This document shows positions 1 to 64,000 of a stretch of 64,000 nt of DNA, piece after piece. Each line of letters starts with the position of its first letter. The stretch's first letter is position 1. Under the pieces are notes generated by a model. The model was given only the letters and a program-made list of their open reading frames with translations. It made no database searches and was not told the origin of the DNA. Location of the stretch: contig NZ_CP033433.1 of assembly GCF_003713065.1 (NCBI RefSeq), positions 2,329,001 through 2,393,000 on the forward strand. The letters run 5' to 3'. This stretch comes from Cohnella candidum (GTDB lineage Bacteria > Bacillota > Bacilli > Paenibacillales > Paenibacillaceae). A program made the position numbers and the translations under genes.

Positions 1-1618
1 CCGAAGGCGGAATGGGCATCCCCATCCAATCGCTGTCGGCCGGCAGTTTCCTTTTGGGAATATAGACCGACTTCCTCTTGGTTAACGGCAGAACCCCTTC
101 GTTTTTGAGCATCACGATCGATTTCAATTGGGCCCGGTAGCCGGCTTCCATGAAGGCAGGAGATCCGACGATAGCGGCGGATTCTTCGGCGTTCAGGTAT
201 GGATTTTCGAACAATCCCAGCCGGAACATGTTCAGCAGCAGCCGCACGGCAGACTGTTCGAACCGCTTGCGCATGAACGCTTCTCCGTGCTCTTTGACGC
301 CGATATAATAAGCCTCGATAACCGGACCCGCATCGTTGTTTCCGCCGAATTGGTCCACGCCCGCCATAAGCAGCTTGTAATGGCGCTCGGCGACCGTATA
401 GCCTTCCTCCACGCCCCAGCAGCGACCGCCCGGGAAAAGCCGGGTGATGTCTTCTCCTTCGTCGGCGGTGATTCCCCAATCCGTGCAAACGACTCCGTCG
501 TAGCCGTATTTCCCGCGAAGCAAATCGTCGATGAGATAGGCGTTATAAGAATTGCCGACGTTCTCGCCGTTCTTGGAATCTTGGTCGACGGAAATCGTGT
601 AATAGGGCATGACGGCCGAAGCTTTGCTGGTTTTGCCGGACAGGCGGAACCCCCCTTCCGTGAAAGGGATCAAGTGCTCCTCGAAGTTGTTGCCCGGATA
701 CACCGCGTATTTGCCGTATCCGAAATGCGCATCGCGTCCGGCTTCTCCCGAGCCCCCGCCCGGCCAATGCTTCACCATCGCGTTGACGCTGGCGTACCCC
801 CAGCCGTCCGCGATTTCAGCCTCCCCTTCCGACGTCTGGAAGCCGTCGATGTACGCTCGCGCCATATCCGCGGCAAGCCGCGGATCTTCGCCGAACGTCA
901 TGCCGAAACGGAACCAGCGCGGGTCCGTGGAAATATCCACCTGCGGGGACAACGCCGTTGCCAGCCCCAGCGCGCGGTATTCCCGCGAGGCGATCTCGCC
1001 GTATTCACGGGCGATTTCCGGATCGAACGCGGCGGCGAGCCCCATGCTTTCGGGCCACATGGAAATCGTGCCGCCGGCTCCGGCGTTGAATTCCTTGGAC
1101 GTATCCGAGCCGTGGCGGGGATCCGAGCTGTTGTTGGCCGGAATGCCCAAGCCGATGCCCTCGGCGAAGGCTTGCACGTTATTGTTCCAATCCGCCGCAA
1201 CCTCCGGACTCTGAACGCGCGTGATCAGAATGTGCCGAATATGGTCTTTCGTCAGGAAGTCCAGCTGTTGGTCGGACAGATCGCTTGGAGCCGCTCCGCT
1301 TTCCTCGAAATTCCGGCCTCCGGCATACGTAGCCGGGAACCATCCCATGTTGCCGGGGATCGCCTGGTGGCTGCTGTACAGCATGAGGCCGGCGATTTGC
1401 TCGATGGTCATTTTGGAAGCCAAATCCCTTGCCCGTACTCGCGGCGGCAGGCGCCAATCCTCGTACGGATCCAGCTTGCCGTCCTTGTTCAAATCCTTGA
1501 AAGCGAAACCGTCTTGTTGCAGGATGCTCACCCCCGACGTCTCGGAGTAACCCAGCAGAGGCCCGCCCTCGTTGCGTACATACCGCACGGCTGCTTTCTT
1601 GTTTGAATGCTGATCCAT
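1..1618 (-). CDS. GH3 beta-glycosidase (beta-glucosidase-like), 3' end cut by window
   Basis: About 539 codons are visible and the C-terminus runs off the left edge. The N-terminal part has an EF-hand-like segment DLNKDGKLDPYEDW common in Firmicute GH3 enzymes. It is followed by the GH3 barrel, with substrate-pocket KHWPGGGS and the nucleophile motif VVCTDWG (Asp380). No signal peptide is seen, so it is probably intracellular. The ATG at 1618 has GGAGG 9 nt upstream. It lies 44 bp after the end of the GH78 reading frame on the same strand, so the two are probably co-transcribed. Known of the family: retaining release of terminal sugars from beta-linked oligosaccharides. The exact sugar cannot be told. 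Confidence 0.9.
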   Translation of the reverse strand, partial: MDQHSNKKAAVRYVRNEGGPLLGYSETSGVSILQQDGFAFKDLNKDGKLDPYEDWRLPPRVRARDLASKMTIEQIAGLMLYSSHQAIPGNMGWFPATYAGGRNFEESGAAPSDLSDQQLDFLTKDHIRHILITRVQSPEVAADWNNNVQAFAEGIGLGIPANNSSDPRHGSDTSKEFNAGAGGTISMWPESMGLAAAFDPEIAREYGEIASREYRALGLATALSPQVDISTDPRWFRFGMTFGEDPRLAADMARAYIDGFQTSEGEAEIADGWGYASVNAMVKHWPGGGSGEAGRDAHFGYGKYAVYPGNNFEEHLIPFTEGGFRLSGKTSKASAVMPYYTISVDQDSKNGENVGNSYNAYLIDDLLRGKYGYDGVVCTDWGITADEGEDITRLFPGGRCWGVEEGYTVAERHYKLLMAGVDQFGGNNDAGPVIEAYYIGVKEHGEAFMRKRFEQSAVRLLLNMFRLGLFENPYLNAEESAAIVGSPAFMEAGYRAQLKSIVMLKNEGVLPLTKRKSVYIPKRKLPADSDWMGMPIPPS

Positions 1619-1661
1619 TCCTTTCAACCTCCACCCGTTTTTCTTCATCGACTATGCGGAA

Positions 1662-1949
1662 CTACTCACGCAAGGACAAAAGTTCCCTGCTGATCGCGTC
1701 AAACTGGTCTTGCGTAATGCCGCCTCCCATGGGGTTATTCGCCGCAGCCGCCAACGGCAGCTTAGCCATGAATCCCAGGTCGTCGGCAAATCCCGGGGCG
1801 TGACGGTCCAGAATCCGTTTGGCGGACTCCCATTGAGCCATCTCCCCCAAACGCATGCCGGGATCGTAAACGCGATAAGAGAAGAGCGGCCGGTCATACG
1901 TAAAGGCATAACTTCCCGAACCGACCTCGATCCGGACGCCGTCCTTATC
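1662..1949 (-). pseudogene. Detached C-terminal tail of the GH78 rhamnosidase
   Basis: In frame with the preceding rhamnosidase and directly after its TAA there are 95 sense codons ending in TAG (1662-1664). The first part, with IEVGSGSYAFTY, is the strand pattern that normally closes the GH78 C-terminal beta domain. The rest, RILDRHAPGF to QFDAISRELLSL, resembles the helical tail of Paenibacillus-type GH78 proteins (from memory). An intact gene would encode about 965 aa. The tail has no good start of its own; the first ATG is 31 codons in. One substitution, such as CAA, GAA or AAA to TAA, explains the arrangement. A base-call error or real read-through cannot be excluded. Confidence 0.7.
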
Positions 1950-4559
1950 TTAACGGAAAGAGACGATCCCTTCGGCGTCCGACAAGTCGGCTTCGCAACA
2001 GAGAACCTGATCGGCCATCGCTCCGCGAAGTAGGATGAAGGCCGTGGTGTTGGCGGGAATTTCCGCGGTCAGTTCGATTTTGTCGCCGATGAATGTCCAC
2101 TCCGTTTTCGCCGTTCCGTACATCGTCTCATAGGAGACGCGGGCATATTGCAGCCTGCCGCCCGTGTAATCGGGTTCTATCCGGATTTTTTTGTACCCGG
2201 GCCCTCTAGCGTCAGGCGCAAATCCGGCGATTTTACGGTACATCCAATCCCCGACGGCGCCATAGGCGTAATGGTTGAAGGAGTTCATGTCGTCGCTCCA
2301 GAAAGAACCGTCGGGCTTGATGCCGTCCCAGTGCTCCCAGATCGTGGTGGCGCCTTTGGATACCGAATAAAGCCAAGAAGGATAGGTTTGCTGAAGCAGC
2401 AGCTTAACCGCGGTTTCATGGTAGCCGTTGTCGGACAACGCAAAACATAAGAATGGGGTTCCGACGAACCCGGTCGTTAAATGGTAGTCGTTATCGACGA
2501 TCATTTCGTTTAAATCCCGGGCGATCCGCTGACGGTCTTTCGGTTCGACGAGATCAAAGACTAGAGCGATTACGTGGGCGGTTTGCGTTTGGGCGGCGAC
2601 CCGCCCGTTCGGCGTGATGAATTCGTCGCGGTATGCCGCAGCGATCCGTTCCGCCAGCTCTCCGTAATAAACCGCGTCTTCCTCGTGACCTAGCAAACGG
2701 GCGGCATCCCGAACGATGCGGGTCGAGAGAGCGAAATAAGCCGCGGTCACCATATGGTTCGGAGTGGCCCCCATGTAACTGCCTTCCTTCGCATCCAAAG
2801 CCAACCAGTCGCCGAAATGGAAGCCCGTGTTCCAAATATGCTCATGCTCACCTTGGTTGCGGATGAAGTCGACCCAGGCTTTCATGCTGCCGTATTGTTC
2901 GGCCAGGATCCGCTTATCGCCGTAACTGAAGTATAACGCCCAAGGAATGACCGTCGCCGCGTCGCTCCACGCCGCGGAGTTGTACCCTTGCAGAATGTTC
3001 GGGACGACGAACGGAACGCTCCCGTCCGACAGCTGATCGGCCTTCAAATCCCGAAGCCATTTGGTGAAGAAAGGCGCGCCGTTATAATTGAACAAAGCGG
3101 TCGCGGCGAATACCTGGGCATCCCCGGTCCAACCAAGGCGCTCGTCCCTTTGCGGGCAATCCGTCGGAACGTCGAGGAAATTGCCCCGCTGTCCCCAAAC
3201 GATATTGCGCTGCAATTGGTTCACCCTGTCGTCTGAGCATTCGAAAACACCGGTCTTTTGCATGTCGGAGTGAATCACTTCGCCCTCAAAAGCTTCCAGG
3301 GGCAATCCATTAATCTGATCGGGGAAACCCTCTACTTTGACATAACGGAAGCCCTGAAACGTAAAATGCGGAGCGTAGGTTTCCACCCCTTCGCCTTTCG
3401 CGATATAGACGACGGTCTGTTTGGCGGTCCGAATGTTGCCTCTATAGAAATTGCCGTGCTTGTCCAGCACTTCGGCGTGCGTCAGTGTGATCTTCGTGCC
3501 TTCTGGTGCTTGAATGGACAATCGGATCCGTCCGACCATGTTTTGCCCCATGTCGAGAACGGTATCTCCCTCCGGAGTCCGAATCACGGACACCGGCTTC
3601 ATGATTTCCGTAACGCGGGTCGGCACGTTTTCCTGCGCGACCAGCCGGGAATAAGAAAGATCCAGCAGTTCCGTCGAACTCCAAGAAGACTCTTCGAACG
3701 CCGCTTCGCTCCATCCTTTCCTTTCGAGGCGAGCGTCATAGGTTTCCCCGTCATAGAGTTCGGAGAACAAAACCGGTCCCGTTGCCGCTTTCCAAGATTC
3801 GTCGCTCGCGATCACCGTTTCGGAGCCATCCCTATGCCGGATGTGCATTTGTACAAGAACGGCCCTTCTGTCGCCGTAGTGGTTGGATTTGTTCTCCCAA
3901 CCGAGACGCCCCTTATACCAGCCGTTTGCGACCATTGCTCCCAACGCATTCCCGCCCTCACGCAGAAGAGCCGTCACGTCGTATATCTGGTATTGAATCC
4001 TTTTGTTATAGCTGGTCCAGCCCGGGGCGAGTTCTTCGTCTCCGACCTTAGCGCCGTTCAAATAAAGTTCGTACACGCCCGCTGCCGTCGCGTAAATCCG
4101 TGCCGAAACGATATCCCCTCTGCTCAGATCGAACGATTTCCTCAGCAGGAACGCCGGCTCAGCTGTCGGATCGATCGCTTGCGATTCAGGGGAAATCCAG
4201 TGGGCTTGCCATTCTTCAGCGGACAAGAGCGCGGTTTCCCACCAGTCTATCTCGCTCCATTCCGATTCCCGGCCGAATTGATCCCAAACTTTAACCCGGT
4301 AAAAATATCGGGTGCGGGAAGACGGCTCCGGTCCTGCATACGGAATCAGTACCGATTCTTCCGATGCTACTCGCCCGCTGTCCCAAATAGACGATTCGAA
4401 ATCCGCATCTCCCTCGGCCACCTGAATCCGGTAAGCCGTCTGTAGGGTGCCTTTACGATCGGACTTCAGTTTCCAACTGATCCTCGGACGTTTCACGTCC
4501 GTTCCGAGAAGCTGGGATCTGTATTCCGCCGTTAGGCCGTATGCGATTAATGAAGACAT
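1950..4559 (-). CDS. GH78 alpha-L-rhamnosidase, prematurely stopped
   Basis: 869 aa. Removes terminal alpha-L-rhamnose from plant polysaccharides or glycosides by an inverting mechanism. The order is an N-terminal Ig-like domain, jelly-roll domains, the (alpha/alpha)6 barrel and a C-terminal beta domain. The acid motif DCPQRDERLGW carries Glu473 and the base motif TTIWEHWDG carries Glu742, so the catalytic core is intact. No signal peptide; probably cytoplasmic. ATG at 4559 has GGAGG 8 nt upstream. The TAA at 1950-1952 is followed in the same frame by 95 more codons that read like the usual GH78 C-terminus (separate entry), so this CDS looks truncated by a nonsense codon. Confidence 0.9.
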   Translation of the reverse strand: MSSLIAYGLTAEYRSQLLGTDVKRPRISWKLKSDRKGTLQTAYRIQVAEGDADFESSIWDSGRVASEESVLIPYAGPEPSSRTRYFYRVKVWDQFGRESEWSEIDWWETALLSAEEWQAHWISPESQAIDPTAEPAFLLRKSFDLSRGDIVSARIYATAAGVYELYLNGAKVGDEELAPGWTSYNKRIQYQIYDVTALLREGGNALGAMVANGWYKGRLGWENKSNHYGDRRAVLVQMHIRHRDGSETVIASDESWKAATGPVLFSELYDGETYDARLERKGWSEAAFEESSWSSTELLDLSYSRLVAQENVPTRVTEIMKPVSVIRTPEGDTVLDMGQNMVGRIRLSIQAPEGTKITLTHAEVLDKHGNFYRGNIRTAKQTVVYIAKGEGVETYAPHFTFQGFRYVKVEGFPDQINGLPLEAFEGEVIHSDMQKTGVFECSDDRVNQLQRNIVWGQRGNFLDVPTDCPQRDERLGWTGDAQVFAATALFNYNGAPFFTKWLRDLKADQLSDGSVPFVVPNILQGYNSAAWSDAATVIPWALYFSYGDKRILAEQYGSMKAWVDFIRNQGEHEHIWNTGFHFGDWLALDAKEGSYMGATPNHMVTAAYFALSTRIVRDAARLLGHEEDAVYYGELAERIAAAYRDEFITPNGRVAAQTQTAHVIALVFDLVEPKDRQRIARDLNEMIVDNDYHLTTGFVGTPFLCFALSDNGYHETAVKLLLQQTYPSWLYSVSKGATTIWEHWDGIKPDGSFWSDDMNSFNHYAYGAVGDWMYRKIAGFAPDARGPGYKKIRIEPDYTGGRLQYARVSYETMYGTAKTEWTFIGDKIELTAEIPANTTAFILLRGAMADQVLCCEADLSDAEGIVSFR

Positions 4560-4647
4560 GCTTCTCGCCTCCGTATGTTGGATTGCACCTCTTCTACCAT
4601 TGTACCGATCGTCCTGTAACAGCCGCTTTCAATATGCCGACCTAATG

Positions 4648-4666
4648 TTTGGTTTTGACGACCAAA
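4648..4666. promoter_or_regulatory. Inverted repeat upstream of the GH78 gene
   Basis: TTTGGT and ACCAAA are separated by 7 nt, about 90 bp before the rhamnosidase start. It could be an operator for a sugar regulator, but no regulator is adjacent and the arms are short. Confidence 0.2.
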
Positions 4667-4678
4667 TGAGCGCGCAAT

Positions 4679-4707
4679 AAAAAAGCCCGAACCCGGCAGG
4701 GTTCAGG
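4679..4707 (-). terminator. Rho-independent terminator of the GerPF-like gene
   Basis: On the minus strand a 9-bp stem CCTGAACCC/GGGTTCGGG with loop TGCC is followed by six T. It overlaps the stop codon of the 62-aa gene. Confidence 0.85.
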
Positions 4708-4891
4708 CGCTGGTGGTGGATTGCTTGGGCATCATCGAGTTGGCGTTATTATTCGAAGTACCTCCGGTCATTTCCTGACCTGCTCCCTCGTTGGTTTTCG
4801 ACGTGCTGGAGGTGGAAATGTTGTTCACATTGCCGAAAACCACCGTACCTTCATTCCTTACGATAACGACTCGTCCAATTTTGCTCGACAT
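4703..4891 (-). CDS. GerPA/GerPF-like spore germination protein
   Basis: 62 aa. The segment TVVFGNVNNISTSSTSKT followed by a G-rich stretch matches the GerPA/GerPF pattern (VVNFGD..ISP.S.SK..), small proteins that act in spore-coat permeability to germinants. The Asn/Ser/Thr-rich tail is typical of coat proteins. A weak AAGGA lies 12 nt before the ATG and a strong terminator overlaps the stop, so it is a monocistronic gene. It stands alone rather than in a gerPABCDEF operon. Sporulation control is likely, but no sigma-E or sigma-K promoter was identified. Confidence 0.65.
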   Translation of the reverse strand: MSSKIGRVVIVRNEGTVVFGNVNNISTSSTSKTNEGAGQEMTGGTSNNNANSMMPKQSTTSA

Positions 4892-4981
4892 GCAACATCC
4901 GCTTCCTTATCCACTAGAGTCATTGGTACATGCCTCCATTATATGTGGATAGATGCGCGTCGGTATTGGCTTTTCCAACAG

Positions 4982-6463
4982 TCATCGGAGCCCTATTGTC
5001 TTTGTCGCGATATGCTTGCAAAACTCGCTGTCATGCTCCACGAAAAGGATGGTCGGAGCGTGCTCAAGAAGCAGTTCTTCGATCTGCATCCGGGAAATGA
5101 TGTCGACGAAATTAAGCGGTTCGTCCCAAACGTGCAAATGAACCCGCTCGCAGAGGCTTTTCGCGATGAGCACTTTCTTCTTCTGGCCGCCGCTGAAAGA
5201 AGCGATGTCCTTCTCGAATTGCAATCGCGAAAAATCGAGCTTCCGTAAAATCGATTTGAACAAGCTCTCATCAATCCCGCTCATTCTCGCGAAATCGGAC
5301 AAATCTCCCTGCAAATGCGAGGTGTCTTGTGAGACGTACGAAATTTTCAGCTGGCTACCGATTCGTAGCACGCCGGAGTAAGGAATATCCTCCCCGCAAA
5401 TCAGTTTGAGCAAGCTGGATTTTCCCGAACCGTTCGGGCCGGTCAGCGCTATGCGGTCCCCTTGTTCGATCGTAAAGCTGACGTCGCGGCAAGCGGTCTT
5501 CCCGCCGTAATGAATCGAAACGCGGTCAAGCTCGACGAGTTGGTGCTTGTGATACGCCAGTTGCGAAATTTTCAGGCTCTCCGAGCTTTCGACGTTTTTA
5601 AGAAGCTGGGATTTTTCTTCGATCGCGGATTGCTGCCTATGCTCAAGCGACTTGGACCTCTTCATCATCTTGGCGGCTTTGTGGCCAATGTAACCTTTAT
5701 CCACCTTAGAGCCGGAGTTGCGGGTGCCATTCTTGGTTTTTTCCACTTCGTGCGACCAGTTACTCGTCCGGTTGGCCGCTTCGGAGAGACGCTTGATGTC
5801 CTTCTTCAGCTTATCGTTCTCGGCGAGTTCGAAATGGTCCTGCCGTTGTTTGTTCTCCCACCAATCGGAAAAATTCCCCTTTTGGACTTCGATATTGGTT
5901 TTGTTGATCGCAAGAACGTGGTCCACGCAGTTGTCGAGGAACGCCCGGTCGTGCGACACCAAAATAAACCCGCTCTTCCCGTTCAGATAATCGCTGACCA
6001 GCTTTCGCGCATGCAGGTCCAGATGATTAGTCGGCTCGTCGATGAGCAGAAAGCTGTTTTCCTTCAAAAACAAGGCGGCCAGCAGTACCTTCGTTTGTTC
6101 CCCATTGGACAGGGTTTCGAACGGCCGGTACAGCACGTCGTCCGACACTTTCAAAAGCGAAAGCTCACGCAATAACTGCCATTGCTCATAGTCCGGACAA
6201 ATTTCCTCGACGATATCAATCGTATTGTACTCTTTGTGTTCAACGTGGAAGGGGAAATAATCGAAACTGACGTTTGCCGATATCGTTCCGCTGTATTCGT
6301 ATTTGCCGAGCAAGAGATGGAGAAACGTGGTTTTGCCTCGGCCGTTTCTTCCCGTAAAGCCTAATTTCCAGTTCGTATCCATTTGAAAACTGACGTTCTC
6401 GAAAATGTTGTCGTAGCTGCCGTCATAGGCAAACGACAGGTTCGATACCTTGATCATGGACAT
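4982..6463 (-). CDS. ABC-F ribosome protection protein, Lsa family
   Basis: 493 aa. Two ABC domains without membrane segments: Walker A GRNGRGKTT, signature LSNGEQTKV and Walker B LLIDEPTNHLD; then GPNGSGKSS, FSGGQKKKV and VWDEPLNFVD. A charged linker joins them. The N-terminus (MIKVSNLSFAY, MDTNWKLGF.GRNGRGKTT) and the altered second Walker B fit the Lsa branch. That branch binds the ribosomal E site and displaces lincosamides, streptogramin A and pleuromutilins. The ATG at 6463 has TAAGGAGG 8 nt upstream; the frame stays open further upstream but runs through the terminator. An attenuation leader precedes it. Base composition looks more A+T-rich than the neighbours, which fits transfer but is not proof. 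Confidence 0.88.
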   Translation of the reverse strand: MSMIKVSNLSFAYDGSYDNIFENVSFQMDTNWKLGFTGRNGRGKTTFLHLLLGKYEYSGTISANVSFDYFPFHVEHKEYNTIDIVEEICPDYEQWQLLRELSLLKVSDDVLYRPFETLSNGEQTKVLLAALFLKENSFLLIDEPTNHLDLHARKLVSDYLNGKSGFILVSHDRAFLDNCVDHVLAINKTNIEVQKGNFSDWWENKQRQDHFELAENDKLKKDIKRLSEAANRTSNWSHEVEKTKNGTRNSGSKVDKGYIGHKAAKMMKRSKSLEHRQQSAIEEKSQLLKNVESSESLKISQLAYHKHQLVELDRVSIHYGGKTACRDVSFTIEQGDRIALTGPNGSGKSSLLKLICGEDIPYSGVLRIGSQLKISYVSQDTSHLQGDLSDFARMSGIDESLFKSILRKLDFSRLQFEKDIASFSGGQKKKVLIAKSLCERVHLHVWDEPLNFVDIISRMQIEELLLEHAPTILFVEHDSEFCKHIATKTIGLR

Positions 6464-6484
6464 GCCGGTAACCTCCTTAGCCGT

Positions 6485-6524
6485 AATAAAAAGAGCTGCA
6501 GGAAAGTTACCTTTCCTACAGCTC
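6485..6524 (-). terminator. Attenuator terminator in the ABC-F leader
   Basis: On the minus strand a 14-bp stem from GAGCTGTAGGAAAG to CTTTCCTGCAGCTC (one G.U pair), loop GTAA, is followed by TTTTTATTA. It lies between promoter and gene, 22 bp before the start codon, so it should stop transcription unless opened. Confidence 0.85.
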
Positions 6525-6592
6525 AAAAAAATACGGCCATTTCAGCCCGGACGAGGGCATGAAAAAGATATATCTTCGAGAGTGAAAAGAAT

Positions 6593-6604
6593 AAGGTAAC
6601 TTTC
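6593..6604 (-). promoter_or_regulatory. Antiterminator arm
   Basis: GAAAGTTACCTT on the minus strand is a perfect 12-nt complement of AAGGTAACTTTC inside the attenuator (6502-6513). Pairing would invade the terminator loop and right arm. Its 5' part overlaps the 3' arm of an upstream stem (6601-6609 pairing with 6651-6659), giving mutually exclusive folds. Confidence 0.75.
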
Positions 6605-6659
6605 TTGCCGATCAAGAATAAAACAATCCCTGCTTTATTCTTTAGACGCGGGCAAGAAA
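6601..6659 (-). promoter_or_regulatory. Anti-antiterminator double stem
   Basis: Nested perfect inverted repeats on the minus strand: outer TTTCTTGCC (6651-6659) with GGCAAGAAA (6601-6609), inner AAGAATAAA (6634-6642) with TTTATTCTT (6614-6622). The outer 5' arm is inside the uORF, so a stalled ribosome would keep it open and free the antiterminator. Confidence 0.7.
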
Positions 6660-6665
6660 TATCAC
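6642..6665 (-). CDS. Leader peptide uORF of the ABC-F gene
   Basis: GTG start with AGAGG 5 nt upstream, seven codons (M-I-F-L-A-R-V if GTG is read as Met) and TAA. It overlaps the 5' arm of the leader stem. Such short ORFs before erm and ABC-F genes sense drug-stalled ribosomes. Two other possible starts overlap it: ATG at 6679 (M-K-R-I-M) and an ATG directly followed by TGA at 6667. Which one is translated is not known. Confidence 0.5.
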   Translation of the reverse strand: MIFLARV

Positions 6666-6702
6666 ATTATCCTCTTCATCTCCGTTCGTTAAAATTAGGG
6701 AC

Positions 6703-6732
6703 AGTTTAACATAGCCTTTTCCCTTTTTGCAA
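6703..6732 (-). promoter_or_regulatory. Putative promoter of the ABC-F gene
   Basis: TTGCAA (-35), 18 nt, then TAAACT (-10) preceded by an extended TGT. This puts the transcript start near 6696, about 30 nt before the uORF. Both boxes are imperfect. Confidence 0.45.
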
Positions 6733-6745
6733 CGTCGGATCCTGC

Positions 6746-7792
6746 TTACTTCTCTTCGGACACGAACCGGCTCCAAACCTTTCTAAACTCCTCAGGCTTC
6801 TCGACATGCAGGGAATGCCCCGCATCCTCGATGACGACTTCTTCATAGCTGCCGCCGCCCGCCTGATATCGGTCCAAAACGAGTCTCATTTGCGAAACCA
6901 TCGGCTGCGGCGGATACACGTCCGCACCCGGCCAACCCGGTACATAGCCTAACTGGCCCAAGTACCCGAAATCCAGGAAGGACGTATCGGAAACGATGGC
7001 GTCATGGGATCCCCGGATCCAAAGAACAGGCGGTTTCTCCTCGATGGAAGAGAATGAAGAGAGATTGACGTATTTGGGAGAGATCGCATTGTTGATGCCG
7101 TCCGATCCGGGCGCAACGCCCGGCCAATTCGCCGAGGCTTCGAACGCTCCCGGATACAGTCCGGGTCCGACGCGGGTCGTCAGCATCGACGTGACGTATT
7201 CTTCTTCTTTCTCTGCCCGGAACGGCGGTTTCACATAAAACTGGTTCAGGACGTTGCGCGGACTGTTCGGATCTTCATCCGTCCGATCTCCGTTCCTGAG
7301 CCGTTCCGCGAAAACCGGATTCGCCGTTCCCCCTCCGGAGCCTGCGAAGTCGGCATGACAAGGGGTTCCTTCCACATCCTTCGTTCCGCCGAATCCGAAC
7401 GGCGACATCGGATTCAGCAACGTGAGCGAAGCCGCCGTTCCCGGCCGATCGATGAGTAGCTGCATCAAAACGCTTGCTCCCATGGACCAACCGACCAGAT
7501 GGATCGCTCTGTCGATCCGCAAAGTCTGAAGGAAAGAGGCCAAATCCTCCGACCAATCACGCAGTCCGCGAGTCGCATCGATCGGTTCGGCCTGCGTCTC
7601 CCCATAACCGCGCAAGTCGGGAGCCAGTACCCAGTAGCGATCGGACAGGAATTCCATCGTGTCTGGCCAGAACAGACTGGAAGAGACGTTGCCGTGCAGG
7701 AGCAGGACCGGTTCAAACTCCGGGTTTCCGGCCTCCAGATAAGAAATCCGCAGCCTGTCCGTTTGTACCTCTTTACGAGAAATGGTGTTCAT
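6746..7792 (-). CDS. Alpha/beta-hydrolase family esterase
   Basis: 348 aa. Alpha/beta-hydrolase fold with oxyanion motif LLHGN (residues 31-35), nucleophile elbow GWSMGA (Ser103), an acid segment IRGSHDAIVSD and catalytic His in EDAGHSLHVEKP. No signal peptide. It has GGAGG 9 nt before the ATG and starts 24 bp after the serine hydrolase, making it the last gene of the ketone-body operon. The substrate is not evident. The operon suggests an ester or oligomer of 3-hydroxybutyrate (inference), but haloalkane or other carboxylester hydrolysis is equally allowed by the motifs. No terminator is visible before the ABC-F promoter. Confidence 0.85.
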   Translation of the reverse strand: MNTISRKEVQTDRLRISYLEAGNPEFEPVLLLHGNVSSSLFWPDTMEFLSDRYWVLAPDLRGYGETQAEPIDATRGLRDWSEDLASFLQTLRIDRAIHLVGWSMGASVLMQLLIDRPGTAASLTLLNPMSPFGFGGTKDVEGTPCHADFAGSGGGTANPVFAERLRNGDRTDEDPNSPRNVLNQFYVKPPFRAEKEEEYVTSMLTTRVGPGLYPGAFEASANWPGVAPGSDGINNAISPKYVNLSSFSSIEEKPPVLWIRGSHDAIVSDTSFLDFGYLGQLGYVPGWPGADVYPPQPMVSQMRLVLDRYQAGGGSYEEVVIEDAGHSLHVEKPEEFRKVWSRFVSEEK

Positions 7793-7816
7793 TCACTCGC
7801 ACCTCCACTGGTTTTA

Positions 7817-8905
7817 TCAATCCTCAAGACCCAATCGTTTTTTGAGTTCCCGAACGACGTCGAGTCCCGCTCCCCGGCTGGAGAATAAATTTTTCGCATA
7901 GCTGACGGCAAGCCGCCGGTCCGGATCTCCGAACGCGATCGATCCGCCATAACCGGCGTGGCCGAAAGTGGTCATTCTCGGTCCCATCATCGGATTCGTC
8001 GGACCCAGTTGGTAGCCCAAGCCTCTATACTGATCTTCTTGCATTGGGGTGATATGCCTGGCCGTTGCCGTACGCATTCGGGTCTGCGGCAAAAGTTCCA
8101 CTCCCTCTGCGCCTCCGGGAAGCAGGCAAGCGTAATGTTTTGCCGCCGCCTTAGCCGTCATGATGCCGTTGCTCGCCGGAATGCAGGCGTATCTCGCCTC
8201 GCGCCCGTTCATCCATTCCGCGAGCGGGCAGATCCAAGCCGGTATCGATTGAAGTCCCGTCGCGGGGAACATCTCCTGATCGAACTCTGGCTCCTCCAGC
8301 CAGGCGACACGCGGCTCGGCCTCTTCGGAGATGCCGACGTACAGGTCGGAAATGCCGAGCGGGTCCATAATCTCTTCTTTCAGAACTTGCTGAAAGGAGC
8401 GCCCGTCCAATCGTTGAATCATCTCTCCGACGATCCAGCTGAACGTGATGGCGTGATACTCCATATGTTCGCCGGGCGGCCATTGGGGAGTGAGACCTGC
8501 GATCTCGTCCCGCATCCGGTTCCAATCCGCGACTTCCGCTCTGCCGATTCCTTCCGGCATATGCGGAATCCCTGCCGTATGGGCCAGCGCGTGGCGAATC
8601 GTGGTCGCTTCTTTCCTATGAGCGCCATACTCCGGCCAGAGCTCGACGATCGGCATGTCATAGTCGAGAGAATGCCGTTCTGCAAGCACGTGAAGCATCG
8701 TTGCCGCGATGCCTTTGGTCACGGAAAATACGGGAAACAGCGTCTGATCGTCCACGAGCTTTCCCGTTCTGGAATCCGCGACGCCCGCCCATGCGTCCAC
8801 GATCAACTCGCCTTCATAATAGGCGGCCAGCTGAACGCCGAGTTCCCGTCCTTCCTCGACCATCTGCTCCAAAAACCGCTGCATGTGCCTCTGAATATCG
8901 CCCAT
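7817..8905 (-). CDS. Serine hydrolase of the beta-lactamase/EstB family
   Basis: 362 aa. Penicillin-binding-protein fold: SVTK (Ser61, Lys64) is the SxxK motif, Tyr150 in MEYHA is the YxN-like motif, and HAGYGG near the C-terminus takes the place of the KTG box. These features fit EstB-type cytoplasmic esterases rather than true beta-lactamases. The ATG at 8905 has GGAGGGGG upstream; an in-frame extension of 31 codons overlaps the thiolase and was not used. It starts 44 bp after the thiolase gene in the same operon. It may cleave 3-hydroxybutyrate esters or oligomers (inference from neighbours only). Confidence 0.85.
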   Translation of the reverse strand: MGDIQRHMQRFLEQMVEEGRELGVQLAAYYEGELIVDAWAGVADSRTGKLVDDQTLFPVFSVTKGIAATMLHVLAERHSLDYDMPIVELWPEYGAHRKEATTIRHALAHTAGIPHMPEGIGRAEVADWNRMRDEIAGLTPQWPPGEHMEYHAITFSWIVGEMIQRLDGRSFQQVLKEEIMDPLGISDLYVGISEEAEPRVAWLEEPEFDQEMFPATGLQSIPAWICPLAEWMNGREARYACIPASNGIMTAKAAAKHYACLLPGGAEGVELLPQTRMRTATARHITPMQEDQYRGLGYQLGPTNPMMGPRMTTFGHAGYGGSIAFGDPDRRLAVSYAKNLFSSRGAGLDVVRELKKRLGLED

Positions 8906-8949
8906 CCGGTTTCCCCCTCCGGCACGCCATCTTGAATGGATCGCTAGCG

Positions 8950-10134
8950 TTAGTCCCGTTCGACTAGGAGGGCGACACCTTGGCCCCCGCCGACGCACAG
9001 CGCCGCGATTCCCCGTTTCGCCTCCCGCTTCTCCATCTCATATAGCAGCGAAACGACGATCCGGGCGCCGCTCGCGCCGATCGGATGCCCAAGCGCGATC
9101 GCGCCTCCGTTCACATTGATCTTCTCCGGCGGAATGCCCAGCTCCTGCCTCACGGCAATCGATTGGGAGGCGAAAGCTTCGTTCAGCTCGAACAAATCGA
9201 TGTCGTCCAGAGAGACGCCGGTACGCCGCCGCAAGCGGCGAATCGCCTCAACGGGTCCGAGCCCCATTAAGGACGGATCCAGGGCACTGACGGCATATCC
9301 GCGAATCCGCGCCAAGGGTTGAAGTCCCCGCCCGGCTGCCGCCTCTGCCGACATCACGATCATGGCGGCCGCACCGTCATTGATGCCCGAGGCGTTGCCG
9401 GCCGTCACGATGCCGCCCTCTTTAAAGGCGGGCCGCAAGGCGGCGAGCCTCTCGACCGTCGTTCCCGGCCGCGGATATTCGTCCTGGTCGAACCGAACGG
9501 CCTCGCCCTTCTTCTGCGGGATGAACATCGGAACGATCTCCGCCTCGAATCGCTTGTTCGCCATCGCTTGTTCCGCTTTGCATTGGCTTTCCGCCGCGAA
9601 CGCGTCGAGCTCCGCTCGGGTCAGGCCGTAACGTTCGGCGACGTTCTCGGCCGTGACCCCCATATGAACGTCGGTCAACGCACACCATAATCCGTCCCGG
9701 ATCATCGTATCCGTCAGCTGACCGTCCCCCATCCGCAATCCGGAACGGACGCCTTCCACCAAATAGGGAGCCCGGCTCATGCTTTCCATCCCGCCCGCGA
9801 CGACCGCGTCCGCATCTCCGAGCAGAACGGATTGCGCCGCGAGAATGACTGCCTGAAGCCCCGAACCGCATACTCGATTCACGGTCAGGGCCGGCACTTC
9901 ATGAGGCAGTCCGCCCTTCAGCCAGGCCTGGCGGGCGGGATTTTGCCCGAGCCCCGCCTGAAGAACGTTTCCCATGATGACTTCGTCGATCTCTTCGGCC
10001 TTCAGGAATGCCCTTCGCAGCGCTTCTTGGATGACGATGCTGCCCAGTTCGGTCGCCGGCAACCCGGACAACGCTCCTTGGAAATTGCCGATCGCCGTTC
10101 TCACGGCGCCAACGATCACCGCTTCTTTGTTCAT
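8950..10134 (-). CDS. Acetyl-CoA C-acetyltransferase (thiolase)
   Basis: 394 aa, the usual length for thiolase II. NRVCGSGLQ carries the acyl-accepting Cys89, GHPIGASGAR the histidine and CVGGGQG the second cysteine. In this operon it would split acetoacetyl-CoA made by ScoAB into two acetyl-CoA, the last step of 3-hydroxybutyrate oxidation. The reverse, condensing reaction is also possible. Its ATG overlaps the scoB stop as ATGA, so translation is coupled. Cytoplasmic. Confidence 0.95.
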   Translation of the reverse strand: MNKEAVIVGAVRTAIGNFQGALSGLPATELGSIVIQEALRRAFLKAEEIDEVIMGNVLQAGLGQNPARQAWLKGGLPHEVPALTVNRVCGSGLQAVILAAQSVLLGDADAVVAGGMESMSRAPYLVEGVRSGLRMGDGQLTDTMIRDGLWCALTDVHMGVTAENVAERYGLTRAELDAFAAESQCKAEQAMANKRFEAEIVPMFIPQKKGEAVRFDQDEYPRPGTTVERLAALRPAFKEGGIVTAGNASGINDGAAAMIVMSAEAAAGRGLQPLARIRGYAVSALDPSLMGLGPVEAIRRLRRRTGVSLDDIDLFELNEAFASQSIAVRQELGIPPEKINVNGGAIALGHPIGASGARIVVSLLYEMEKREAKRGIAALCVGGGQGVALLVERD

Positions 10135-10808
10135 TGGGCCTCACGCAATCCGAAAGTGCCGACGTCCGGAACGGAGGGATCAACGAAGAACGATGCCTCG
10201 GTACACTTGCGGACTTCGTCCAGGGATACGCCGGGCTGCAATTCGACCAATGTCATGCCGTCCTCCGCAAAATCAAATACGGCTAAATCCGTGATCAGAC
10301 GGTGTACGACCCGGCGGCCGGTAAGCGGCAGCGAGCAGCGTTGCTTCACTTTCGACTCGCCGTGCTTGTTGACATGCTCCATGATGACGACGACTCGCTT
10401 GGCACCGTTCACCAAATCCATCGCGCCGCCCATGCCTTTGACCATTTTGCCGGGAATCATCCAGTTCGCGAGATCGCCCTCCTCGGAAACCTCCATCCCT
10501 CCCAGAATGGCCAGATCGATATGTCCGCCGCGGATCATGGCGAACGACTCGGCGCTGTCGAAATATACGGCGCCGCGGGCCGCGGTGACCGTCTCCTTGC
10601 CGGCATTGATGAGATCCACATCTTCCTCGCCATCCGTCGGATATGGACCGATCCCAAGCAAGCCGTTTTCCGATTGGAGCATGACTTCCACGTCCGCTGG
10701 AATATGGTCTGCAAGCGATGTCGGCATGCCGATGCCCAGGTTGACGTACATGCCGCTGCGAATTTCCTTGACCGCGCGCTCTATGATTCGGGTACGTGAA
10801 TCGCTCAT
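10131..10808 (-). CDS. scoB: 3-oxoacid CoA-transferase subunit B
   Basis: 225 aa. The SENGLLGIG motif holds the catalytic Glu47 that forms the CoA thioester. GIGMPT near the N-terminus and [13 protein letters not shown] are family signatures. With ScoA it moves CoA from succinyl-CoA to acetoacetate. AGGAGG lies 6 nt before the ATG; the frame is open further upstream inside scoA but has no ribosome site there. It overlaps scoA and the thiolase gene by 4 bp each. Confidence 0.95.
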
Positions 10809-11515
10809 CCTAAACCTCCTGCCGCCGGGCGAACCGTTCGCCGCTCGATCCTTTTGTCGTAAGCCCCGCCTTGGATAACTCTCTGAACGTAGATGCCGGG
10901 CGTATGAATCGAATCCGGATCCAGCTCGCCCGGCTCCACTACTTCCTCCGCTTCCGCGATCGTGATCCGGCCGGCGGCCGCCGCCAACGGATTGAAGTTC
11001 CTCGACGTTTTCCGGAACACCAGGTTGCCGAACCGATCCGCCTTCCACGCTTTGACAAGCGCGAAATCGCCGATGATCGCCTTTTCCAGCAAGTAGTTCT
11101 TCCCGTCGAACTGCCGGACTTCCTTGCCTTCGGCCACGGTCGTTCCGACGCCTGCCGCCGTATAAAAACCCGGGACCCCCGCTCCCCCGGCCCGTAAACG
11201 CTCCGCGAGCGTTCCTTGCGGCACGAGCTCCACCTCAAGTTCTCCGCTCAGATACTGTTGCTCGAAATTTTTGTTCTCGCCGACGTACGAAGAGACCATT
11301 TTCCGAATCTGCTTGCTCGCGAGCAGCAATCCGAGGCCCCAATCATCCACGCCGCAATTGTTGCTCACGACGGTCAGACCGCGGGTTCCCCGCTCCCGAA
11401 GCGCCGCGATCAGGTGCTGCGGAATGCCGCACAAGCCGAAACCTCCCACGATCAGAGTCGCGCCGTCCGGGATATCCGCGATCGCTTCCTGCATCGAATC
11501 GACCATTTTATTCAA
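10805..11515 (-). CDS. scoA: 3-oxoacid CoA-transferase subunit A
   Basis: 236 aa. GGFGLCGIP is the glycine-rich CoA-binding signature of family I CoA-transferase alpha subunits, and the [11 protein letters not shown] and [18 protein letters not shown] blocks also fit ScoA. The start is probably TTG at 11515, 5 nt after GGGTGG; an ATG three codons later is the alternative. Its stop overlaps the scoB ATG, consistent with equal synthesis of the two subunits. Confidence 0.95.
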
Positions 11516-11540
11516 ACGAGTCCACCCCCCTTTCGTATCC

Positions 11541-12326
11541 TCATTGCGCGGTATACCCTCCGTCTATCAACAAGGAAGAACCGGTAACGCCCTTGAGCTT
11601 ATCGCTCGCGATCAATGCGGCATAGTCCGCGATTTCGCTCGCGTCCAGCAGCCGCCGCTGGGGGACGAGCGGGTAAATCACTTCCTCTAGAACGCGATCG
11701 AGTGACACTTTCCGCACCCGGGCCAAATCCTCAAGCTGTCCGCGGACCAGAGGCGTATCGACGTAACCCGGACACAAGGCGTTTACCGTAATTCCGTGCT
11801 CCGCCCCCTCCAAAGCCGCAACCTTCGTGAGTCCGATCAAGCCGTGCTTCGCGCTGTTGTACGCCGCTTTGCCCGCAAATCCGACGAGGCCGTTAATGGA
11901 GGCGATATTGAGAATGCGTCCGTAACGCCGCTCCTTCATCATCGGAAAAACGTACTTGATGCCGATGAAGGCTCCCGTCAACATCACCTTGAGCATCCGG
12001 TCGAACTGTTCGACCGGAAACTCCTCGATCGGGGCGACGTATTGCAATCCTGCATTGTTCACCAAAATGTCCAGCTTGCCGCTCGCTTTCCGAAACGATT
12101 CCAGCGCTTCCGCATACTGCTTCTCGTTAGTCACGTCGCAGTGCATTCCCATCGCACAGCAGCCTTCGGCCCTTAAGGAAGCTGCCGCAGCCATCGCTTT
12201 GTCACCGTCCAGATCGGCCAAAGCGACCATCGCTCCCTCTCCGGCGAAGTTCCGCGCGATTTCCAACCCGATTCCGCTGCCCGCTCCCGTGACGAAAGCG
12301 GTTTTGCCGGCCAAAAGAACAGACAT
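11541..12326 (-). CDS. 3-hydroxybutyrate dehydrogenase (SDR)
   Basis: 261 aa. Short-chain dehydrogenase with TGAGSGIG (14-21), NNAG, catalytic Ser143, Tyr156 and Lys160, and a C-terminal [13 protein letters not shown]. Asp38-Leu-Asp40 after the second strand indicates NAD(H). The assignment to D-3-hydroxybutyrate rests on close overall resemblance to bacterial hbdH and on the ScoAB and thiolase genes following it. It oxidises 3-hydroxybutyrate to acetoacetate in the cytoplasm. It is the first gene of a six-gene operon, with a cre-like site 44 bp upstream and a LysR regulator divergent. Confidence 0.9.
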
Positions 12327-12369
12327 GTCTTGTCATCTCCATATGAAGTGAATTCCTCGTTATTTCCAT

Positions 12370-12383
12370 TGAGAGCGTTTACA
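12370..12383. promoter_or_regulatory. cre-like CcpA site before the ketone-body operon
   Basis: TGAGAGCGTTTACA fits the cre consensus TGWAANCGNTNWCA at 13 of 14 positions. It lies 44 bp before the dehydrogenase start, suggesting glucose repression. Confidence 0.6.
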
Positions 12384-12440
12384 CTTTCCATTTTACAGGG
12401 TCGAAATTCCCAGGTAAAATTCATATATCGTATGGTTGCC

Positions 12441-12455
12441 ATAACGAATCGTTAT
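12441..12455. promoter_or_regulatory. LysR-type operator (T-N11-A)
   Basis: ATAACG-AAT-CGTTAT is a perfect palindrome containing T-N11-A, ending 16 bp before the LysR start and about 115 bp before the divergent operon. This is the usual place for an autoregulatory and activating site. Confidence 0.55.
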
Positions 12456-12471
12456 CGTGGGGGAGAGAATA

Positions 12472-13359
12472 ATGGAGCTTCGGAACTTGGCGTATGTACT
12501 CGAGGTCGCCAAACAGAAGAACATGACCAAGGCGGCGGAGGTGCTCAATACGACGCAGCCCAACCTCAGCAAAATCATCAAAAACATCGAAGCGGAACTC
12601 GGCGTCACACTTTTCGATCGTTCCGGAAAAACGTTCAAGCTGACCGACTCCGGCGCCTCTGCCGTTGGCCAATTCCGTGCCATCGTCGAATCCGTCAACG
12701 ACCTGCATGCCCGCCTTCACGATATTTCCACGCTGGAGAACGGGAGCCTTCTCATCGGCCTTCCTCCGGTGATCAGTTCCGTGTTCTTCCCCCGGGTCGT
12801 GGCCCCTTTCAAAAAAAAGTATCCCAAAATCGAGATCCGCATCGTGGAAGAGGGCGCCCAAAAAGTCGAGCAGCTCGTACGCATCGGGGAACTCGACCTG
12901 GGCGTAGTGGTCGCTCCTGTCGAAGACGAACAGCTGGGTACGGTGCGTTTCCTCGAACAGAAGCTGTTCGCCGTCCTCAACCGCCGGCATCCTTGTGCAA
13001 GCGATGAGTCGGTGGCCTTGGCCTCGCTGCGGGATGACCCTTTTATTTTGTTTCCGCAAGGCTTCTCCGTTCGAAAACATGTCGTCCTGGCCAGCAACCG
13101 TCTCGGTTTTGACCCGTCCATCGCCTTCGAGAGCGCCCAATGGGATCTGCTGGCCGAGATGGTCGCTTCCAACATGGGCGTGTCCTTTTTGCCGGAGGCC
13201 ATTTGCGCCAAAGTCGTGAATCCCGAAGTCCGGCTTCTTCCCTTGACCGATCCCGTGATTCCCTGGAATCTACGGCTGATCTGGAACAAAGAGAGATATG
13301 TGTCCTATGCGATCAAGGAATTCGTGCGTCAGGCGGAAGATGCTTCCGGGATGGCGTGA
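12472..13359 (+). CDS. LysR-family transcriptional regulator
   Basis: 295 aa. Winged HTH in residues 1-60 (MELRNLAYVLEVAKQKNMTKAAE, then TQPNLSKIIKNIEAELG), followed by a LysR substrate-binding domain from about residue 90. The ATG at 12472 follows GGGGGAG; a GTG five codons earlier lies before that site and was rejected. Divergent transcription from the dehydrogenase operon and a T-N11-A palindrome between them indicate that it controls the ketone-body genes. The effector is unknown; 3-hydroxybutyrate or acetoacetate is plausible. Confidence 0.9.
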   Translation: MELRNLAYVLEVAKQKNMTKAAEVLNTTQPNLSKIIKNIEAELGVTLFDRSGKTFKLTDSGASAVGQFRAIVESVNDLHARLHDISTLENGSLLIGLPPVISSVFFPRVVAPFKKKYPKIEIRIVEEGAQKVEQLVRIGELDLGVVVAPVEDEQLGTVRFLEQKLFAVLNRRHPCASDESVALASLRDDPFILFPQGFSVRKHVVLASNRLGFDPSIAFESAQWDLLAEMVASNMGVSFLPEAICAKVVNPEVRLLPLTDPVIPWNLRLIWNKERYVSYAIKEFVRQAEDASGMA

Positions 13360-13396
13360 GAAGCGGTCAACTGCAGCTTCGTGCTCGCTTGCTGCA

Positions 13397-14740
13397 TCAC
13401 TCCGGCGATTCTGCGGCATCCAGGCACAAGATCCAATCCTGATCTCGTCCACTGGCGGGCGCGATGAACCGCCGCTTCCCTTCGGCATTCGGAAAACGGC
13501 CGGCCGGTATCCATGCACCATCGCTCGTATTGAACCAGGACGCCTCCGCAAATGGAGCATCCAATACCCCCATGACGACATCCGCGTATAGGCCGTTCGG
13601 GCAGAAGACCAGCGCAAACCGTTCGCCGCGAGCCGCAACGCGTCGGCATTCGCCGGGGAGATTTCCGGCTAGGAGCGCCAAGTCCGGGCGCAGCTCCAGC
13701 CACCTCCTTGCCTGCATGAGTGCCTTGACGTGTCTCATTTGCTCCGCACCCGGTCGGCGCAGCGCCTCCTTCCAGCCCATAATGAAGAACGGCTCCTCAG
13801 GATTAACCCCGACGAAGCCTCCGTCGTTCATCGACCAGACGGAATGGTGTCCGTATGTATGTCCGAAGGCGCCGGAGAGCAGCGCATAATACGCCGCACG
13901 GCGCACGTGAACCGCGTCAAAATAACCGTTCTCCGCCTTGAAACGAATCGGCAGGTCCTCGTAGCACGGCTCTGCGTCAAGTACGGGCTTGACCGGCGAC
14001 ATCGCATAGCAGGCGGCGACAAGCTCGTCGTTCGTCGGCTTGGCATGAAGATGGCCCGATTGCACCATGTTGAAGTCAAGCCAAGGCTCATCGTGCAGCT
14101 GTCGGGCCGAGCTGTCCGGGCCGGTCGGATGGAAGGTCATAAGGTGGCTCCCGCCGTCGCCTTCGCGCAGCCCCTCCGCCATGGCGCAAACGATTTCGAA
14201 GTGCCGGCGGGTATGCAGCGGGCGGTCTCCCCCGAGCACCCAAACAAGACCCGGAACGTCCCTGTATCGGTTTCCAAGCCATTTGCCGTACACGTACGCG
14301 TTCTCCACCGTGAAGATTTCAGGCTCCTTCTCCCACGGCCAGCGATGGATCCGGTTCCCCCAAGCAGGCAGTAAGGCAATATAGAGTCCGAGCTCATTGG
14401 CTTTGCTTATCGTATAGTCAACATGGTCCCAGTACGAGTAATCTCCCTTAAGGTCCGGCCGTTTCGGGTCTGGAACACCATCCGCGGCGAGCTGGAGCGG
14501 TTCCCTTCCGTAGGCGTTCCCCTTCCCGTACGTCTCGTCAAGCTCGGCCAAGGCAACCGCCTGTACGACCGTGAAGCCTTGCTTAGCTCGGGTGGCGAGA
14601 TAGTACAGGATTTCCTCCCGGTTCAGATTGTGAAAAAGCTCCCACGCGGTATCGCCGAGCCAGTAGAAAGGAATTCCGTCTTCGTGCACCAGGAAACGAC
14701 GGTTTTCGCTGACCCTGAGCCGCTTCATCGATTTTCCCAT
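13397..14740 (-). CDS. GH140-like apiosidase (DUF4038 family)
   Basis: 447 aa. The N-terminal part (FYWLGDTAWELFHNLNREEILYYL in outline) is the DUF4038/apiosidase-like TIM barrel. Candidate catalytic acids are the Asp in VLGGDRP and the Glu in VLDAEPCYED. A C-terminal beta domain fits the collagen-binding-2 family usually attached. The family releases apiose or rhamnose-apiose from rhamnogalacturonan II or apiogalacturonan; many members are uncharacterised. There is no signal peptide. The start ATG at 14740 has GGAGG 7 nt upstream; a GTG two codons earlier is rejected. It is convergent with the LysR gene. Confidence 0.75.
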   Translation of the reverse strand: MGKSMKRLRVSENRRFLVHEDGIPFYWLGDTAWELFHNLNREEILYYLATRAKQGFTVVQAVALAELDETYGKGNAYGREPLQLAADGVPDPKRPDLKGDYSYWDHVDYTISKANELGLYIALLPAWGNRIHRWPWEKEPEIFTVENAYVYGKWLGNRYRDVPGLVWVLGGDRPLHTRRHFEIVCAMAEGLREGDGGSHLMTFHPTGPDSSARQLHDEPWLDFNMVQSGHLHAKPTNDELVAACYAMSPVKPVLDAEPCYEDLPIRFKAENGYFDAVHVRRAAYYALLSGAFGHTYGHHSVWSMNDGGFVGVNPEEPFFIMGWKEALRRPGAEQMRHVKALMQARRWLELRPDLALLAGNLPGECRRVAARGERFALVFCPNGLYADVVMGVLDAPFAEASWFNTSDGAWIPAGRFPNAEGKRRFIAPASGRDQDWILCLDAAESPE

Positions 14741-14966
14741 TCCCACTCCTCCATTCGTGTTGATGCTCCTCTAACATTACCATCGCGTTTCGGAGACTAG
14801 CCATTTCCATTCTTCCGACGTTTGTGACGGATTCAACGACGTTTCTCCCAAAACAAAACGACAAAATTGTCAGGGTGAGACATATAGCTAAACTTATTGC
14901 ATCGGTCCTGAATAAATTGAAACCGTACATTGGACACGAGGAGGAATTTCAATTCCTGCAATAAGT

Positions 14967-15998
14967 GTGATTAGGACGATACGAGTAGGAGAGGCTCCGA
15001 ACGATATCGCGTTAAACCGGCGCACAAACAAGCTATATGTGGCGAACAACCGGAGCAACACCGTATCGGTCATTAACAGCGGCACCAATCGAGTCATCGC
15101 GACCATCAAAGGCGTGAAGGGTGCGGCTACGGTTACGGTCAACCCGTGCACGAACCGGATTTACGTCGCGGGATCAGCGGGAAATTTGTTCATTATCGAC
15201 GGCAGGACGGATACCCTCATCAAAACGTTCAACGTCGGGGGTGCCTTTTCATCGATTGCGGTTAATGTGCGTACGAATCTGGTCTACTCGCTGAACATCG
15301 TGAAGAACGCCGTAACCGTCATTGACGGCAAGCTCAAAAAAATCGCAGCGACAATAAAAGTCGGCAAGCAGGTCCTTGCCGGATTACCGAATACGGTCGG
15401 TGTCAATCCCTTCGTTAACCGCATCTACGTCTTGAATACAGATGCAGATACGATGTCCGTCATCGACGGGTGCTCGAATAAGGTAGTCAAGACGATCAAA
15501 ATCGGGAATAAACCCTCTTCGCTTGCCATCAATTTACGTACGGACCGGATTTATGCCGCGACTTCAACGAATGCCGGCTCTGTCGCAGTCGTCGACGGGC
15601 GAAATAATAAACTGATCAAGATCATCTCAGGTGTCGGCTCCGTCGGTACCATGGCCATCAACCCGATCACAAACCGGATCTATGCGCCGGATGATACGAC
15701 AGGCAGCAAAAATGTGGCCGTCATCAGCGGTGCCAACAACAAATTGATTGCCACGGTCGTCAACGGTGAATCCCCGGTGCTGGCAGTCGTGAACCAAAAG
15801 CTGAATCGGATTTACGTCGCCACCGCCATTGGGGAATCGTCTCGAGAAAGAGTATTCGTCATCAACGGAGCGAACAACAAGATCATTGCCAACGTCCGAG
15901 TCGGTCTGAGCACATTGTCGGGTGTCGTCAACGAAAAGAACAATCGCGTTTACATGGCGAACCAAGGCGAGAACACGATATCGGTGATCGCGGGGTAG
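14967..15998 (+). CDS. YVTN-family beta-propeller protein
   Basis: 343 aa made of about seven repeats of the pattern VG..P..IA.N..TNR.YV.N......VI.G..N..I.TI. YVTN repeats fold into a beta-propeller; function here is unknown and there is no signal peptide or anchor. The start is uncertain. GTG at 14967 has its only AGGAGG 22 nt away, whereas an in-frame ATT at 14952 is exactly 7 nt from it and would complete the first repeat (PAISVIRTIRVG). The DUF1259 gene follows 33 bp downstream on the same strand. Confidence 0.8.
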   Translation: MIRTIRVGEAPNDIALNRRTNKLYVANNRSNTVSVINSGTNRVIATIKGVKGAATVTVNPCTNRIYVAGSAGNLFIIDGRTDTLIKTFNVGGAFSSIAVNVRTNLVYSLNIVKNAVTVIDGKLKKIAATIKVGKQVLAGLPNTVGVNPFVNRIYVLNTDADTMSVIDGCSNKVVKTIKIGNKPSSLAINLRTDRIYAATSTNAGSVAVVDGRNNKLIKIISGVGSVGTMAINPITNRIYAPDDTTGSKNVAVISGANNKLIATVVNGESPVLAVVNQKLNRIYVATAIGESSRERVFVINGANNKIIANVRVGLSTLSGVVNEKNNRVYMANQGENTISVIAG

Positions 15999-16031
15999 TC
16001 CCTCGGTTCATAGACAAGGGAGGAAAGATAG

Positions 16032-16424
16032 ATGCCTAGTAGCGGCGGTTCGCTTTGTGATCGGTTCTCAAGGGTGATCGGGGGTGAACCCGGCTTTGCC
16101 GGCGGAAAATGCGTCTCGACCATCAATCGGAATCGAATAAGAGCAACCATATTAGGAAAGAGATTTCGAGTCACGTCTTCTTTTTCGTTCGAATCCCTCA
16201 ATGAAAGAACCGGCAAGTCGCTTTGTTTGGGTAGAGCGGCTTTTTTAGAGAAAGAGGTCAATCCATTTATAAAAGCCATTCGAAATCAAGGAATCAAAGT
16301 ATCGTCCGTCCATAACGAGTGGCTATTCGATCGACCCCGCCTGATCTATATCAATGTTGAAGCCGTAGAGAGGCCACTTGTCTTTGCAAGAAAAATCAGG
16401 AGAGCGTTGGATGCGACTCATTGA
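16032..16424 (+). CDS. DUF1259 (LppY/LpqO-like) domain protein
   Basis: 130 aa. The C-terminal half (KVSSVHNEWLFDRPRLIYIN, then LARK/FARKIRRALDAT) carries the DUF1259 pattern, in which a conserved histidine-asparagine pair precedes W-L. It is a single domain without signal peptide, whereas many family members carry two tandem domains, so it is short. GGGAGG lies 8 nt before the ATG. It is probably co-transcribed with the YVTN gene. The function of the family is not known. Confidence 0.65.
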   Translation: MPSSGGSLCDRFSRVIGGEPGFAGGKCVSTINRNRIRATILGKRFRVTSSFSFESLNERTGKSLCLGRAAFLEKEVNPFIKAIRNQGIKVSSVHNEWLFDRPRLIYINVEAVERPLVFARKIRRALDATH

Positions 16425-16457
16425 GGGTTTCTTTTTATATATAAAAAAAGTGTGTGG

Positions 16458-16582
16458 TGTCAGAATTGGTGAGAAAATTCATGCATAATCCCTTATGCAG
16501 TCAAGCATCATTTTCAAAATTGTTGAGAAGTAACTATGGACTGGCTATTTTGTCAGCTCATTTTTCTAAATTAATGAGAAAA
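16458..16582. repeat. Three-copy repeat AATTGNTGAGAA, possible mobile-element end
   Basis: Copies at 16464-16477 (AATTGGTGAGAAAA), 16518-16530 (AATTGTTGAGAAG) and 16569-16582 (AATTAATGAGAAAA), 54 and 51 bp apart, the first preceded by TGTCAG. Evenly spaced repeats at one terminus recall the transposase-binding repeats of IS21-like elements. No transposase and no opposite end are present. Confidence 0.4.
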
Positions 16583-16632
16583 AATGCAACTGGTTAAATG
16601 TATAAATATACGGAATGCAGAATGGAATAAGG

Positions 16633-16664
16633 AAAAAAAATGAGCAACCGCAATGGTTGCTCAT
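16633..16664 (-). terminator. Terminator of the GH2 gene
   Basis: Minus-strand stem ATGAGCAACC/GGTTGCTCAT, loop ATTGC, followed by eight T. Confidence 0.85.
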
Positions 16665-16739
16665 ACTGTAATTATGATAAATTCATTACTCCTCTGTTTC
16701 AAAGTCAAGCTTATTGAGAGCTATGCTATCCTCTTCCAT

Positions 16740-18488
16740 TTAGGCAAGATTGATTTCCTTGATGAGCGCCAAGGGAATTTTAGGCTTTCTGTCTTCAGTG
16801 AGCAGCCCATTCACTTCTTGTTGAACATCCGTAAGTTGCGTGTAGCAATAACCACAGATATAGTCCGTGTTTTTTATCGCTTCATGGATCTTCCGAAAAC
16901 GCTCGATAAAAGCAGCCTCGTCCGCCACTTGATTTCCGTATCCCCAGCCTATTTCGCTCCGGAACGCAATCCCGCCAAACTCGCTGATAATGATTGTCTG
17001 TCCGGCATATTCGTAACCTTGTGCAAGCGAAAACTTCCAATTGTTGAAGGCGATTTGATTGTCAACGATCTTCCGTTTATCGGCGTACTGCTTAGAAAAT
17101 TCTTCGCTGCTCTCCACGTAATCGTGTAGGGTGAGAATATCGGAAATCGTATGCTCCCAGCCGTCATTCGTGATAACGGGACGGAATGGGTCAATAGACT
17201 TCGTCAAATGATAAATCCCTTCCGTGAACTTCTGCTGCCGAATATTCGTTCGAATTTGCGCGATCCCCCATGATTCGTTGAAGGGAACCCATGTAATAAT
17301 ACTCGGATGATTATAATGCTGCCGAACGATATCCAGCCATTCCCGGGTAAAGTTGTCGACTGCCGAATCGTTGAATGTATAGGTTGCCGGCATCTCGGAC
17401 CACACCAACAGACCTTTAACATCAGCCCAGTATAGAAAACGTTCGTCTTCGATTTTCATGTGTTTGCGCACGCCGTTGTAACCCATGGCTAAAATGAGAT
17501 CGATATCTTGGATGATCGCTTCTTCCGACGGAGGCGTGAGATGGCTTTCTGGCCAATAACCCTGATCCAGAATCAATCTTTGATAAATAGGCGTATTGTT
17601 CAGCAGCACTTGGCCGTTTTCGATTGATATTTTTCGCATGCCGAAATACGAGTGCACTTCATCCAGCGCTTCACCATTCAGGAACAATATAAACTCGACG
17701 TCGTAAAGATTCGGATGCTGCGGTGTCCATGGACGCATCTTCCATGGGCCGTTTGTTTCATGGATCAGTTCTGTTTCCACCTGAAACGAAGGGCGGTCTA
17801 CCTTCAATCGGAATTGTTTGATCAATTCTCCGTTAAAAGAGACCCGCGTTTCGAGCTCAAGTCCGTCTGCCGGTAACTCCCCCACCGTTTCGTATTCGAA
17901 TTGCACAGCATAACGATCTAAGTCAGGCGTCATTTTTACCGATCCAATGTACGTTTGAGAAACGAACTCCATCCACACACTTTGCCAGATTCCCGTCGTT
18001 TGGACATAGAAGCATTCGAAGTTATCCTTCACCCAGCGTTGCTTGCCCCGCGGCTGGTCGCAGTTCTGGCTGTCTTCAGCTTTCACGACCAGATTGATCT
18101 CGGATGCGTTATCGATGAAGCCAGTAATATCGAACGAGAATGCGGCATATCCGCCCTGATGTTGGCCGACGTACTTGCCGTTCACCCAAACTTTGGCCGT
18201 GTAGTCCACCGCTTGAAAGTGCAGTATGGCCTTCTTGCTGGATTGTTCCTTCGGAATTTCCAAATTTCGCTGATACCACACATAAGGATGAAACAATTCT
18301 TCGCCGATGCCGCTTGCCTGAGTCTCATAGGTAAAAGGCACCTTTATTTTTTGATCTGTTTCAAAGGCATCAAACCATTTTTCCCGCTCGCCCACATTTT
18401 CGTCATCAAATCGGAAATTCCATTCTCCATTGAGAAGCAACCAAGAATCACGCACAAATTGAGGTCTGGGATAATCTTTGATATACAT
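16740..18488 (-). CDS. GH2 beta-galactosidase/beta-glucuronidase-like enzyme
   Basis: 582 aa. Sugar-binding jelly roll (about 1-180), immunoglobulin-like domain (about 180-290) and TIM barrel. The acid/base is Glu405 in VPFNESWG and the nucleophile Glu503 in IISEFGG, both intact. No signal peptide, so it acts on imported oligosaccharides. AGGAGAG lies 9 nt before the ATG. It follows the terminator of the transporter operon and has its own terminator, so it is probably a separate unit. The substrate (galactose, glucuronic or galacturonic acid, arabinopyranose) cannot be fixed. Its base composition is lower in G+C than the mannan genes. Confidence 0.88.
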   Translation of the reverse strand: MYIKDYPRPQFVRDSWLLLNGEWNFRFDDENVGEREKWFDAFETDQKIKVPFTYETQASGIGEELFHPYVWYQRNLEIPKEQSSKKAILHFQAVDYTAKVWVNGKYVGQHQGGYAAFSFDITGFIDNASEINLVVKAEDSQNCDQPRGKQRWVKDNFECFYVQTTGIWQSVWMEFVSQTYIGSVKMTPDLDRYAVQFEYETVGELPADGLELETRVSFNGELIKQFRLKVDRPSFQVETELIHETNGPWKMRPWTPQHPNLYDVEFILFLNGEALDEVHSYFGMRKISIENGQVLLNNTPIYQRLILDQGYWPESHLTPPSEEAIIQDIDLILAMGYNGVRKHMKIEDERFLYWADVKGLLVWSEMPATYTFNDSAVDNFTREWLDIVRQHYNHPSIITWVPFNESWGIAQIRTNIRQQKFTEGIYHLTKSIDPFRPVITNDGWEHTISDILTLHDYVESSEEFSKQYADKRKIVDNQIAFNNWKFSLAQGYEYAGQTIIISEFGGIAFRSEIGWGYGNQVADEAAFIERFRKIHEAIKNTDYICGYCYTQLTDVQQEVNGLLTEDRKPKIPLALIKEINLA

Positions 18489-18524
18489 TCTGATTTTCTC
18501 TCCTGCACATTCGCAAATGATTTG

Positions 18525-18553
18525 AAAAAGGGAGCAATCGCGCGCTCCCTTTT
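18525..18553 (-). terminator. Terminator of the ABC-sialidase operon
   Basis: Stem AAAAGGGAGC with GCTCCCTTTT, loop of 8 nt, followed by T-rich sequence on the minus strand, directly after the lipoprotein gene. Confidence 0.75.
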
Positions 18554-18562
18554 CCGTCGCGT

Positions 18563-19741
18563 TTAATTTATTGAAGAATCATCTGTAAAAGAAGTCGGCA
18601 ATTCCATAAAATAAATCCGGATATCGTGCCCTCCGCCGCTTCGTTCAACGGAATTCATGACACCGATTTTATTTTTTCCGAATGTGTAAACACTGGTCCA
18701 AAGCGATGTGGGCCACGGATCTTTCGAAGCTGTTTGCCACGTCTGCCCGTAATCCTTGCTTACGGAAAGATGTGAAGAGTTGGAAACGACGACCAGCGTT
18801 CCGTCCGTCATGGAAGTAATGAAAGGACCGCCCAATTGATCCGGAATCAAAGTGCCGACCCCACTATTCCAATCAACCGCATCCTCGGATACTTTGTAAT
18901 GGATGTTGCAATTGTCCGTCCCGCATACTTCAAAGGTCAGGATGTACCGGCCGTTATTCATTTGGGTCCATACCGGCATTCCAGGACGTGCGCCGGGATT
19001 GTCCGGATCCCATGCCGCGAAAATCTCTTTACCCCATGTGGCCCCGTTGTCTTCGGAAATCTTTTCCGAGATGATCTGGCTGTAGGAGGGTTCCTCCGTT
19101 ACATGCTTCTCATTGGCATAGAATACGGCCAACCTGCCATCCTTCAAAAAGCCCATGTGAGGTTCGTAAACACCCTTATCCGGATAACCCAGGCTTCCCG
19201 GCTCACCGTTATTTTCGTCGATTGTGCTGAGACGGGACCAGGTCACTCCTTTATCCGTGCTTTTGTACACATACAGCCGATATGACTCCTGCCATCGAAC
19301 GGAACGGCATGCCATGAGAAGATCCCCATTTGGAAGCTCGATCAATTGACCGTTATCGAGATCCCTTCCAGGATCAGCTACCGTGGAAATGGCGTTCCAC
19401 GTTTTTCCGTCATCCCGGGATTCGGATAGTTGAAGCTTCGTGCCTCCGTGATCGTCATTGGTGTATCCGTTGTTGTCATAGATCGTGTATACCGCCAGCA
19501 ATCGTTTTTTACCTATCTGAAGCATTCTGCCGTATTCAGCGCCGAACTGCCCCGGGAAGATGCCTCTCGCATCCATACCCGCATCTTCGAACATCTTCTC
19601 CTCATGAACGATAACGTCGTATGGTAGAACCTCTTGATCGGATTTTGTACATGCAGGGAGAGCCAGAATCGTGACAAGCAGAAGAAAAGCAAAGATGCTT
19701 CGATTTCTCGCCATTCGCATTTTTGTCATCTGGCTGTTCAT
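18563..19741 (-). CDS. Sialidase-fold (BNR repeat) lipoprotein
   Basis: 392 aa. A lipoprotein signal with lipobox LALPAC (Cys31) places it on the outer face of the membrane. The body has Asp-boxes S-x-D-x-G-x-T-W (SRDDGKTW, STDKGVTW, SEDNGATW, SKDYGQTW), the mark of a six-bladed sialidase-type propeller. It is closely related to the C-terminal half of the upstream fusion protein, for example AVYTIYDNNGYT, CRSVRW and GYPDKGVYEPH. The ATG at 19741 overlaps the upstream stop as ATGA; ATG at 19729 is an alternative. Whether it is a true sialidase or acts on another acid sugar is unknown. Confidence 0.8.
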   Translation of the reverse strand: MNSQMTKMRMARNRSIFAFLLLVTILALPACTKSDQEVLPYDVIVHEEKMFEDAGMDARGIFPGQFGAEYGRMLQIGKKRLLAVYTIYDNNGYTNDDHGGTKLQLSESRDDGKTWNAISTVADPGRDLDNGQLIELPNGDLLMACRSVRWQESYRLYVYKSTDKGVTWSRLSTIDENNGEPGSLGYPDKGVYEPHMGFLKDGRLAVFYANEKHVTEEPSYSQIISEKISEDNGATWGKEIFAAWDPDNPGARPGMPVWTQMNNGRYILTFEVCGTDNCNIHYKVSEDAVDWNSGVGTLIPDQLGGPFITSMTDGTLVVVSNSSHLSVSKDYGQTWQTASKDPWPTSLWTSVYTFGKNKIGVMNSVERSGGGHDIRIYFMELPTSFTDDSSIN

Positions 19742-21945
19742 CCTTTTGCTAGTTGTCCGATGCACATCTGAATGTTATGCCCTTCGCCATGACCCGGTCT
19801 TGCCGCCGAATTCAGCAAGACAAACTGGTTATTGTCCAACGAATAAATGCTGGGCCACAGATGGTTTGCAAACGGAAGCGTTTCAACCACCTGCCACGAT
19901 TTTCCTTCGTCACGGGTAATCGAAATTTTGCCCGAGTTCGATGTCACGATCAAAGTGCCTTCTTGCATTTGTTCAATATAGGGGCCTCCCCACTGCTCCG
20001 GAATCGGAGAGCCGTTCCCGGCTTCCCAATGAATGCCGTCTTTTGAGATTTTATAAAAAATGGCCGCCGACACGCATTGATACATGACGAGATGGACCAC
20101 TTCGAACACCACGATATACCTGCCGTCCTTCAATCTCGTCCAAACAGGCATGCCGGGACGAAGGTGAGGACTCGCCGGATCCCAAGCCACCCAAATTTCG
20201 TCTCCCCACGTTTTGCCGTCATCATCGGATATTTTCTGGGAGATGATTTGACTGTAATAGGGCGGCTCAATGACATGTTTTTCGTTGGCGTACATAACCG
20301 AAAGACGGCCGTCGGCCAAACGATAGAAATGGGGTTCATAGACGCCTTTGTCCGGATTTCCGAGACTTCCTGGTGAACCGTTCATTTCGTCGATCGTCGA
20401 CCAAAACGCCCACGTCCTGCCCCCATCCGTACTCTTGTAAACATGCAATTGATAGGATTCATGCCAGCGAACGGAACGGCAGCTAAGCAAAATGTCTCCG
20501 TTATCCAACTCGATCATTTGCCCGTTGTCCAAGTCCCGCGATGGATGGCTAAGTACGGACAATTTCTCCCATGTTTTCCCTTGGTTCCGACTTGCCGAAA
20601 ATTCCAGTTTATTGCCTCCATCAGCTTCGTACGTATACCCATTGTTGTCATAGATCGTATATACGGCGAGCCATGTTCCATCCCGCAAAATTACTAACCT
20701 TGGGTATTGCGAGCCAAATTTTCCGGGATGCAAATAGCGTGCGTCTAACCCCATGTCTTCGTAAACCGGCAGTTCATGAATAAGGACAGTTTCTTCCCAT
20801 TTGGCGGAAATAGTCCCTGCTGAATTCATTCGCTCATCTCCATTCCGAGTAACGTGTTTGCCTGTCAGCATACGAAATAACTTAATTTCCTCATCGTCGT
20901 AGGGGCTTCCGTCTCGATGATAGAGATCGTGCTGCCAGCGACTAAAATCGAGATCCATGCCCTTTATCCAGTCCCAAGGTTCATGCGTTTGTGTTTTACC
21001 GTTTACCAGTCCCCAATGGAAGCAAGCGATGTCATTTAGGCGATACAACGGCAGGTGGTCACTCACATCGTTTCGGAATGGTCGGTGCAGCCATTCGGTG
21101 ATGAATATAGGTCGCTCATACGCTTGGAACGCTTCGATCAATTGAACGGAACGATCAATTGGACCATAGAAGTGGAAGGAAACGACATCGGATAATTCAA
21201 CCGCCTTGCGCTCGATCGGTGTAAGTTCGCCCGGCTTGCACCTATCAAAATAATCGTGATAGAAGTCCCAGGGACCCGCTGTCAACGGCTGATCGGGTTC
21301 CATTTCACGAGCCCAGCCGAAAGCCGCCTCCATCGCGTCCATGCTTCGGTTCACATTGCCATAGCCGCCGGAACCGGAATTGCCGGGTTCATTCCATATA
21401 TCCCAAGCGAGAATGCGCGTATCGCTACGGTATTTGCCCACGAGTTCTTTAACAAAGCGCTCCATTTCAGGCCAATTGTCCCGGTTGTCCGCCATGTGGT
21501 AGGTCGAATCAGCAGAATCTTGGAGTAGACCCGAAGGAAAACCTCCGTGATGCCCAGGTACGGGCTCATGCTGCTTGCCGAAGCGCGGCTTATCGGATGC
21601 ACGTTCGATCGGCCCTCTGCCGCAGTCATCGAAGAAAATCGGCATTAATGTGATGCCGTACGCATCGATCAGATCCAGAAACGCATCGAAACGCTGCATG
21701 AATCCGTCGTGCTCGTATTTCCATACCTCATAGGGAAGCAGCATGCGAACGCTGGTTATACCGGTGTAGGCAGCAAGCGCCAACTCTTTCTCCATCGTTT
21801 TTCGGACTTTATCGTGATCGTATGCCTGCCAAATCTCGAGGGTGCCCGAACAGTTGCTGGGAATGAAATTACATCCCACGATCCAGCCTCGATCCCGATA
21901 CCACTTCCATGCTTTTTCCCTGGACCAAACGTCTCTCAAACCCAT
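19738..21945 (-). CDS. GH5-like / sialidase-fold bidomain protein
   Basis: 735 aa. Residues 1 to about 365 form a cellulase-like TIM barrel with DIWNEPGNS (acid/base Glu186) and FITEWLH (nucleophile Glu284). Residues about 375-735 form a sialidase-fold propeller with Asp-boxes (SRNQGKTW, STDGGRTW, SDDDGKTW). The half-junction contains Met373 (20829) with GGAG 8 nt upstream, so the propeller may also be made alone as 363 aa. No signal peptide, unlike the downstream paralogue. It sits 13 bp before the next upstream gene's end, inside the ABC transporter operon. The propeller half is a tandem duplicate of the lipoprotein. Substrate unknown. Confidence 0.8.
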   Translation of the reverse strand: MGLRDVWSREKAWKWYRDRGWIVGCNFIPSNCSGTLEIWQAYDHDKVRKTMEKELALAAYTGITSVRMLLPYEVWKYEHDGFMQRFDAFLDLIDAYGITLMPIFFDDCGRGPIERASDKPRFGKQHEPVPGHHGGFPSGLLQDSADSTYHMADNRDNWPEMERFVKELVGKYRSDTRILAWDIWNEPGNSGSGGYGNVNRSMDAMEAAFGWAREMEPDQPLTAGPWDFYHDYFDRCKPGELTPIERKAVELSDVVSFHFYGPIDRSVQLIEAFQAYERPIFITEWLHRPFRNDVSDHLPLYRLNDIACFHWGLVNGKTQTHEPWDWIKGMDLDFSRWQHDLYHRDGSPYDDEEIKLFRMLTGKHVTRNGDERMNSAGTISAKWEETVLIHELPVYEDMGLDARYLHPGKFGSQYPRLVILRDGTWLAVYTIYDNNGYTYEADGGNKLEFSASRNQGKTWEKLSVLSHPSRDLDNGQMIELDNGDILLSCRSVRWHESYQLHVYKSTDGGRTWAFWSTIDEMNGSPGSLGNPDKGVYEPHFYRLADGRLSVMYANEKHVIEPPYYSQIISQKISDDDGKTWGDEIWVAWDPASPHLRPGMPVWTRLKDGRYIVVFEVVHLVMYQCVSAAIFYKISKDGIHWEAGNGSPIPEQWGGPYIEQMQEGTLIVTSNSGKISITRDEGKSWQVVETLPFANHLWPSIYSLDNNQFVLLNSAARPGHGEGHNIQMCIGQLAKG

Positions 21946-21958
21946 CCCTCCGATGCTA

Positions 21959-22789
21959 TTACTTGATGCCCGTCATGGCGATGCCGCTTACGAAAAAGCG
22001 TTGCGCGCAAATGTACGCGATAATCGTTGGCACGGACGCCAGAAGCAACCCCGTCATGACAAAGCTGTAATCTGTCCCATATTTACCGGCGAACAGAGCA
22101 ATAGCCGCTTGGATTGGCCGGAATTGCTCTGAATTCGTGAGCAAGAGAGGATACAACAGATCATTCCAATTGCCCATGAAGATAAATACGCCGAGCGTCA
22201 CAAAGGCAGGTTTGCAGAGCGGAAGCATGATTCTGAAGTAGATCCTGAACTCGTTCGCTCCGTCGATTCTTCCAGACTCCTCCAAGTCTCTCGGGAGAGT
22301 CAAGAAAAATTGACGCATCATGAAGATGCCGAAGGCATCCGCTGCTTTGGGAATAATCAGCCCCTGATAGGTGTCGATCATGCCTAGTTTATAGATAATG
22401 ATGAACAGCGGCGTCATGATGACCTGAAACGGGATCATCATGGTACACAGAATGAGGATAAATAGCAGATTCCTTCCCTTGAACGGCAGTCTGGCGAACG
22501 CGTATCCGGCGAGCGAGTTCAGGAAAAGGGCGATAACTACCACGGAGCTCGAGAATATCAGCGAGTTTACGAAATACCTGGCGAAAGGAACTTCTGACCA
22601 TATCTTCGTATACGTGCTGAAGTCATAGGTTAACGGCAGCAGCCGCTCCGGTGCGCCAAGCACATCCCCCATCGGCTTGACCGAAGTGCTCGCCATCCAT
22701 ACGAAAGGGAAGATCGTAGCCAGCGCAAGAATGGTCAAGAGAAGCAATACGACCCAACGGCCAGGATCAGCGCTTTGTCTTCTTCTCAT
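21959..22789 (-). CDS. Sugar ABC transporter permease (MalG/AraQ type, CUT1)
   Basis: 276 aa with six predicted membrane segments and the ATPase-docking loop ESGRIDGANEFRIYFRIMLP. It forms a heterodimeric channel with the upstream permease. The ATG at 22789 is chosen; TTG at 22801, 9 nt after GGGGG, would add four residues. The C-terminus KRFF-type (AQRFFVSGIAMTGIK) is typical for this subunit. It lies 13 bp before the fusion glycosidase gene. No ATPase gene is in the operon, so a shared MsmX-type ATPase encoded elsewhere is likely. Confidence 0.92.
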   Translation of the reverse strand: MRRRQSADPGRWVVLLLLTILALATIFPFVWMASTSVKPMGDVLGAPERLLPLTYDFSTYTKIWSEVPFARYFVNSLIFSSSVVVIALFLNSLAGYAFARLPFKGRNLLFILILCTMMIPFQVIMTPLFIIIYKLGMIDTYQGLIIPKAADAFGIFMMRQFFLTLPRDLEESGRIDGANEFRIYFRIMLPLCKPAFVTLGVFIFMGNWNDLLYPLLLTNSEQFRPIQAAIALFAGKYGTDYSFVMTGLLLASVPTIIAYICAQRFFVSGIAMTGIK

Positions 22790-22819
22790 CGTGGATTCCA
22801 AGTCCTTGTGCCCCCATCG

Positions 22820-23707
22820 TTATAAATTTTCCTCGGACTTCTGACCAACTCGCAGACTTACCAACGTGACAACGAGAATAATCAAGAAGAGCAAGATTGC
22901 GCTTGCGATGGCCGGTCCCATTTCGTTTGTCACAAATGCTTTCGTATAAATCAACTGCACGATCGTCTCCGTCTTATACATGGGTCCGCCCTTCGTTGTA
23001 ACGTATACCTGGTCGAACACCTGAAATGATCCGATGATCGAAGTGATGACAACGAAAGCGATGGAGGGTGCAATGGAGGGCAGCGTAATACGAAAGAAAG
23101 TAGCGCTTCTTCCCGCCCCGTCGATTTCCGCTGCTTCGTACAGACTTTCGGGGACTCCTTGCAGCGCAGCGAGCAGTATCACCATCGTAAAACCGAAGCC
23201 TTTAAAGACACTTATCAGGATGATGGTCGGCATCGCCCAAGTGGGATCGTTGAACACGTCGACAACCGGCAATCCCAATTCACGCAGCAACGATGGAACG
23301 ATACCGATGTTAAAGTCGAACATCATGGCCAGTGCCATGGCCACGATCGTCATCGAGCAGACGACAGGAAGAAAGTAAATGGTTCGGAAAACGATATTGA
23401 GACGAGATCGTTTATTGATCGCAACGGCCACCAGAATGCTGAGAATGATCTGCAAAGGGACGTTCCCGCACACGAAGTAGACCGTATTTTTCAAGCTGTT
23501 CCAAAACCGCTCATCATGAAGTACGGTTTCATAGTTGCCTAAGCCGATAAAACGGAAATTTTTCAGCATAATATCGAAGTCAAATAGGCTCGACAGCAGT
23601 GAGAACAAAAGTGGGACAATGACGAAAATCGTCATGACGGCCAAACTGGGCAAGATGAACAAATAACCGACGGCCGACTTATTCCAGGCCAATGCCTTCC
23701 ACTTCAT
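22820..23707 (-). CDS. Sugar ABC transporter permease (MalF/LplB type, CUT1)
   Basis: 295 aa, six predicted membrane helices, EAA loop ESLYEAAEIDGAGRSATFFR. Partner of the permease that follows 18 bp later. The first helix starts at about residue 12 (VGYLFILPSLAVM). The operon context with glycosidases and a divergent regulator points to uptake of plant-derived oligosaccharides. Confidence 0.92.
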   Translation of the reverse strand: MKWKALAWNKSAVGYLFILPSLAVMTIFVIVPLLFSLLSSLFDFDIMLKNFRFIGLGNYETVLHDERFWNSLKNTVYFVCGNVPLQIILSILVAVAINKRSRLNIVFRTIYFLPVVCSMTIVAMALAMMFDFNIGIVPSLLRELGLPVVDVFNDPTWAMPTIILISVFKGFGFTMVILLAALQGVPESLYEAAEIDGAGRSATFFRITLPSIAPSIAFVVITSIIGSFQVFDQVYVTTKGGPMYKTETIVQLIYTKAFVTNEMGPAIASAILLFLIILVVTLVSLRVGQKSEENL

Positions 23708-23728
23708 AAGCGTCTCCTTTCTCGGACA

Positions 23729-23775
23729 AAGGAAGCTGGAAGTCCGGGTATGCCCTCGGACCTCCCCTTCCTTTT
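23729..23775 (-). promoter_or_regulatory. Intercistronic hairpin between binding protein and permease genes
   Basis: AAAGGAAG pairs with CTTCCTTT and GTCCG with CGGAC in a long imperfect stem. Such hairpins commonly raise binding-protein mRNA over permease mRNA by partial termination or 3' protection. Confidence 0.5.
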
Positions 23776-23788
23776 TGCCGCGAACCGA

Positions 23789-25135
23789 TTATCGTTCCGT
23801 CGCCAAAATTTTGTCGAGATCGGCCGATGCCTGATCCAAAGTGCTCTGAACGTCGGCTTTTTTCAGCAGAATCTGATCGAAATACTTTTGGAATACGTCA
23901 GACGTAATTTTATTAGAATTCACGATGCCTATCAGCCACGGCTGACCGATTTGAGCGGATTCCATGAACACTTTCAAATCCGGATTAGACTGAATAATCT
24001 CCGGATCCCCGGCAAGGTCGGTACGAATCGGAGGGAATCCGATTTTAATCGCCCATTCCTTCTGGGTATCCTTTTGGAACCACCATTGCGCAAATTTATA
24101 GACAGCGTTTTTAACGTTCTCGTCTTTCGCGCCTTTGCTTGTGAGGTGCATCGACAAACCGGCACCGAAAGTCACTTGCTTCTTAGGACCCGCCGGCATC
24201 AGTGCTACTCCGTAGTCCACCTTTGCTGCTTTGAATTGCGGCGACATCCAAGGGCCGTCGAACATCATGCCTAGCTTGCCGGAGGCGAACATTTTCAGAT
24301 TGTCGGTATTCGGCGCTGGAGCGACTTTCTGATTCAATACAAGGTCCGCCCAATACTTAACTGCTTCGACAGCTTCAGGTTTGTTAATCATGGAGGTTTT
24401 GGTGTCGTAATCGATCACGTCGCCGCCATTTGCCCATATCAGTTGCGGAATGTACACCCATCCATCCGGTAAAGTCATGCCGTATTGGCCTTTCTTCGGA
24501 TTCGTCATTTTCACAGCCCAGTCTGCCATCTCATCCCATGTTGTCGGCGGTTTCTCCGGATCGAGCCCAGCTTGTTTCGCCATATCCTTGTTGAAGTAAA
24601 GCGCATGGGCGAAATAATTCATCGGCATCCCGATAAAATGCCCTTTATAATGAATCAGTTTGTCGTAACCCTGCGGCAGCAGAGAAGTATCGATCATATT
24701 GTTCGAATAAAAGTCGTCGACAGGAGCGAGCACCCCAAGATCGGCATATTTGGCGATATTCTCAGGACCGAAGGCAATAAAGTCCGGACCTTGGCCTGAT
24801 GCAGATGCTGTCGTCAACTTCTGATACAATACGCTCCAGTCCATGATCTCCATTTTCACTTCGACCTGATCCTGCGAGCTATTGAATTTCTTCACCAGCC
24901 CTTCCAGTACCGGGCGATCCGAGCCCCCAAACCCGTTCCAGAACGTAATAGTAACTTTTCCATGAGGAGCTGCGTTCCCTGAATCGCTTGACGCGCTCGC
25001 ACTTGCGCTTGCGCTGCTGGAAGCTTTCGCATCCGGATTGGAGCTGGATGAATCGGTCTTGCCGCCGCACGCTGTAACAACCAGCAACAAAGTGCACAGT
25101 GCCGCAACCCAACCGCTCCGTTTCAATTTTTTCAT
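23789..25135 (-). CDS. Extracellular sugar-binding lipoprotein (family 1)
   Basis: 448 aa. Lipobox VVTAC (Cys23), then a Ser/Ala/Asp-rich linker, then the solute-binding fold beginning KVTITFWNGFGGSDRP. Typical motifs YNKD/YFNKDMAK and PPTTWDEMADWA are present. It is anchored to the outer membrane face and delivers an oligosaccharide to the two permeases downstream. First gene of the operon; the promoter region is shared with the divergent GntR-type regulator and carries a cre-like site at 25162. Confidence 0.93.
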   Translation of the reverse strand: MKKLKRSGWVAALCTLLLVVTACGGKTDSSSSNPDAKASSSASASASASSDSGNAAPHGKVTITFWNGFGGSDRPVLEGLVKKFNSSQDQVEVKMEIMDWSVLYQKLTTASASGQGPDFIAFGPENIAKYADLGVLAPVDDFYSNNMIDTSLLPQGYDKLIHYKGHFIGMPMNYFAHALYFNKDMAKQAGLDPEKPPTTWDEMADWAVKMTNPKKGQYGMTLPDGWVYIPQLIWANGGDVIDYDTKTSMINKPEAVEAVKYWADLVLNQKVAPAPNTDNLKMFASGKLGMMFDGPWMSPQFKAAKVDYGVALMPAGPKKQVTFGAGLSMHLTSKGAKDENVKNAVYKFAQWWFQKDTQKEWAIKIGFPPIRTDLAGDPEIIQSNPDLKVFMESAQIGQPWLIGIVNSNKITSDVFQKYFDQILLKKADVQSTLDQASADLDKILATER

Positions 25136-25161
25136 GATACTGAACCCTCCCGTTTAATTAA

Positions 25162-25175
25162 TGAAATCGCTTTCT
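25162..25175. promoter_or_regulatory. cre-like site before the sugar ABC operon
   Basis: TGAAATCGCTTTCT matches the cre consensus TGWAANCGNTNWCA at 13 of 14 positions, 27 bp before the binding-protein start and just below a TATACT -10 (25185-25190). Confidence 0.5.
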
Positions 25176-25325
25176 TGCAACTTCAGTATAAGAGGGGCGA
25201 ATACACCATTCCATACTAAGCTTAATATAAAAGTAAAGATATTATCGCTTTAATTAGTACAGTGCCGTGAGTTGTGATATTGTAATGCTAGTATAATAAT
25301 GCACATATATTAGGAGAGATTTTTG

Positions 25326-26405
25326 ATGAGTTCTCTGCCCCTGTACAAGCAGATTCAAAATCAACTTCGGGAACAAATCCTATCCGGGAAGCTTCGCCCC
25401 GGTGACCGCGTTCCTTCGGAGAAGGAATTATCGCATTTCTTCAAGGTGAGCCAAATCACCACTAAACAGGCGCTCGCCGCATTAGCTGACGAAAATATGG
25501 TTATACGGATTAAAGGCAAAGGAACGTTCGTCGCCGGTCGAAACGGAACGGATCTGCTCCACTCCATGCAATCAGGTCTTAAAGGGATCGTGGGCATTAT
25601 TTTCCCTTCGATTCATATGCCCGTGGAAAGCTTACTGTTTTATTACATCCAAACTTTGCTTCATAGTAGAGGGTATCAAACGCTCATCCGAGTCACGGAT
25701 GACAGGATGGACAAAGAAGTGGAAGCCATCCGGATGTTCCGGCTGTTCGGTGTCAGGGGGTATATCATTTTTCCTGCAATCGATGAAAATTACAATGAAG
25801 AAATCCTTCGTTTATCGCTGGATAAGTTTCCGCATGTCCTCGTGGACCGATATTTGCCGAACATCACAAGCAGCAGCGTCACGTCGGAAAATGTCGGGGG
25901 CACCGTCTTAATGCTTCAACATCTGCTGGATGCGGGATGCCGAAACATTGCGTTCTTAACGCAGCAAGACACAAATTCCAATACTCATGAACGGATAGCG
26001 GGATTCGAAAAAGCGTATACGGACCGGGATCTTCCTATCGATAAGAAGTTCTGGTTCTTCGTAGGCAACGGGCAAAGAAACGATGAAGTTACGATCACTC
26101 GGCTAAAACAGTTTTTCATGACGCACTCCGAAATCGAGGCAGTAGTAGCAGTGGATACGATAGTAGCCATGCTTGCCTACAGTGTATTGCAGGAAATGGG
26201 CCTCTCCGTACCGAACAAGATCAGGCTTGTTTCGTTTGATGATCCGAAATTGCCTTTCGTGCCGTTTATACAACAGGACACGGAAAGTATCGCGAAAAAA
26301 GCCGTCGATATACTCATCCATCAGATGGAGAAAAGTTATAGCATTGAGCGGGTCACTATTCCTGTACGGTTGGTTGATAATGTTAGATATCCGATGCCGG
26401 AATGA
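25326..26405 (+). CDS. GntR-LacI hybrid transcriptional regulator
   Basis: 359 aa. GntR winged HTH in residues 1-75 (PLYKQIQNQLREQILSGKL, DRVPSEKELSHFF, GKGTFV) followed by a LacI-type periplasmic-binding sensor domain, the architecture of AraR of Bacillus. ATG at 25326 follows AGGAGAG by 7 nt; TTG one codon before is rejected. Divergent from the ABC-sialidase operon, which it probably represses, with an imported sugar as effector. A perfect TATAAT at 25293-25298 may be its -10, though its -35 is poor. Confidence 0.9.
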   Translation: MSSLPLYKQIQNQLREQILSGKLRPGDRVPSEKELSHFFKVSQITTKQALAALADENMVIRIKGKGTFVAGRNGTDLLHSMQSGLKGIVGIIFPSIHMPVESLLFYYIQTLLHSRGYQTLIRVTDDRMDKEVEAIRMFRLFGVRGYIIFPAIDENYNEEILRLSLDKFPHVLVDRYLPNITSSSVTSENVGGTVLMLQHLLDAGCRNIAFLTQQDTNSNTHERIAGFEKAYTDRDLPIDKKFWFFVGNGQRNDEVTITRLKQFFMTHSEIEAVVAVDTIVAMLAYSVLQEMGLSVPNKIRLVSFDDPKLPFVPFIQQDTESIAKKAVDILIHQMEKSYSIERVTIPVRLVDNVRYPMPE

Positions 26406-26437
26406 TATTTTCCATGGAGAAAACTTTTAATAAAATA

Positions 26438-26477
26438 AGTGACCGCCGCTCCCTTTTCGAGAAGAACGGCGGTCACT
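26438..26477 (+). terminator. Stem-loop after the GntR-LacI regulator
   Basis: 11-bp stem AGTGACCGCCG/CGGCGGTCACT with an 18-nt loop. The T-run after it is weak, so it may be a poor terminator. Confidence 0.5.
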
Positions 26478-26548
26478 TCATTCAATCTTCTTTGATTATC
26501 TGTAGGGCATGTCAATAAGCTGATATACGCGAAAAAAAATCAAAAAAC

Positions 26549-26577
26549 AAAAAAAAAGACCCCCTCACGGGGGTCTT
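26549..26577 (-). terminator. Terminator of nrdJ
   Basis: Minus-strand stem AAGACCCCC/GGGGGTCTT, loop GTGA, followed by nine T. Confidence 0.9.
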
Positions 26578-26584
26578 TCCTATC

Positions 26585-29179
26585 TTAAGAGCACTTGCTA
26601 TATCCGCAGTTTCCGCAGGTCTTGCAACCTTCCACGTTCAGCAGCGAAGCCGAGCCGCAGGACGGACACAAATCTTTGGACTGGTATGGCTTATGCGTAT
26701 GTCCGTGCACCGGGCCGGCCGTTTCGACGGTCGCCGCGATCGGCGACTCGGTGACGGCGTAATGCTCGGCGGCGGTGACGCCGGCATGCGTCTCGAGCGC
26801 TTGTGCGACGGCGTCCGCGATCGACTCGACGCGGTTCGGGCCGAAGCCGACGGCGCCGGATCCGCCGATGCCTTTGAGGTGCTTCACGAGCAGCTCGACT
26901 TTGTTGCCGTGGTCGCCGTACCGGAGGAACAGCGAGCAGACGCGGCCAAGCGCTTCCGCCATCGCGAACACGTCGGAGCCGGCTTTGCCGACGTTCAGGA
27001 AGATTTCACCCGGCGTGCCGTCGATGTCGTTGACCGTGATGTAGGCCATGCCGAACGGCGTGTTGTATTTGTAGGTCGCGCCGCGAAGCACTTTCGGGCG
27101 GGACTTGTATTGACGGTCGAAACCTTGTACTTGTGCCGGCGTGACTTTCGCGTTCAGCGCCGTGTTGAGCTCGCTGACGGCGGTCGTTTCGGCTGCTGCC
27201 GTAGCTGCAGGAGCAACAGCTTCCGCTGCCGGCTCTTCTTTCTTCTCTTCCTTCGCCGTGCTCAGGACTTGAACGTCGCGGCTTCCGTCGCGGTAGATCG
27301 TGACGCCTTTGCAACCGAGCTCGAATGCTTTCTCATACAGCTCTTTCGTCTCTTCGACCGTGAAGTCGGCCGGCGCGTTCGCCGTCTTGGAGATTGAGCT
27401 GTCGACCCAGCGCTGGATGGCGCCTTGCACGCGGATGTGGTCCATCGCGGACAGGCTCATCGAAGTGACGAACCATTCCGGCAGCTCTTCACCCGGATGC
27501 GCGTCCTGCCATTCCTGGGCGATCGGCACGAGCTGCTTGTCGAAGCCCAGACGGCTTTGACGGAAATATTCGAAGGCGAAGTACGGCTCGATACCGGTGG
27601 ACGTGCCTACCATCGTACCCGTGGAGCCGGTCGGCGCCTGGGTGATGACGGTGACGTTGCGCATGCCGCGCTTGCTGACGGCTTCGCCGACTTCCGGATA
27701 CACTTCGACCATGTTCTTCATGAAGCCGGATTGCAGGAACTTCTCGGCGTCGAACGCTTGGAAGGAACCTTTCTCGGCCGCGATTTCCGTGGAAGCTAGG
27801 TACGCTTCGCGTGCCATGAAGCCGTACAGCTTGTCGAGGAACTCCAGGGAGTCTTCGCTGCCGTAGCGGATTTCCAGACGGATCATCAGCTCGGCCAGGC
27901 CCATCGTGCCGAGGCCGACGCGGCGCTCGTTCTTCTGGTTGGCTTCGTTCTCCGGAAAATGGTACGGCGTCTTGTCGATGACGTTGTCCAGGAACCGCGT
28001 GGAGTAACGCACCGTTTTGCCCAGCTCGTCCCATGCGACGTCGTGTTTCTCTTCGTCATAGAACTTGGACAGGTTGATGGCGGACAGGTTGCAGACGCCC
28101 CATGCCGGCAGGCCTTGCTCACCGCACGGATTCGTGCAGATGATCGGGTTGAAGTACCAGCTGTTGGACATTTGGTTGTAGTATTCCATGAACACGACGC
28201 CCGGCTCCGCCGATTTCCAGGCGGACTCGATGATCGTATGCCATACTTCGCGGGCGCGGACGGTCTTGTAGTGGATGACGTTCTTGCCCGTCTTCTTCCA
28301 CTTGTCGAGGTCGCCGTCCCAGATTTCGTTGTATTCCGGATCCTTGGTGTCCGGGAACACGAGATCCCATTCGAGGTCTTCCTTGACGGCTTTCATGAAG
28401 CCGTTGCTGACGCATACGGACAAGTTGGCGTTCGTCACCATGCCCGCCGTCTGCTTAACCGTGATGAAATCCATCAGGTCCGGATGCCAGTCGTTGATCA
28501 TGAGCATCAGCGCGCCGCGGCGGCTGCCGCCTTGCTCGATGAGGCCGGTCGTGTAGCTGAACAGTCCGCCCCAGGAAACCGAGCCGCTCGAAGAACCGTT
28601 CACGCCTTGCACGATGGAGCGGCGAGGACGCAGCGAGGACAGATTGATGCCGACGCCGCCCCCGCGCGCCATGATTTCGGTCATTTCCGAGAGGGTTTCC
28701 ATGATGCCGCCGCGGCTGTCATGCGGAGACGGAATCACATAGCAGTTGAACAACGTCAACTCTTCGCTTGCGCCTGCGCCTGCCGCGATCCGGCCGCCGG
28801 GAACGAGTTTCCAGTCGTCCAGCACCCAGCGGAATTTATCGGTCCATTCCTTCTGTTTCTCGGGAGAGGTTTCAACGGAAGCCATGGCGCCCGCAAGGCG
28901 GTCCCACATTTGCTCCGGCGTTTTCTCGATGGTCAGCGTGAGCTTCTCGACCGTGGACTCCACCAGGTCGCCGTTGCGAAGCTTCACGGTGACGTTGCGG
29001 CCTTCGCGCTTGACGACTTCGCCGACATCCTTAGCCGGGAACTTCGGATCGTCCTTGGTCAGTACGAGAACGACGTCTCCTACTTTCGTTGCGCTGGTGT
29101 CCGCGTTCTTCCACGCGTAACGATCCAAAAAAATCTTCTCGCTTAACCCTTCCAAACGCTTCGATTGCACCGTCTTCAA
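26585..29179 (-). CDS. nrdJ: Adenosylcobalamin-dependent ribonucleotide reductase (class II)
   Basis: 864 aa. Reduces ribonucleotides to deoxyribonucleotides using B12 instead of oxygen. Visible are the NCYVIPSP start of the barrel, MARGGGVGINLS, the active-site loop NPCGEQ, and the TQAPTGSTGTM phosphate-binding segment. An Ala/Glu-rich linker (about 650-690) leads to a C-terminal TSCPD-type domain. The C-terminus CPSCGS, then CKTCGNCGYSKC, is the zinc/redox-active tail. Two NrdR boxes precede it. Monocistronic with a strong terminator. No B12 riboswitch is seen upstream. Confidence 0.96.
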   Translation of the reverse strand: MKTVQSKRLEGLSEKIFLDRYAWKNADTSATKVGDVVLVLTKDDPKFPAKDVGEVVKREGRNVTVKLRNGDLVESTVEKLTLTIEKTPEQMWDRLAGAMASVETSPEKQKEWTDKFRWVLDDWKLVPGGRIAAGAGASEELTLFNCYVIPSPHDSRGGIMETLSEMTEIMARGGGVGINLSSLRPRRSIVQGVNGSSSGSVSWGGLFSYTTGLIEQGGSRRGALMLMINDWHPDLMDFITVKQTAGMVTNANLSVCVSNGFMKAVKEDLEWDLVFPDTKDPEYNEIWDGDLDKWKKTGKNVIHYKTVRAREVWHTIIESAWKSAEPGVVFMEYYNQMSNSWYFNPIICTNPCGEQGLPAWGVCNLSAINLSKFYDEEKHDVAWDELGKTVRYSTRFLDNVIDKTPYHFPENEANQKNERRVGLGTMGLAELMIRLEIRYGSEDSLEFLDKLYGFMAREAYLASTEIAAEKGSFQAFDAEKFLQSGFMKNMVEVYPEVGEAVSKRGMRNVTVITQAPTGSTGTMVGTSTGIEPYFAFEYFRQSRLGFDKQLVPIAQEWQDAHPGEELPEWFVTSMSLSAMDHIRVQGAIQRWVDSSISKTANAPADFTVEETKELYEKAFELGCKGVTIYRDGSRDVQVLSTAKEEKKEEPAAEAVAPAATAAAETTAVSELNTALNAKVTPAQVQGFDRQYKSRPKVLRGATYKYNTPFGMAYITVNDIDGTPGEIFLNVGKAGSDVFAMAEALGRVCSLFLRYGDHGNKVELLVKHLKGIGGSGAVGFGPNRVESIADAVAQALETHAGVTAAEHYAVTESPIAATVETAGPVHGHTHKPYQSKDLCPSCGSASLLNVEGCKTCGNCGYSKCS

Positions 29180-29256
29180 CCCGGATCACTCTCCCGAAAC
29201 CTTGATATGATTGATGTTTCATGAATTCGAGACTTTCATATGTCGTATGTAAATTG

Positions 29257-29272
29257 TACAACATATTGTGTA
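29257..29272. promoter_or_regulatory. NrdR box 1
   Basis: TACAACATATTGTGTA, a near-palindrome matching the NrdR box pattern ACACWATATNTWGTGT. It lies about 78 bp before nrdJ. Confidence 0.7.
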
Positions 29273-29289
29273 CGAAAGCCATTATACTA

Positions 29290-29305
29290 TACCACATATT
29301 GTGAA
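29290..29305. promoter_or_regulatory. NrdR box 2
   Basis: TACCACATATTGTGAA, 33 bp (three helical turns) from box 1. A minus-strand TATAAT (29281-29286) lies between the boxes, so binding should block the promoter. Confidence 0.7.
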
Positions 29306-29456
29306 GCCATAGGACAAAAATCATAATTCCTCGAACCTTGTCAACCAAGCGCGAACGATCTCCTATTTTCTCCCTTTTGCTCTCTTTTTCGCGAACGTTT
29401 TGAATGCGCCCGTGATGCTCATACTAGTGGGGTAACTTTCCTATGACGAGGAGGAC

Positions 29457-31271
29457 ATGTCGTTGCTCACGCCCGTATCGAAGTCCGCCGGCATGCCGAA
29501 CGGTGCCCCGCTGCCCCCCGCGGATCCCGCTTTCCCGAGCGCGGCCGCCGTCCCGGCGTCCGCCGAACCGCCCGCGAGAATGATCCATCCGCTGGTAGAG
29601 CTCTCGTTCGACCGCTCCGCCTTCGAAGAATTGGAACGCCGGACGGAGCGCAACGGCCCGTGGGACGATTGGACCTTGTACAAGCTCGCTTGGGAAGCGG
29701 AGGAGGCCTCTCTCGTCACCGATTTCCACGAGCTGCAGTGCCTGCGGGCGCTGCCCGCTTTCGAGCCGATGGCCCACCAGGTGGAGACGGCCCGCAAGGT
29801 GCTGCACGAAATGCACGGACGCGCCATCCTCGCGGACGAGGTCGGCCTGGGCAAAACGATCGAAGCCGGCTTGATCCTCAAAGAATATTGGGTCCGGGGA
29901 CTCGTGAAAAAAGTGCTGATCCTGGTGCCCGCTTCCCTCGTGCTGCAATGGGTGCGGGAGCTCGGCCAGAAGTTCGACCTGCCCGCCGTCCCGCAGAAGA
30001 GGCTGCATTCCTGGCAGGCGGACATCGTCGTCGCTTCGATGGACACGGCCAAACGCGAGCCGAACCGTCAGCTCCTCCTGGATAACGAATACGACCTTCT
30101 CATCGTGGATGAGGCCCATAAATTGAAAAACAGGCGAACGAGCAACTACCAATTCGTCAACGAGCTCCGCAAAAAATATTGCCTGCTGCTGACCGCCACG
30201 CCCATTCAGAACGACATGAGCGAGCTTTATAACCTCATTACCCTGCTGAAGCCGGGACAGCTCGGAGAAGAGGGAGAATTCAATTCCAATTTCGTCAAAG
30301 GCCGCCGAGCCGCCAAAAACGAGGACAAGCTGCAGGAAAACCTCGGCCAGCTCATGATCCGCAACCGGCGCAGCGACGGAGGGGTGGAATTTACCAAGCG
30401 GTTCGTCACCAACGTGCCGCTGACTCTCTCCCCGGAGGAAATGGCGCTGTACGAGGGCGTAACCGACTATGTCAAACGCCATGCTTTCGCCGAGAACGGC
30501 GACCTCGCCAGCATGCTGTCCCTCGTCACTCTTCAACGCGAAGTATGCTCGAGCCGCGACGCCGTGTTCCTGACGCTCGTCAACCTGTTCAAGAAGACGC
30601 CGGAAGGCTCTCCGCTCCGCGCCCGGATCTGGGAGCTCGTCGAGCTGATCCGGGGCATCCAAGCGAACACCAAAGCGGAGAAAACGATGGAGCTCATCCG
30701 GCAAATGGACGACAAAGCCATCATTTTCACCGAGTACCGCCAAACGCAAGACTATCTGCTGCGCTTTCTCAAGGAACACGACATCCAGGCCGTCCCCTAT
30801 CGCGGAGGCATGAACCGCGGACGCAAGGACTGGATGATGGACCTGTTCCGCAGGCGCGCGCAGGTCATGATCGCCACCGAAGCCGGCGGCGAAGGAATCA
30901 ACCTTCAGTTCTGCCATAACATCATCAATTTCGACCTTCCGTGGAACCCGATGCGCGTCGAACAGCGGATCGGGCGCGTGCACCGCCTGGGACAGACGGA
31001 GGACGTCAAAATCTACAATTTGTGCACGCTCGGAACGATCGAAGAACATATCGTACACCTGCTCCATGAGAAAATCAATATGTTCGAATCGGTCATCGGA
31101 GAGCTGGACGAAATCCTCGAACGGCTCGAGATGGAAGAGTCCTGGGAGAAGAGAGTCGCGAAAATGGTGCTCGAGTCCTCCGACGGGGAAGATCTACGGC
31201 GCCGGCTGGACGGGCTCGGGGATTCGATGCTGGAAGCCCGGACCCAACCTACGAAAGGGGCTGCGACGTGA
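29457..31271 (+). CDS. yqhH: SNF2-family helicase-like ATPase YqhH
   Basis: 604 aa. Superfamily 2 motor: motif I DEVGLGKT (127-134), motif II DEAH (218-221), LLTATPIQN, then a helicase C domain with ATEAGGEGINLQFC and QRIGRVHRLGQ. The first 40 residues are Pro/Ala-rich and probably unstructured. GAGGAGG lies just before the ATG. Acts in the cytoplasm as a DNA or RNA translocase; its cellular role is not known. It overlaps yqhG by 4 bp, the same pairing as in B. subtilis. Confidence 0.9.
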   Translation: MSLLTPVSKSAGMPNGAPLPPADPAFPSAAAVPASAEPPARMIHPLVELSFDRSAFEELERRTERNGPWDDWTLYKLAWEAEEASLVTDFHELQCLRALPAFEPMAHQVETARKVLHEMHGRAILADEVGLGKTIEAGLILKEYWVRGLVKKVLILVPASLVLQWVRELGQKFDLPAVPQKRLHSWQADIVVASMDTAKREPNRQLLLDNEYDLLIVDEAHKLKNRRTSNYQFVNELRKKYCLLLTATPIQNDMSELYNLITLLKPGQLGEEGEFNSNFVKGRRAAKNEDKLQENLGQLMIRNRRSDGGVEFTKRFVTNVPLTLSPEEMALYEGVTDYVKRHAFAENGDLASMLSLVTLQREVCSSRDAVFLTLVNLFKKTPEGSPLRARIWELVELIRGIQANTKAEKTMELIRQMDDKAIIFTEYRQTQDYLLRFLKEHDIQAVPYRGGMNRGRKDWMMDLFRRRAQVMIATEAGGEGINLQFCHNIINFDLPWNPMRVEQRIGRVHRLGQTEDVKIYNLCTLGTIEEHIVHLLHEKINMFESVIGELDEILERLEMEESWEKRVAKMVLESSDGEDLRRRLDGLGDSMLEARTQPTKGAAT

Positions 31272-32152
31272 ATCCGAAAAAAGTTCAGAAATTCGTGCTT
31301 TCTTATATAGAAGCGACGGGCTGCCACGTGATCGAGAAAAGCCCCTCCCACGTCACCGTGAAGCTGTCCCCCGAAGCCGACCGCGCGCTGACGGGGCGGC
31401 CATTCTATTGGAGTTTCATCGACAACACGGGAACCGTCCCGGAGACGATGACCTATTCCTGGATGTTCGGCAAATCCCCGCCTCCCGCTGCCGGCGTACC
31501 CTCCACCGTTCTCTCCTCGTTGATGACGACGGACGGCGGGCGGGTGATGCGGGAAGAAGTCTATTTCGGATCCCGCCGACTGACTCAACTGTTCGACGCC
31601 GTCCGTCAAGCCGGGCGCTGCGTCACCTTGTTCGAAGAGCCGCCGCGAGGCGTGCGCGATCCCTTAGGCTCGGCGCCATACACCGCCTGGCTGGGCGTGA
31701 ATTTCAAAGCGGGCTTCGCCTGCGACATGAAACGGGAGGAGCTGTACGGCTGGGGCATTTCGCTGGCGACCGGGGTGATCGACGAACGGTTTTTCGACCG
31801 GCTGAAGGATACCCGGTTGACGCCCAAGCTTCCCGCGAACGTCCATCTGCTTAAGAACGGCTTGTCTTTGCGCAAAGCGATGACGCAACTCGAGAACGCG
31901 CTGGAACGCAAGCTGAAAGCCGCGGATTTTTCCTGGGCGGTGGAGGCGGAAAATCGGCGTCAGGAAGAACGAAATCGGATAAATCTCTATTACGGGCCGC
32001 AGCTCGACAGGGCCCTGGAGGATCCCGAGCAAACCGCCGCTCTGCAAACCCGGCTGAAGCAACGGGAGGAAGAGATCGACTGGCAGTACCGGCCGCGCGT
32101 CGAAGTGTCGGTCGTAAACTGCGGCATTTTCCATCTTCCGGGGATCCATTAA
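31268..32152 (+). CDS. yqhG: YqhG family protein
   Basis: 294 aa. Resembles B. subtilis YqhG throughout, with an N-terminal MNPKKVQKFVLSYIEATGC and a C-terminal charged coiled-coil stretch ending in VVNCGIFHLPGIH. GTG start, overlapped by the yqhH stop (GTGA), with AAGGGG 7 nt upstream, so translation is coupled to yqhH. Function unknown; the conserved partnership suggests it works with the YqhH motor. Confidence 0.88.
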   Translation: MNPKKVQKFVLSYIEATGCHVIEKSPSHVTVKLSPEADRALTGRPFYWSFIDNTGTVPETMTYSWMFGKSPPPAAGVPSTVLSSLMTTDGGRVMREEVYFGSRRLTQLFDAVRQAGRCVTLFEEPPRGVRDPLGSAPYTAWLGVNFKAGFACDMKREELYGWGISLATGVIDERFFDRLKDTRLTPKLPANVHLLKNGLSLRKAMTQLENALERKLKAADFSWAVEAENRRQEERNRINLYYGPQLDRALEDPEQTAALQTRLKQREEEIDWQYRPRVEVSVVNCGIFHLPGIH

Positions 32153-32319
32153 CGGCCTTCGCCCGCTATCCCGGCGGTTCGCGAAATTCCGGCAAAAACA
32201 GAACCGGAAGCCGCGGCGAACCCTGACAGGAAGAAACAGTATTCGGCGGGGCTTGTCCCTTACAATGAACCTGTCCGACCTCCAGGAACGACAAATTCAA
32301 CCCAAGCAGGTGAACTTGA

Positions 32320-33234
32320 ATGAAGGATCCCGCTGCCAAACGTTCCCCTTATCGCATTTTCTTTATCGTTACTTTATTGTTCCTGTTCGCATCCATCCCT
32401 TTGCTGACGGCCTCTTCGTCCGCTGAGACCGAAGCGTCGGCTGCGCCTCCCTCCAAGCTGGAGCAGCAAGTCCTGGTTTGGGCGGCGGCCTTGTCGTCGC
32501 AGAAGTCCTTTGCGGCATGGAAAGGCGCCGTACCGGATATTCAGGCGCTCGGTCCGGGTACGCACGGATGGCTGGCCTTCATGATGAAAGACGGGAAAAC
32601 GGTCGGCTACCTGGTCGTTCACGCCGCGGCCGACGGCACGTTCCGTCTTGGGGAGTATGGCACCGGAGAGGACGCGCTTTTCTCCCCTGCCGTTCTGGAG
32701 AAATCCTTGACCGAAAATGGACTCATCGCCTCGAAGGACGAGCCCTATACCGCGGTCCGCCATTATTTCAATCCCTTCGCCTCATCTTGGGAAGTGACGA
32801 TCGGCCAAGATACGTATTGGCTCGACGCCAAAACAGGCGAAATCCTGCCCTTCGACCGCCCGGCCTGGGAGAAGGCATTGCCTTCGGTCCGTCCCCTCGA
32901 TCCGGCGGTCTTATCCGGAGCGGAAGGTTTGGGAATCGGCATCGCGAACGTCTGGACGAATGAATCTTTCGATGCTTACGAAACCCTGCCCTGGCTGACC
33001 GGAAAAGCGCCTTTTGCCGTCGCCGACAACGGCAAAGAGGTGCAGAACCGCCTCCGCGGCGGCCTGCACCTCCGATATGTGTCCGAGCCTTATGGCGACG
33101 CCGCTCTCTACGCCTTGCCCGTGATCGGGTTCCAGTCGTGGTCCGGCGGACGGCTTGATCTTGCGCTCGACATGCAAGGAAACCGTTATATCCCACTGGC
33201 ATCCTTGCTCCAATTCGGCCGTTTCTACGAGTAG
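32320..33234 (+). CDS. Secreted or membrane-anchored protein of unknown function
   Basis: 304 aa. One hydrophobic N-terminal segment (about 12-31) followed by TASSSAETEASAA, which could be a signal peptide or an anchor. The rest has a PepSY-like flavour: SSWEVTIGQDTYWLDAKTGEIL looks like a beta-hairpin ending in 'DAKTGE'. No family is recognised with confidence. AGGTGA lies 6 nt before the ATG. It sits between yqhG and yqzE, where B. subtilis has the small secreted yqzG. Its end overlaps the convergent yqzE by 10 bp. Confidence 0.8.
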   Translation: MKDPAAKRSPYRIFFIVTLLFLFASIPLLTASSSAETEASAAPPSKLEQQVLVWAAALSSQKSFAAWKGAVPDIQALGPGTHGWLAFMMKDGKTVGYLVVHAAADGTFRLGEYGTGEDALFSPAVLEKSLTENGLIASKDEPYTAVRHYFNPFASSWEVTIGQDTYWLDAKTGEILPFDRPAWEKALPSVRPLDPAVLSGAEGLGIGIANVWTNESFDAYETLPWLTGKAPFAVADNGKEVQNRLRGGLHLRYVSEPYGDAALYALPVIGFQSWSGGRLDLALDMQGNRYIPLASLLQFGRFYE

Positions 33235-33467
33235 TCCGCGTGCTCGGTGAGGTTGTGCATGTCCTGCATTTCCGATCCGGAATGCGCTGCTTTGCGCCCG
33301 TTCCACCAAATGCCGAGCCCGACCGGCAGCAGCTGGCCGAACCAGCGGCTCACCCACGGCTCCCGTTTCTGCCGGCGCTCCCGGCGGATCTCGGGAGTTT
33401 TCGGCGTTTCCCAATAACTCACGACGCGTTCGGTCACGTACTTCAGGTAATCGGCGCCATCGCTCAT
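33225..33467 (-). CDS. yqzE: YqzE family protein
   Basis: 80 aa. DYLKYVTERVVSYWETPK followed by a basic stretch and SRWFGQLLPVGLGIWW matches YqzE of Bacillus (DYVKYLT..FV.Y.DTPK, then a hydrophobic C-terminal segment). Probably a small membrane-associated protein; function unknown. AGGAGG lies 8 nt before the ATG. In B. subtilis yqzE lies beside the comG operon; no comG genes are present here. Confidence 0.75.
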   Translation of the reverse strand: MSDGADYLKYVTERVVSYWETPKTPEIRRERRQKREPWVSRWFGQLLPVGLGIWWNGRKAAHSGSEMQDMHNLTEHADYS

Positions 33468-33591
33468 GCGTTCCGCCTCCTTCTCTTATGGCCCTAGTTT
33501 GCCCCGTTCCCCCGGGATTCAAACGCCGTATGACGGGAACCGTTTGGTGCCACGCTACGGAGAGGACCTCGAAGGAAAGAAGGAACTCACG

Positions 33592-34305
33592 ATGCGCCCC
33601 ACGTTACTCGTTATGCTCCTTATCGCCGTGCTGGCCGGTTCAACCGGCTGGTCCGCGCCGCAGGGGCCGGTGGAAACCGCAGCCGATGCCGTGCCGCCGG
33701 ACATCCTTCGGGCCATTCCGTCTGCAGACGTCATCATCGATGCGGGCCACGGCGGCATCGACGGAGGCACCCACTTCGGCGACGTGAAGGAGAGCAACAT
33801 CAATCTGGCCATCGGCCGGAAGCTATATTTGCTGCTGAGAAGCCGGGGCGTTCGCGCAGTGCTTAACCGGACGGGCGATTACGCGCTCAGCGACGAGAAT
33901 CGGTGGCACGTGACGCGCTCCCGCCACCGCAAGGATTTATCCCAGCGCCGCGGCCTTTCCGACGAGATCGATGCCCGCATGCTGGTCAGTCTCCATGCCA
34001 ATTGGTCTCCTCGGGGAGGCGGAAACGGTCCCATCGTCCTCTATCGGAAGGACGACGGCCGAGGCGCGCTGCTGGCGTTTTTCCTGCAGGACAGCTTGAA
34101 CCGTCAGCAGGGGAAGCGCAACCGCACCAAGCCCGCTAAACGCTTCTACCTGCTCAATACGGTGAAAGTGCCCAGCGTGATCGTCGAAACGGGATTCCTC
34201 AGCGATCCCGGCGATCGCGCGATGCTGACCTCTCCGCGCGGCCAAACCCGGATTGCCGAAGCGATGACGGCGGCGATCCTGGCTTACCGCTGCTTGGATC
34301 CCTGA
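33592..34305 (+). CDS. N-acetylmuramoyl-L-alanine amidase (Amidase_3, CwlD-sized)
   Basis: 237 aa. Cleaves the bond between MurNAc and the peptide stem. Zinc ligands are His53 (DAGHGG), Glu67 (VKESNINL) and His135 (SLHANW); the catalytic Glu199 is in VIVETGFLSD. The N-terminus has a hydrophobic export segment. The length equals that of CwlD, which makes muramic-delta-lactam in spore cortex, so a spore role is possible. AAGGA lies 7 nt before this ATG; a longer in-frame start (33466) has no ribosome site and would overlap yqzE. The last 22 bp overlap the convergent deacetylase gene. Confidence 0.9.
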   Translation: MRPTLLVMLLIAVLAGSTGWSAPQGPVETAADAVPPDILRAIPSADVIIDAGHGGIDGGTHFGDVKESNINLAIGRKLYLLLRSRGVRAVLNRTGDYALSDENRWHVTRSRHRKDLSQRRGLSDEIDARMLVSLHANWSPRGGGNGPIVLYRKDDGRGALLAFFLQDSLNRQQGKRNRTKPAKRFYLLNTVKVPSVIVETGFLSDPGDRAMLTSPRGQTRIAEAMTAAILAYRCLDP

Positions 34306-35102
34306 GCCCGGCTGGCCGCGGGAAGCAATTCCGACAGGCGGACGAAGCTGGCTTCGGACTGCAGGGCGGGAATGGCGTTTTTGAGTTCGCCTGAGGTGAT
34401 GAGCCCCGGAGCGCCGACGTGGCCGATCACGACGCACGAATCCCGTTTCTTGAGCTCCTGCCGGAGCACCGCGATTTGGCGCGATACATGGCGGCGGGTA
34501 TAGATGTCATCCAGGAAAACGTCGTTCTGCAGCAAAGGTACGCCAAGCTCCCGTGCCACCTTCGGAACGACCGTTTTCCATGACGTGCGGCTGTCCAGGA
34601 AGAACAGACCTTTCTCTTTGCATACCTGCAGGACGATCCGCATGACCCGTTCATCCGAGGTGGCGCGGGATCCCATATGGTTGTTCATGCCGATGGCGTA
34701 AGGCACGTCGGCGATCGCCGCCTCGACCCGCCGCCGGATTTCATCATCCGGCAAGCTGGTCAAGATCGCCCCCGGACCGAGCCAGCTCGCTTTGCCGCGG
34801 ATCGGCTCCATCGGCAGGTGAACGATAATATCATGACCCATGGCGTGAGCCATTTCCGCATCTTTGTGCGTGGACGGAAGAAACGGCATGACCGCGGCCG
34901 TGAATTTGACCGGCAGGTTCAGCATTTCCTCCGTGCCCTTCCCCCCGTTGCCGAAATCGTCGATCACGATAGCGATATGGCGCTGGGGAGCGGGCGCTCC
35001 CGGAAGATCCGAAGCCGGCGGAAGAGGATGCGCGGCGGCCGACCCCAAGGCGAAGGCCGATCCAAGCGCAGCGGCGAGCATCATGGAACACATTTTGAGC
35101 AA
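34284..35102 (-). CDS. Divergent polysaccharide deacetylase family protein (YibQ type)
   Basis: 272 aa. Signal peptide at residues 1-24, then IAIVIDDFGNGGKG, HLPMEP, MNNHMGSRAT and FFLDSRTS, the motif series of the divergent polysaccharide deacetylase family (PF04748). Probably acts in the cell wall; substrate unknown. The start is TTG at 35102, 10 nt after GGAAGGAG; ATG three codons later is the alternative. It is convergent with the amidase gene and overlaps it. Confidence 0.85.
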   Translation of the reverse strand: MLKMCSMMLAAALGSAFALGSAAAHPLPPASDLPGAPAPQRHIAIVIDDFGNGGKGTEEMLNLPVKFTAAVMPFLPSTHKDAEMAHAMGHDIIVHLPMEPIRGKASWLGPGAILTSLPDDEIRRRVEAAIADVPYAIGMNNHMGSRATSDERVMRIVLQVCKEKGLFFLDSRTSWKTVVPKVARELGVPLLQNDVFLDDIYTRRHVSRQIAVLRQELKKRDSCVVIGHVGAPGLITSGELKNAIPALQSEASFVRLSELLPAASRAQGSKQR

Positions 35103-35171
35103 ACGACAACGACTCCTTCCGTGATGTCAAACTCGACGTTCCCGTCTCTCCTATTGTTTCCATGAAGCGCC

Positions 35172-35206
35172 AAAAACCAACCTCCCGGCCGTGACGGCCG
35201 GGAGGT
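35172..35206 (-). terminator. Terminator of the mannan binding-protein gene
   Basis: Long G+C stem ACCTCCCGGCCGT with its exact complement, followed on the minus strand by TGGTTTTTGG. Confidence 0.85.
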
Positions 35207-35237
35207 CGGTTTCGTTTACCGCTGCCGGCTTTACGGA

Positions 35238-36560
35238 TTAATATCCGAGAGCCTTGCGGGCAGCCGCCCATTTTTTGTTCAGCTTGTCGTACTCGGCTTT
35301 CAAGTCTTTGGCGACGATCAGGCTTTGCGTCGTCTTGCCGACGTACAGGTCGATTTCCGCTTTGTTGGCGATATCGTTGAACTTCGGATCCGTGGCTTGC
35401 TCTTCGAGCAGCGTCGGGTTGTAGCTCTTGAATTCGGCCAGCTGCGGGGATTCCGGCGTTTTCGTTTTGTCGATCGGCATGAAGCCGGAGTCCGTATCAT
35501 AACCGGATTCTTTGACGAAGAAGTTCACCCAAGCCATGGCCAGTTCTTTGTTTTTGCTGTCTTTGTTGACGCCGATGAAGTAGTCGCCGCCCAACGGAGC
35601 GTTGTATTTGCCGCTGTTGTCGTAAGGGAGCGGGAAGAAACCGATGTCTTCGGATTTCGCGCCTGCGCCGATGACTTGCGGGATAACCCAGTTGCCCAGG
35701 AAGTACATGGCGGCTTTGCCGGATGCGACTTCGCCTTTGGACATTTCCCAGTTGTTCGTCGCGAGGTCTTTTTCGACCCAGCCCTTCTGAACGAAGGTGC
35801 GGGCGATGTTCATCAGCTTGCCCCACGGGCCGTCCACTTGGAACGGAGCGTCGTCGGTCACGTACTTGTCGAACAGCTTCATGTCGCCGGCCACGTATTT
35901 AACGGAGCCTTCCGCCCAGTTGCCGATCGGCCATTGCGCGCCGTAGTTCATGTACAGCGGGATGATGCCGGCGTCTTTCAGTTTCTGAGCGTCGGCATAC
36001 AGTTCGTCAAGCGTCGTCGGCGCTTTGTCGATGCCGGCATTCTTGAACGCTTGCTTGTTGTACACGATGCCTTGCGTGTTGACGCCCGTAGCGATACCGT
36101 AGCGCTTGCCTTCGAAGGCTTTCATGTCCGGGAAGTATACGTTGTCGAACATGGAGTCCGGAAGCGGCTCGTAGTATTTGGACAGCTCGTTGTTGCCCAG
36201 GCTCGCGTCAAGCATGTTGACGTCGCCCGCTTCGCCCGTCGTCAGACGGACTTTGATGTCGGCCGCGTAGTTCGTCAAAGCTTCGAACTCGATTTCGGCG
36301 TTCGGGTATTTTTCCTTGAATTTCGCGACGTATCTATCCATCGTGCCGTCGTTGACCAAGTCCGTACGGTGGGTCAATACTTTGATTTTGCCGCCGACTT
36401 CCGAAGCCGGGCTTTCGCCTGCGCTTGCCGAAGCGGATGCGGACGGTGCCGAAGCCGAAGGAGAAGCTGCCCCTTCGTTGTCGTTGTTTTTGCCGCCGCA
36501 TGCGGCCAGGATCGAAACGACCAGCATGAGAACGAGAGCGACTAACGAATTTTTCTTCAT
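35238..36560 (-). CDS. Extracellular sugar-binding lipoprotein of the mannan locus
   Basis: 440 aa. Lipobox SILAAC (Cys21), Ser/Ala/Pro-rich linker, then a family 1 solute-binding fold (KIKVLTHRTDLVNDG; VYNKQAFKNAGIDKAPTT). Likely captures mannan oligosaccharides for the permeases at 41.6-43.3 kb, which lack a binding-protein gene of their own. It lies last in the locus with its own promoter region, carrying the shared 25-bp operator (36694-36718) and a cre-like site (36619-36632), and ends at a strong terminator. Confidence 0.9.
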   Translation of the reverse strand: MKKNSLVALVLMLVVSILAACGGKNNDNEGAASPSASAPSASASASAGESPASEVGGKIKVLTHRTDLVNDGTMDRYVAKFKEKYPNAEIEFEALTNYAADIKVRLTTGEAGDVNMLDASLGNNELSKYYEPLPDSMFDNVYFPDMKAFEGKRYGIATGVNTQGIVYNKQAFKNAGIDKAPTTLDELYADAQKLKDAGIIPLYMNYGAQWPIGNWAEGSVKYVAGDMKLFDKYVTDDAPFQVDGPWGKLMNIARTFVQKGWVEKDLATNNWEMSKGEVASGKAAMYFLGNWVIPQVIGAGAKSEDIGFFPLPYDNSGKYNAPLGGDYFIGVNKDSKNKELAMAWVNFFVKESGYDTDSGFMPIDKTKTPESPQLAEFKSYNPTLLEEQATDPKFNDIANKAEIDLYVGKTTQSLIVAKDLKAEYDKLNKKWAAARKALGY

Positions 36561-36618
36561 ACCCTTTATACCCCCAACGCTTGTTTTGGCGAGCTTTACG
36601 GTCTGTTTGAAAGCCGCT

Positions 36619-36632
36619 TGGCATCGCTTACA
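36619..36632. promoter_or_regulatory. cre-like site before the binding-protein gene
   Basis: TGGCATCGCTTACA matches TGWAANCGNTNWCA at 12 of 14 positions, 59 bp before the start codon. Confidence 0.35.
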
Positions 36633-36693
36633 TTCTTCATTATAGTTTTTTTGTTGCTTATGAAAATGCTTTAAATTTGTTTTTATTGTCGTT

Positions 36694-36718
36694 TATTATG
36701 ATAACAAATAAATAGTTT
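36694..36718 (-). promoter_or_regulatory. Mannan-locus operator, copy A
   Basis: On the minus strand the site reads AAACTATTTA then TTTGTTATCATAATA. It shares the core TTGTTATCAT with copies B and C in front of the mannanase and repressor genes. About 134 bp before the binding-protein start. Confidence 0.6.
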
Positions 36719-36780
36719 TAGGTTACAAACAAACCGTTTTGTTATGTAGCTCCATACCTCCTCTCCTCCATTATGACCGA

Positions 36781-36815
36781 AGAAAAGGCTGCCCCATAAG
36801 GGACAGCCTTTTTCC
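36781..36815 (-). terminator. Terminator after the GH130 gene
   Basis: Stem AAGGCTGTCCC/GGGGCAGCCTT, loop TTAT, then TTTTCTTC on the minus strand. Confidence 0.8.
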
Positions 36816-36832
36816 AAATTCGTCCACCTGCA

Positions 36833-38035
36833 TTAGTCCAGCAAGAATGCGTATTCCGGCCGCTTCATCCGTTCCAGGTTGCGCGAGATCAGTTCGTGCC
36901 GCTGTTCGACGCAAGCGCGGGAGCGAAGCGGATCCTCCGGAGTGTTCATGCAGTAGTCGACCAGCTTCTCGACCGTCGTCGAGGCGACGTGCATGCGCGT
37001 ATCGGACGAAGCGTAGTAGATGTACAACTCGCCGTTCTCCCGCGCGATGACGCCGTTGCAGAATACGACGTTCGAGACGTCGCCGACACGCTCGATGCCT
37101 TCCGGAGCGATCAGATGGCCTCCGGGAGCATACGTAACGCGGTGAGGATCGCTCAGATCGGTCATGAACGCATACAGCACGTAACGAAGGCCGGCAGCGG
37201 TATTGCGGACGCCGTGAGCAACATGCAGCCAGCCCTGAGGCGTTTTGATCGGCGCGGGGCCTTGGCCGTTTTTGACTTCCTTGATCGTGTGGTACTTCTT
37301 CTCGTCCACGATCGTCTCATGTTCGATGACCGCCGGGTTCATGCTGTCGGACAATCCCCAACCGATGCCGCCGCCGGCGCCCGTGTCGATGAACCCGTCC
37401 TGCGGGCGGGTGTAGAACGCGTACTTGCCGTTCACGAACTCCGGATGCAGCACGACGTTGCGTTGCTGGGGAGACGGCGTCCTCAGGTCCGGCAGGCGCT
37501 CCCACGTCTTCAGGTCCTTCGTCCGGGCGATGCCGCCCTGGGCGACCGCGCTGGACGTATCCGACGGCGGCGCGTCCGGATCCTTGCGCTCGGAGCAGAA
37601 CAAACCGTAGATATAGCCGTCTTCGTGCTTGACCAAACGCATGTCGTACACGTTGATGTCCGGATCTTCGGTTTCCGGCATCAGCACCGGGTAATCCCAG
37701 AAGCGGAAGCCTTCCGTCGGGCTGTCGCTCTCCGCCACCGCGAAGAAAGATTTGCGGTCGACGCCTTCCACGCGGGCCATCAGGTGAAACTTCCCGTTCA
37801 GCTCGATGGCGCCCGCGTTGAATGCCGCATTGACGCCGATCCGCTCCATCAGAAACGGATTCGTCTCCGGGTTCAGGTCGTAACGCCAATGCAGCGGGGC
37901 GTGCTCGTTCGTCAGCACCGGGAACTCATGGCGTCGGTATTGTCCGTTGCCGTGCGCAACGGGCGGGTTCGGCCGCTTGAGCAGTGCCTTGTGTTCTTCC
38001 GCCAGTTGGCGCAGGCGAGTCATGAAATCGCTCAT
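36833..38035 (-). CDS. GH130 4-O-beta-D-mannosyl-D-glucose phosphorylase
   Basis: 400 aa, the usual size of GH130 subfamily 1. Uses phosphate to split mannosyl-glucose into mannose 1-phosphate and glucose. The five-bladed propeller has [18 protein letters not shown], the catalytic Asp in [12 protein letters not shown] and phosphate-binding Arg/His residues around NVVLHPEF and RNTAAG. No signal peptide. ATG overlaps the epimerase stop by 4 bp. With the epimerase and mannanase upstream it completes the mannobiose pathway known from Ruminococcus and Bacteroides. Confidence 0.9.
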
Positions 38036-39267
38036 CGTTCTACATTCTCCTTTGACGTCAGATGCTTTAGCCGCTCCAGTCCTTCAAAGCAAGCCCGGCT
38101 ATTATGGTAAGGGCACTTCCACGGATCCACTTTCGCCCGGTCGGTTGCCGGGACGCCTTGACGGGATACTTGCCAATGCCATTCGCCGAATTCACGGTCG
38201 ACGATGTATTCCTTGATGAACGACCAGCTGGCTTCCGCCGCTTTGAGGAAGCGCTCGTCTCCCGACAACTGGTATGCGTTCAGGAAGCCGACCATCGCTT
38301 CCGCCTGCGGCCACCAATCCTTCGTATCGTCGAGATGGCCCGCACCGTCGGATTCGTTCAGCACAGCGCCGTCGGGGTCCATGCCTTCGCGAAGCGTCGA
38401 ATCCGCCATCGCCAATGCTTCCTTGCGGACGCGCGCGAGCCTTTCCGGATCGCCCAACACTTCTGCGGCTTCGCATAGCAGCCAGCTTCCTTCAATATCG
38501 TGGCCATACGAAACATGGCCGGTCTTCGATACCCACTCGTCGTCGAAGAAGAGCAGGAAGTGATGGTTCGACGAATCCACGATATGATCCAAATGGACGT
38601 CGATCAGTTCCGCCAGCTTGGCACGCAGGCCGGCCGGCTTCCAAACGCGGTACAGATTCGTGTAGGCTTCCAGCACGTGAAGATGGGTGTTCATCGATTT
38701 GCGTTCGTTCAGGTCTTTACCGCTGAGCGACAGGTCGTCCGTCTCCCGCCAGTCGCGCGCCAGCGCTTCGACATACCCGAGGTGTACGGGATCGTAAGCG
38801 TATTTCTCGAGCAGACGGTAAATCTCTTCCGCCCAAGCCAAAGCTTCTTCCGAACGGGGGCCGCCCGCGCGGACGTACTCGGACAGCGCGTAAATCACGA
38901 AGGCTTGACCGTACACTTGCTTCTTGTCCTGCGACGGACGGCCTTGGTAGTCCACCATCCAGAACAGTCCGCCGTGCTCGCGGTCCCGGAACCATTCATC
39001 CAGCGCCTTGTAAGCCCGCTCCGCCATTTCCAGATATACCTCGTCTCCGTAAGCCCGGTACGCCGAGGAGAATGACCAGAGGATCCGCGCGTTCAGCACG
39101 AGCCCTTTGTCGGCTTCCTTGACGACGGTCATGTCGCTTCGGATTTCGCCGACGAAGCCGCCGTTCTCATCGTCTTTCGCGTGGCGGATCCAGAAGCCCA
39201 AAATGTTATCCTTCAGCTCTTGCTCCAGCTCGGTGCGCCAGCGTCCCGCGTTCGCGATCGCGCTCAT
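38032..39267 (-). CDS. AGE-family epimerase, probable cellobiose 2-epimerase
   Basis: 411 aa, an (alpha/alpha)6 barrel typical for cellobiose 2-epimerase (about 390-412 aa). Family motifs: [46 protein letters not shown] and GEWHWQV, holding the three conserved His. It would turn mannobiose into mannosyl-glucose for the GH130 enzyme. The alternative is an N-acylglucosamine 2-epimerase; the neighbours favour the first. Overlaps its neighbours by 4 bp on both sides (ATGA). Confidence 0.88.
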
Positions 39268-40238
39268 CGTGCTCCACCCGCTTCCCGCGCCGCCGTCAGG
39301 CGGGATTGATAAAACTTCCTGACCGTCTCCTCCGCCTTCTTGCCGTACATGCAGTAGTCGTCATTAGACGCTGCATCTTCCTTGGCGTACAACTTGGCCG
39401 GCCAATCCCAAAGCACGTACCCTTGCATCCACTCTCGCTTGGAGCAGGCCGCGAACATTTCCTCGTACCAGGAGGCTTGCTCTTCCTCGTTCGCCGAGCC
39501 TCCCCAGGACCAGTCGTTCGGCTTCCCGCTCGACCCGGTCCGGCTCGGACAGCCCGTTTCCATGAAGAAGAACGGCTTGTTCCACCTCTTCACGGCGGCT
39601 TCGATCCGATCCAGCTGTTGTTCCCATTGTCCGGTCGGGTAGTATCCGCTGGAGGAAATGACGTCGACCGCATCCCACCACGTGACTCGTTCCTCTTGAT
39701 ACTTATCGCAGTTGTACGTGATGACGCCTTTGTAAACTTGCCGGACTTGTGCGATCAGAGCGCGCCACTCCGCTTCCCGGCTGTCCGCCTGCACCATCTC
39801 GCAGCCGACGCAAAACATCTCGCAGCCTTCTTCTTCGGCGATCTTGGCATAGTGAAGAATGAATTCTCCGTAGGACTTGAACCATTGCGCCCAACTCGGT
39901 TCGCCCGGAACCTCCTGCTGGAAGAAAGCGATATGCGCGCGCCACGTGCCGTTCGCGACGTTCACCACGGGCTTGAGGCACACTTTCAAGCCGAGTTCCT
40001 TGGAACGCCGGATCGCCCAGCGCGTTTCCTCGTCGGTTACCGTCGGAGCCTCGCGGAACGGAATCTCGGTCGATTGCGGCGTCGCTTGTTCGGCCGCCAA
40101 AGCAAGCGCCACCCAATTCACGCCTAGCTCTTTCATCTGCTGCAAGGAAAAATCCGCTTCGGAGCCGCCCCAGGTACCGCGGACGCCCGTCCACCCCCAG
40201 GTCATGCCGTTTACGGACTCGGACCATACGTTTGCCAT
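39264..40238 (-). CDS. GH113 beta-mannanase
   Basis: 324 aa single TIM barrel. The pair Glu147 in FCVGCEM (acid/base) and Glu227 in FFMETGCPS (nucleophile) sits at nearly the positions known for GH113 mannanases. MTWGWTGVRG and YYPTGQW also fit. No signal peptide, so it acts inside the cell on imported manno-oligosaccharides. The ATG at 40238 has GGAGGG 9 nt upstream; an upstream in-frame start nine codons earlier lies before that site. First gene of the mannanase-epimerase-phosphorylase operon, with operator copy B 23-47 bp upstream. Confidence 0.88.
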   Translation of the reverse strand: MANVWSESVNGMTWGWTGVRGTWGGSEADFSLQQMKELGVNWVALALAAEQATPQSTEIPFREAPTVTDEETRWAIRRSKELGLKVCLKPVVNVANGTWRAHIAFFQQEVPGEPSWAQWFKSYGEFILHYAKIAEEEGCEMFCVGCEMVQADSREAEWRALIAQVRQVYKGVITYNCDKYQEERVTWWDAVDVISSSGYYPTGQWEQQLDRIEAAVKRWNKPFFFMETGCPSRTGSSGKPNDWSWGGSANEEEQASWYEEMFAACSKREWMQGYVLWDWPAKLYAKEDAASNDDYCMYGKKAEETVRKFYQSRLTAAREAGGAR

Positions 40239-40260
40239 GTTGTCACACCCTCCGTAAGCT

Positions 40261-40285
40261 AACAAAAATATTTGTTATCATTTTG
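40261..40285 (+). promoter_or_regulatory. Mannan-locus operator, copy B
   Basis: Reads AACAAAAATA then TTTGTTATCATTTTG: arms AACAA and TTGTT in a 16-bp inverted repeat, with the shared core TTGTTATCAT. Directly upstream of the mannanase gene. Confidence 0.6.
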
Positions 40286-40380
40286 TTTCTAAAGTTATAT
40301 AACAATTACAAATGAATTGTATCACTCGCCTCGTGAAAGTCAACGGTTTTTCATCTTTTCATTTTGCCGGAAATGCGCGC

Positions 40381-40407
40381 AAAAAAAGCCCGCAGAAACT
40401 GCGGGCC
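40381..40407 (-). terminator. Terminator of the LacI repressor gene
   Basis: Stem GCCCGCAG/CTGCGGGC, loop TTT, followed by seven T on the minus strand. Confidence 0.9.
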
Positions 40408-40429
40408 TCCTAAGAAAAGGTCAATATGA

Positions 40430-41485
40430 TTACGGTGCCGCAGACGCGGATTGCCGAAGCAGGAAGTCTCCGGCCAGCAGGATTTTCTCCTTCGGGCTGT
40501 CCGGATTTTCGATGCGCCACAACAAGGTTTCCACGGCCCGGTGGCCGAGCGCTTCCTTGTTGACGTGAACGGTGCTGAGCGTCGGCTGGGACAGCGCGGC
40601 GTCGTCGATGTTGTCGAAGCCGGTCACGGACACTTGCCCGGGCACGTCGATCCCCATTTTCATCAGCACGGTCATGACGCAAATCGCGATCGAATCGTTC
40701 GCGCAGACGAACGCGCTCGGCATGGCGCCCCGGTCCGCCAGGTCGCGGAATACCGGCTCCAGGCCCTCGGTCATCTCCGAGCGGTTGAGCCCTTCGAACT
40801 CCAGCAGCCTCGGATCCTGTTCGAGAGGGACATTGTGCTCCTCGAGCATCGAGCGGAAACCGAGCCAGCGGTCCTGGAAGCTCCGGGCAAACCGGATGTT
40901 CCCGACGAACTGCAGGCTCCGGTGGCCGTGCCCGAGCAAGTAGTTGGTCACCCGGCGCACGCATTCGTAATTGTTCATGAACAGCGCGTCGGACGGGATG
41001 AGCGGATCCTCGTGATCCACGAGCACGAAAGGAATGCCCAGATTCCGGACCTCCAGCAGCAGCTGGTTCGAGATCAGGCCGACGCCCACCAATCCGAGCA
41101 CTGCTTCGGGATTGATCAGTTGCGAGAAGTTGTCCGTGATTTGCTCCGTCACGATCATCATGCCGAGGTGGTGCTCTTCCAGGCTCCCCGTGATTCCGTC
41201 GATGATCCGGCCCCAATAAACCGATTGCCTCGTCTGATACCTAACGTTAGGAATCAACACGATAATGGTGTTGCGGCTGCCGGACTGCGATTTGCTAGCG
41301 GACGTTCGGCCGGACGGCGCCTTGTTGCGCTTCTGCGCGAAATAGCCGAGCTGCGTGGCCGCGTGAATGATTTTCTCCCGGGTGTCCGGGCTGACGCCCG
41401 ACTTGCCCGACAACGCTTTGGATACCGCGAATTTGGAAACGCCGACGTGGTCGGCGATTTGCTGCATCGTTACTTTTTTCGACAT
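40430..41485 (-). CDS. LacI-family transcriptional regulator of the mannan locus
   Basis: 351 aa. LacI HTH in residues 1-50 (VTMQQIADHVGVSKFAVSKALSGKSGVS), then a sugar-sensing periplasmic-binding fold (IIVLIPNVRYQTRQSVYWGRI; CANDSIA; VTGFDNIDDA). The ATG at 41485 starts the HTH; 12 further in-frame codons upstream are not needed. An operator copy covers its own promoter, implying autoregulation. It probably represses the mannanase operon and the binding-protein gene until a manno-oligosaccharide binds. Confidence 0.93.
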   Translation of the reverse strand: MSKKVTMQQIADHVGVSKFAVSKALSGKSGVSPDTREKIIHAATQLGYFAQKRNKAPSGRTSASKSQSGSRNTIIVLIPNVRYQTRQSVYWGRIIDGITGSLEEHHLGMMIVTEQITDNFSQLINPEAVLGLVGVGLISNQLLLEVRNLGIPFVLVDHEDPLIPSDALFMNNYECVRRVTNYLLGHGHRSLQFVGNIRFARSFQDRWLGFRSMLEEHNVPLEQDPRLLEFEGLNRSEMTEGLEPVFRDLADRGAMPSAFVCANDSIAICVMTVLMKMGIDVPGQVSVTGFDNIDDAALSQPTLSTVHVNKEALGHRAVETLLWRIENPDSPKEKILLAGDFLLRQSASAAP

Positions 41486-41516
41486 TCGGGCTTTCACTCC
41501 GCTCCGTGCGCTGGAT

Positions 41517-41541
41517 AACAAATTTAATTGTTATCATAACA
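41517..41541 (+). promoter_or_regulatory. Mannan-locus operator, copy C
   Basis: Reads AACAAATTTA then ATTGTTATCATAACA. It contains the perfect palindrome TGTTATCATAACA (41529-41541) and the 16-bp repeat AACAA-N6-TTGTT. It lies 32 bp before the LacI start. Confidence 0.65.
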
Positions 41542-41563
41542 TATCATGTTAGCCGCCGGAATG

Positions 41564-42394
41564 TTATTTTACGGCACCGCTCGTGACGCCTGCGAAAATA
41601 TACCGCTGAAGGAGCAGGAACAGGATGACGGTCGGGATGAAAATGATCAGGATCCCCGCCGAAATGACGTTTAGCTGAGCCGCGTTCGGTCCGACGAAAT
41701 TGTAGATCGCCGTCGAGACGACCTGCAGCTTCCGGGACGGCATATACAAGTACGGTACGTAGAAATCGTTATAGATGCTGATCGTCTTCAGGATCACCAG
41801 CGTCGCCGTGGCCGGCGCCAGCAGCGGGAAGATGACCGAGCGGTAGATTTTGAAGAGGGAAGCCCCTTCGATCATGGCGCTCTCATCGAGATCTTTCGGA
41901 ATGCTGTTGACGAATTGCAGGTAAATGACGATCTGCAGGACGTCCGCGCCCATGTACAGCAGCATCGGGGCGAACATCGTATTGTAGACGCCGAGCGCCT
42001 TTATGACGCTGAAGGTGGCGACTTGCGTCGTGACCAGCGGAATGATTTGGACGGCGAGATACAGGCCCATGATCGGCTTCTTGAGTTTGAAATCGAAACG
42101 GCCGAGCGCATACGCGACCATCGTTCCCATCACGATATTGCCGGCCAGCGACACCGCCAGAATGATCAGGATGTTTTTGAAACCGAGCGCCAGCTTGCCG
42201 ATTTTGTACACTTTTTTGAAGTTATCGAAGTTCAGGAAGTTTTCCGGCAGGCGCAGGCCTGAGTTGTAGTACTCCACTTGCGTCTTGAACGCGCCGACGA
42301 CGACGGAATAGATCGGGAACAATACGATGAACAGCGCGATGATGAGCGATGCATATTTGAATATCTTCATCCACAGGGAATCGTTCTTTTCCAT
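41564..42394 (-). CDS. Sugar ABC transporter permease (MalG type, CUT1)
   Basis: 276 aa with six predicted membrane helices; ATPase-docking loop DESAMIEGASLFKIYRSVIFP. Partner of the permease gene that ends 4 bp upstream. Together with the binding protein at 35.2-36.6 kb it should import manno-oligosaccharides. The ATPase is not encoded nearby. Confidence 0.93.
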   Translation of the reverse strand: MEKNDSLWMKIFKYASLIIALFIVLFPIYSVVVGAFKTQVEYYNSGLRLPENFLNFDNFKKVYKIGKLALGFKNILIILAVSLAGNIVMGTMVAYALGRFDFKLKKPIMGLYLAVQIIPLVTTQVATFSVIKALGVYNTMFAPMLLYMGADVLQIVIYLQFVNSIPKDLDESAMIEGASLFKIYRSVIFPLLAPATATLVILKTISIYNDFYVPYLYMPSRKLQVVSTAIYNFVGPNAAQLNVISAGILIIFIPTVILFLLLQRYIFAGVTSGAVK

Positions 42395-42398
42395 CGGA

Positions 42399-43277
42399 TT
42401 AGTCCTCCCCTCTGAACAGGAATTTTCTCTGGATCGTAATGACCAGGAGGACGATCAGGAGCAGGACGACCGCCATCGCGGAAGCGAGCCCGTAGTTCTG
42501 GAATTTGAACGCCATGTCGACCGTTTGGATCACGAACGTCGTCGTTCCGTTGGCGCCGAGCATCATGACGTAAGGGATATCGAACGCTTCGAGGGCGCCG
42601 GTGAGCGTGAGGATCAACATCAACTCGATGACGCGGCGGATGCTCGGAACGGTGATGAACTTGAAGCTTTGCCAGCCCGAAGCCCCGTCGATCTTGGCCG
42701 CTTCGTACAGATCCTTCGGAATCGACTGCAGCGCGCCGATGAAGATGACCATGCTGAGGCCGAAATACTTCCACATCGAGATGAAAGCCAGCGAATAGTT
42801 GACGAGATGGGGATTCCCCAACCATTGCTGCTGCCACGACTCGAGGCCGAGCACGCCCAGCAGCGTATTCAGCGAACCGTATTCGGCGTGATACACGTTT
42901 TTGAACATGATGACCGTAGCGACGCTGTGCAGCACGTACGGCAGGAACAGCATCACGCGGAAGAAATATCGGCCGCGCAGCTTGTTGCTCAGGATAATGG
43001 CGAACCAGAGCGCGATCGATGTCTGGATCAGGCCGCCCACGAAGTAGTAAAGGTTCGTTTTGAAGACGGCGAAAATGTCCGCCCGGCTGAAAATTTCCGT
43101 GTAGTTGGCCAGGCCGATCCATTTCATGTCGAAGCCCAGTCCGTCCCAGTTGGTGAAACTGAAATAGAAAAGAGCCAGTGCCGGGTAAATCGAAAACATG
43201 CCCAGCAGGATGAGCGGAACCGTCAGGAATCCGAAAAGGATCCACAGCCGCTGCGCTTTGTAACTCAGGTTAAACAT
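42399..43277 (-). CDS. Sugar ABC transporter permease (MalF/LplB type, CUT1)
   Basis: 292 aa from the ATG at 43277, which has AAGGGG 8 nt upstream; a longer frame starting at 43361 lacks a ribosome site. Six predicted helices, EAA loop KDLYEAAKIDGASGWQSFKF. It is preceded by a 142-bp gap with a cre-like site, so it may have its own promoter after the response regulator gene. Confidence 0.92.
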   Translation of the reverse strand: MFNLSYKAQRLWILFGFLTVPLILLGMFSIYPALALFYFSFTNWDGLGFDMKWIGLANYTEIFSRADIFAVFKTNLYYFVGGLIQTSIALWFAIILSNKLRGRYFFRVMLFLPYVLHSVATVIMFKNVYHAEYGSLNTLLGVLGLESWQQQWLGNPHLVNYSLAFISMWKYFGLSMVIFIGALQSIPKDLYEAAKIDGASGWQSFKFITVPSIRRVIELMLILTLTGALEAFDIPYVMMLGANGTTTFVIQTVDMAFKFQNYGLASAMAVVLLLIVLLVITIQRKFLFRGED

Positions 43278-43333
43278 ATGACCTGCCCCTTTCCGATGGC
43301 TCCCGCATTTCATCACGAATCTCATGAAAAAGG

Positions 43334-43348
43334 AGCAAACGCTTACAA
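43334..43348 (-). promoter_or_regulatory. cre-like site before the permease genes
   Basis: Minus strand TTGTAAGCGTTTGCT; its 14-bp core matches TGWAANCGNTNWCA at 12 positions. It lies 57 bp before the permease start. Confidence 0.45.
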
Positions 43349-43419
43349 ATCGATTATACATCGATTCGTTATGTTCTTTAAGGGACTCTGTTTGTTTTCA
43401 TTGTCTTAAATTTAGATAA

Positions 43420-44946
43420 TTAATGCCTAACACGTTCGCGAAACTCTTTCGGCGTGCATCCGACCACTTTCTTGAAAACCTTGTTGAAGTAAGCCGGATC
43501 CGCGTATCCGACCTTCTCGCCCACCTCGTATGTTTTCAGGGCGTGTTTATCCCGAAGCAGCGCTTTGGCGCGTTCCATCCTCACGGAAATGAGGAAATCG
43601 GTGATCGTTTCGCCGGTCTCGGTTTTGAAAAGCTTGCTCAAATAACTCGGCGTCAGGTAAACCACATCGGCAAGCCGACTAAGCTCCAGTTCCTCCGTGT
43701 AGTGTTGGTGAATGTAAGCTTTCACCGTTTCGACCACCCGGTTTTCCTGCTTGTCCTCCTGCAAGCTTCGGAAAGCGGCTTCCACGGCGGAGAGGAAGGC
43801 GCTTGTGAAGGCATCCCGGTCTGCGTACCGCAGGGGTTCGGCGGAAAACGACTCCGTCTCCGGATGAGTTTGCCGGGTTTCTCCCTCTCCCGCATCCGCT
43901 TTATCGCCGCGGATCATAGCCATCACCGTCTCGCAGCCCGTGCGAAGTTCGGCCCAAGACGGCCTTCTCCGCTTAAGATCATCCAGCCACTGCCGCAAAT
44001 TGGCCATCGCCCTCTCGAAATCGTGCATCTCCAGTGCTTCCCGAAAATCGCGGTTCAGCAGCACGATCGGATGCGGAGAAGCCTGGGCTTCCGGCTTGCG
44101 CGGCAGCTGGGCATGGCTCTCGAACAAGGATTTCCCGTCCGTGTACCAAGCATGCTGAACGGCCGTCGCTGCCTGCCGGTAGGCTTCGCGCAGCCATCCC
44201 GCACCGCGGAACACCTCACCCGCTCCAACGCGGCCGCGGAATGCCGGAGGCAGCCTACGCAACAGCGTTTGCCCCATTTCTCCGACGGTATTCGCATGGT
44301 CTCCTTCCCGGATGGAGACGATCAATACGGCGAGGTTCGTGTCCCTCGGCTCGGCGATGCAATCTCGATGAAGGGCGGACGCGGCCGCTTTCACTTCTTC
44401 CAACAGATTCTCCAAGATACCGTGCACGGCGAATACCGCGTAATATTCTTTAAAAACCGGCGACCGCGAAAGCTCCCGTTCGGCTTCTTCCCGGAGCGGC
44501 GCGGGAACGGTATCCGGTTCGCTGAACATGAGCAGGCGAATATGGTCCTCCTGCCGAATCGGCTCCTGCTTCGTTTCGAGCTGCTGCTTCACCTTCCGCA
44601 AAAGCTGGGCCAGCTCCCCCGTATCCACCGGTTTGAGCAAATAATCCTCCACGCCGAGGCGAAGCGCCTGGCGGGCGTAGGCGAAATCGTCGAAGCCGCT
44701 CAGCACGGCCAGCTTCCAGGCCGGTTTGAGCGCGCTCAGTTTGTCGAGCAGGTCCAGTCCGTTCATGTTCGGCATCTTGATATCGGTGATGAGCAAGTCG
44801 GCTTCGATCGCGTCCAGGTCCGCGAGCAGCTCGGGGCCGCTCGCGTAGAGGCCGGTCACCTCGTATTCCGGTCCGACCTGCGCGATCAGTTTCGCCAGCC
44901 CCATCCGGATTCTTTCTTCATCATCCACCAGCACGACCTTAACCAT
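43420..44946 (-). CDS. YesN-type response regulator with AraC DNA-binding domain
   Basis: 508 aa. Receiver domain in residues 1-120 with VDDEE, phospho-acceptor Asp55 (LLITDIKMPNMNG) and LLKPVD. A long middle domain follows, then a C-terminal AraC double HTH (LSRLADVVYLTPSYLSKLFK, VGEKVGYADPAYFNKVFKK). The ATG at 44946 overlaps the histidine kinase stop by 8 bp and is preceded by GGGGGA; a longer frame inside the kinase gene is rejected. With the kinase it should activate the sugar transporter genes downstream in response to an external sugar. Confidence 0.93.
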   Translation of the reverse strand: MVKVVLVDDEERIRMGLAKLIAQVGPEYEVTGLYASGPELLADLDAIEADLLITDIKMPNMNGLDLLDKLSALKPAWKLAVLSGFDDFAYARQALRLGVEDYLLKPVDTGELAQLLRKVKQQLETKQEPIRQEDHIRLLMFSEPDTVPAPLREEAERELSRSPVFKEYYAVFAVHGILENLLEEVKAAASALHRDCIAEPRDTNLAVLIVSIREGDHANTVGEMGQTLLRRLPPAFRGRVGAGEVFRGAGWLREAYRQAATAVQHAWYTDGKSLFESHAQLPRKPEAQASPHPIVLLNRDFREALEMHDFERAMANLRQWLDDLKRRRPSWAELRTGCETVMAMIRGDKADAGEGETRQTHPETESFSAEPLRYADRDAFTSAFLSAVEAAFRSLQEDKQENRVVETVKAYIHQHYTEELELSRLADVVYLTPSYLSKLFKTETGETITDFLISVRMERAKALLRDKHALKTYEVGEKVGYADPAYFNKVFKKVVGCTPKEFRERVRH

Positions 44947-46825
44947 TCGATCCGTCCCCCTTCTCCCGCTGCAAGGGAAAACGGACGCTGACGGCCGTTC
45001 CCTCGCCAAGCTCGCTTTCGATACCGATTCCGTAAGCTTCCCCAAACAGCAGCTTCAGCCGCTCATGTACGTTGCGCAAACCGATTCCCCCGTTGCCGGA
45101 TGACGGAGCCGTCTCCGACAGTCTCGAGCGCAGCTTCGCCAACGCTTCCGGGCTCATGCCGGCACCGTCGTCGCGGACTTCGAACACATGGTCCGGCCCT
45201 TCCGTCCGGTAGGAAATGACGATCTTCATTCCCGGCTTCGTTTCGTCCAATCCGTGGTAAACGGCGTTTTCCACGATGGGCTGGAACAGAAGCTTCATGA
45301 CCGGCATTTGCAAATCCACCGGTTCCTCGGGCAACGATAAAGAGAACTTGTTGCCATAACGGAAATTGAGCAGCGTGACGTACATCTCGAGGTGCTCGAA
45401 CTCCCGGGCGAGCGGAACCGTCTCGCTGCCCGTGCCGATGCCGTACCGGAGCAGCTTTCCGAGCAGCTGCGCCATTTCGCTGACCTCCGTATCGTCATGG
45501 ATGACGGCCGTCATCCGGATCGCTTCGAGCGTATTGTAGATGAAGTGGGGGTTGATCTGGTTTTGCAGCGCTTCAAGCTCGGCCTCCTGCTTCCGCTGAC
45601 CCGCCATATATACGTCTTCGATCAAAGCTTTTACCCTCGCGACCATCCGGTTGAACGCGCTGCCGACCAAGCCGATCTCGTCCCTCCGTTTGACCTGGAA
45701 CATCACGTCCATGTTGCCGTTCTGCACTTCCCTCATGATTCGCACGAGAGACCGCAGCGGCCGCGTGAGCGCGACAGTCAGCACAAGGGAAATCAGCAGC
45801 GCGAAAACAATAATGGCGACCGACGTCAGCAGCGTGAAATTCCGGTTCCGGTAGGCGTCCTGCATCAGCTGTTTTTCCGGGATCGTCGTGAGGACCTTCC
45901 AACCGGTATTGGGCGATTGCTTATAGATCGTCAAGACCGGCACGCCGTCGACGCGGGCATGGAAGCTGCCTTCCGTACCGGACGCCTGGCGCAGCAGATC
46001 GCTGCGGCTCAAATTTTGAGCCAAGTACTTCTTTTCGCTGTCGAAGATGACCCGGCCCGCATCGTCCACGATCAACGTCGTCCCGTGCGTCGCCTGGTCC
46101 AAATCCTTGACGATATTCTCGATCACGCCGATGTTCGCGTCCACCGCGATCATGCCGATCGTTTCGTAGGAGGTCGTGATGATTTCGCGGACGACCGTGA
46201 ACACGTAGCGTTTGGACGAGGCCACGCCCGACACCTCCTGCGTGCTGAGCAGGACGGGAGTTCCGCCGGCTTTGTGCGCCGCGGCTTGCCAGGTATCGTA
46301 AACCGTGTTCAGGTCGCTCCGTACGCTCTCGTTTTTGAGAACGTAATAAGAATGTCCGTACCGGTCGAACAAGTATACGGTATTCGTTCCGCTTTTGATG
46401 TTGTTCATGAAATAAATGCTGCTTTCCACCTGGGCGCGGATTTTGAGCAGGATGAGCTCTTCGTTCGGCAGGATGCCTTCCTCGGCGTTGTCCGCGCCTT
46501 CGCCGTCCTGCATGGAACGGCTTTCATAAAATCGGTTGGACATTTTGAGCCCGTCTTTGATCTGATCGACATACGAAGGAATGATCGATATTTTCTTCAT
46601 GTCTTCCATATAATCGTCCAGTTTGCTGATCATTTTGTCCGACACTTGGGACATGTAAGTAACCGTGTTCTTCTCGATCGAGTTGGTGTAGCGCTGCGCC
46701 GAGAAGTAACCGAGAGCCCCGATCGGCAGGATGATGAGAAACAGGAAAACGACGAACAGCCTCCGCTCCATCCTCTCGGCCGGCCATTGGATGAGACGCG
46801 CGATCCCGCGAAGCCATGGCGCCAT
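44939..46825 (-). CDS. YesM-type sensor histidine kinase
   Basis: 628 aa. Membrane segments near residues 22-42 and 335-358 enclose an extracellular dCache-like sensor. A HAMP domain follows (about 360-410), then the His_kinase domain with phospho-acceptor His427 in INPHFIYNTLEAIR. The HATPase domain has PIVENAVYHG, DDGAGM and GIGLRNVHERL. The start has AAGGGTGG 9 nt upstream. It pairs with the YesN regulator that overlaps its 3' end, and probably senses a mannan oligosaccharide directly or through the binding protein. Confidence 0.94.
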   Translation of the reverse strand: MAPWLRGIARLIQWPAERMERRLFVVFLFLIILPIGALGYFSAQRYTNSIEKNTVTYMSQVSDKMISKLDDYMEDMKKISIIPSYVDQIKDGLKMSNRFYESRSMQDGEGADNAEEGILPNEELILLKIRAQVESSIYFMNNIKSGTNTVYLFDRYGHSYYVLKNESVRSDLNTVYDTWQAAAHKAGGTPVLLSTQEVSGVASSKRYVFTVVREIITTSYETIGMIAVDANIGVIENIVKDLDQATHGTTLIVDDAGRVIFDSEKKYLAQNLSRSDLLRQASGTEGSFHARVDGVPVLTIYKQSPNTGWKVLTTIPEKQLMQDAYRNRNFTLLTSVAIIVFALLISLVLTVALTRPLRSLVRIMREVQNGNMDVMFQVKRRDEIGLVGSAFNRMVARVKALIEDVYMAGQRKQEAELEALQNQINPHFIYNTLEAIRMTAVIHDDTEVSEMAQLLGKLLRYGIGTGSETVPLAREFEHLEMYVTLLNFRYGNKFSLSLPEEPVDLQMPVMKLLFQPIVENAVYHGLDETKPGMKIVISYRTEGPDHVFEVRDDGAGMSPEALAKLRSRLSETAPSSGNGGIGLRNVHERLKLLFGEAYGIGIESELGEGTAVSVRFPLQREKGDGSNG

Positions 46826-46993
46826 CGTTTTCGTCCACCCTTCGTTAGTCTAAGTAGATGTGATTGTAACATAAAATTATGCTAACAAACGAGTCGGTTT
46901 CGACAAGGCGGCGTTTCATCGGTTTCCCGGCCGGGTATTCAGGCATATGCCCGGTTTTTCGGGCCAATCTGACGGGAACGGGAAGTGATTTAC

Positions 46994-47530
46994 ATGAAGT
47001 CCGATTCCAAAAAAGTCGCTTTTTTGCTCGCGGAAGACTTCGAGGACTCCGAGATGAGAAATCCTTACGAAGCCATTGTCAAAAACGGCCATGACGCCGT
47101 TATTATTGGGCTCGAGAAAGACAAGGAGCTGCGGGGCAAAAAAGGCACCGTCTCGTATACGACGCACCTGTCCGCGGACGAAGCCGTTGCGGCGGATTAC
47201 GCGGCCGTCATCATTCCCGGCGGCAAATCGCCTTCGCACCTCCGGGAGAGCGAAGCGGTTCTGAACTTTGTCCGCGAGGCCGACCGGCTGGACATGCCGA
47301 TATCCGCGATCTGCCATGGCCCGCAAGTGCTGGCGAGCGCAGGATTAATGAGGAACAAGACCTTTACTTCTTACCCCGGCATCGCGGAGGAAATCGCCGC
47401 CGTGGACGGCGCCGTGTTCGTGGACAAGCCGGTCGTCGTGGACGGAAACTTCATCATGTCCCGCACGCCGGAGGACGAACCGATGTTCATTGAGGAAACG
47501 ATCCGAAGAATCGGCTCCAACGCTTACTAA
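46994..47530 (+). CDS. DJ-1/PfpI family protein
   Basis: 178 aa. Flavodoxin-like fold with VAFLLAEDFEDSE and the nucleophile elbow AICHGP (Cys107); a Glu near residue 15-20 would complete the site. The family contains deglycases, general stress proteins and peptidase-like proteins; which applies is not visible. ATG at 46994 lies 8 nt after GGAAG; GTG at 46985 is an alternative three codons earlier. Monocistronic, followed by a stem-loop. Confidence 0.88.
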   Translation: MKSDSKKVAFLLAEDFEDSEMRNPYEAIVKNGHDAVIIGLEKDKELRGKKGTVSYTTHLSADEAVAADYAAVIIPGGKSPSHLRESEAVLNFVREADRLDMPISAICHGPQVLASAGLMRNKTFTSYPGIAEEIAAVDGAVFVDKPVVVDGNFIMSRTPEDEPMFIEETIRRIGSNAY

Positions 47531-47547
47531 CGGCGAATAGAATGAAA

Positions 47548-47578
47548 ACAGGCAAGGAACCCAGCGTTCCTTGCCTGT
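47548..47578 (+). terminator. Stem-loop after the PfpI-family gene
   Basis: 13-bp stem ACAGGCAAGGAAC/GTTCCTTGCCTGT, loop CCAGC, followed by CTGATTTT. Confidence 0.75.
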
Positions 47579-47595
47579 CTGATTTTCGTGGAATG

Positions 47596-47621
47596 AAAAA
47601 AATCCAGCCCGAAGGCTGGAT
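47596..47621 (-). terminator. Terminator of tRNA-Leu copy 1
   Basis: Stem ATCCAGCC/GGCTGGAT, loop TTCG, followed by six T on the minus strand. Confidence 0.85.
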
Positions 47622-47635
47622 CTCGAATGTGTGGG

Positions 47636-47722
47636 TGGTGCGGTCGAGAGGACTCGAACCTCCACGGCTGTTACACCACTAGAACCTGAATCTAGCGCGT
47701 CTGCCAATTCCGCCACGACCGC
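47636..47722 (-). tRNA. tRNA-Leu (anticodon CAG), copy 1
   Basis: 87 nt including encoded CCA. Acceptor arm GCGGTCG/CGACCGC with discriminator A, anticodon loop ATTCAGGTT inside stem CTAGA/TCTAG, a long variable arm as in class II tRNAs, and T arm GGTTCGAGTCC. Read as protein, the other frame gives the false peptide MAELADALDSGSSG. Confidence 0.97.
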
Positions 47723-47841
47723 ATGTCAGCGTTGTTTTCGCAACGTCAACGATTAGTATACTAACACGGCTCGGCGCGCGGTGTCAAATCACATTTTTTG
47801 GATTCAGGCATTCCCCAGGTGTGTCTTGTCCCGAGGTATGC

Positions 47842-47847
47842 TACAAT
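47842..47847 (+). promoter_or_regulatory. Extended -10 of udk
   Basis: TGCTACAAT, an extended -10 about 46 bp before the udk start. No good -35 is seen. Confidence 0.4.
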
Positions 47848-47893
47848 TATCGATTGTACCGGCTAACAACTTGGGGAGGTTTCGAGAAACACC

Positions 47894-48517
47894 ATGCTCA
47901 TCATCGGCATCGCCGGCGGCACCGGCTCCGGCAAAACGACGGTAGCCCGCTCCGTCATCGACCGTCTGGGATCGGACAAAGTCACGTTCATCTCCCAGGA
48001 CAATTATTACAAAAACAATCCCCATCTCAGCTTTGCGGAACGCGAGAAAATCAACTACGACCACCCGCTGGCTTTCGATAACGAGCAGCTCATCGATGAC
48101 CTCGGCCGTCTGCTGCAAGGTCTGACCGTGCAGGCTCCGGTTTACGACTTTTCGGTGCATGCCCGTTCCACCACCGCGACCATGGAGCTTCAGCCGAACA
48201 AGATCGTCATCATTGAAGGCTTGCACGTGTTATCGGACGAAAAGCTGCGGGAGATGCTCCATATTAAAGTGTTCGTCGATACGGACCCCGACGTCCGCAT
48301 TCTTCGGCGGGTCGTCCGTGACATCGAGGAACGCGGCCGCACGATCCAATCGATCCACGACCAATATTTGACGACGGTGAAGCCGATGCACGAAGCGTTC
48401 ATCGAGCCTTCCAAAAAATACGCCGACCTGATCCTGCCCGAAGGCGGGCATAACCAGGTCGGCATCGAACTGCTGACGATTTTAACGGAGAAATATCTCA
48501 CGGGCGGCGCGCTTTAA
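47894..48517 (+). CDS. udk: Uridine kinase
   Basis: 207 aa. Phosphorylates uridine and cytidine in pyrimidine salvage. P-loop GGTGSGKTT (8-16), DNYYKNNPHLSFAEREKINYDHP and YDFSVHARS are signatures of bacterial Udk, and the length is normal. GGGGAGG lies 14 nt before the ATG, rather far. The stop is 1 bp from the stop of the convergent glcF gene. Confidence 0.96.
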   Translation: MLIIGIAGGTGSGKTTVARSVIDRLGSDKVTFISQDNYYKNNPHLSFAEREKINYDHPLAFDNEQLIDDLGRLLQGLTVQAPVYDFSVHARSTTATMELQPNKIVIIEGLHVLSDEKLREMLHIKVFVDTDPDVRILRRVVRDIEERGRTIQSIHDQYLTTVKPMHEAFIEPSKKYADLILPEGGHNQVGIELLTILTEKYLTGGAL

Positions 48518-48518
48518 A

Positions 48519-49910
48519 TTACGGTTTGCCGCTCGTTCCCCCGCCGGCGATTCTTTCATAAAGGAAATCGACGACGTGTTTCACTTCCATCGGAGAGCCG
48601 TTCCCGTGCTTCTCCACGCCTAATTTCATTTGAAGCAAACAGCCCGGATTGCTGGTGAGCAGATAGCGCGCCTGCGTATCCCGGGCGTTTTCCATTTTAT
48701 GCTCGAGGACCTGCCCGGCCATCTCCGGCTGCGTGATGTTATAGATCCCGGCGGAGCCGCAGCAGCGGTCCGCTTCGCACATTTCCGTGAACGTCACGTT
48801 CGCCACCTGTTTCATGAGCTGCCGGGGAGCATCGGAGCTGCGCATGACGTTGCGTAGATGGCAGGAATCCTGATAAGTGATGGTTACCGGATTCGCGGCA
48901 TTCGCCTCCTCGTCAGCGAACGAAGGAAGACGGCCGCGTTCGACGAGCAGCCGGCTGACGTCGATGACCCGGTCGGAAAATTCGCGAGCCGGTTCGCGAT
49001 AGGCCGGATCCTCGCTCAGCAGATGGTCGTATTCGACCAAGAGAGCGCCGCAGCCGCCCGCGTTCGAAACGATGTACGAGATGCCGGCGTCCTTGAACGC
49101 CTCCAAATTCCGGCGGGCGAGATCCCTTGCCTGCTCCATCTCCCCCGCGTGCGCATGTAGCGCGCCGCAGCAAGCCTGCTCACGCGGGATGACCACTTCG
49201 AAACCGGCCTCGGACAGCAGCTTTACGGTATTGACGTTCGTTTCCGCGAACAGGACGTCCATCACGCAGCCGCGGAACAGCGCGACCCGCGCGATCGGCT
49301 CTCCCTTGGCGGGATAGACGGTCCCCAATCGTTCGATCACTCCTTGTCCCGACGCGTCCGGCAAGATGCGCTCCATTTCGCGCACCGATTTCGGCAGCAG
49401 CTTCATGACTCCGCTTCCCCGCGCCAGGCTTCGCAAACCGGATTTCTGATAGAAGGCGATCGACTTGCCAAGCAAACGCAGACGGCTGCGGTGAGGGAAT
49501 ACGCCTTTGAAGATCAGCTTTCGAAGTCCGCTCACAGGCGCGCTATGCTCCGCATGGTCTTCGATGGCATCCCTCGCTTGTTCGATCAGTTGCCCGTATT
49601 TGACGTCCGCCGGACAGACCGGCTCGCACGCCCGGCAGCCGAGGCAATGGTTCATCTGATCCTGAAACGCCTGATCGGGATCCATGAGGCCGTCCGCGAC
49701 GGCTTTCATCAGCGCGATGCGGCCGCGGGGCGATTCCGGTTCCACGCCCGTTTCCCGGAATGTCGGACAGGCCGGCAGACAGAAGCCGCAGCGCATGCAG
49801 TTGGTCAATTGGTCGTAGTCGAGCTTCGCGTGCAGCGTCCGGGCGAGCGGGTTCGCGTGATCGATCGCCGGCTTATTCTGGATGTGCGTGTGGGCGTTGG
49901 TCTCAGCCAC
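48519..49910 (-). CDS. glcF: Glycolate oxidase iron-sulfur subunit
   Basis: 463 aa. Two 4Fe-4S ferredoxin motifs, CMRCGFCLPACP and CLGCRACEPVCP. Two CCG domains follow (QACCGALHAHAG, then DRCCGSAGIYN) with DSCHLRNVM. It carries electrons from the FAD subunit GlcD to the membrane quinone pool. Starts within the end of glcD (8-bp overlap), so the two are co-expressed. No glcE gene is present, as in B. subtilis ysfCD. Confidence 0.93.
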   Translation of the reverse strand: MAETNAHTHIQNKPAIDHANPLARTLHAKLDYDQLTNCMRCGFCLPACPTFRETGVEPESPRGRIALMKAVADGLMDPDQAFQDQMNHCLGCRACEPVCPADVKYGQLIEQARDAIEDHAEHSAPVSGLRKLIFKGVFPHRSRLRLLGKSIAFYQKSGLRSLARGSGVMKLLPKSVREMERILPDASGQGVIERLGTVYPAKGEPIARVALFRGCVMDVLFAETNVNTVKLLSEAGFEVVIPREQACCGALHAHAGEMEQARDLARRNLEAFKDAGISYIVSNAGGCGALLVEYDHLLSEDPAYREPAREFSDRVIDVSRLLVERGRLPSFADEEANAANPVTITYQDSCHLRNVMRSSDAPRQLMKQVANVTFTEMCEADRCCGSAGIYNITQPEMAGQVLEHKMENARDTQARYLLTSNPGCLLQMKLGVEKHGNGSPMEVKHVVDFLYERIAGGGTSGKP

Positions 49911-51318
49911 GGTCGATCACCACTCTTTTTCTCGTTTCTTTGGCGAACATCTTCCCGGGGTTCAGCAGGTTTTGCGGATCGAAAACTTGCTTGATGCCCC
50001 GCATGACGGCGATGCCTGCCGGACCGACCTTCCATTCCAGGAAAGGCGCTTTGACCAAGCCGACGCCGTGCTCCCCCGTAATCGTACCGCCGAGCTCGAT
50101 TGCCGCTTCGAAAATCTCCTCGAAGGCTTGCTCCACCCGATGAATCTCTTCCTTGTCTCTCGCGTCCGTCGTGGCCGTCGGATGCAGGTTGCCGTCTCCC
50201 GCATGGCCGAACGTCGCGATGGAAACGCCGTACTTCTGCGCGATGTCGTTGATGCGCAGCACCATGTCGGCGATCCGCGAACGCGGAACCGTGGCGTCCT
50301 CCAAAATCGTCGTCGGGCGCAGGCGCGCCAGCGCCGTAAACGCGCTGCGGCGGGCCGTCAGCAGCTTCTCCGCCTGCTCGCGGGTTTCCGCCACATCGAT
50401 TCGATCCGCCTTTTCCGCTTCGCAGATTTCGCGGATCCGCTCGATGTCCCGCTCCACCGTCTCCGGGTCGCCGTCCTGCTCGATCAGCAGGATCGCCTCC
50501 ATATCCAAGGGCAGCCCTAGCTTCGCGAAGTCGTCGACCACCCGGATCGTCGGGTTATCCATGAACTCCAGCGTCGCCGGAATGATCCGCATCTCGATGA
50601 TGCGGGAGACCGTGCGAGCCGCCCCGTACAGATCCTTGAACATCGCCAGCATCGTCTTCTTGCTGGCCGGGGGCGGCACCAGCTTGAGCGTCGCCTCCGT
50701 AATGACGGCGAGCGTCCCTTCCGAGCCCACCAGCAGCTTGGTCAGGTCGTATCCGGCGACGTCCTTCATCAGCTTCCCGCCGGTGCGGATGACCTCTCCG
50801 CTCGCGAGAACGGCTTCCAGGCCAATCACGTAGTCCTTGGTGGTACCGTATTTCAACCCGCGCAGGCCGCCGGAGCATTCCGCGATGTTGCCGCCGATCG
50901 TCGAAATTTTCATGCTGCTCGGATCGGGCGGGTAGAACAAGCCGAGCGCCTCGACGTGCGCGGTGAACGCAGCGGTAATCATGCCGGGCTGTACGGTTGC
51001 CGTCAAGTTTTCAAGGTCGACCTCCAGCAGCCGGTTCATCCGGTGCATGACCATGACGACGCCGCCTTCGACCGGGACCGTCCCCCCGCATAGATTAGAG
51101 CCGGAACCGCGCGACACGACCGGCACGCCGTACTCCGAGAGCGCCTTCATAATGGCCGAAACTTCATCCGTGCTCCCGGGGTAAATGACCCCGTCCGGCA
51201 AGCTTTGCAGCATCGGCGTCCCATCGTACGAATGGGCGACCCTTGCTTCCTTGTCATCCCGAAAATGTTTCTCTCCGACGATCTGACGCAGCTTCATCGT
51301 CAGCGTTGCATCCAGCAT
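49903..51318 (-). CDS. glcD: Glycolate oxidase FAD subunit
   Basis: 471 aa. FAD-binding type 4 domain (SRGSGSNLCGGTVPVEGGVV; IGGNIAECSGG; VAGYDLTKLLVGSEGTL) and a C-terminal FAD-oxidase domain with ATFGHAGDGNLHP and TGEHGVGLVK. Oxidises glycolate or D-lactate-type 2-hydroxy acids. ATG at 51318 has AAGGGGG 9 nt upstream; a start nine codons earlier precedes that site. Divergent from a FadR-type regulator across a palindromic operator candidate. Confidence 0.93.
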   Translation of the reverse strand: MLDATLTMKLRQIVGEKHFRDDKEARVAHSYDGTPMLQSLPDGVIYPGSTDEVSAIMKALSEYGVPVVSRGSGSNLCGGTVPVEGGVVMVMHRMNRLLEVDLENLTATVQPGMITAAFTAHVEALGLFYPPDPSSMKISTIGGNIAECSGGLRGLKYGTTKDYVIGLEAVLASGEVIRTGGKLMKDVAGYDLTKLLVGSEGTLAVITEATLKLVPPPASKKTMLAMFKDLYGAARTVSRIIEMRIIPATLEFMDNPTIRVVDDFAKLGLPLDMEAILLIEQDGDPETVERDIERIREICEAEKADRIDVAETREQAEKLLTARRSAFTALARLRPTTILEDATVPRSRIADMVLRINDIAQKYGVSIATFGHAGDGNLHPTATTDARDKEEIHRVEQAFEEIFEAAIELGGTITGEHGVGLVKAPFLEWKVGPAGIAVMRGIKQVFDPQNLLNPGKMFAKETRKRVVIDRG

Positions 51319-51353
51319 CGACTGATTCCCCCTTGCTCGTTCCAATAGATCAG

Positions 51354-51366
51354 GTCATCTGATGAC
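51354..51366. promoter_or_regulatory. Operator candidate between glcD and the FadR-type regulator
   Basis: GTCATC-T-GATGAC, a perfect 13-bp palindrome in the divergent promoter region, the form expected for a dimeric GntR/FadR protein. Confidence 0.5.
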
Positions 51367-51452
51367 TTTGGATACAGTATAGGATAGACTTGTGTTATTG
51401 TATAGGTACATAGAGCATGTTTCTCGAAATTTCGCGCCGTCTGGAGGACGCC

Positions 51453-52157
51453 ATGAAAATCGAAACGCAAAAAGGCCACGAATTGGTCGCGGACCGTCTG
51501 CTTCGCCGGATCCGGGAAGGCGAATGGGCACCGGGAAGCCGGCTGCCCTCGGTCGTCGAGCTCGCGGAAGCTTACGGCGTCGGGCGTTCGACGATTCGGG
51601 AAGCGGTCAGCGCCCTGAAAGCGACCGGGTGGCTGGACGTCCGCCACGGCGGCGGGACGTTCGTCAAAAGCGTGCTGCCGAACGACGCCAAGATCGGCGC
51701 CGATCTGCTGTTTCAAGGGGCGGACTCGTTGATCGAGCTGCTGGAGGTCCGCAAAGCGCTCGAAGTCGAAGCTGCTTATCTCGCAGCTTCGAGGCGGAGC
51801 GCTGGCGACTTGGAGCGCCTGCGGCGTTTGCTGGCGGAGATGGAGCGCGGGTTGGACAGCCCGGATACGTCCGAAGGCGAACGAGCGGATACCGAGTTCC
51901 ACATGGCCATAGCGGCGGCTTCCGGCAATCAGCTTCTGCTTCAACTCATGGAATCCTTGTCCGGCAGGTTCGCAAGCAGTATCCGCCAGACCCGGGAGCT
52001 GTGGTTTTACGGCGAGAAAGCAACCGCCTCGCGCTTATTGGGCGAGCACAAATCGATTTACGAAGCGATCGAACGGCAGGACAGCGCGCAGGCTTCCGAG
52101 AGAATCGCGGACCATCTGCTCAAGGTTCAGCAGGTGCTTCGGGAAGCGGTGCAATGA
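51453..52157 (+). CDS. FadR-type GntR regulator of glcDF
   Basis: 234 aa. Winged HTH in residues 5-75 (SRLPSVVELAEAYGVGRSTIREAVSALKATGWL, then GGGTFV) and a helical FCD ligand domain with the metal-binding Asp/His pattern (EVRKALE, DTEFHMAIA, EHKSIYEAI). GGAGG lies 5 nt before the ATG at 51453; a start 12 codons earlier has none. Family members sense glycolate, lactate or other hydroxy acids, so control of the divergent glcDF pair is likely. Confidence 0.9.
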   Translation: MKIETQKGHELVADRLLRRIREGEWAPGSRLPSVVELAEAYGVGRSTIREAVSALKATGWLDVRHGGGTFVKSVLPNDAKIGADLLFQGADSLIELLEVRKALEVEAAYLAASRRSAGDLERLRRLLAEMERGLDSPDTSEGERADTEFHMAIAAASGNQLLLQLMESLSGRFASSIRQTRELWFYGEKATASRLLGEHKSIYEAIERQDSAQASERIADHLLKVQQVLREAVQ

Positions 52158-52173
52158 CGAGCCGAACACTCTG

Positions 52174-52337
52174 TAACACGCATTTTGCGTATTAAATTTG
52201 TCGGATAGGCCTGTCCGTTCAATTTAATACGGGTTTCGCGTGTTATTCCAACCTAACAGGGCCCAACGCTCACTTTAATACGCATTTTGCTGATTAAATC
52301 AGGGAAGGCCCGAGTTACACGGATTTTCCGGTTATCG
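52174..52337. repeat. Cluster of four palindromic units TAAYACG-N7-CGTRTTA
   Basis: Units at 52174-52198, 52225-52247, 52276-52299 and 52315-52337, starting 51, 51 and 39 bp apart. Each can fold as a 7-bp hairpin around CATTTTG or a variant. Units 1 and 2 also pair with each other: TAACACGC with GCGTGTTA outside, CGTATTAAATT with AATTTAATACG inside. No gene lies in this 274-bp gap. They look like a REP-type intergenic repeat. Confidence 0.65.
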
Positions 52338-52372
52338 CAAGACGGCGCTTACCGAACAAGGCATCGCAAGGC

Positions 52373-52418
52373 CAAAAAAAGAAGTCTTGCTTCGTAAGGA
52401 GAGCAAGACTTCTTTTCT
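52373..52418. terminator. Bidirectional terminator before the SLH protein gene end
   Basis: 12-bp stem AGAAGTCTTGCT/AGCAAGACTTCT with A-run on the left and TTTTCTC on the right, able to serve the regulator (+) and the SLH gene (-). Confidence 0.8.
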
Positions 52419-52431
52419 CTATGCTTTTGGG

Positions 52432-55400
52432 TTATTGGTCCGTTCCGTTGTCGATCAATTTCGCCGTCTTCAACAGCCTTTGAACGAGCGCTGCCGTTTC
52501 GGCTCTCGTGATGCCGTTTTTCGGTTTGATTTTCTCGTTCGCTCCGACGACCAAACCGCTCTGTACGGCTTCGGCAATCGCCTGCTTCGCCCAAGATTCC
52601 ACCTTAGCGGCATCCGTGAATCCGGACAAAAGAGCTGCGGAATTACTGCCCTCTGCTGCCGTCCATCCTGTAAGTTTCAGTGCCTGCACCAACACGTATA
52701 TGGCTTCCTGACGGGTAATCGTATTGTTCGGACGGAACGTGCCGTCGCGGTATCCGTGCAGAAGTCCGTATTCCTCCGCTTTGCCCACCGCGCCTGCATA
52801 CCAGGAATCCGAGCTTACGTCGCTGAACGTAACCTTCCCGCCTGTTTCCGGTAATCCCAGAGCACGAACCATGATTGCCGCGAACTCCGCCCGGGTGATC
52901 GCCTGATCCGGTCCGAAGCTCGTTTCGTTCACGCCGCTGACGACCATCCGAGAGCCCATGTCGTTCACGGCTTCTTGAGCCCAATGTCCACTCAAGTCCT
53001 TAAAAGCTACAGGGTGCCAAACCAGCGAATAAGTACTGTTGGTCAGACTGTTTACCACAGCGTAATAGCGGCCATCCCGCTTTGTGACATAGGTCGGCAC
53101 GTGCCGGGTCGTTCCGTCCGCATCCAGCACGATCGCGGTGGTGATCTTCGATGGATCCACGCCTTCGGGAAGCGGGATTTCCCTCTCGACGTAAGCGGAG
53201 AATTTGTCCAAATTCACCGTCTTGCCGTTATAGGTAGCCGTAACCGTAAAATCCACGGGTGGAACGACGACTTCGAAGCCCGTTTCATCCGTTCGGCTCT
53301 CTAAAAGCTTGACTTTGGAGTCGTCGCTTTTGGCGATATCCACGTGAACGACGATTTCGGTCAATGCCGGAGGCTCGCCGAGTTGATCGGATATCTTGTC
53401 GATGAAAACTTCGGATGCGGGCAGTTTATACGTACCCACAGGAGTCTGCACTTCGAGCACAGCGTTCTTGTTTTCCAGGGCTTTAACGGCTTCACCCGTC
53501 AAAACCGCCGTGACTTTATCCACACTCTGCGTGACGGGAATAATGACGACCGGCTTATCCGATTCCTTGGCCAATTGAGCCGACAACTTGGATGTATCCA
53601 CGGTCGCCGTCAGCACCGTCTGCCCGTTTTCCTTGCGGGTAGATCCGGTTGCGATCCGGTCCTGGGGTTGTCCGTTCACGATGACGCGGAATCCCGTAGA
53701 TTCATCATTGGTGGAAGGCGTAGTGCTGGGTGTATCCCCATTAACGTTTTGAATATTCGAGATTGCGATCGTTTGTACATAAGCGGCACCATAGTTATCT
53801 TGCACGTATACGGAATAAGTTCCGTTCGCCGTAACTGTAAATTTAGCTTCGTACACGCCGTCCGTCACGGTCATTTGGCTCGTGAAGTCGTTGCCGAATG
53901 CCGGATTCGAAAAATCGGAAACCGTTTTGTCCCCTGCCGCCCACCTCATCTCGGATACTCCGTTGGAGTCTCCATAAACGTTTGAGGTGACCTCAACGCT
54001 GCTGGCCGGAGCCGTCGGAGATGCGGTAAGGGATATGGCTAGCTGAGAAATTTTATAGACTTCCAGATAATACGTATTGACCGCGGTGCCGCTTGTTACC
54101 TTCAACGTATAACGGTTTTTGCCGTCATGAACGTTGGGATCCGTATACCCGGTTGACTTATTTCCGCTCAGAGTCGTCCCGTTCTCGTCTTTCACCGTCA
54201 CGGCTGCCGTCGGATCGAGCGTCACAGGGAACAGTTTGACGGAACTCACGGAAGTTGAGGTGAACGCCGAGTAAGTGGCCATGGCTACATTGTAGGAGAC
54301 AGGAATGTCGCTACCGCTGCCTTCCTTCACGGTCAAACCGGCCAATGCCGCCGACCTGACGGTGAACGCCTTCATGGACTCCCCGCCGTCTGCGTTCTTC
54401 AGATAGACCGTATATGTGCCCGGACCCGGAACGTCGAACGTACCCGTAAACGAAGTGCCTCCGGTACGGAATGCGGCAAGACCGGCCGCTTTGTTGCCTG
54501 TCAGATCTCCCGTCGCCCATTTCGATTCAACCAAAGGACTGCCGTTAGCGCTGAAGTCTCGGACTTGCACGGTTCCGCTGCCGGTCGCCGCCGTGGCGGA
54601 TGAGTCGATCAGCACAGCCGGCAAGAAAATCGGTTTCGGATATTGTCCGTCCTCGAGTAACCAAGCAGAAGAATCCCAGTCGGCAAAAGTACTGGCCGTT
54701 TTCATTTCAACCGTTGTCTTTCCTGCGGCGCCCGTACCCGTGCAATTCGCCGTGATACCCGAAACGTCCGTATCCCAGTAACTGTATGTAACGGCTGGAA
54801 CAGTCACGCCGGTGCCGCACAGACCTCCGCCGATCGAAGGCATTCCCGAAACCGATGCAAAGCTGTTCGTGACGATTCCGTATTGGTCGGCTCTCCCCAT
54901 GAGTCCGCCATAAGATCCTGCCGACTTATTCTGGTTTTTAATACCCGTGAGATCGCCGATTGCCCGTACGTTACGAATGGTGCCCCCGTTATATTGCTCT
55001 CCTGCGACCACGCCGCCATAATATCCGGCATTCCCTATCGTGGCGTTAACGTCCGTATTCTCGATGACGGAGGTATGGCGCAACTCTCCGACGACACCCC
55101 CGGCGGTAGAGGCGGAAGTGGTGGAATTCCCCGTAACGTAGGCATACGAAATCTTGGTTCCGTAGTAGGCAGCTCCGCTAAGCAAACCCGTGAGGCCGGT
55201 ACCGGACACGGAGCCGGTTACCCTTACGTTCGTGACGGTCGTATTGAAAGTCATGATACCGGCTAACCCGCCAGTTTGAGATCCCGACACATTCACATTC
55301 GACAGATTCAAATTCATGATCGTCGCGCCGTTTAATTGACCAAACAGTCCTGTAAGCGTGGCCGTATTGTGGGCAATGGTCAGGTTTTTAATGGTATACC

Positions 55401-55719
55401 CGTTGCCGTCCAGCGTACCGTTGAAGTAACCGGAATAATCAGGTGCAATCGGCGTCCACTCAAGCCCTGCCAGATCGATATCCGCACCCAGCTTGAAATA
55501 CGGCTTCGGCGTCGCGCTTAAGGTGTTTCGTGTCCAATCAAGGCCATTCACCGTGGTGATTACGTAAGGATCGGCAGCAGTTCCCGAACCGGTACCGGGA
55601 AAGGCTGGAACTGCCGCTTCGGCGGTCCGAATCCCCAGGTTGCCTATCCATGCTGCAACCAACATCAGGCTAAGCGCCCATTTCAGCCACAAACTCCCGC
55701 GTTTCTTCATGCGTGTCAT
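52432..55719 (-). CDS. SLH-anchored surface protein with GLUG repeats
   Basis: 1095 aa. Signal peptide to about residue 35 (TAEA-AVPAF). GLUG-type repeats (TGLFGQLNGATI, GGLAGIM, GGVVGEL, GGLMGRADQYG) span about 90-330. Ig-like and cadherin-like beta-sandwich regions follow, with LAGLTVKEGS at about 470. Three C-terminal SLH domains (FKDLSGHWAQEAV, FSDVSSDSWYAGAV, FTDAAKVESWAKQAI) bind pyruvylated wall polymer. Typical of adhesins or S-layer-associated proteins of Paenibacillaceae; no enzyme domain is seen. GAGGAG lies 4 nt before the first ATG. Confidence 0.92.
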   Translation of the reverse strand: MTRMKKRGSLWLKWALSLMLVAAWIGNLGIRTAEAAVPAFPGTGSGTAADPYVITTVNGLDWTRNTLSATPKPYFKLGADIDLAGLEWTPIAPDYSGYFNGTLDGNGYTIKNLTIAHNTATLTGLFGQLNGATIMNLNLSNVNVSGSQTGGLAGIMTFNTTVTNVRVTGSVSGTGLTGLLSGAAYYGTKISYAYVTGNSTTSASTAGGVVGELRHTSVIENTDVNATIGNAGYYGGVVAGEQYNGGTIRNVRAIGDLTGIKNQNKSAGSYGGLMGRADQYGIVTNSFASVSGMPSIGGGLCGTGVTVPAVTYSYWDTDVSGITANCTGTGAAGKTTVEMKTASTFADWDSSAWLLEDGQYPKPIFLPAVLIDSSATAATGSGTVQVRDFSANGSPLVESKWATGDLTGNKAAGLAAFRTGGTSFTGTFDVPGPGTYTVYLKNADGGESMKAFTVRSAALAGLTVKEGSGSDIPVSYNVAMATYSAFTSTSVSSVKLFPVTLDPTAAVTVKDENGTTLSGNKSTGYTDPNVHDGKNRYTLKVTSGTAVNTYYLEVYKISQLAISLTASPTAPASSVEVTSNVYGDSNGVSEMRWAAGDKTVSDFSNPAFGNDFTSQMTVTDGVYEAKFTVTANGTYSVYVQDNYGAAYVQTIAISNIQNVNGDTPSTTPSTNDESTGFRVIVNGQPQDRIATGSTRKENGQTVLTATVDTSKLSAQLAKESDKPVVIIPVTQSVDKVTAVLTGEAVKALENKNAVLEVQTPVGTYKLPASEVFIDKISDQLGEPPALTEIVVHVDIAKSDDSKVKLLESRTDETGFEVVVPPVDFTVTATYNGKTVNLDKFSAYVEREIPLPEGVDPSKITTAIVLDADGTTRHVPTYVTKRDGRYYAVVNSLTNSTYSLVWHPVAFKDLSGHWAQEAVNDMGSRMVVSGVNETSFGPDQAITRAEFAAIMVRALGLPETGGKVTFSDVSSDSWYAGAVGKAEEYGLLHGYRDGTFRPNNTITRQEAIYVLVQALKLTGWTAAEGSNSAALLSGFTDAAKVESWAKQAIAEAVQSGLVVGANEKIKPKNGITRAETAALVQRLLKTAKLIDNGTDQ

Positions 55720-55824
55720 TCTCTCCTCGTTCTGTTCGATTCGACATGTGTTTCCATTTTACGACATGCCCACTTAACAAAAACTGAACAAGAAGATGAG
55801 GATGACGAACATTTCGAAAACAAC

Positions 55825-55853
55825 AAAAAAGAAGCCTTGCTTCGCAAGGCTTC
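55825..55853 (-). terminator. Terminator of tRNA-Leu copy 2
   Basis: Stem GAAGCCTTGC/GCAAGGCTTC, loop GAA, then six T on the minus strand. Confidence 0.88.
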
Positions 55854-55868
55854 CGGGTTGGATATGTA

Positions 55869-55955
55869 TGGTGCGGTCGAGAGGACTCGAACCTCCACGG
55901 CTGTTACACCACTAGAACCTGAATCTAGCGCGTCTGCCAATTCCGCCACGACCGC
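55869..55955 (-). tRNA. tRNA-Leu (anticodon CAG), copy 2
   Basis: 87 nt, identical to the copy at 47.6 kb including encoded CCA, but with different flanks and its own terminator. Two single-gene loci for the same tRNA 8 kb apart point to duplication followed by separate regulation. Confidence 0.97.
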
Positions 55956-56074
55956 ATGCCACATGTGAAGGCGCTCGGCAGAACCTGTCGCAATCACGAG
56001 ACTTATCATAGCACGGTGCGTGAACGGGAGTCAAGCCGGATTCGAAAGTTCAAATTTTCAGTTTTTATGCTCTC

Positions 56075-56557
56075 TCAATAACTGGGAGAAACGGCTCCGC
56101 GCGAACCGAAATCGTCGTTCACATGTCCGAACGCGGACGAAAATTCGGTATCCTGCAAATAATCCTGCATGCCGGCGGCAACCGGCTGCCCCGCCCCATC
56201 AACGATCCCGCTGCGGCGTTCCTTATCCATACTGAGCGCACCTTGCACCCGCAGCACGCCCTGGGACAGCGCATGCCCGCTTGCCGCTGCTGCGGCGACG
56301 GCGGCAGCCTCCATGATCTGACGGTCGCTGGCTCCCTTGGACTGGGCCTCCTGCACGTGATAATAGGTGCAGATTTCATTGTTGGCGAACAGGGAGATGC
56401 CTAGCGCGATCAGTTGCTTCGTTTTCTCGTCGAGTTCGCCCGCGGCGAAGCATTCGCCCGTAAAACCGTGGTAAGACTCCGCCACGTTCGGCAGCGTGCC
56501 CGCAAGCACGGCGACTTCGTTCTTGTAATGCGTGACTTTATCCGTAGACAGAGACAT
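56075..56557 (-). CDS. Carboxymuconolactone decarboxylase/AhpD-like protein
   Basis: 160 aa. The helical CMD core has DEKTKQLIALGISL and EICTYYHVQEAQSKGASDRQI. The CTYYH motif has one Cys and a His three residues on, so it lacks the CxxC pair of AhpD and may not be a peroxidase reductase. The C-terminal 45 residues are an unusual tail beyond the core. AGGAGG lies 7 nt before the ATG at 56557. Function unknown. Confidence 0.82.
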   Translation of the reverse strand: MSLSTDKVTHYKNEVAVLAGTLPNVAESYHGFTGECFAAGELDEKTKQLIALGISLFANNEICTYYHVQEAQSKGASDRQIMEAAAVAAAAASGHALSQGVLRVQGALSMDKERRSGIVDGAGQPVAAGMQDYLQDTEFSSAFGHVNDDFGSRGAVSPSY

Positions 56558-56611
56558 ATGGACTCCTCCTTTCATGGAACCTAATTTTCCACAAGGAGGA
56601 ACTCTCCATAC

Positions 56612-56830
56612 CTACATTTCCTCGTTCCAGATGCGGGGCTCGTCCGCCGGTTGAATCCTGTATTTGCGGTCCAGCTTGACGACGCGGCGGTTCTGGCGCC
56701 GTATCAAAACGCTGGCGTCGTCCCAAGCCACGACGATGCCGATCACGTCATTTTGTTCCAACGCGTCGCGCACGACCCGGACTTTCGTCCCTTCCACCCG
56801 CAGGCGGTCCAACTCGTTCTCGTCCACCAT
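56612..56830 (-). CDS. Conserved small protein of unknown function
   Basis: 72 aa. MVDENELDRLRVEGTKVRVV, then DVIGIVVAWDDASVLIRRQNRRVVKLDRKYRIQP in outline: five predicted beta-strands, resembling a small SH3- or Sm-like barrel. GGAGG lies 5 nt before the ATG at 56830, within a larger open frame that is a shadow. Lies 54 bp upstream of the CMD-like gene on the same strand, so they may be one operon. Confidence 0.7.
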   Translation of the reverse strand: MVDENELDRLRVEGTKVRVVRDALEQNDVIGIVVAWDDASVLIRRQNRRVVKLDRKYRIQPADEPRIWNEEM

Positions 56831-56860
56831 TTTGACCTCCTCGGTCTTGTTATACTGAAA

Positions 56861-56891
56861 ATAAAAACCCGCGGAACGGCGGTTCCGCGGG
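56861..56891 (-). terminator. Terminator of the 108-aa gene
   Basis: Stem CCCGCGGAAC/GTTCCGCGGG, loop CGCC, then TTTTTATTTT on the minus strand. Confidence 0.9.
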
Positions 56892-56919
56892 CCTGAAGCA
56901 AAATCGCAGCGCCTGGAAT

Positions 56920-57246
56920 TTACCCGACGTGCTCCATCGAATCGTTCGTCTCGTACCAATAATCCAACACCTTGCCGGACATGACGCGGCTGCGGACGTA
57001 TTCCGCCTGGCGTTCCGTAAACGAATCGGTCCACGGAATTTCCAGCTCTTCGCACATCTTCACGACCGTGAGCAGTTCCGACCATGCGACGTAGCGTTTG
57101 TACCAGAAAAATTGCGGGTGCTCGATCATATAAGGATACAGATCGTCGAACTCGGTATGTTTGCAGTCGAGCGCGCGCTCGAAATGGACTTTGGCGTCTT
57201 CCAACTTATGCATGAAATAATCGACGGACGGCTGAATGTTTCCCAT
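56920..57246 (-). CDS. Conserved protein of unknown function
   Basis: 108 aa, rich in aromatic residues (PQFFWYKRYVAWSELL, DYWYETND) and mainly alpha-helical. No family recognised. GGGAGG lies 9 nt before the ATG at 57246; an in-frame extension of 19 codons upstream lacks a site. It is followed by a strong terminator and lies 89 bp downstream of xpt. Confidence 0.7.
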   Translation of the reverse strand: MGNIQPSVDYFMHKLEDAKVHFERALDCKHTEFDDLYPYMIEHPQFFWYKRYVAWSELLTVVKMCEELEIPWTDSFTERQAEYVRSRVMSGKVLDYWYETNDSMEHVG

Positions 57247-57335
57247 TGCTGCTCGCCTCCCTTTCTGCAGGTCCCCTCTATTATACGTGATCGTGAGCGG
57301 CACGAAAAGGGATGTTTCGCCCGGATGGGGCGATT

Positions 57336-57908
57336 TTATTCGGCGAACGTGATCTCGTTGTTGTCCAGGGACTTGATTTTCACGAGCGACTCGAGCCGGT
57401 AGCCGAGCTCCCGCAGCGTTCTCCCGCCTGCCTGGAACGACTTCTCCAGCACGATTCCGATGCCGGCGAGGCGCGCCCCGGATTGCTCGACGATGCGGAT
57501 CAGCCCGCGGGCCGCATCCCCATTGGCGATAATATCATCGATGAATAAGACCGTATCTTCCGGTTGCAACAGATGCCGCGAAACGATGAGATCCGTCACG
57601 ATCCCCTTCGTAAAGGAAGGCACTCTTTCCATATATGCGTCCGGTTCGCCGAGAAGCGTCTTCTTGCGTCTCGCGAACACGAGCGGCACGCCCAGTTCCA
57701 AAGCGGTCGCGAAAGCGACGGGGATGCCGGAAGACTCCACCGTGATCACCTTGGTGATCGCCACGCCGGCGAAACGCCGCGCGAATTCCCGCCCCATCTC
57801 CATCGTAAGCTGAGGATCGACGCCGTGGTTCAGCAGCGAATCGACCTTGAGCACATCGGAGTTCAGGACACTGGCTTCCTTCAAAAGCCGTTCCTTCAAA
57901 ATGTCCAT
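57336..57908 (-). CDS. xpt: Xanthine phosphoribosyltransferase
   Basis: 190 aa, the usual length. Converts xanthine and PRPP to XMP in purine salvage. PRPP-binding loop VLFIDDIIANGDA (about 118-130), ESSGIPVAFATALELGVP and the N-terminal MDILKERLLKEA are characteristic. The 5' leader is short (about 60 nt after the preceding terminator) and holds no purine riboswitch fold, unlike the xpt operon of B. subtilis. No pbuX follows. Confidence 0.95.
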   Translation of the reverse strand: MDILKERLLKEASVLNSDVLKVDSLLNHGVDPQLTMEMGREFARRFAGVAITKVITVESSGIPVAFATALELGVPLVFARRKKTLLGEPDAYMERVPSFTKGIVTDLIVSRHLLQPEDTVLFIDDIIANGDAARGLIRIVEQSGARLAGIGIVLEKSFQAGGRTLRELGYRLESLVKIKSLDNNEITFAE

Positions 57909-57970
57909 ATTTCCACCCCGCCCGATCTTTTTCCGTTTAACGTATCATATCTGCTAATGTTGCGCAATCA

Positions 57971-58015
57971 AAAAAAGACGAAACCCTCCGATCGCGTCGG
58001 AACGGGTTTCGTCTC
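57971..58015 (-). terminator. Terminator of the GH15 gene
   Basis: Stem AGACGAAACCC/GGGTTTCGTCT with an inner TCCGA/TCGGA stem, followed by seven T on the minus strand. Confidence 0.88.
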
Positions 58016-58038
58016 GCGGCCCTCGGCCGTCATAGCGG

Positions 58039-60030
58039 TCAGCGGGCGTGCAGTTCCTGTTTCTCGGCCAGCATATGCACGGCCAAAATGAACATCGCGT
58101 GGGACCAGGTCAGCGGCACGACCCAAGCCGTTCCGCCGGTTTCCTTGTCCACCTGTTCGGGCAGAAGGCCGGACTCCGTGACGTGGTCGAGCGCGTAGTC
58201 GAGCAGCTTTCTCGCCTCGTCGTACCGCCCTTGCAGCGTCCGGAAATGGCCGAGCCACAGCGTGGTCAGAATCCAAGGGTTGCCTCCGATGTAGGAGTCG
58301 TCCTCGTATCGCCGGATGCCTCCGACCGGATGGGAAGTGAGCAGCTTTTCCACGGCGTCTGCCGTATGGGCCATCCGGGATTCACCGGCCGGCACCATGC
58401 CGAACGGAACGCTGAGGCCCAGCAGGCTCACGTCGACGATCGGATCGAATTCCAACACGTGGCGGACGTAAGCTTTATCCCGCGGCAGGACTTCACCCTT
58501 CTCCCCGCGCGCAATCGCCGTATCATAGGCTTCCTTGGAAACCGTAATTTTGCGTCCGCGGTAGTAGGAGGATTTGGCCTCGTTCCAGCTGCCGTCTTCG
58601 ACCGACTTGGCGATGCCGCGCGCGGCCTCATCCCAAGCCTGGGCCAGGTCATCGCGCCCTTGCCGCCGGGCGAAGGACGCCGCCGCGGTCAGGCCGCCGT
58701 ATACCGCCGCGGCGGAATACGTGTGCTCCGCTTCGCGCTCTTCCCACAAATCGCGGCTCGGAAGCGGCAGCCCCGTCTCCGGATCGATGAAGCCGGCCAA
58801 ATACGCCGCCCCCTTCTCTACCGCGGGCCACATGCGGGCCAGGAAAGCCTCGTCTTCGCCCGAATGGACGAAATACTCCCACATGCCCCATAGCAGCGAA
58901 GCGCCTTCGTCGATTTGCAGCCCCCAGCTCGGAGCCAGACGTCCGTCGTGATAGTGGCGCTGCTGCCAAGAGCCGTCCGGCTCCTGGGCCGAAACCGCCC
59001 AGTCGTAAAATTTCTCGGACAACGATCCGAGCCCGGCCGCGTTGAACGCGGTCGTGACGAAAGCCGCGTCGCGGCCCCAACTATACCCGTAGCCCCCGCA
59101 ACGGGTAAAGTATTCGTCGAACTCGGGTGCGGCCACGATTGTACCCGTCTTCTCGTCGGCCATCAGCTTCATGGCCAGCAAAGAACGTTCGTAGAGTGTC
59201 CGGATTTCCTCGCCGCCTCCCGGACAAGGAGCGGCGTTCGCAAGGAAACGGTCCCAATAGGCGAGCGTGTCCGCGAGCCATTCGGCCGCTGGGATGCTCT
59301 TCGCTTCCGCGAGAGCATCCAGCGCTTCTCCGCGAGACATGCCCGCCGCGTAATAAATCGGCAGTTCCACCGTGGTTCCGGGCGTTAGCGTGCCCAGATC
59401 CCATTCCAGGACGCCGTCGGATTGCATGTCGATCGTATTGCCGTTCGTTTCTCCCCGAAGCGCGGCATGGCGGGCTCCGCCGCCGGCTTGATAGCCCGCG
59501 CACTCGGATGAGCTTCCTACCGCGAATGCATATTCATGGCGGAAATGAAGCAGCGCGTCGTGTTCCCCCCGGAACTCCGTCGTCGCGAAAAGCTCATTGT
59601 CCGCTATGCGGAAAGATCCGTAATGCACGAAAGATACGCGCCCCGGCCCTTCTCCCCGATAGGTCAGCCGGTATAACCGAACGAAAATCGGCTTGCCCGG
59701 CACCGCGAAGTCCGTCTGCTCGACCGTAACCGGCGCATCCGGATGGGAGGCGGTTACGCGATAAGCGTTGCTTCGCGGGACGTATCCCGCGTCGTGGCTC
59801 CATCCGTCCCCGGCGTCGTCGAACCAGGATACGCCCCCCGGCGCCCCGTCCCACTTCAGTCCCGTACGGATTTCGTCCACATGCTGCGGAATGTCGATGT
59901 GCGGCCACCACAGCCGATACAATCTCCCGGTTCTTCCGAGGGAAACCAGCATCTCGGAATTGCCCGCGATCGCGTCGATCAGATAGGGCTTCTTGCTCAA
60001 GTGCTCTTGCAGTTTCGCTTCGCTGTTCAT
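58039..60030 (-). CDS. GH15 glucoamylase-family glycosidase
   Basis: 663 aa. An N-terminal beta-sandwich (1 to about 265) precedes an (alpha/alpha)6 barrel, the bacterial glucoamylase layout. Catalytic acid Glu375 in QIDEGAS and base Glu625 in LLPEQVD are both present; GYGYSWGRDAAF and GGNPWILTTLWLG are further signatures. No signal peptide, so it probably trims internal alpha-glucans, maltodextrin, trehalose or isomalto-sugars. GGAG lies 7 nt before the ATG. Monocistronic. Confidence 0.92.
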   Translation of the reverse strand: MNSEAKLQEHLSKKPYLIDAIAGNSEMLVSLGRTGRLYRLWWPHIDIPQHVDEIRTGLKWDGAPGGVSWFDDAGDGWSHDAGYVPRSNAYRVTASHPDAPVTVEQTDFAVPGKPIFVRLYRLTYRGEGPGRVSFVHYGSFRIADNELFATTEFRGEHDALLHFRHEYAFAVGSSSECAGYQAGGGARHAALRGETNGNTIDMQSDGVLEWDLGTLTPGTTVELPIYYAAGMSRGEALDALAEAKSIPAAEWLADTLAYWDRFLANAAPCPGGGEEIRTLYERSLLAMKLMADEKTGTIVAAPEFDEYFTRCGGYGYSWGRDAAFVTTAFNAAGLGSLSEKFYDWAVSAQEPDGSWQQRHYHDGRLAPSWGLQIDEGASLLWGMWEYFVHSGEDEAFLARMWPAVEKGAAYLAGFIDPETGLPLPSRDLWEEREAEHTYSAAAVYGGLTAAASFARRQGRDDLAQAWDEAARGIAKSVEDGSWNEAKSSYYRGRKITVSKEAYDTAIARGEKGEVLPRDKAYVRHVLEFDPIVDVSLLGLSVPFGMVPAGESRMAHTADAVEKLLTSHPVGGIRRYEDDSYIGGNPWILTTLWLGHFRTLQGRYDEARKLLDYALDHVTESGLLPEQVDKETGGTAWVVPLTWSHAMFILAVHMLAEKQELHAR

Positions 60031-60194
60031 GCAGCATCTCCTTATAAAGCCCGGAAACGCCGGACGATTCTCCCGGGCGGGTTAGTCATAGTCAAAAACC
60101 CGAAACGGCGGTGCCGGTCCGCGATGGCCGCAGGCCGGGACATCCGTTCCCCCCCTTGGGTCCGTGAATCGTCCTACAACCATTTTACCTGAAC

Positions 60195-60224
60195 TTGTTT
60201 GTTGCGCAACCGGGGTGCTATAAT
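60195..60224 (+). promoter_or_regulatory. Promoter of the DinB-like gene
   Basis: TTGTTT, 18 nt, then TATAAT preceded by TGC (extended -10), 23 bp before the start codon. Confidence 0.65.
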
Positions 60225-60246
60225 TTTCTAAATCTTCGGAGGGGGC

Positions 60247-60768
60247 ATGAATCCCATGGACGTACGGCCATCGCAAGACGAATACGGCGGGCATTTCGGC
60301 AATTACATCCGCCTGGTACCCGAGGGGAATCTGATCGACATTCTGGCAGCCCAAGAAAGCCAAACCTTCTCGCTGATCTCCTCGTTGGATGAGAGCCAAG
60401 GAGACCACCGGTACGCGGAAGGAAAATGGTCGCTGAAAGAAGTGATCGGCCACATCCCCGATACGGAGCGCGTCATGAGCTACCGCCTGCTCCGCATATC
60501 CAGAGGAGACGAAACGCCGCTTCCCGGTTTCGACCAGGATTTGTTCATCCAAAACGCTCCTTTCGGCGGTTGGAGCTTCAGCCAGCTCGCCGAAGAGTAC
60601 CGCGCGGTTCGCCAAGCGACGCTTTCGCTGTTGAGGGGCCTGACGGAGGACGCTTGGAACCGCCGCGGAACGGCCAGCAACGTCGGGATGACCGTCCGGG
60701 CGCTGGCGAACGTCATCGCGGGACATGAGCTTCACCACGTGGGCATCATCCGGGACAAATATTTGTAG
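60247..60768 (+). CDS. DinB superfamily protein
   Basis: 173 aa four-helix-bundle protein. Three His that bind metal in this family are visible: EVIGHIPDTER, and HELHHVGIIRD near the C-terminus. KWSLKEVIGH is the typical motif. Family members include thiol transferases (BstA/YfiT type); the reaction here is unknown. GGAGGGGG lies just before the first ATG; the second ATG at 60256 is an alternative with better spacing. Confidence 0.85.
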   Translation: MNPMDVRPSQDEYGGHFGNYIRLVPEGNLIDILAAQESQTFSLISSLDESQGDHRYAEGKWSLKEVIGHIPDTERVMSYRLLRISRGDETPLPGFDQDLFIQNAPFGGWSFSQLAEEYRAVRQATLSLLRGLTEDAWNRRGTASNVGMTVRALANVIAGHELHHVGIIRDKYL

Positions 60769-60775
60769 AATGTGA

Positions 60776-60816
60776 AAGGGACGGACTCGCGATCGGCGAG
60801 TTCCGTCCCTTCTTCT
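60776..60816 (+). terminator. Terminator after the DinB-like gene
   Basis: Stem AAGGGACGG-ACTCGC against GCGAGTTCCGTCCCTT with one bulge, then CTTCT. It also rules out the longest frame for the next gene. Confidence 0.75.
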
Positions 60817-60894
60817 ATCCCGGGAAGCATGTCCGTCCGTTCCCTCTCATATCTTCTTAGGAAGAGCGGACAAGACGAGGGGGATTCGACGGGC

Positions 60895-61962
60895 GTGAGT
60901 GGTTGGTGGAAAAGCTTGCAGGTCGGATTTACGTTTATCGGGACCGTCGTGGGCGCCGGGTTCGCTTCCGGAAAAGAGGTCATGCAGTTTTTCACCCGTT
61001 TCGGACAGTGGAGTCCTTTGCTCATTTTGTGCGCCACTTTGTTTTTCGTATGGATCGGTTCGAAAATCATGCTCCTCGCGGCGGAGATGAAGGCGGCTTC
61101 CTACGAGGACTTGAACAAGCATCTGTTCGGGGACAAAATCGGCCGCGGCGTCAGCCTTGTCATGCTGTTCGTGCTTCTCGCGGTGAATGCCGTCATGCTT
61201 GCGGGCGCAGGTTCGATTTTCTCCGAGCATCTCAATCTGAGCTACCAAAGCGGACTGCTTATCACGATGTTCGCCTGTTTCGTGCTGCTTCGCAAAGGGA
61301 TATCCGCCATCATGACGATCAACACGCTTGTCGTTCCGATCATGATCCTGTTCACGGCCATCCTCGTGTTCGATACGCTCGGCAGCCCCGGTCACGGCAG
61401 GTGGATGTCGTTCGAAACCGATGCTTCTTTGTGGGCCGCCGGCTTGTCTCCGTTCCTATATGCGGCGTTTAACCTTTCGATGGCGCAGGCTGTGCTGGTT
61501 CCGCTCGGTTCCTCCATCGGCGATCCCCGCGTCTTGCGGCGCGGGGCTTGGCTGGGCGGCATCGGGATCGGCCTGCTGCTGTTCGCCGGCCACGTGACTT
61601 TAGCGGCTCGGATGCCGGGCGTCGAACGCTTCGATATCCCCATGGCGGGTATCGCCCGGGAATTCGGTGCTTGGATCCATTGGATCTACGTGCTGCTTAT
61701 TTTTTCGGAAATTTTCACGACGCTGGTGGCCGATATATTCGGGCTGACCGTTCAGCTGCAAGAGAGGATGCGCATCCCCCGAAGCATCCTGACCGCCGGA
61801 TTGCTGATCGTATGCTTCGGCGTGGGCCAATTCGGCTTCGGGCCTCTGTTGTCCACGCTGTATCCATTGTTCGGCATGCTCAGTCTGGGCTGGCTGTTCC
61901 TGATGGGCCGTGACCGGGCACTCGGGAACGGGAGTCCTCCCGCTGCGCCCCCCACTCCATGA
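60895..61962 (+). CDS. ykvI: YkvI family membrane protein
   Basis: 355 aa with about ten membrane segments. VGFTFIGTVVGAGFASGKEVMQFF is the first helix and the family mark, resembling the LeuT/APC-type helix 1 with a broken glycine-rich centre. Resembles B. subtilis YkvI; probably a transporter, substrate unknown. The GTG at 60895 with GAGGGG upstream is chosen because earlier starts lie within or just after a terminator. The last 83 bp overlap the convergent ATPase gene. Confidence 0.85.
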   Translation: MSGWWKSLQVGFTFIGTVVGAGFASGKEVMQFFTRFGQWSPLLILCATLFFVWIGSKIMLLAAEMKAASYEDLNKHLFGDKIGRGVSLVMLFVLLAVNAVMLAGAGSIFSEHLNLSYQSGLLITMFACFVLLRKGISAIMTINTLVVPIMILFTAILVFDTLGSPGHGRWMSFETDASLWAAGLSPFLYAAFNLSMAQAVLVPLGSSIGDPRVLRRGAWLGGIGIGLLLFAGHVTLAARMPGVERFDIPMAGIAREFGAWIHWIYVLLIFSEIFTTLVADIFGLTVQLQERMRIPRSILTAGLLIVCFGVGQFGFGPLLSTLYPLFGMLSLGWLFLMGRDRALGNGSPPAAPPTP

Positions 61963-64000
61963 TCCTCGCGGAAGGCAATCCTTGCCGCACGGCATCCGCC
62001 ACATGGCGATGGCACGTAAAAAGGATGACCTGACGGTCAGACGCGATCTCCTCCAGCACCGATACGGTCTGCCGGAGGCGCCGTTCGTCGAAATGCACGA
62101 ACAGGTCGTCCAGCAGCAACGGAAGCGGCACCTCCCGCGAGGCGGCTCCGGCCAGCGCGAAGCGCATGGCCAAATAGAGCTGCTCCTGGGTCCCCCGACT
62201 GAGAAAGGCACTGTCCGTTACGCGCCGGTCCGGCGTTTCCACGCGGATGGCGGGCGTATCGCCGGGAACCGTGATCCGCGCGTATGCGCCCTCCGTCATC
62301 CGCGAGAAATACCGGGACGCGAGCCTCAGCACCTCGGGCTGGCGTTCTTCTTCGAAAACCGCTTTCGTATCCTGCAGCAGTCTGTCGGCGAGCGTCAGAA
62401 CCGCATAACGTTCGGCCAGGCGCTCGAGCTTGCCTTCCGCTTCCGCCAGCTTGGCGAGCCGATCCTCCGACTCCGCTTCTTCACGAAGGCGTTCCAGCTC
62501 CTGCGCCAAGCGTCCCCTGCGATCAAGGAGCTCCGTGCGGGAAGCCTCCGCGGCCTTCCACTTCTCTTCCGCGTCACGGACCATCCATGCCAGAGCCGCC
62601 TCGTCGTGTTCGACGAGCAGGCGCTGAAGTTCAGATACCGCGGCGGGATCTTTCCCCGCTTCCATCCGCAGCTCGACCTCTCTTCGCTCTCGCGACAACA
62701 CCCTCCGGCTTTCGTCGATACGGAGCCTGCGCTCGTATTCCTCCTCGTCCGCTGCGCCTGAGCGCGCGACCGTTGAAGTTGTCGCCGCTTCGGCCACTAA
62801 CAGGGCCGCGCGGGCATCCGCCAGTTCCGGTTCGGCCGACGCGATCGTCCGGTCCAGGCGTGCCGCTTCATCCCGCACGGACCGTTCTTCCAATGAGCGT
62901 CGGTAAAGCCAACTGACGGAGAGTACGGGGTCGGCTTCCATTGAGGCGGGAGGAGGGCATACCTCGAATAACGCCACAGCCGCCTCCCGGAACGCCGCCT
63001 GCGCTTCGTCCAGCGCGGTTAGCCGTTCCTCCGTCCTGTCCCTCCGGAGAAGAGAGGCCTGTCCTTGCTCGGCCATTCCGAGCAGCTCCTGCAGATCATC
63101 CGGCGACAGGGATAGGGGAAGCCCATACCTGCGAAGCCATTCCATCCATTCGGCTTGCAGCTCATCCAGACGGGCAGCAGCTCGCCGCGTCTCTGCATGC
63201 AGCGCTTCAAACTCGCGGTCCAGCTCGGAGAGCCGGCGCCTCCACTCTTCCTGCCGGGCCGATTCCCTGTCGGTTCTTTCTATAAGCGCCAGCCAATTCT
63301 GAACGGACTGCCTTAGCTGCATCCATGCTCTCTCGGAGGATTCACCGATCCCCGCCTCCGTTCGGCTGTCGAACAGAACTCCGGCCGCTTTGCCGGGATC
63401 GACCAGAAGCTCAGCCAGCCGTTGTTCGGCACGCCTGCGGTATTCTCCCGCCTGTTCTGCGGGATAGGAAGGGCTTGCTGCTCCGCGTTTGCCTGCAAGT
63501 GCAGTGAAGAAAGCCGCGGCCGCGAACAGGGCCGCTCCGACCCATTCCACCGCGGCAACGGTAGAGGATTCAGAGCCCTGAACCACTGCGAACACCAACG
63601 CAAGCGCAACGATGCCCGAAGCGGCGGAAGCGGCGTACCTCGGCAGTCCACCGGTACCGGCGGAGCCGCCGGCCCGTCCTCCGCCACCCGACGCCCGTGT
63701 CCCCCGCTTCCTCGAAACGAGGATTTCTTCCTGCGTAGGCGCGCCAGAGAGCAGGGCGCGGTCCCATCGGCGCATTTCATCCTCCAGCGCGTTCCATGCG
63801 TGCTGGAGCGTCTCGCGATTGCGGGAACGGAACGGCCCGAACGGCAAGTCATACTCCGAGGCTCCTTCGTCCGACCGCAGCGCCGTTGGATTCCTGCCGG
63901 CCGTGGCCGCGTCCATCTCTGCCCGAACGGCGATGCGCTGACGCTCAATCCGCCCGGCTTCGGTTTCCATTCGCTCCATCGTCCGATTCGCGTCGCCCCA
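61880..64000 (-). CDS. YhaN-like AAA ATPase, 5' end cut by window
   Basis: The last 706 or so codons of an SbcC/Rad50-related ATPase. Two hydrophobic segments (about residues 120-165 of the visible part) sit in the middle of long coiled coils. The C-terminal half-site has FLSRGTQEQLYLAMRFAL (ABC signature) and LPLLLDDLFVHFD (Walker B). The N-terminal Walker A lies beyond the right edge, and the frame remains open there. This layout, with central membrane segments, matches B. subtilis YhaN, which is linked to the YhaO nuclease. Role inferred: DNA end processing or recombination at the membrane. Confidence 0.8.
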   Translation of the reverse strand, partial: WGDANRTMERMETEAGRIERQRIAVRAEMDAATAGRNPTALRSDEGASEYDLPFGPFRSRNRETLQHAWNALEDEMRRWDRALLSGAPTQEEILVSRKRGTRASGGGGRAGGSAGTGGLPRYAASAASGIVALALVFAVVQGSESSTVAAVEWVGAALFAAAAFFTALAGKRGAASPSYPAEQAGEYRRRAEQRLAELLVDPGKAAGVLFDSRTEAGIGESSERAWMQLRQSVQNWLALIERTDRESARQEEWRRRLSELDREFEALHAETRRAAARLDELQAEWMEWLRRYGLPLSLSPDDLQELLGMAEQGQASLLRRDRTEERLTALDEAQAAFREAAVALFEVCPPPASMEADPVLSVSWLYRRSLEERSVRDEAARLDRTIASAEPELADARAALLVAEAATTSTVARSGAADEEEYERRLRIDESRRVLSRERREVELRMEAGKDPAAVSELQRLLVEHDEAALAWMVRDAEEKWKAAEASRTELLDRRGRLAQELERLREEAESEDRLAKLAEAEGKLERLAERYAVLTLADRLLQDTKAVFEEERQPEVLRLASRYFSRMTEGAYARITVPGDTPAIRVETPDRRVTDSAFLSRGTQEQLYLAMRFALAGAASREVPLPLLLDDLFVHFDERRLRQTVSVLEEIASDRQVILFTCHRHVADAVRQGLPSARIMEWGAQREDSRSRVPGHGPSGTASPD

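Follow-up and report, generated by a model that had tools for sequence, protein, structure and literature searches.

The leader of ~230 nt that precedes an Lsa-type ABC-F gene in the window, meaning the whole 64,000-nt stretch of Cohnella candidum DNA analysed here, is probably a ribosome-mediated transcription attenuator of the vmlR type, one that would sense ribosomes arrested at a start codon without recourse to a peptide. Its architecture is the one already known from ABC-F leaders. What is new is the unusual sensor, an AUG followed directly by a stop codon (a start-stop ORF), and the wider set of genes found behind it. A broader proposal is advanced with less than even confidence: that the start-stop ORF senses initiation-arresting antibiotics generically and without a peptide, and that a single leader module defines a scattered regulon in Paenibacillaceae and neighbouring groups, comprising lsa for ABC-F protection, cfr for rRNA methylation, and in some operons a paralogue of ribosomal protein L4 whose altered loop faces the drug region.

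The leader lies on the minus strand between an alpha/beta hydrolase gene and the ABC-F gene, and its parts are listed below with the basis on which each was recognised.

7792-6746, minus strand: alpha/beta hydrolase gene, upstream of the leader on the same strand
6727-6732, minus strand: -35-like box TTGCAA (sequence)
6703-6708, minus strand: -10-like box TAAACT, with TG at 6711-6710 and a spacer of 18 nt (sequence)
6680-6683, minus strand: Shine-Dalgarno GGAG of the start-stop ORF, 12 nt before the AUG (conserved spacing)
6662-6667, minus strand: start-stop ORF AUG UGA, the proposed sensor, AUG at 6667-6665 and UGA at 6664-6662 (conservation)
6642-6665, minus strand: GTG ORF MIFLARV of the original prediction (letters; not conserved)
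6651-6682, minus strand: 5' arm of P1, the anti-antiterminator (fold and pairing counts)
6614-6642, minus strand: inner hairpin P2 (fold)
6580-6609, minus strand: 3' arm of P1, holding the antiterminator strand 6608-6593 and CUC 6582-6580 (fold and pairing counts)
6498-6513, minus strand: antiterminator target strand within the terminator hairpin (complementarity 15/16 to 6608-6593)
6493-6524, minus strand: intrinsic terminator stem-loop (terminator scan and pairing counts)
6484-6492, minus strand: U-rich tail of the terminator (terminator scan)
6472-6478, minus strand: Shine-Dalgarno AAGGAGG of lsa (sequence)
4982-6463, minus strand: predicted Lsa-family ABC-F ribosomal protection gene, 493 codons plus stop (NF000167)

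The Lsa-type assignment of the gene behind the leader was borne out, as its product scores 762.4 bits with the NCBIfam Lsa-family model NF000167 (cut-off 750), and resistance is predicted on this score. By sequence the closest solved structure is that of Lsa(A) (7nhk, E 1e-130). The source genome is a single contig of 5.29 Mb. Of 595 relatives from named genomes, the 80 best share 79-90% protein identity and belong mostly to Paenibacillus, Cohnella, and Brevibacillus. On the 3' side of lsa, a small ORF (4703-4891, minus strand) resembles the spore germination genes gerPA/gerPF with a score of 25.3 against a Pfam cut-off of 27.3, and a terminator-like hairpin (4708-4685) is found at this ORF. 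Elsewhere on the minus strand of the window, two tRNA matches of equal score (47639-47722 and 55872-55955) lie ~8 kb apart.

Conservation was followed in an alignment of 74 leaders (A1), made up of the window and 73 of these 80 loci. Seven loci were left out, one with the 3' part of the leader only (L043) and six with no leader by eye (L038, L046, L068, L069, L070, and L077).

The whole leader folds at -98.7 kcal/mol (z -9.0), with 0/200 shuffles as low. Its terminator stem consists of 14 pairs (6524-6493) followed by TTTTTATT, and the fold also contains the expected outer stem, P1, in which the 5' arm UUUCUUGCC (6659-6651) is paired with GGCAAGAAA (6609-6601). Within the 3' arm of P1 lies the antiterminator strand GAAAGUUACCUU (6604-6593), an exact 12-nt complement of 6513-6502 in the terminator. 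All three elements had been recognised in the original prediction, and the antiterminator pairing in fact continues over a 16-nt stretch with one mismatch, 15 positions of 6608-6593 being complementary to 6498-6513. Since this strand is part of P1 and also complementary to the terminator, the antiterminator is predicted to exclude both. P1 and the terminator coexist, however, and are found together in the unmasked minimum-energy fold of 74/74 leaders, so the earlier view that the three folds exclude one another holds for the antiterminator against each of the other two but not for those two against each other.

The terminator is the helix with the clearest record of compensatory change. Over the 74 leaders 98.8% of its cells are paired, compared with 43–56% for slid helices, and four of its pairs show changes on both sides (39 such cells; 0/500 shuffles as high), which together with the sequence points to an intrinsic terminator before the gene. 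The 13-pair antiterminator helix is paired in 99.5% of cells vs. 39–50% when slid by 1–3 columns, with a single double change, in L084, where inspection of A1 finds A-U in place of G-C, while the P1 core helix is paired in 98.0% of cells with no double change. The proposed check by covariation is therefore answered for the terminator but weakly for the other two helices, where the letters barely vary and the antiterminator strand has two partners. RNAalifold paired only the P1 core in A2, a set of 60 of the 74 leaders; in A1 it was again confined to the core within P1, and the terminator and a middle hairpin were also paired.

A large structured leader ending in a terminator would also suit a small-molecule riboswitch, but this is exceedingly improbable. 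No Rfam model matches the leader at gathering score, the seven matches at E <= 5 being unrelated and far below it. The leader carries a conserved Shine-Dalgarno-like GGAG and AUG, and the genes behind it are predicted to be ribosome-protecting resistance genes.

Another reading takes the hairpin as a plain intrinsic terminator of the upstream gene, or the region as a structured 5' UTR without drug sensing. The hairpin is strong, the co-directional hydrolase gene stops at 6746, and a strict consensus scan of the leader for promoters reports none. The promoter-like boxes of the original prediction are nonetheless present as letters, and loose patterns (a -10-like box with a TTG-like -35; TGNTA ahead of the -10) are found in 74/74 leaders and a stricter joint pattern in 23/74, both counted without a shuffle control. 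The boxes are hence plausible as a promoter but not strong. Given promoter-like letters between the hydrolase gene and the hairpin, the near-complete pairing of the antiterminator strand, and the recurrence of the leader before cfr genes at other loci, the plain terminator is very unlikely.

The reading frame differs from the one first proposed. The original prediction placed a 7-codon uORF at 6642-6665, which exists as letters but is not conserved: GTG occurs at this place in 12/74 leaders, where the frame then runs for 5–52 codons, and most of the others read AUGUAA or AUGUAG. The conserved start codon begins 2 nt upstream of the GTG place and is AUG in 73 leaders and GUG in one. It is set 8–14 nt past GGAG in 74/74 leaders, and exactly 12 nt in 49, although GGAG is also base-paired with CUC in P1 and so is partly under structural constraint. 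In 65/74 leaders, including the window with AUG UGA, a stop codon follows at once (TAA 38, TAG 16, TGA 11; one with a GTG start). The ORFs of the remaining nine have 2–8 codons and mostly unlike peptides, two being the same. The conserved stalling peptide of erm/msrD-type leader-peptide attenuators is thus absent, as no peptide is shared and 65/74 ORFs hold a start codon only. A putatively translated short uORF with a Shine-Dalgarno sequence is present by sequence in the anti-antiterminator, here as the shortest ORF possible. A further frame upstream of the AUG, reading NTG-K-R-I-M-stop in frame, was dropped by eye because it directly adjoins GGAG and is interrupted in several relatives.

A larger set that includes loci fetched later comprises 222 leaders, of which 190 are distinct in their first 105 nt. 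The start was called at the first AUG lying no earlier than 12 nt into the leader, with GUG/UUG as a fallback, and between GGAG and the arm it is AUG in 186 distinct leaders and GUG in four. A start-stop ORF is found in 154/190 distinct leaders, whereas mononucleotide shuffles of the 90 nt that follow, which ignore base pairing, give an expectation of 14.3; among the 36 longer ORFs, 35 end within 8 codons, with 16.7 expected from these shuffles. Overall the ORF closes within 8 codons in 189/190. On a tree of 78 Lsa proteins (74 leader-bearing and four plasmid rows) at least 7 changes between start-stop and longer ORFs, in either direction, are required, against a shuffled mean of 11.4 (bootstrap 7–8), and the starred branches force three of them.

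The stop codon shares its letters with P1, where they pair with UUAC. As UAA, UAG, and UGA all keep this pairing if G-U counts, conservation of the stop is not independent evidence. In the predicted folds of 59/74 leaders all three stop letters are paired, with a stop in 59/59, and where at least one is unpaired the start-stop ORF is found in 6/15 (both counted by eye). The start codon is on firmer ground, since the minimum-energy folds of 49/74 leaders, window included, leave its U unpaired, and yet AUG is kept. It may be that the AUG-stop is a by-product, in which the 5' arm mimics the terminator strand GUAACUUUCUUGC, with the UAA arising from pairing, so that the AUG works while the stop is not selected. 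This is a serious possibility, though one given rather less than an even chance. Beyond the pairing of all three stop codons with UUAC, it is favoured by UGG, which pairs without being a stop and occurs in L074, L098, and L105. Against it, the stop is kept despite incomplete pairing in 6/74 leaders (L027-L030, L034, and L086), and nearly all frames that have lost the stop after the AUG still end within 8 codons. A hand estimate of the independence of the UAA/UAG/UGA/UGG letters was not significant and is given no weight, and the present data do not tell selection for a stop codon apart from selection for pairing at those positions. The by-product reading is compatible with an attenuator and is a rival solely to the idea that the stop itself matters.

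The effect of a ribosome at the start codon was modelled by masking -18 to +15 around it, after the 30S toeprint reported 16 nt downstream of the A of the AUG on the vmlR uORF in the sections of PMC9226507 consulted. In these masked folds, which are equilibrium folds, the predicted structure switches from terminator to antiterminator in 67/74 leaders. When the mask was slid, the number of antiterminator folds rose from 1 at -24 to 24 at -6, 56 at -3, and 67 at the AUG, then stood at 71 at +3, 70 at +9, 63 at +12, 40 at +15, and 0 at +40. The AUG is thus approximately the first position at which most leaders switch. The window is among the seven A1 leaders that do not flip with the exact mask: with an edge at +15 its terminator stays (-58.2 kcal/mol), while an edge 3 nt wider, at +18, gives the antiterminator (-57.4 kcal/mol), which persists to +33 but not beyond. 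The originally suggested mask of 6645-6665 agrees with this outcome, as 6645 corresponds to +23 and so lies inside the antiterminator-giving edges, the masks used here reaching further upstream than 6665. A G of the arm stands at +15 in 50/74 leaders and in all 30 distinct cfr leaders.

The favoured mechanism, ribosome arrest at the start codon, would proceed as follows. In the absence of drug, a ribosome would load at GGAG, start at the AUG, meet the stop, and depart. P1 would then close over the start-stop ORF and sequester the antiterminator strand, the terminator would form, and transcription would end near 6485. If a lincosamide, pleuromutilin, or streptogramin A were present, this peptidyl-transferase drug would instead hold the ribosome at the AUG, with a footprint to about +15, the end of the UUUCUUG arm, leaving P1 unable to close. 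The freed strand GCAAGAAAGUUACCUU would pair with the terminator, allowing RNA polymerase to read into lsa. With the stop codon in place, ribosomes free of drug would be prevented from running on and melting P1, so the switch would need no peptide sequence, and for this reason a start-stop ORF fits a sensor of initiation arrest. What the sequences show is the anatomy, its conservation, the alternative pairings, and the response of predicted folds to a mask; translation of the ORF, arrest at its AUG, the drug groups named, and induction of the gene are inferences.

In the original prediction, stalling on M-I-F-L-A-R-V was to free the antiterminator. The attenuator logic of that proposal is retained on the evidence of conservation and masked folding, but its sensor is replaced by the conserved AUG-stop; with a start-stop ORF as the conserved element, stalling on a peptide motif is not needed. 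Peptide-dependent stalling of the erm/msrD kind on the GTG uORF, perhaps reached by termination-reinitiation at AUGUGA, is unlikely. The frame is open in the window, where masks reaching +18 to +33 give the antiterminator, and E. coli AUGUGA sites are described in the available portions of PMC9841429 as permitting termination-reinitiation at GUG, with ambiguity of the start site. The scarcity of the GTG, the variable length of its frame, and the AUGUAA or AUGUAG at its place in most relatives argue against such stalling. At the AUGUGA of the window some ribosomes could reinitiate at the GUG, as a side path available to few of its relatives.

The distribution of the leader was surveyed with R1, a covariance model of the P1 domain. 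As the lower P1 stem slides and RNAalifold paired only the core within P1, R1 has just 7 pairs and consists mostly of sequence; P1 being nearly palindromic, opposite-strand matches are also obtained at the same positions, which leaves the genome tallies unaffected. R1 matches none of the seven loci left out of A1. At E <= 0.001 with strict filters it matches 144/245 genomes of the same family (13/19 genera), 159/296 genomes in the order sample, and 49/398 in the class sample, these samples overlapping and including the window's own genome. The first recognised gene is lsa in 111, cfr in 31, and another gene in six of 148 R1 loci, which are best matches plus chosen second copies rather than a random draw, so that the shares of lsa and cfr are not frequencies. 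One locus (L229), in which the lsa match spans 25 aa only, was re-filed as cfr by hand. Two cfr proteins score 624.8 and 618.3 bits with the Cfr family model TIGR04432 (cut-off 550), and the remaining cfr genes were recognised by similarity to one of these two.

The description of the leader as specific in the original prediction goes too far, since cfr genes are also preceded by leaders of similar form. Every one of the 30 distinct cfr leaders is start-stop. P1 and the terminator occur together in 25/25 of those scored by fold, and the mask flips 19/25 and leaves 6/25 unflipped; the other five of the 30 were unscored because the search pattern did not find their antiterminator strand. Among 38 genomes with at least two leaders examined, 29 have one copy before lsa and another before cfr. 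Both genes follow in some loci, lsa then cfr in six and cfr then lsa in three. A 30-nt DNA search in plasmids returned 17 records (Escherichia, Clostridioides), none covering 80% of the query. In the partly accessible literature on cfr attenuation and Paenibacillus lsa, a thin basis, no description of a shared lsa/cfr leader was found.

Several loci show variations downstream of the leader. In L105 a reverse transcriptase ORF, group II intron-like, follows the terminator where the resistance gene would be expected, and in L112, L119, and L138 the lsa behind the leader is split over two or more frames. Between terminator and main gene, loci such as L118, L213, and the lsa(E) locus L090 carry another short ORF-like stretch, which might be a further layer of control.

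An L4-like motif is found at most 2.7 kb from the leader start in four cfr loci (L130, L132, L218, and L221) and in two without cfr (L213 and L235). The paralogue loci are labelled L249-L254. The one paralogue scored reaches 225 bits with the L4 model (cut-off 130). The six genomes also keep a normal L4, at 47–55% identity, and the genome of the window has a normal L4 only. In the paralogues the L4 loop has the sequence RKPYKQNKID[KR]SRAGSIR, and the normal proteins have RKPW[KR]QKGTGRARQGSIR, such that QKGTGRARQG is replaced by QNKID[KR]SRAG. This loop is presumably a hot spot of changes giving macrolide and oxazolidinone resistance. Upstream of the paralogue in L130 (1832-2096 from the leader start), L132, L213, and L235 there is an ORF of ~87 aa, the L130 copy of which matches the CD3324 family. 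In L235 the leader is followed by an apparent short cfr remnant, seen from cysteine-motif letters, and then by the L4 paralogue.

If the start-stop reading is true, this would be the smallest possible drug-sensing reading frame. It would separate the initiation-arrested ribosome from any effect of a nascent peptide and offer a clean test of which drugs arrest ribosomes at an AUG when the A site holds a stop codon. One leader type ties two unrelated resistance families, Lsa and Cfr, together in environmental bacteria, with the alternative L4 as a possible partner, and a homologous leader is found on the mobile lsa(E) gene.

The closest known system is the vmlR leader of Bacillus subtilis, which, compared by description in the consulted sections of PMC9226507, likewise combines an ABC-F gene, an intrinsic terminator, an anti-antiterminator hairpin with a tiny uORF, and an antiterminator. 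The inducers of vmlR, lincomycin and retapamulin, are each expected to stall initiation and so are drugs of the initiation-arresting kind proposed for the leader of the window (PMC9226507). It differs in its uORF, M-I-N with three codons as opposed to a start-stop, and in having additional pausing and translational layers (PMC9226507). The cplR, vmlR2, and lsaA leaders also have very short uORFs before ABC-F genes with the same drug spectrum, but those given in the portions of PMC10201436 at hand (MIN, MR[I/M], MK[L/Q], and MAGN) are longer than a start-stop. That survey used uORF4u (PMC10201436), whose default minimum ORF is nine nucleotides according to the text of PMC10219788 available, so a 6-nt start-stop ORF is skipped by default and such ORFs would be overlooked. 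In Streptomyces, the are5sc and tiaA leaders also couple attenuation to start-codon stalling on a uORF, caused by lincosamide, streptogramin A, and pleuromutilin drugs, much as read here; they are actinomycete leaders with the ORFs MLV and MVGDDDISG (PMC12421871, seen in excerpt).

No bacterial AUG-stop acting as a drug sensor was found in the literature searched, which was available in part; bacterial start-stop sites otherwise appear there as the AUGUGA sites of E. coli (PMC9841429) and as artificial mutations (PMC4965119). In eukaryotes, regulatory start-stop uORFs such as that of NIP5;1 likewise consist of an AUG and a stop, but, as far as the accessible parts of PMC5972666 describe, they control translation of the main ORF through reinitiation, with neither transcription attenuation nor a drug involved. 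Two other plasmid lsa genes have different upstream regions, with ORFs read as MIY or MIN. The plasmid lsa(E) leader of Enterococcus (R1 51.7 bits), in contrast, shares the GGAG, the AUG, the UUCUUGC arm, the antiterminator strand, and the terminator, and differs in a 6-codon uORF, MYNFSC, and in >100 nt more between the terminator and the gene.
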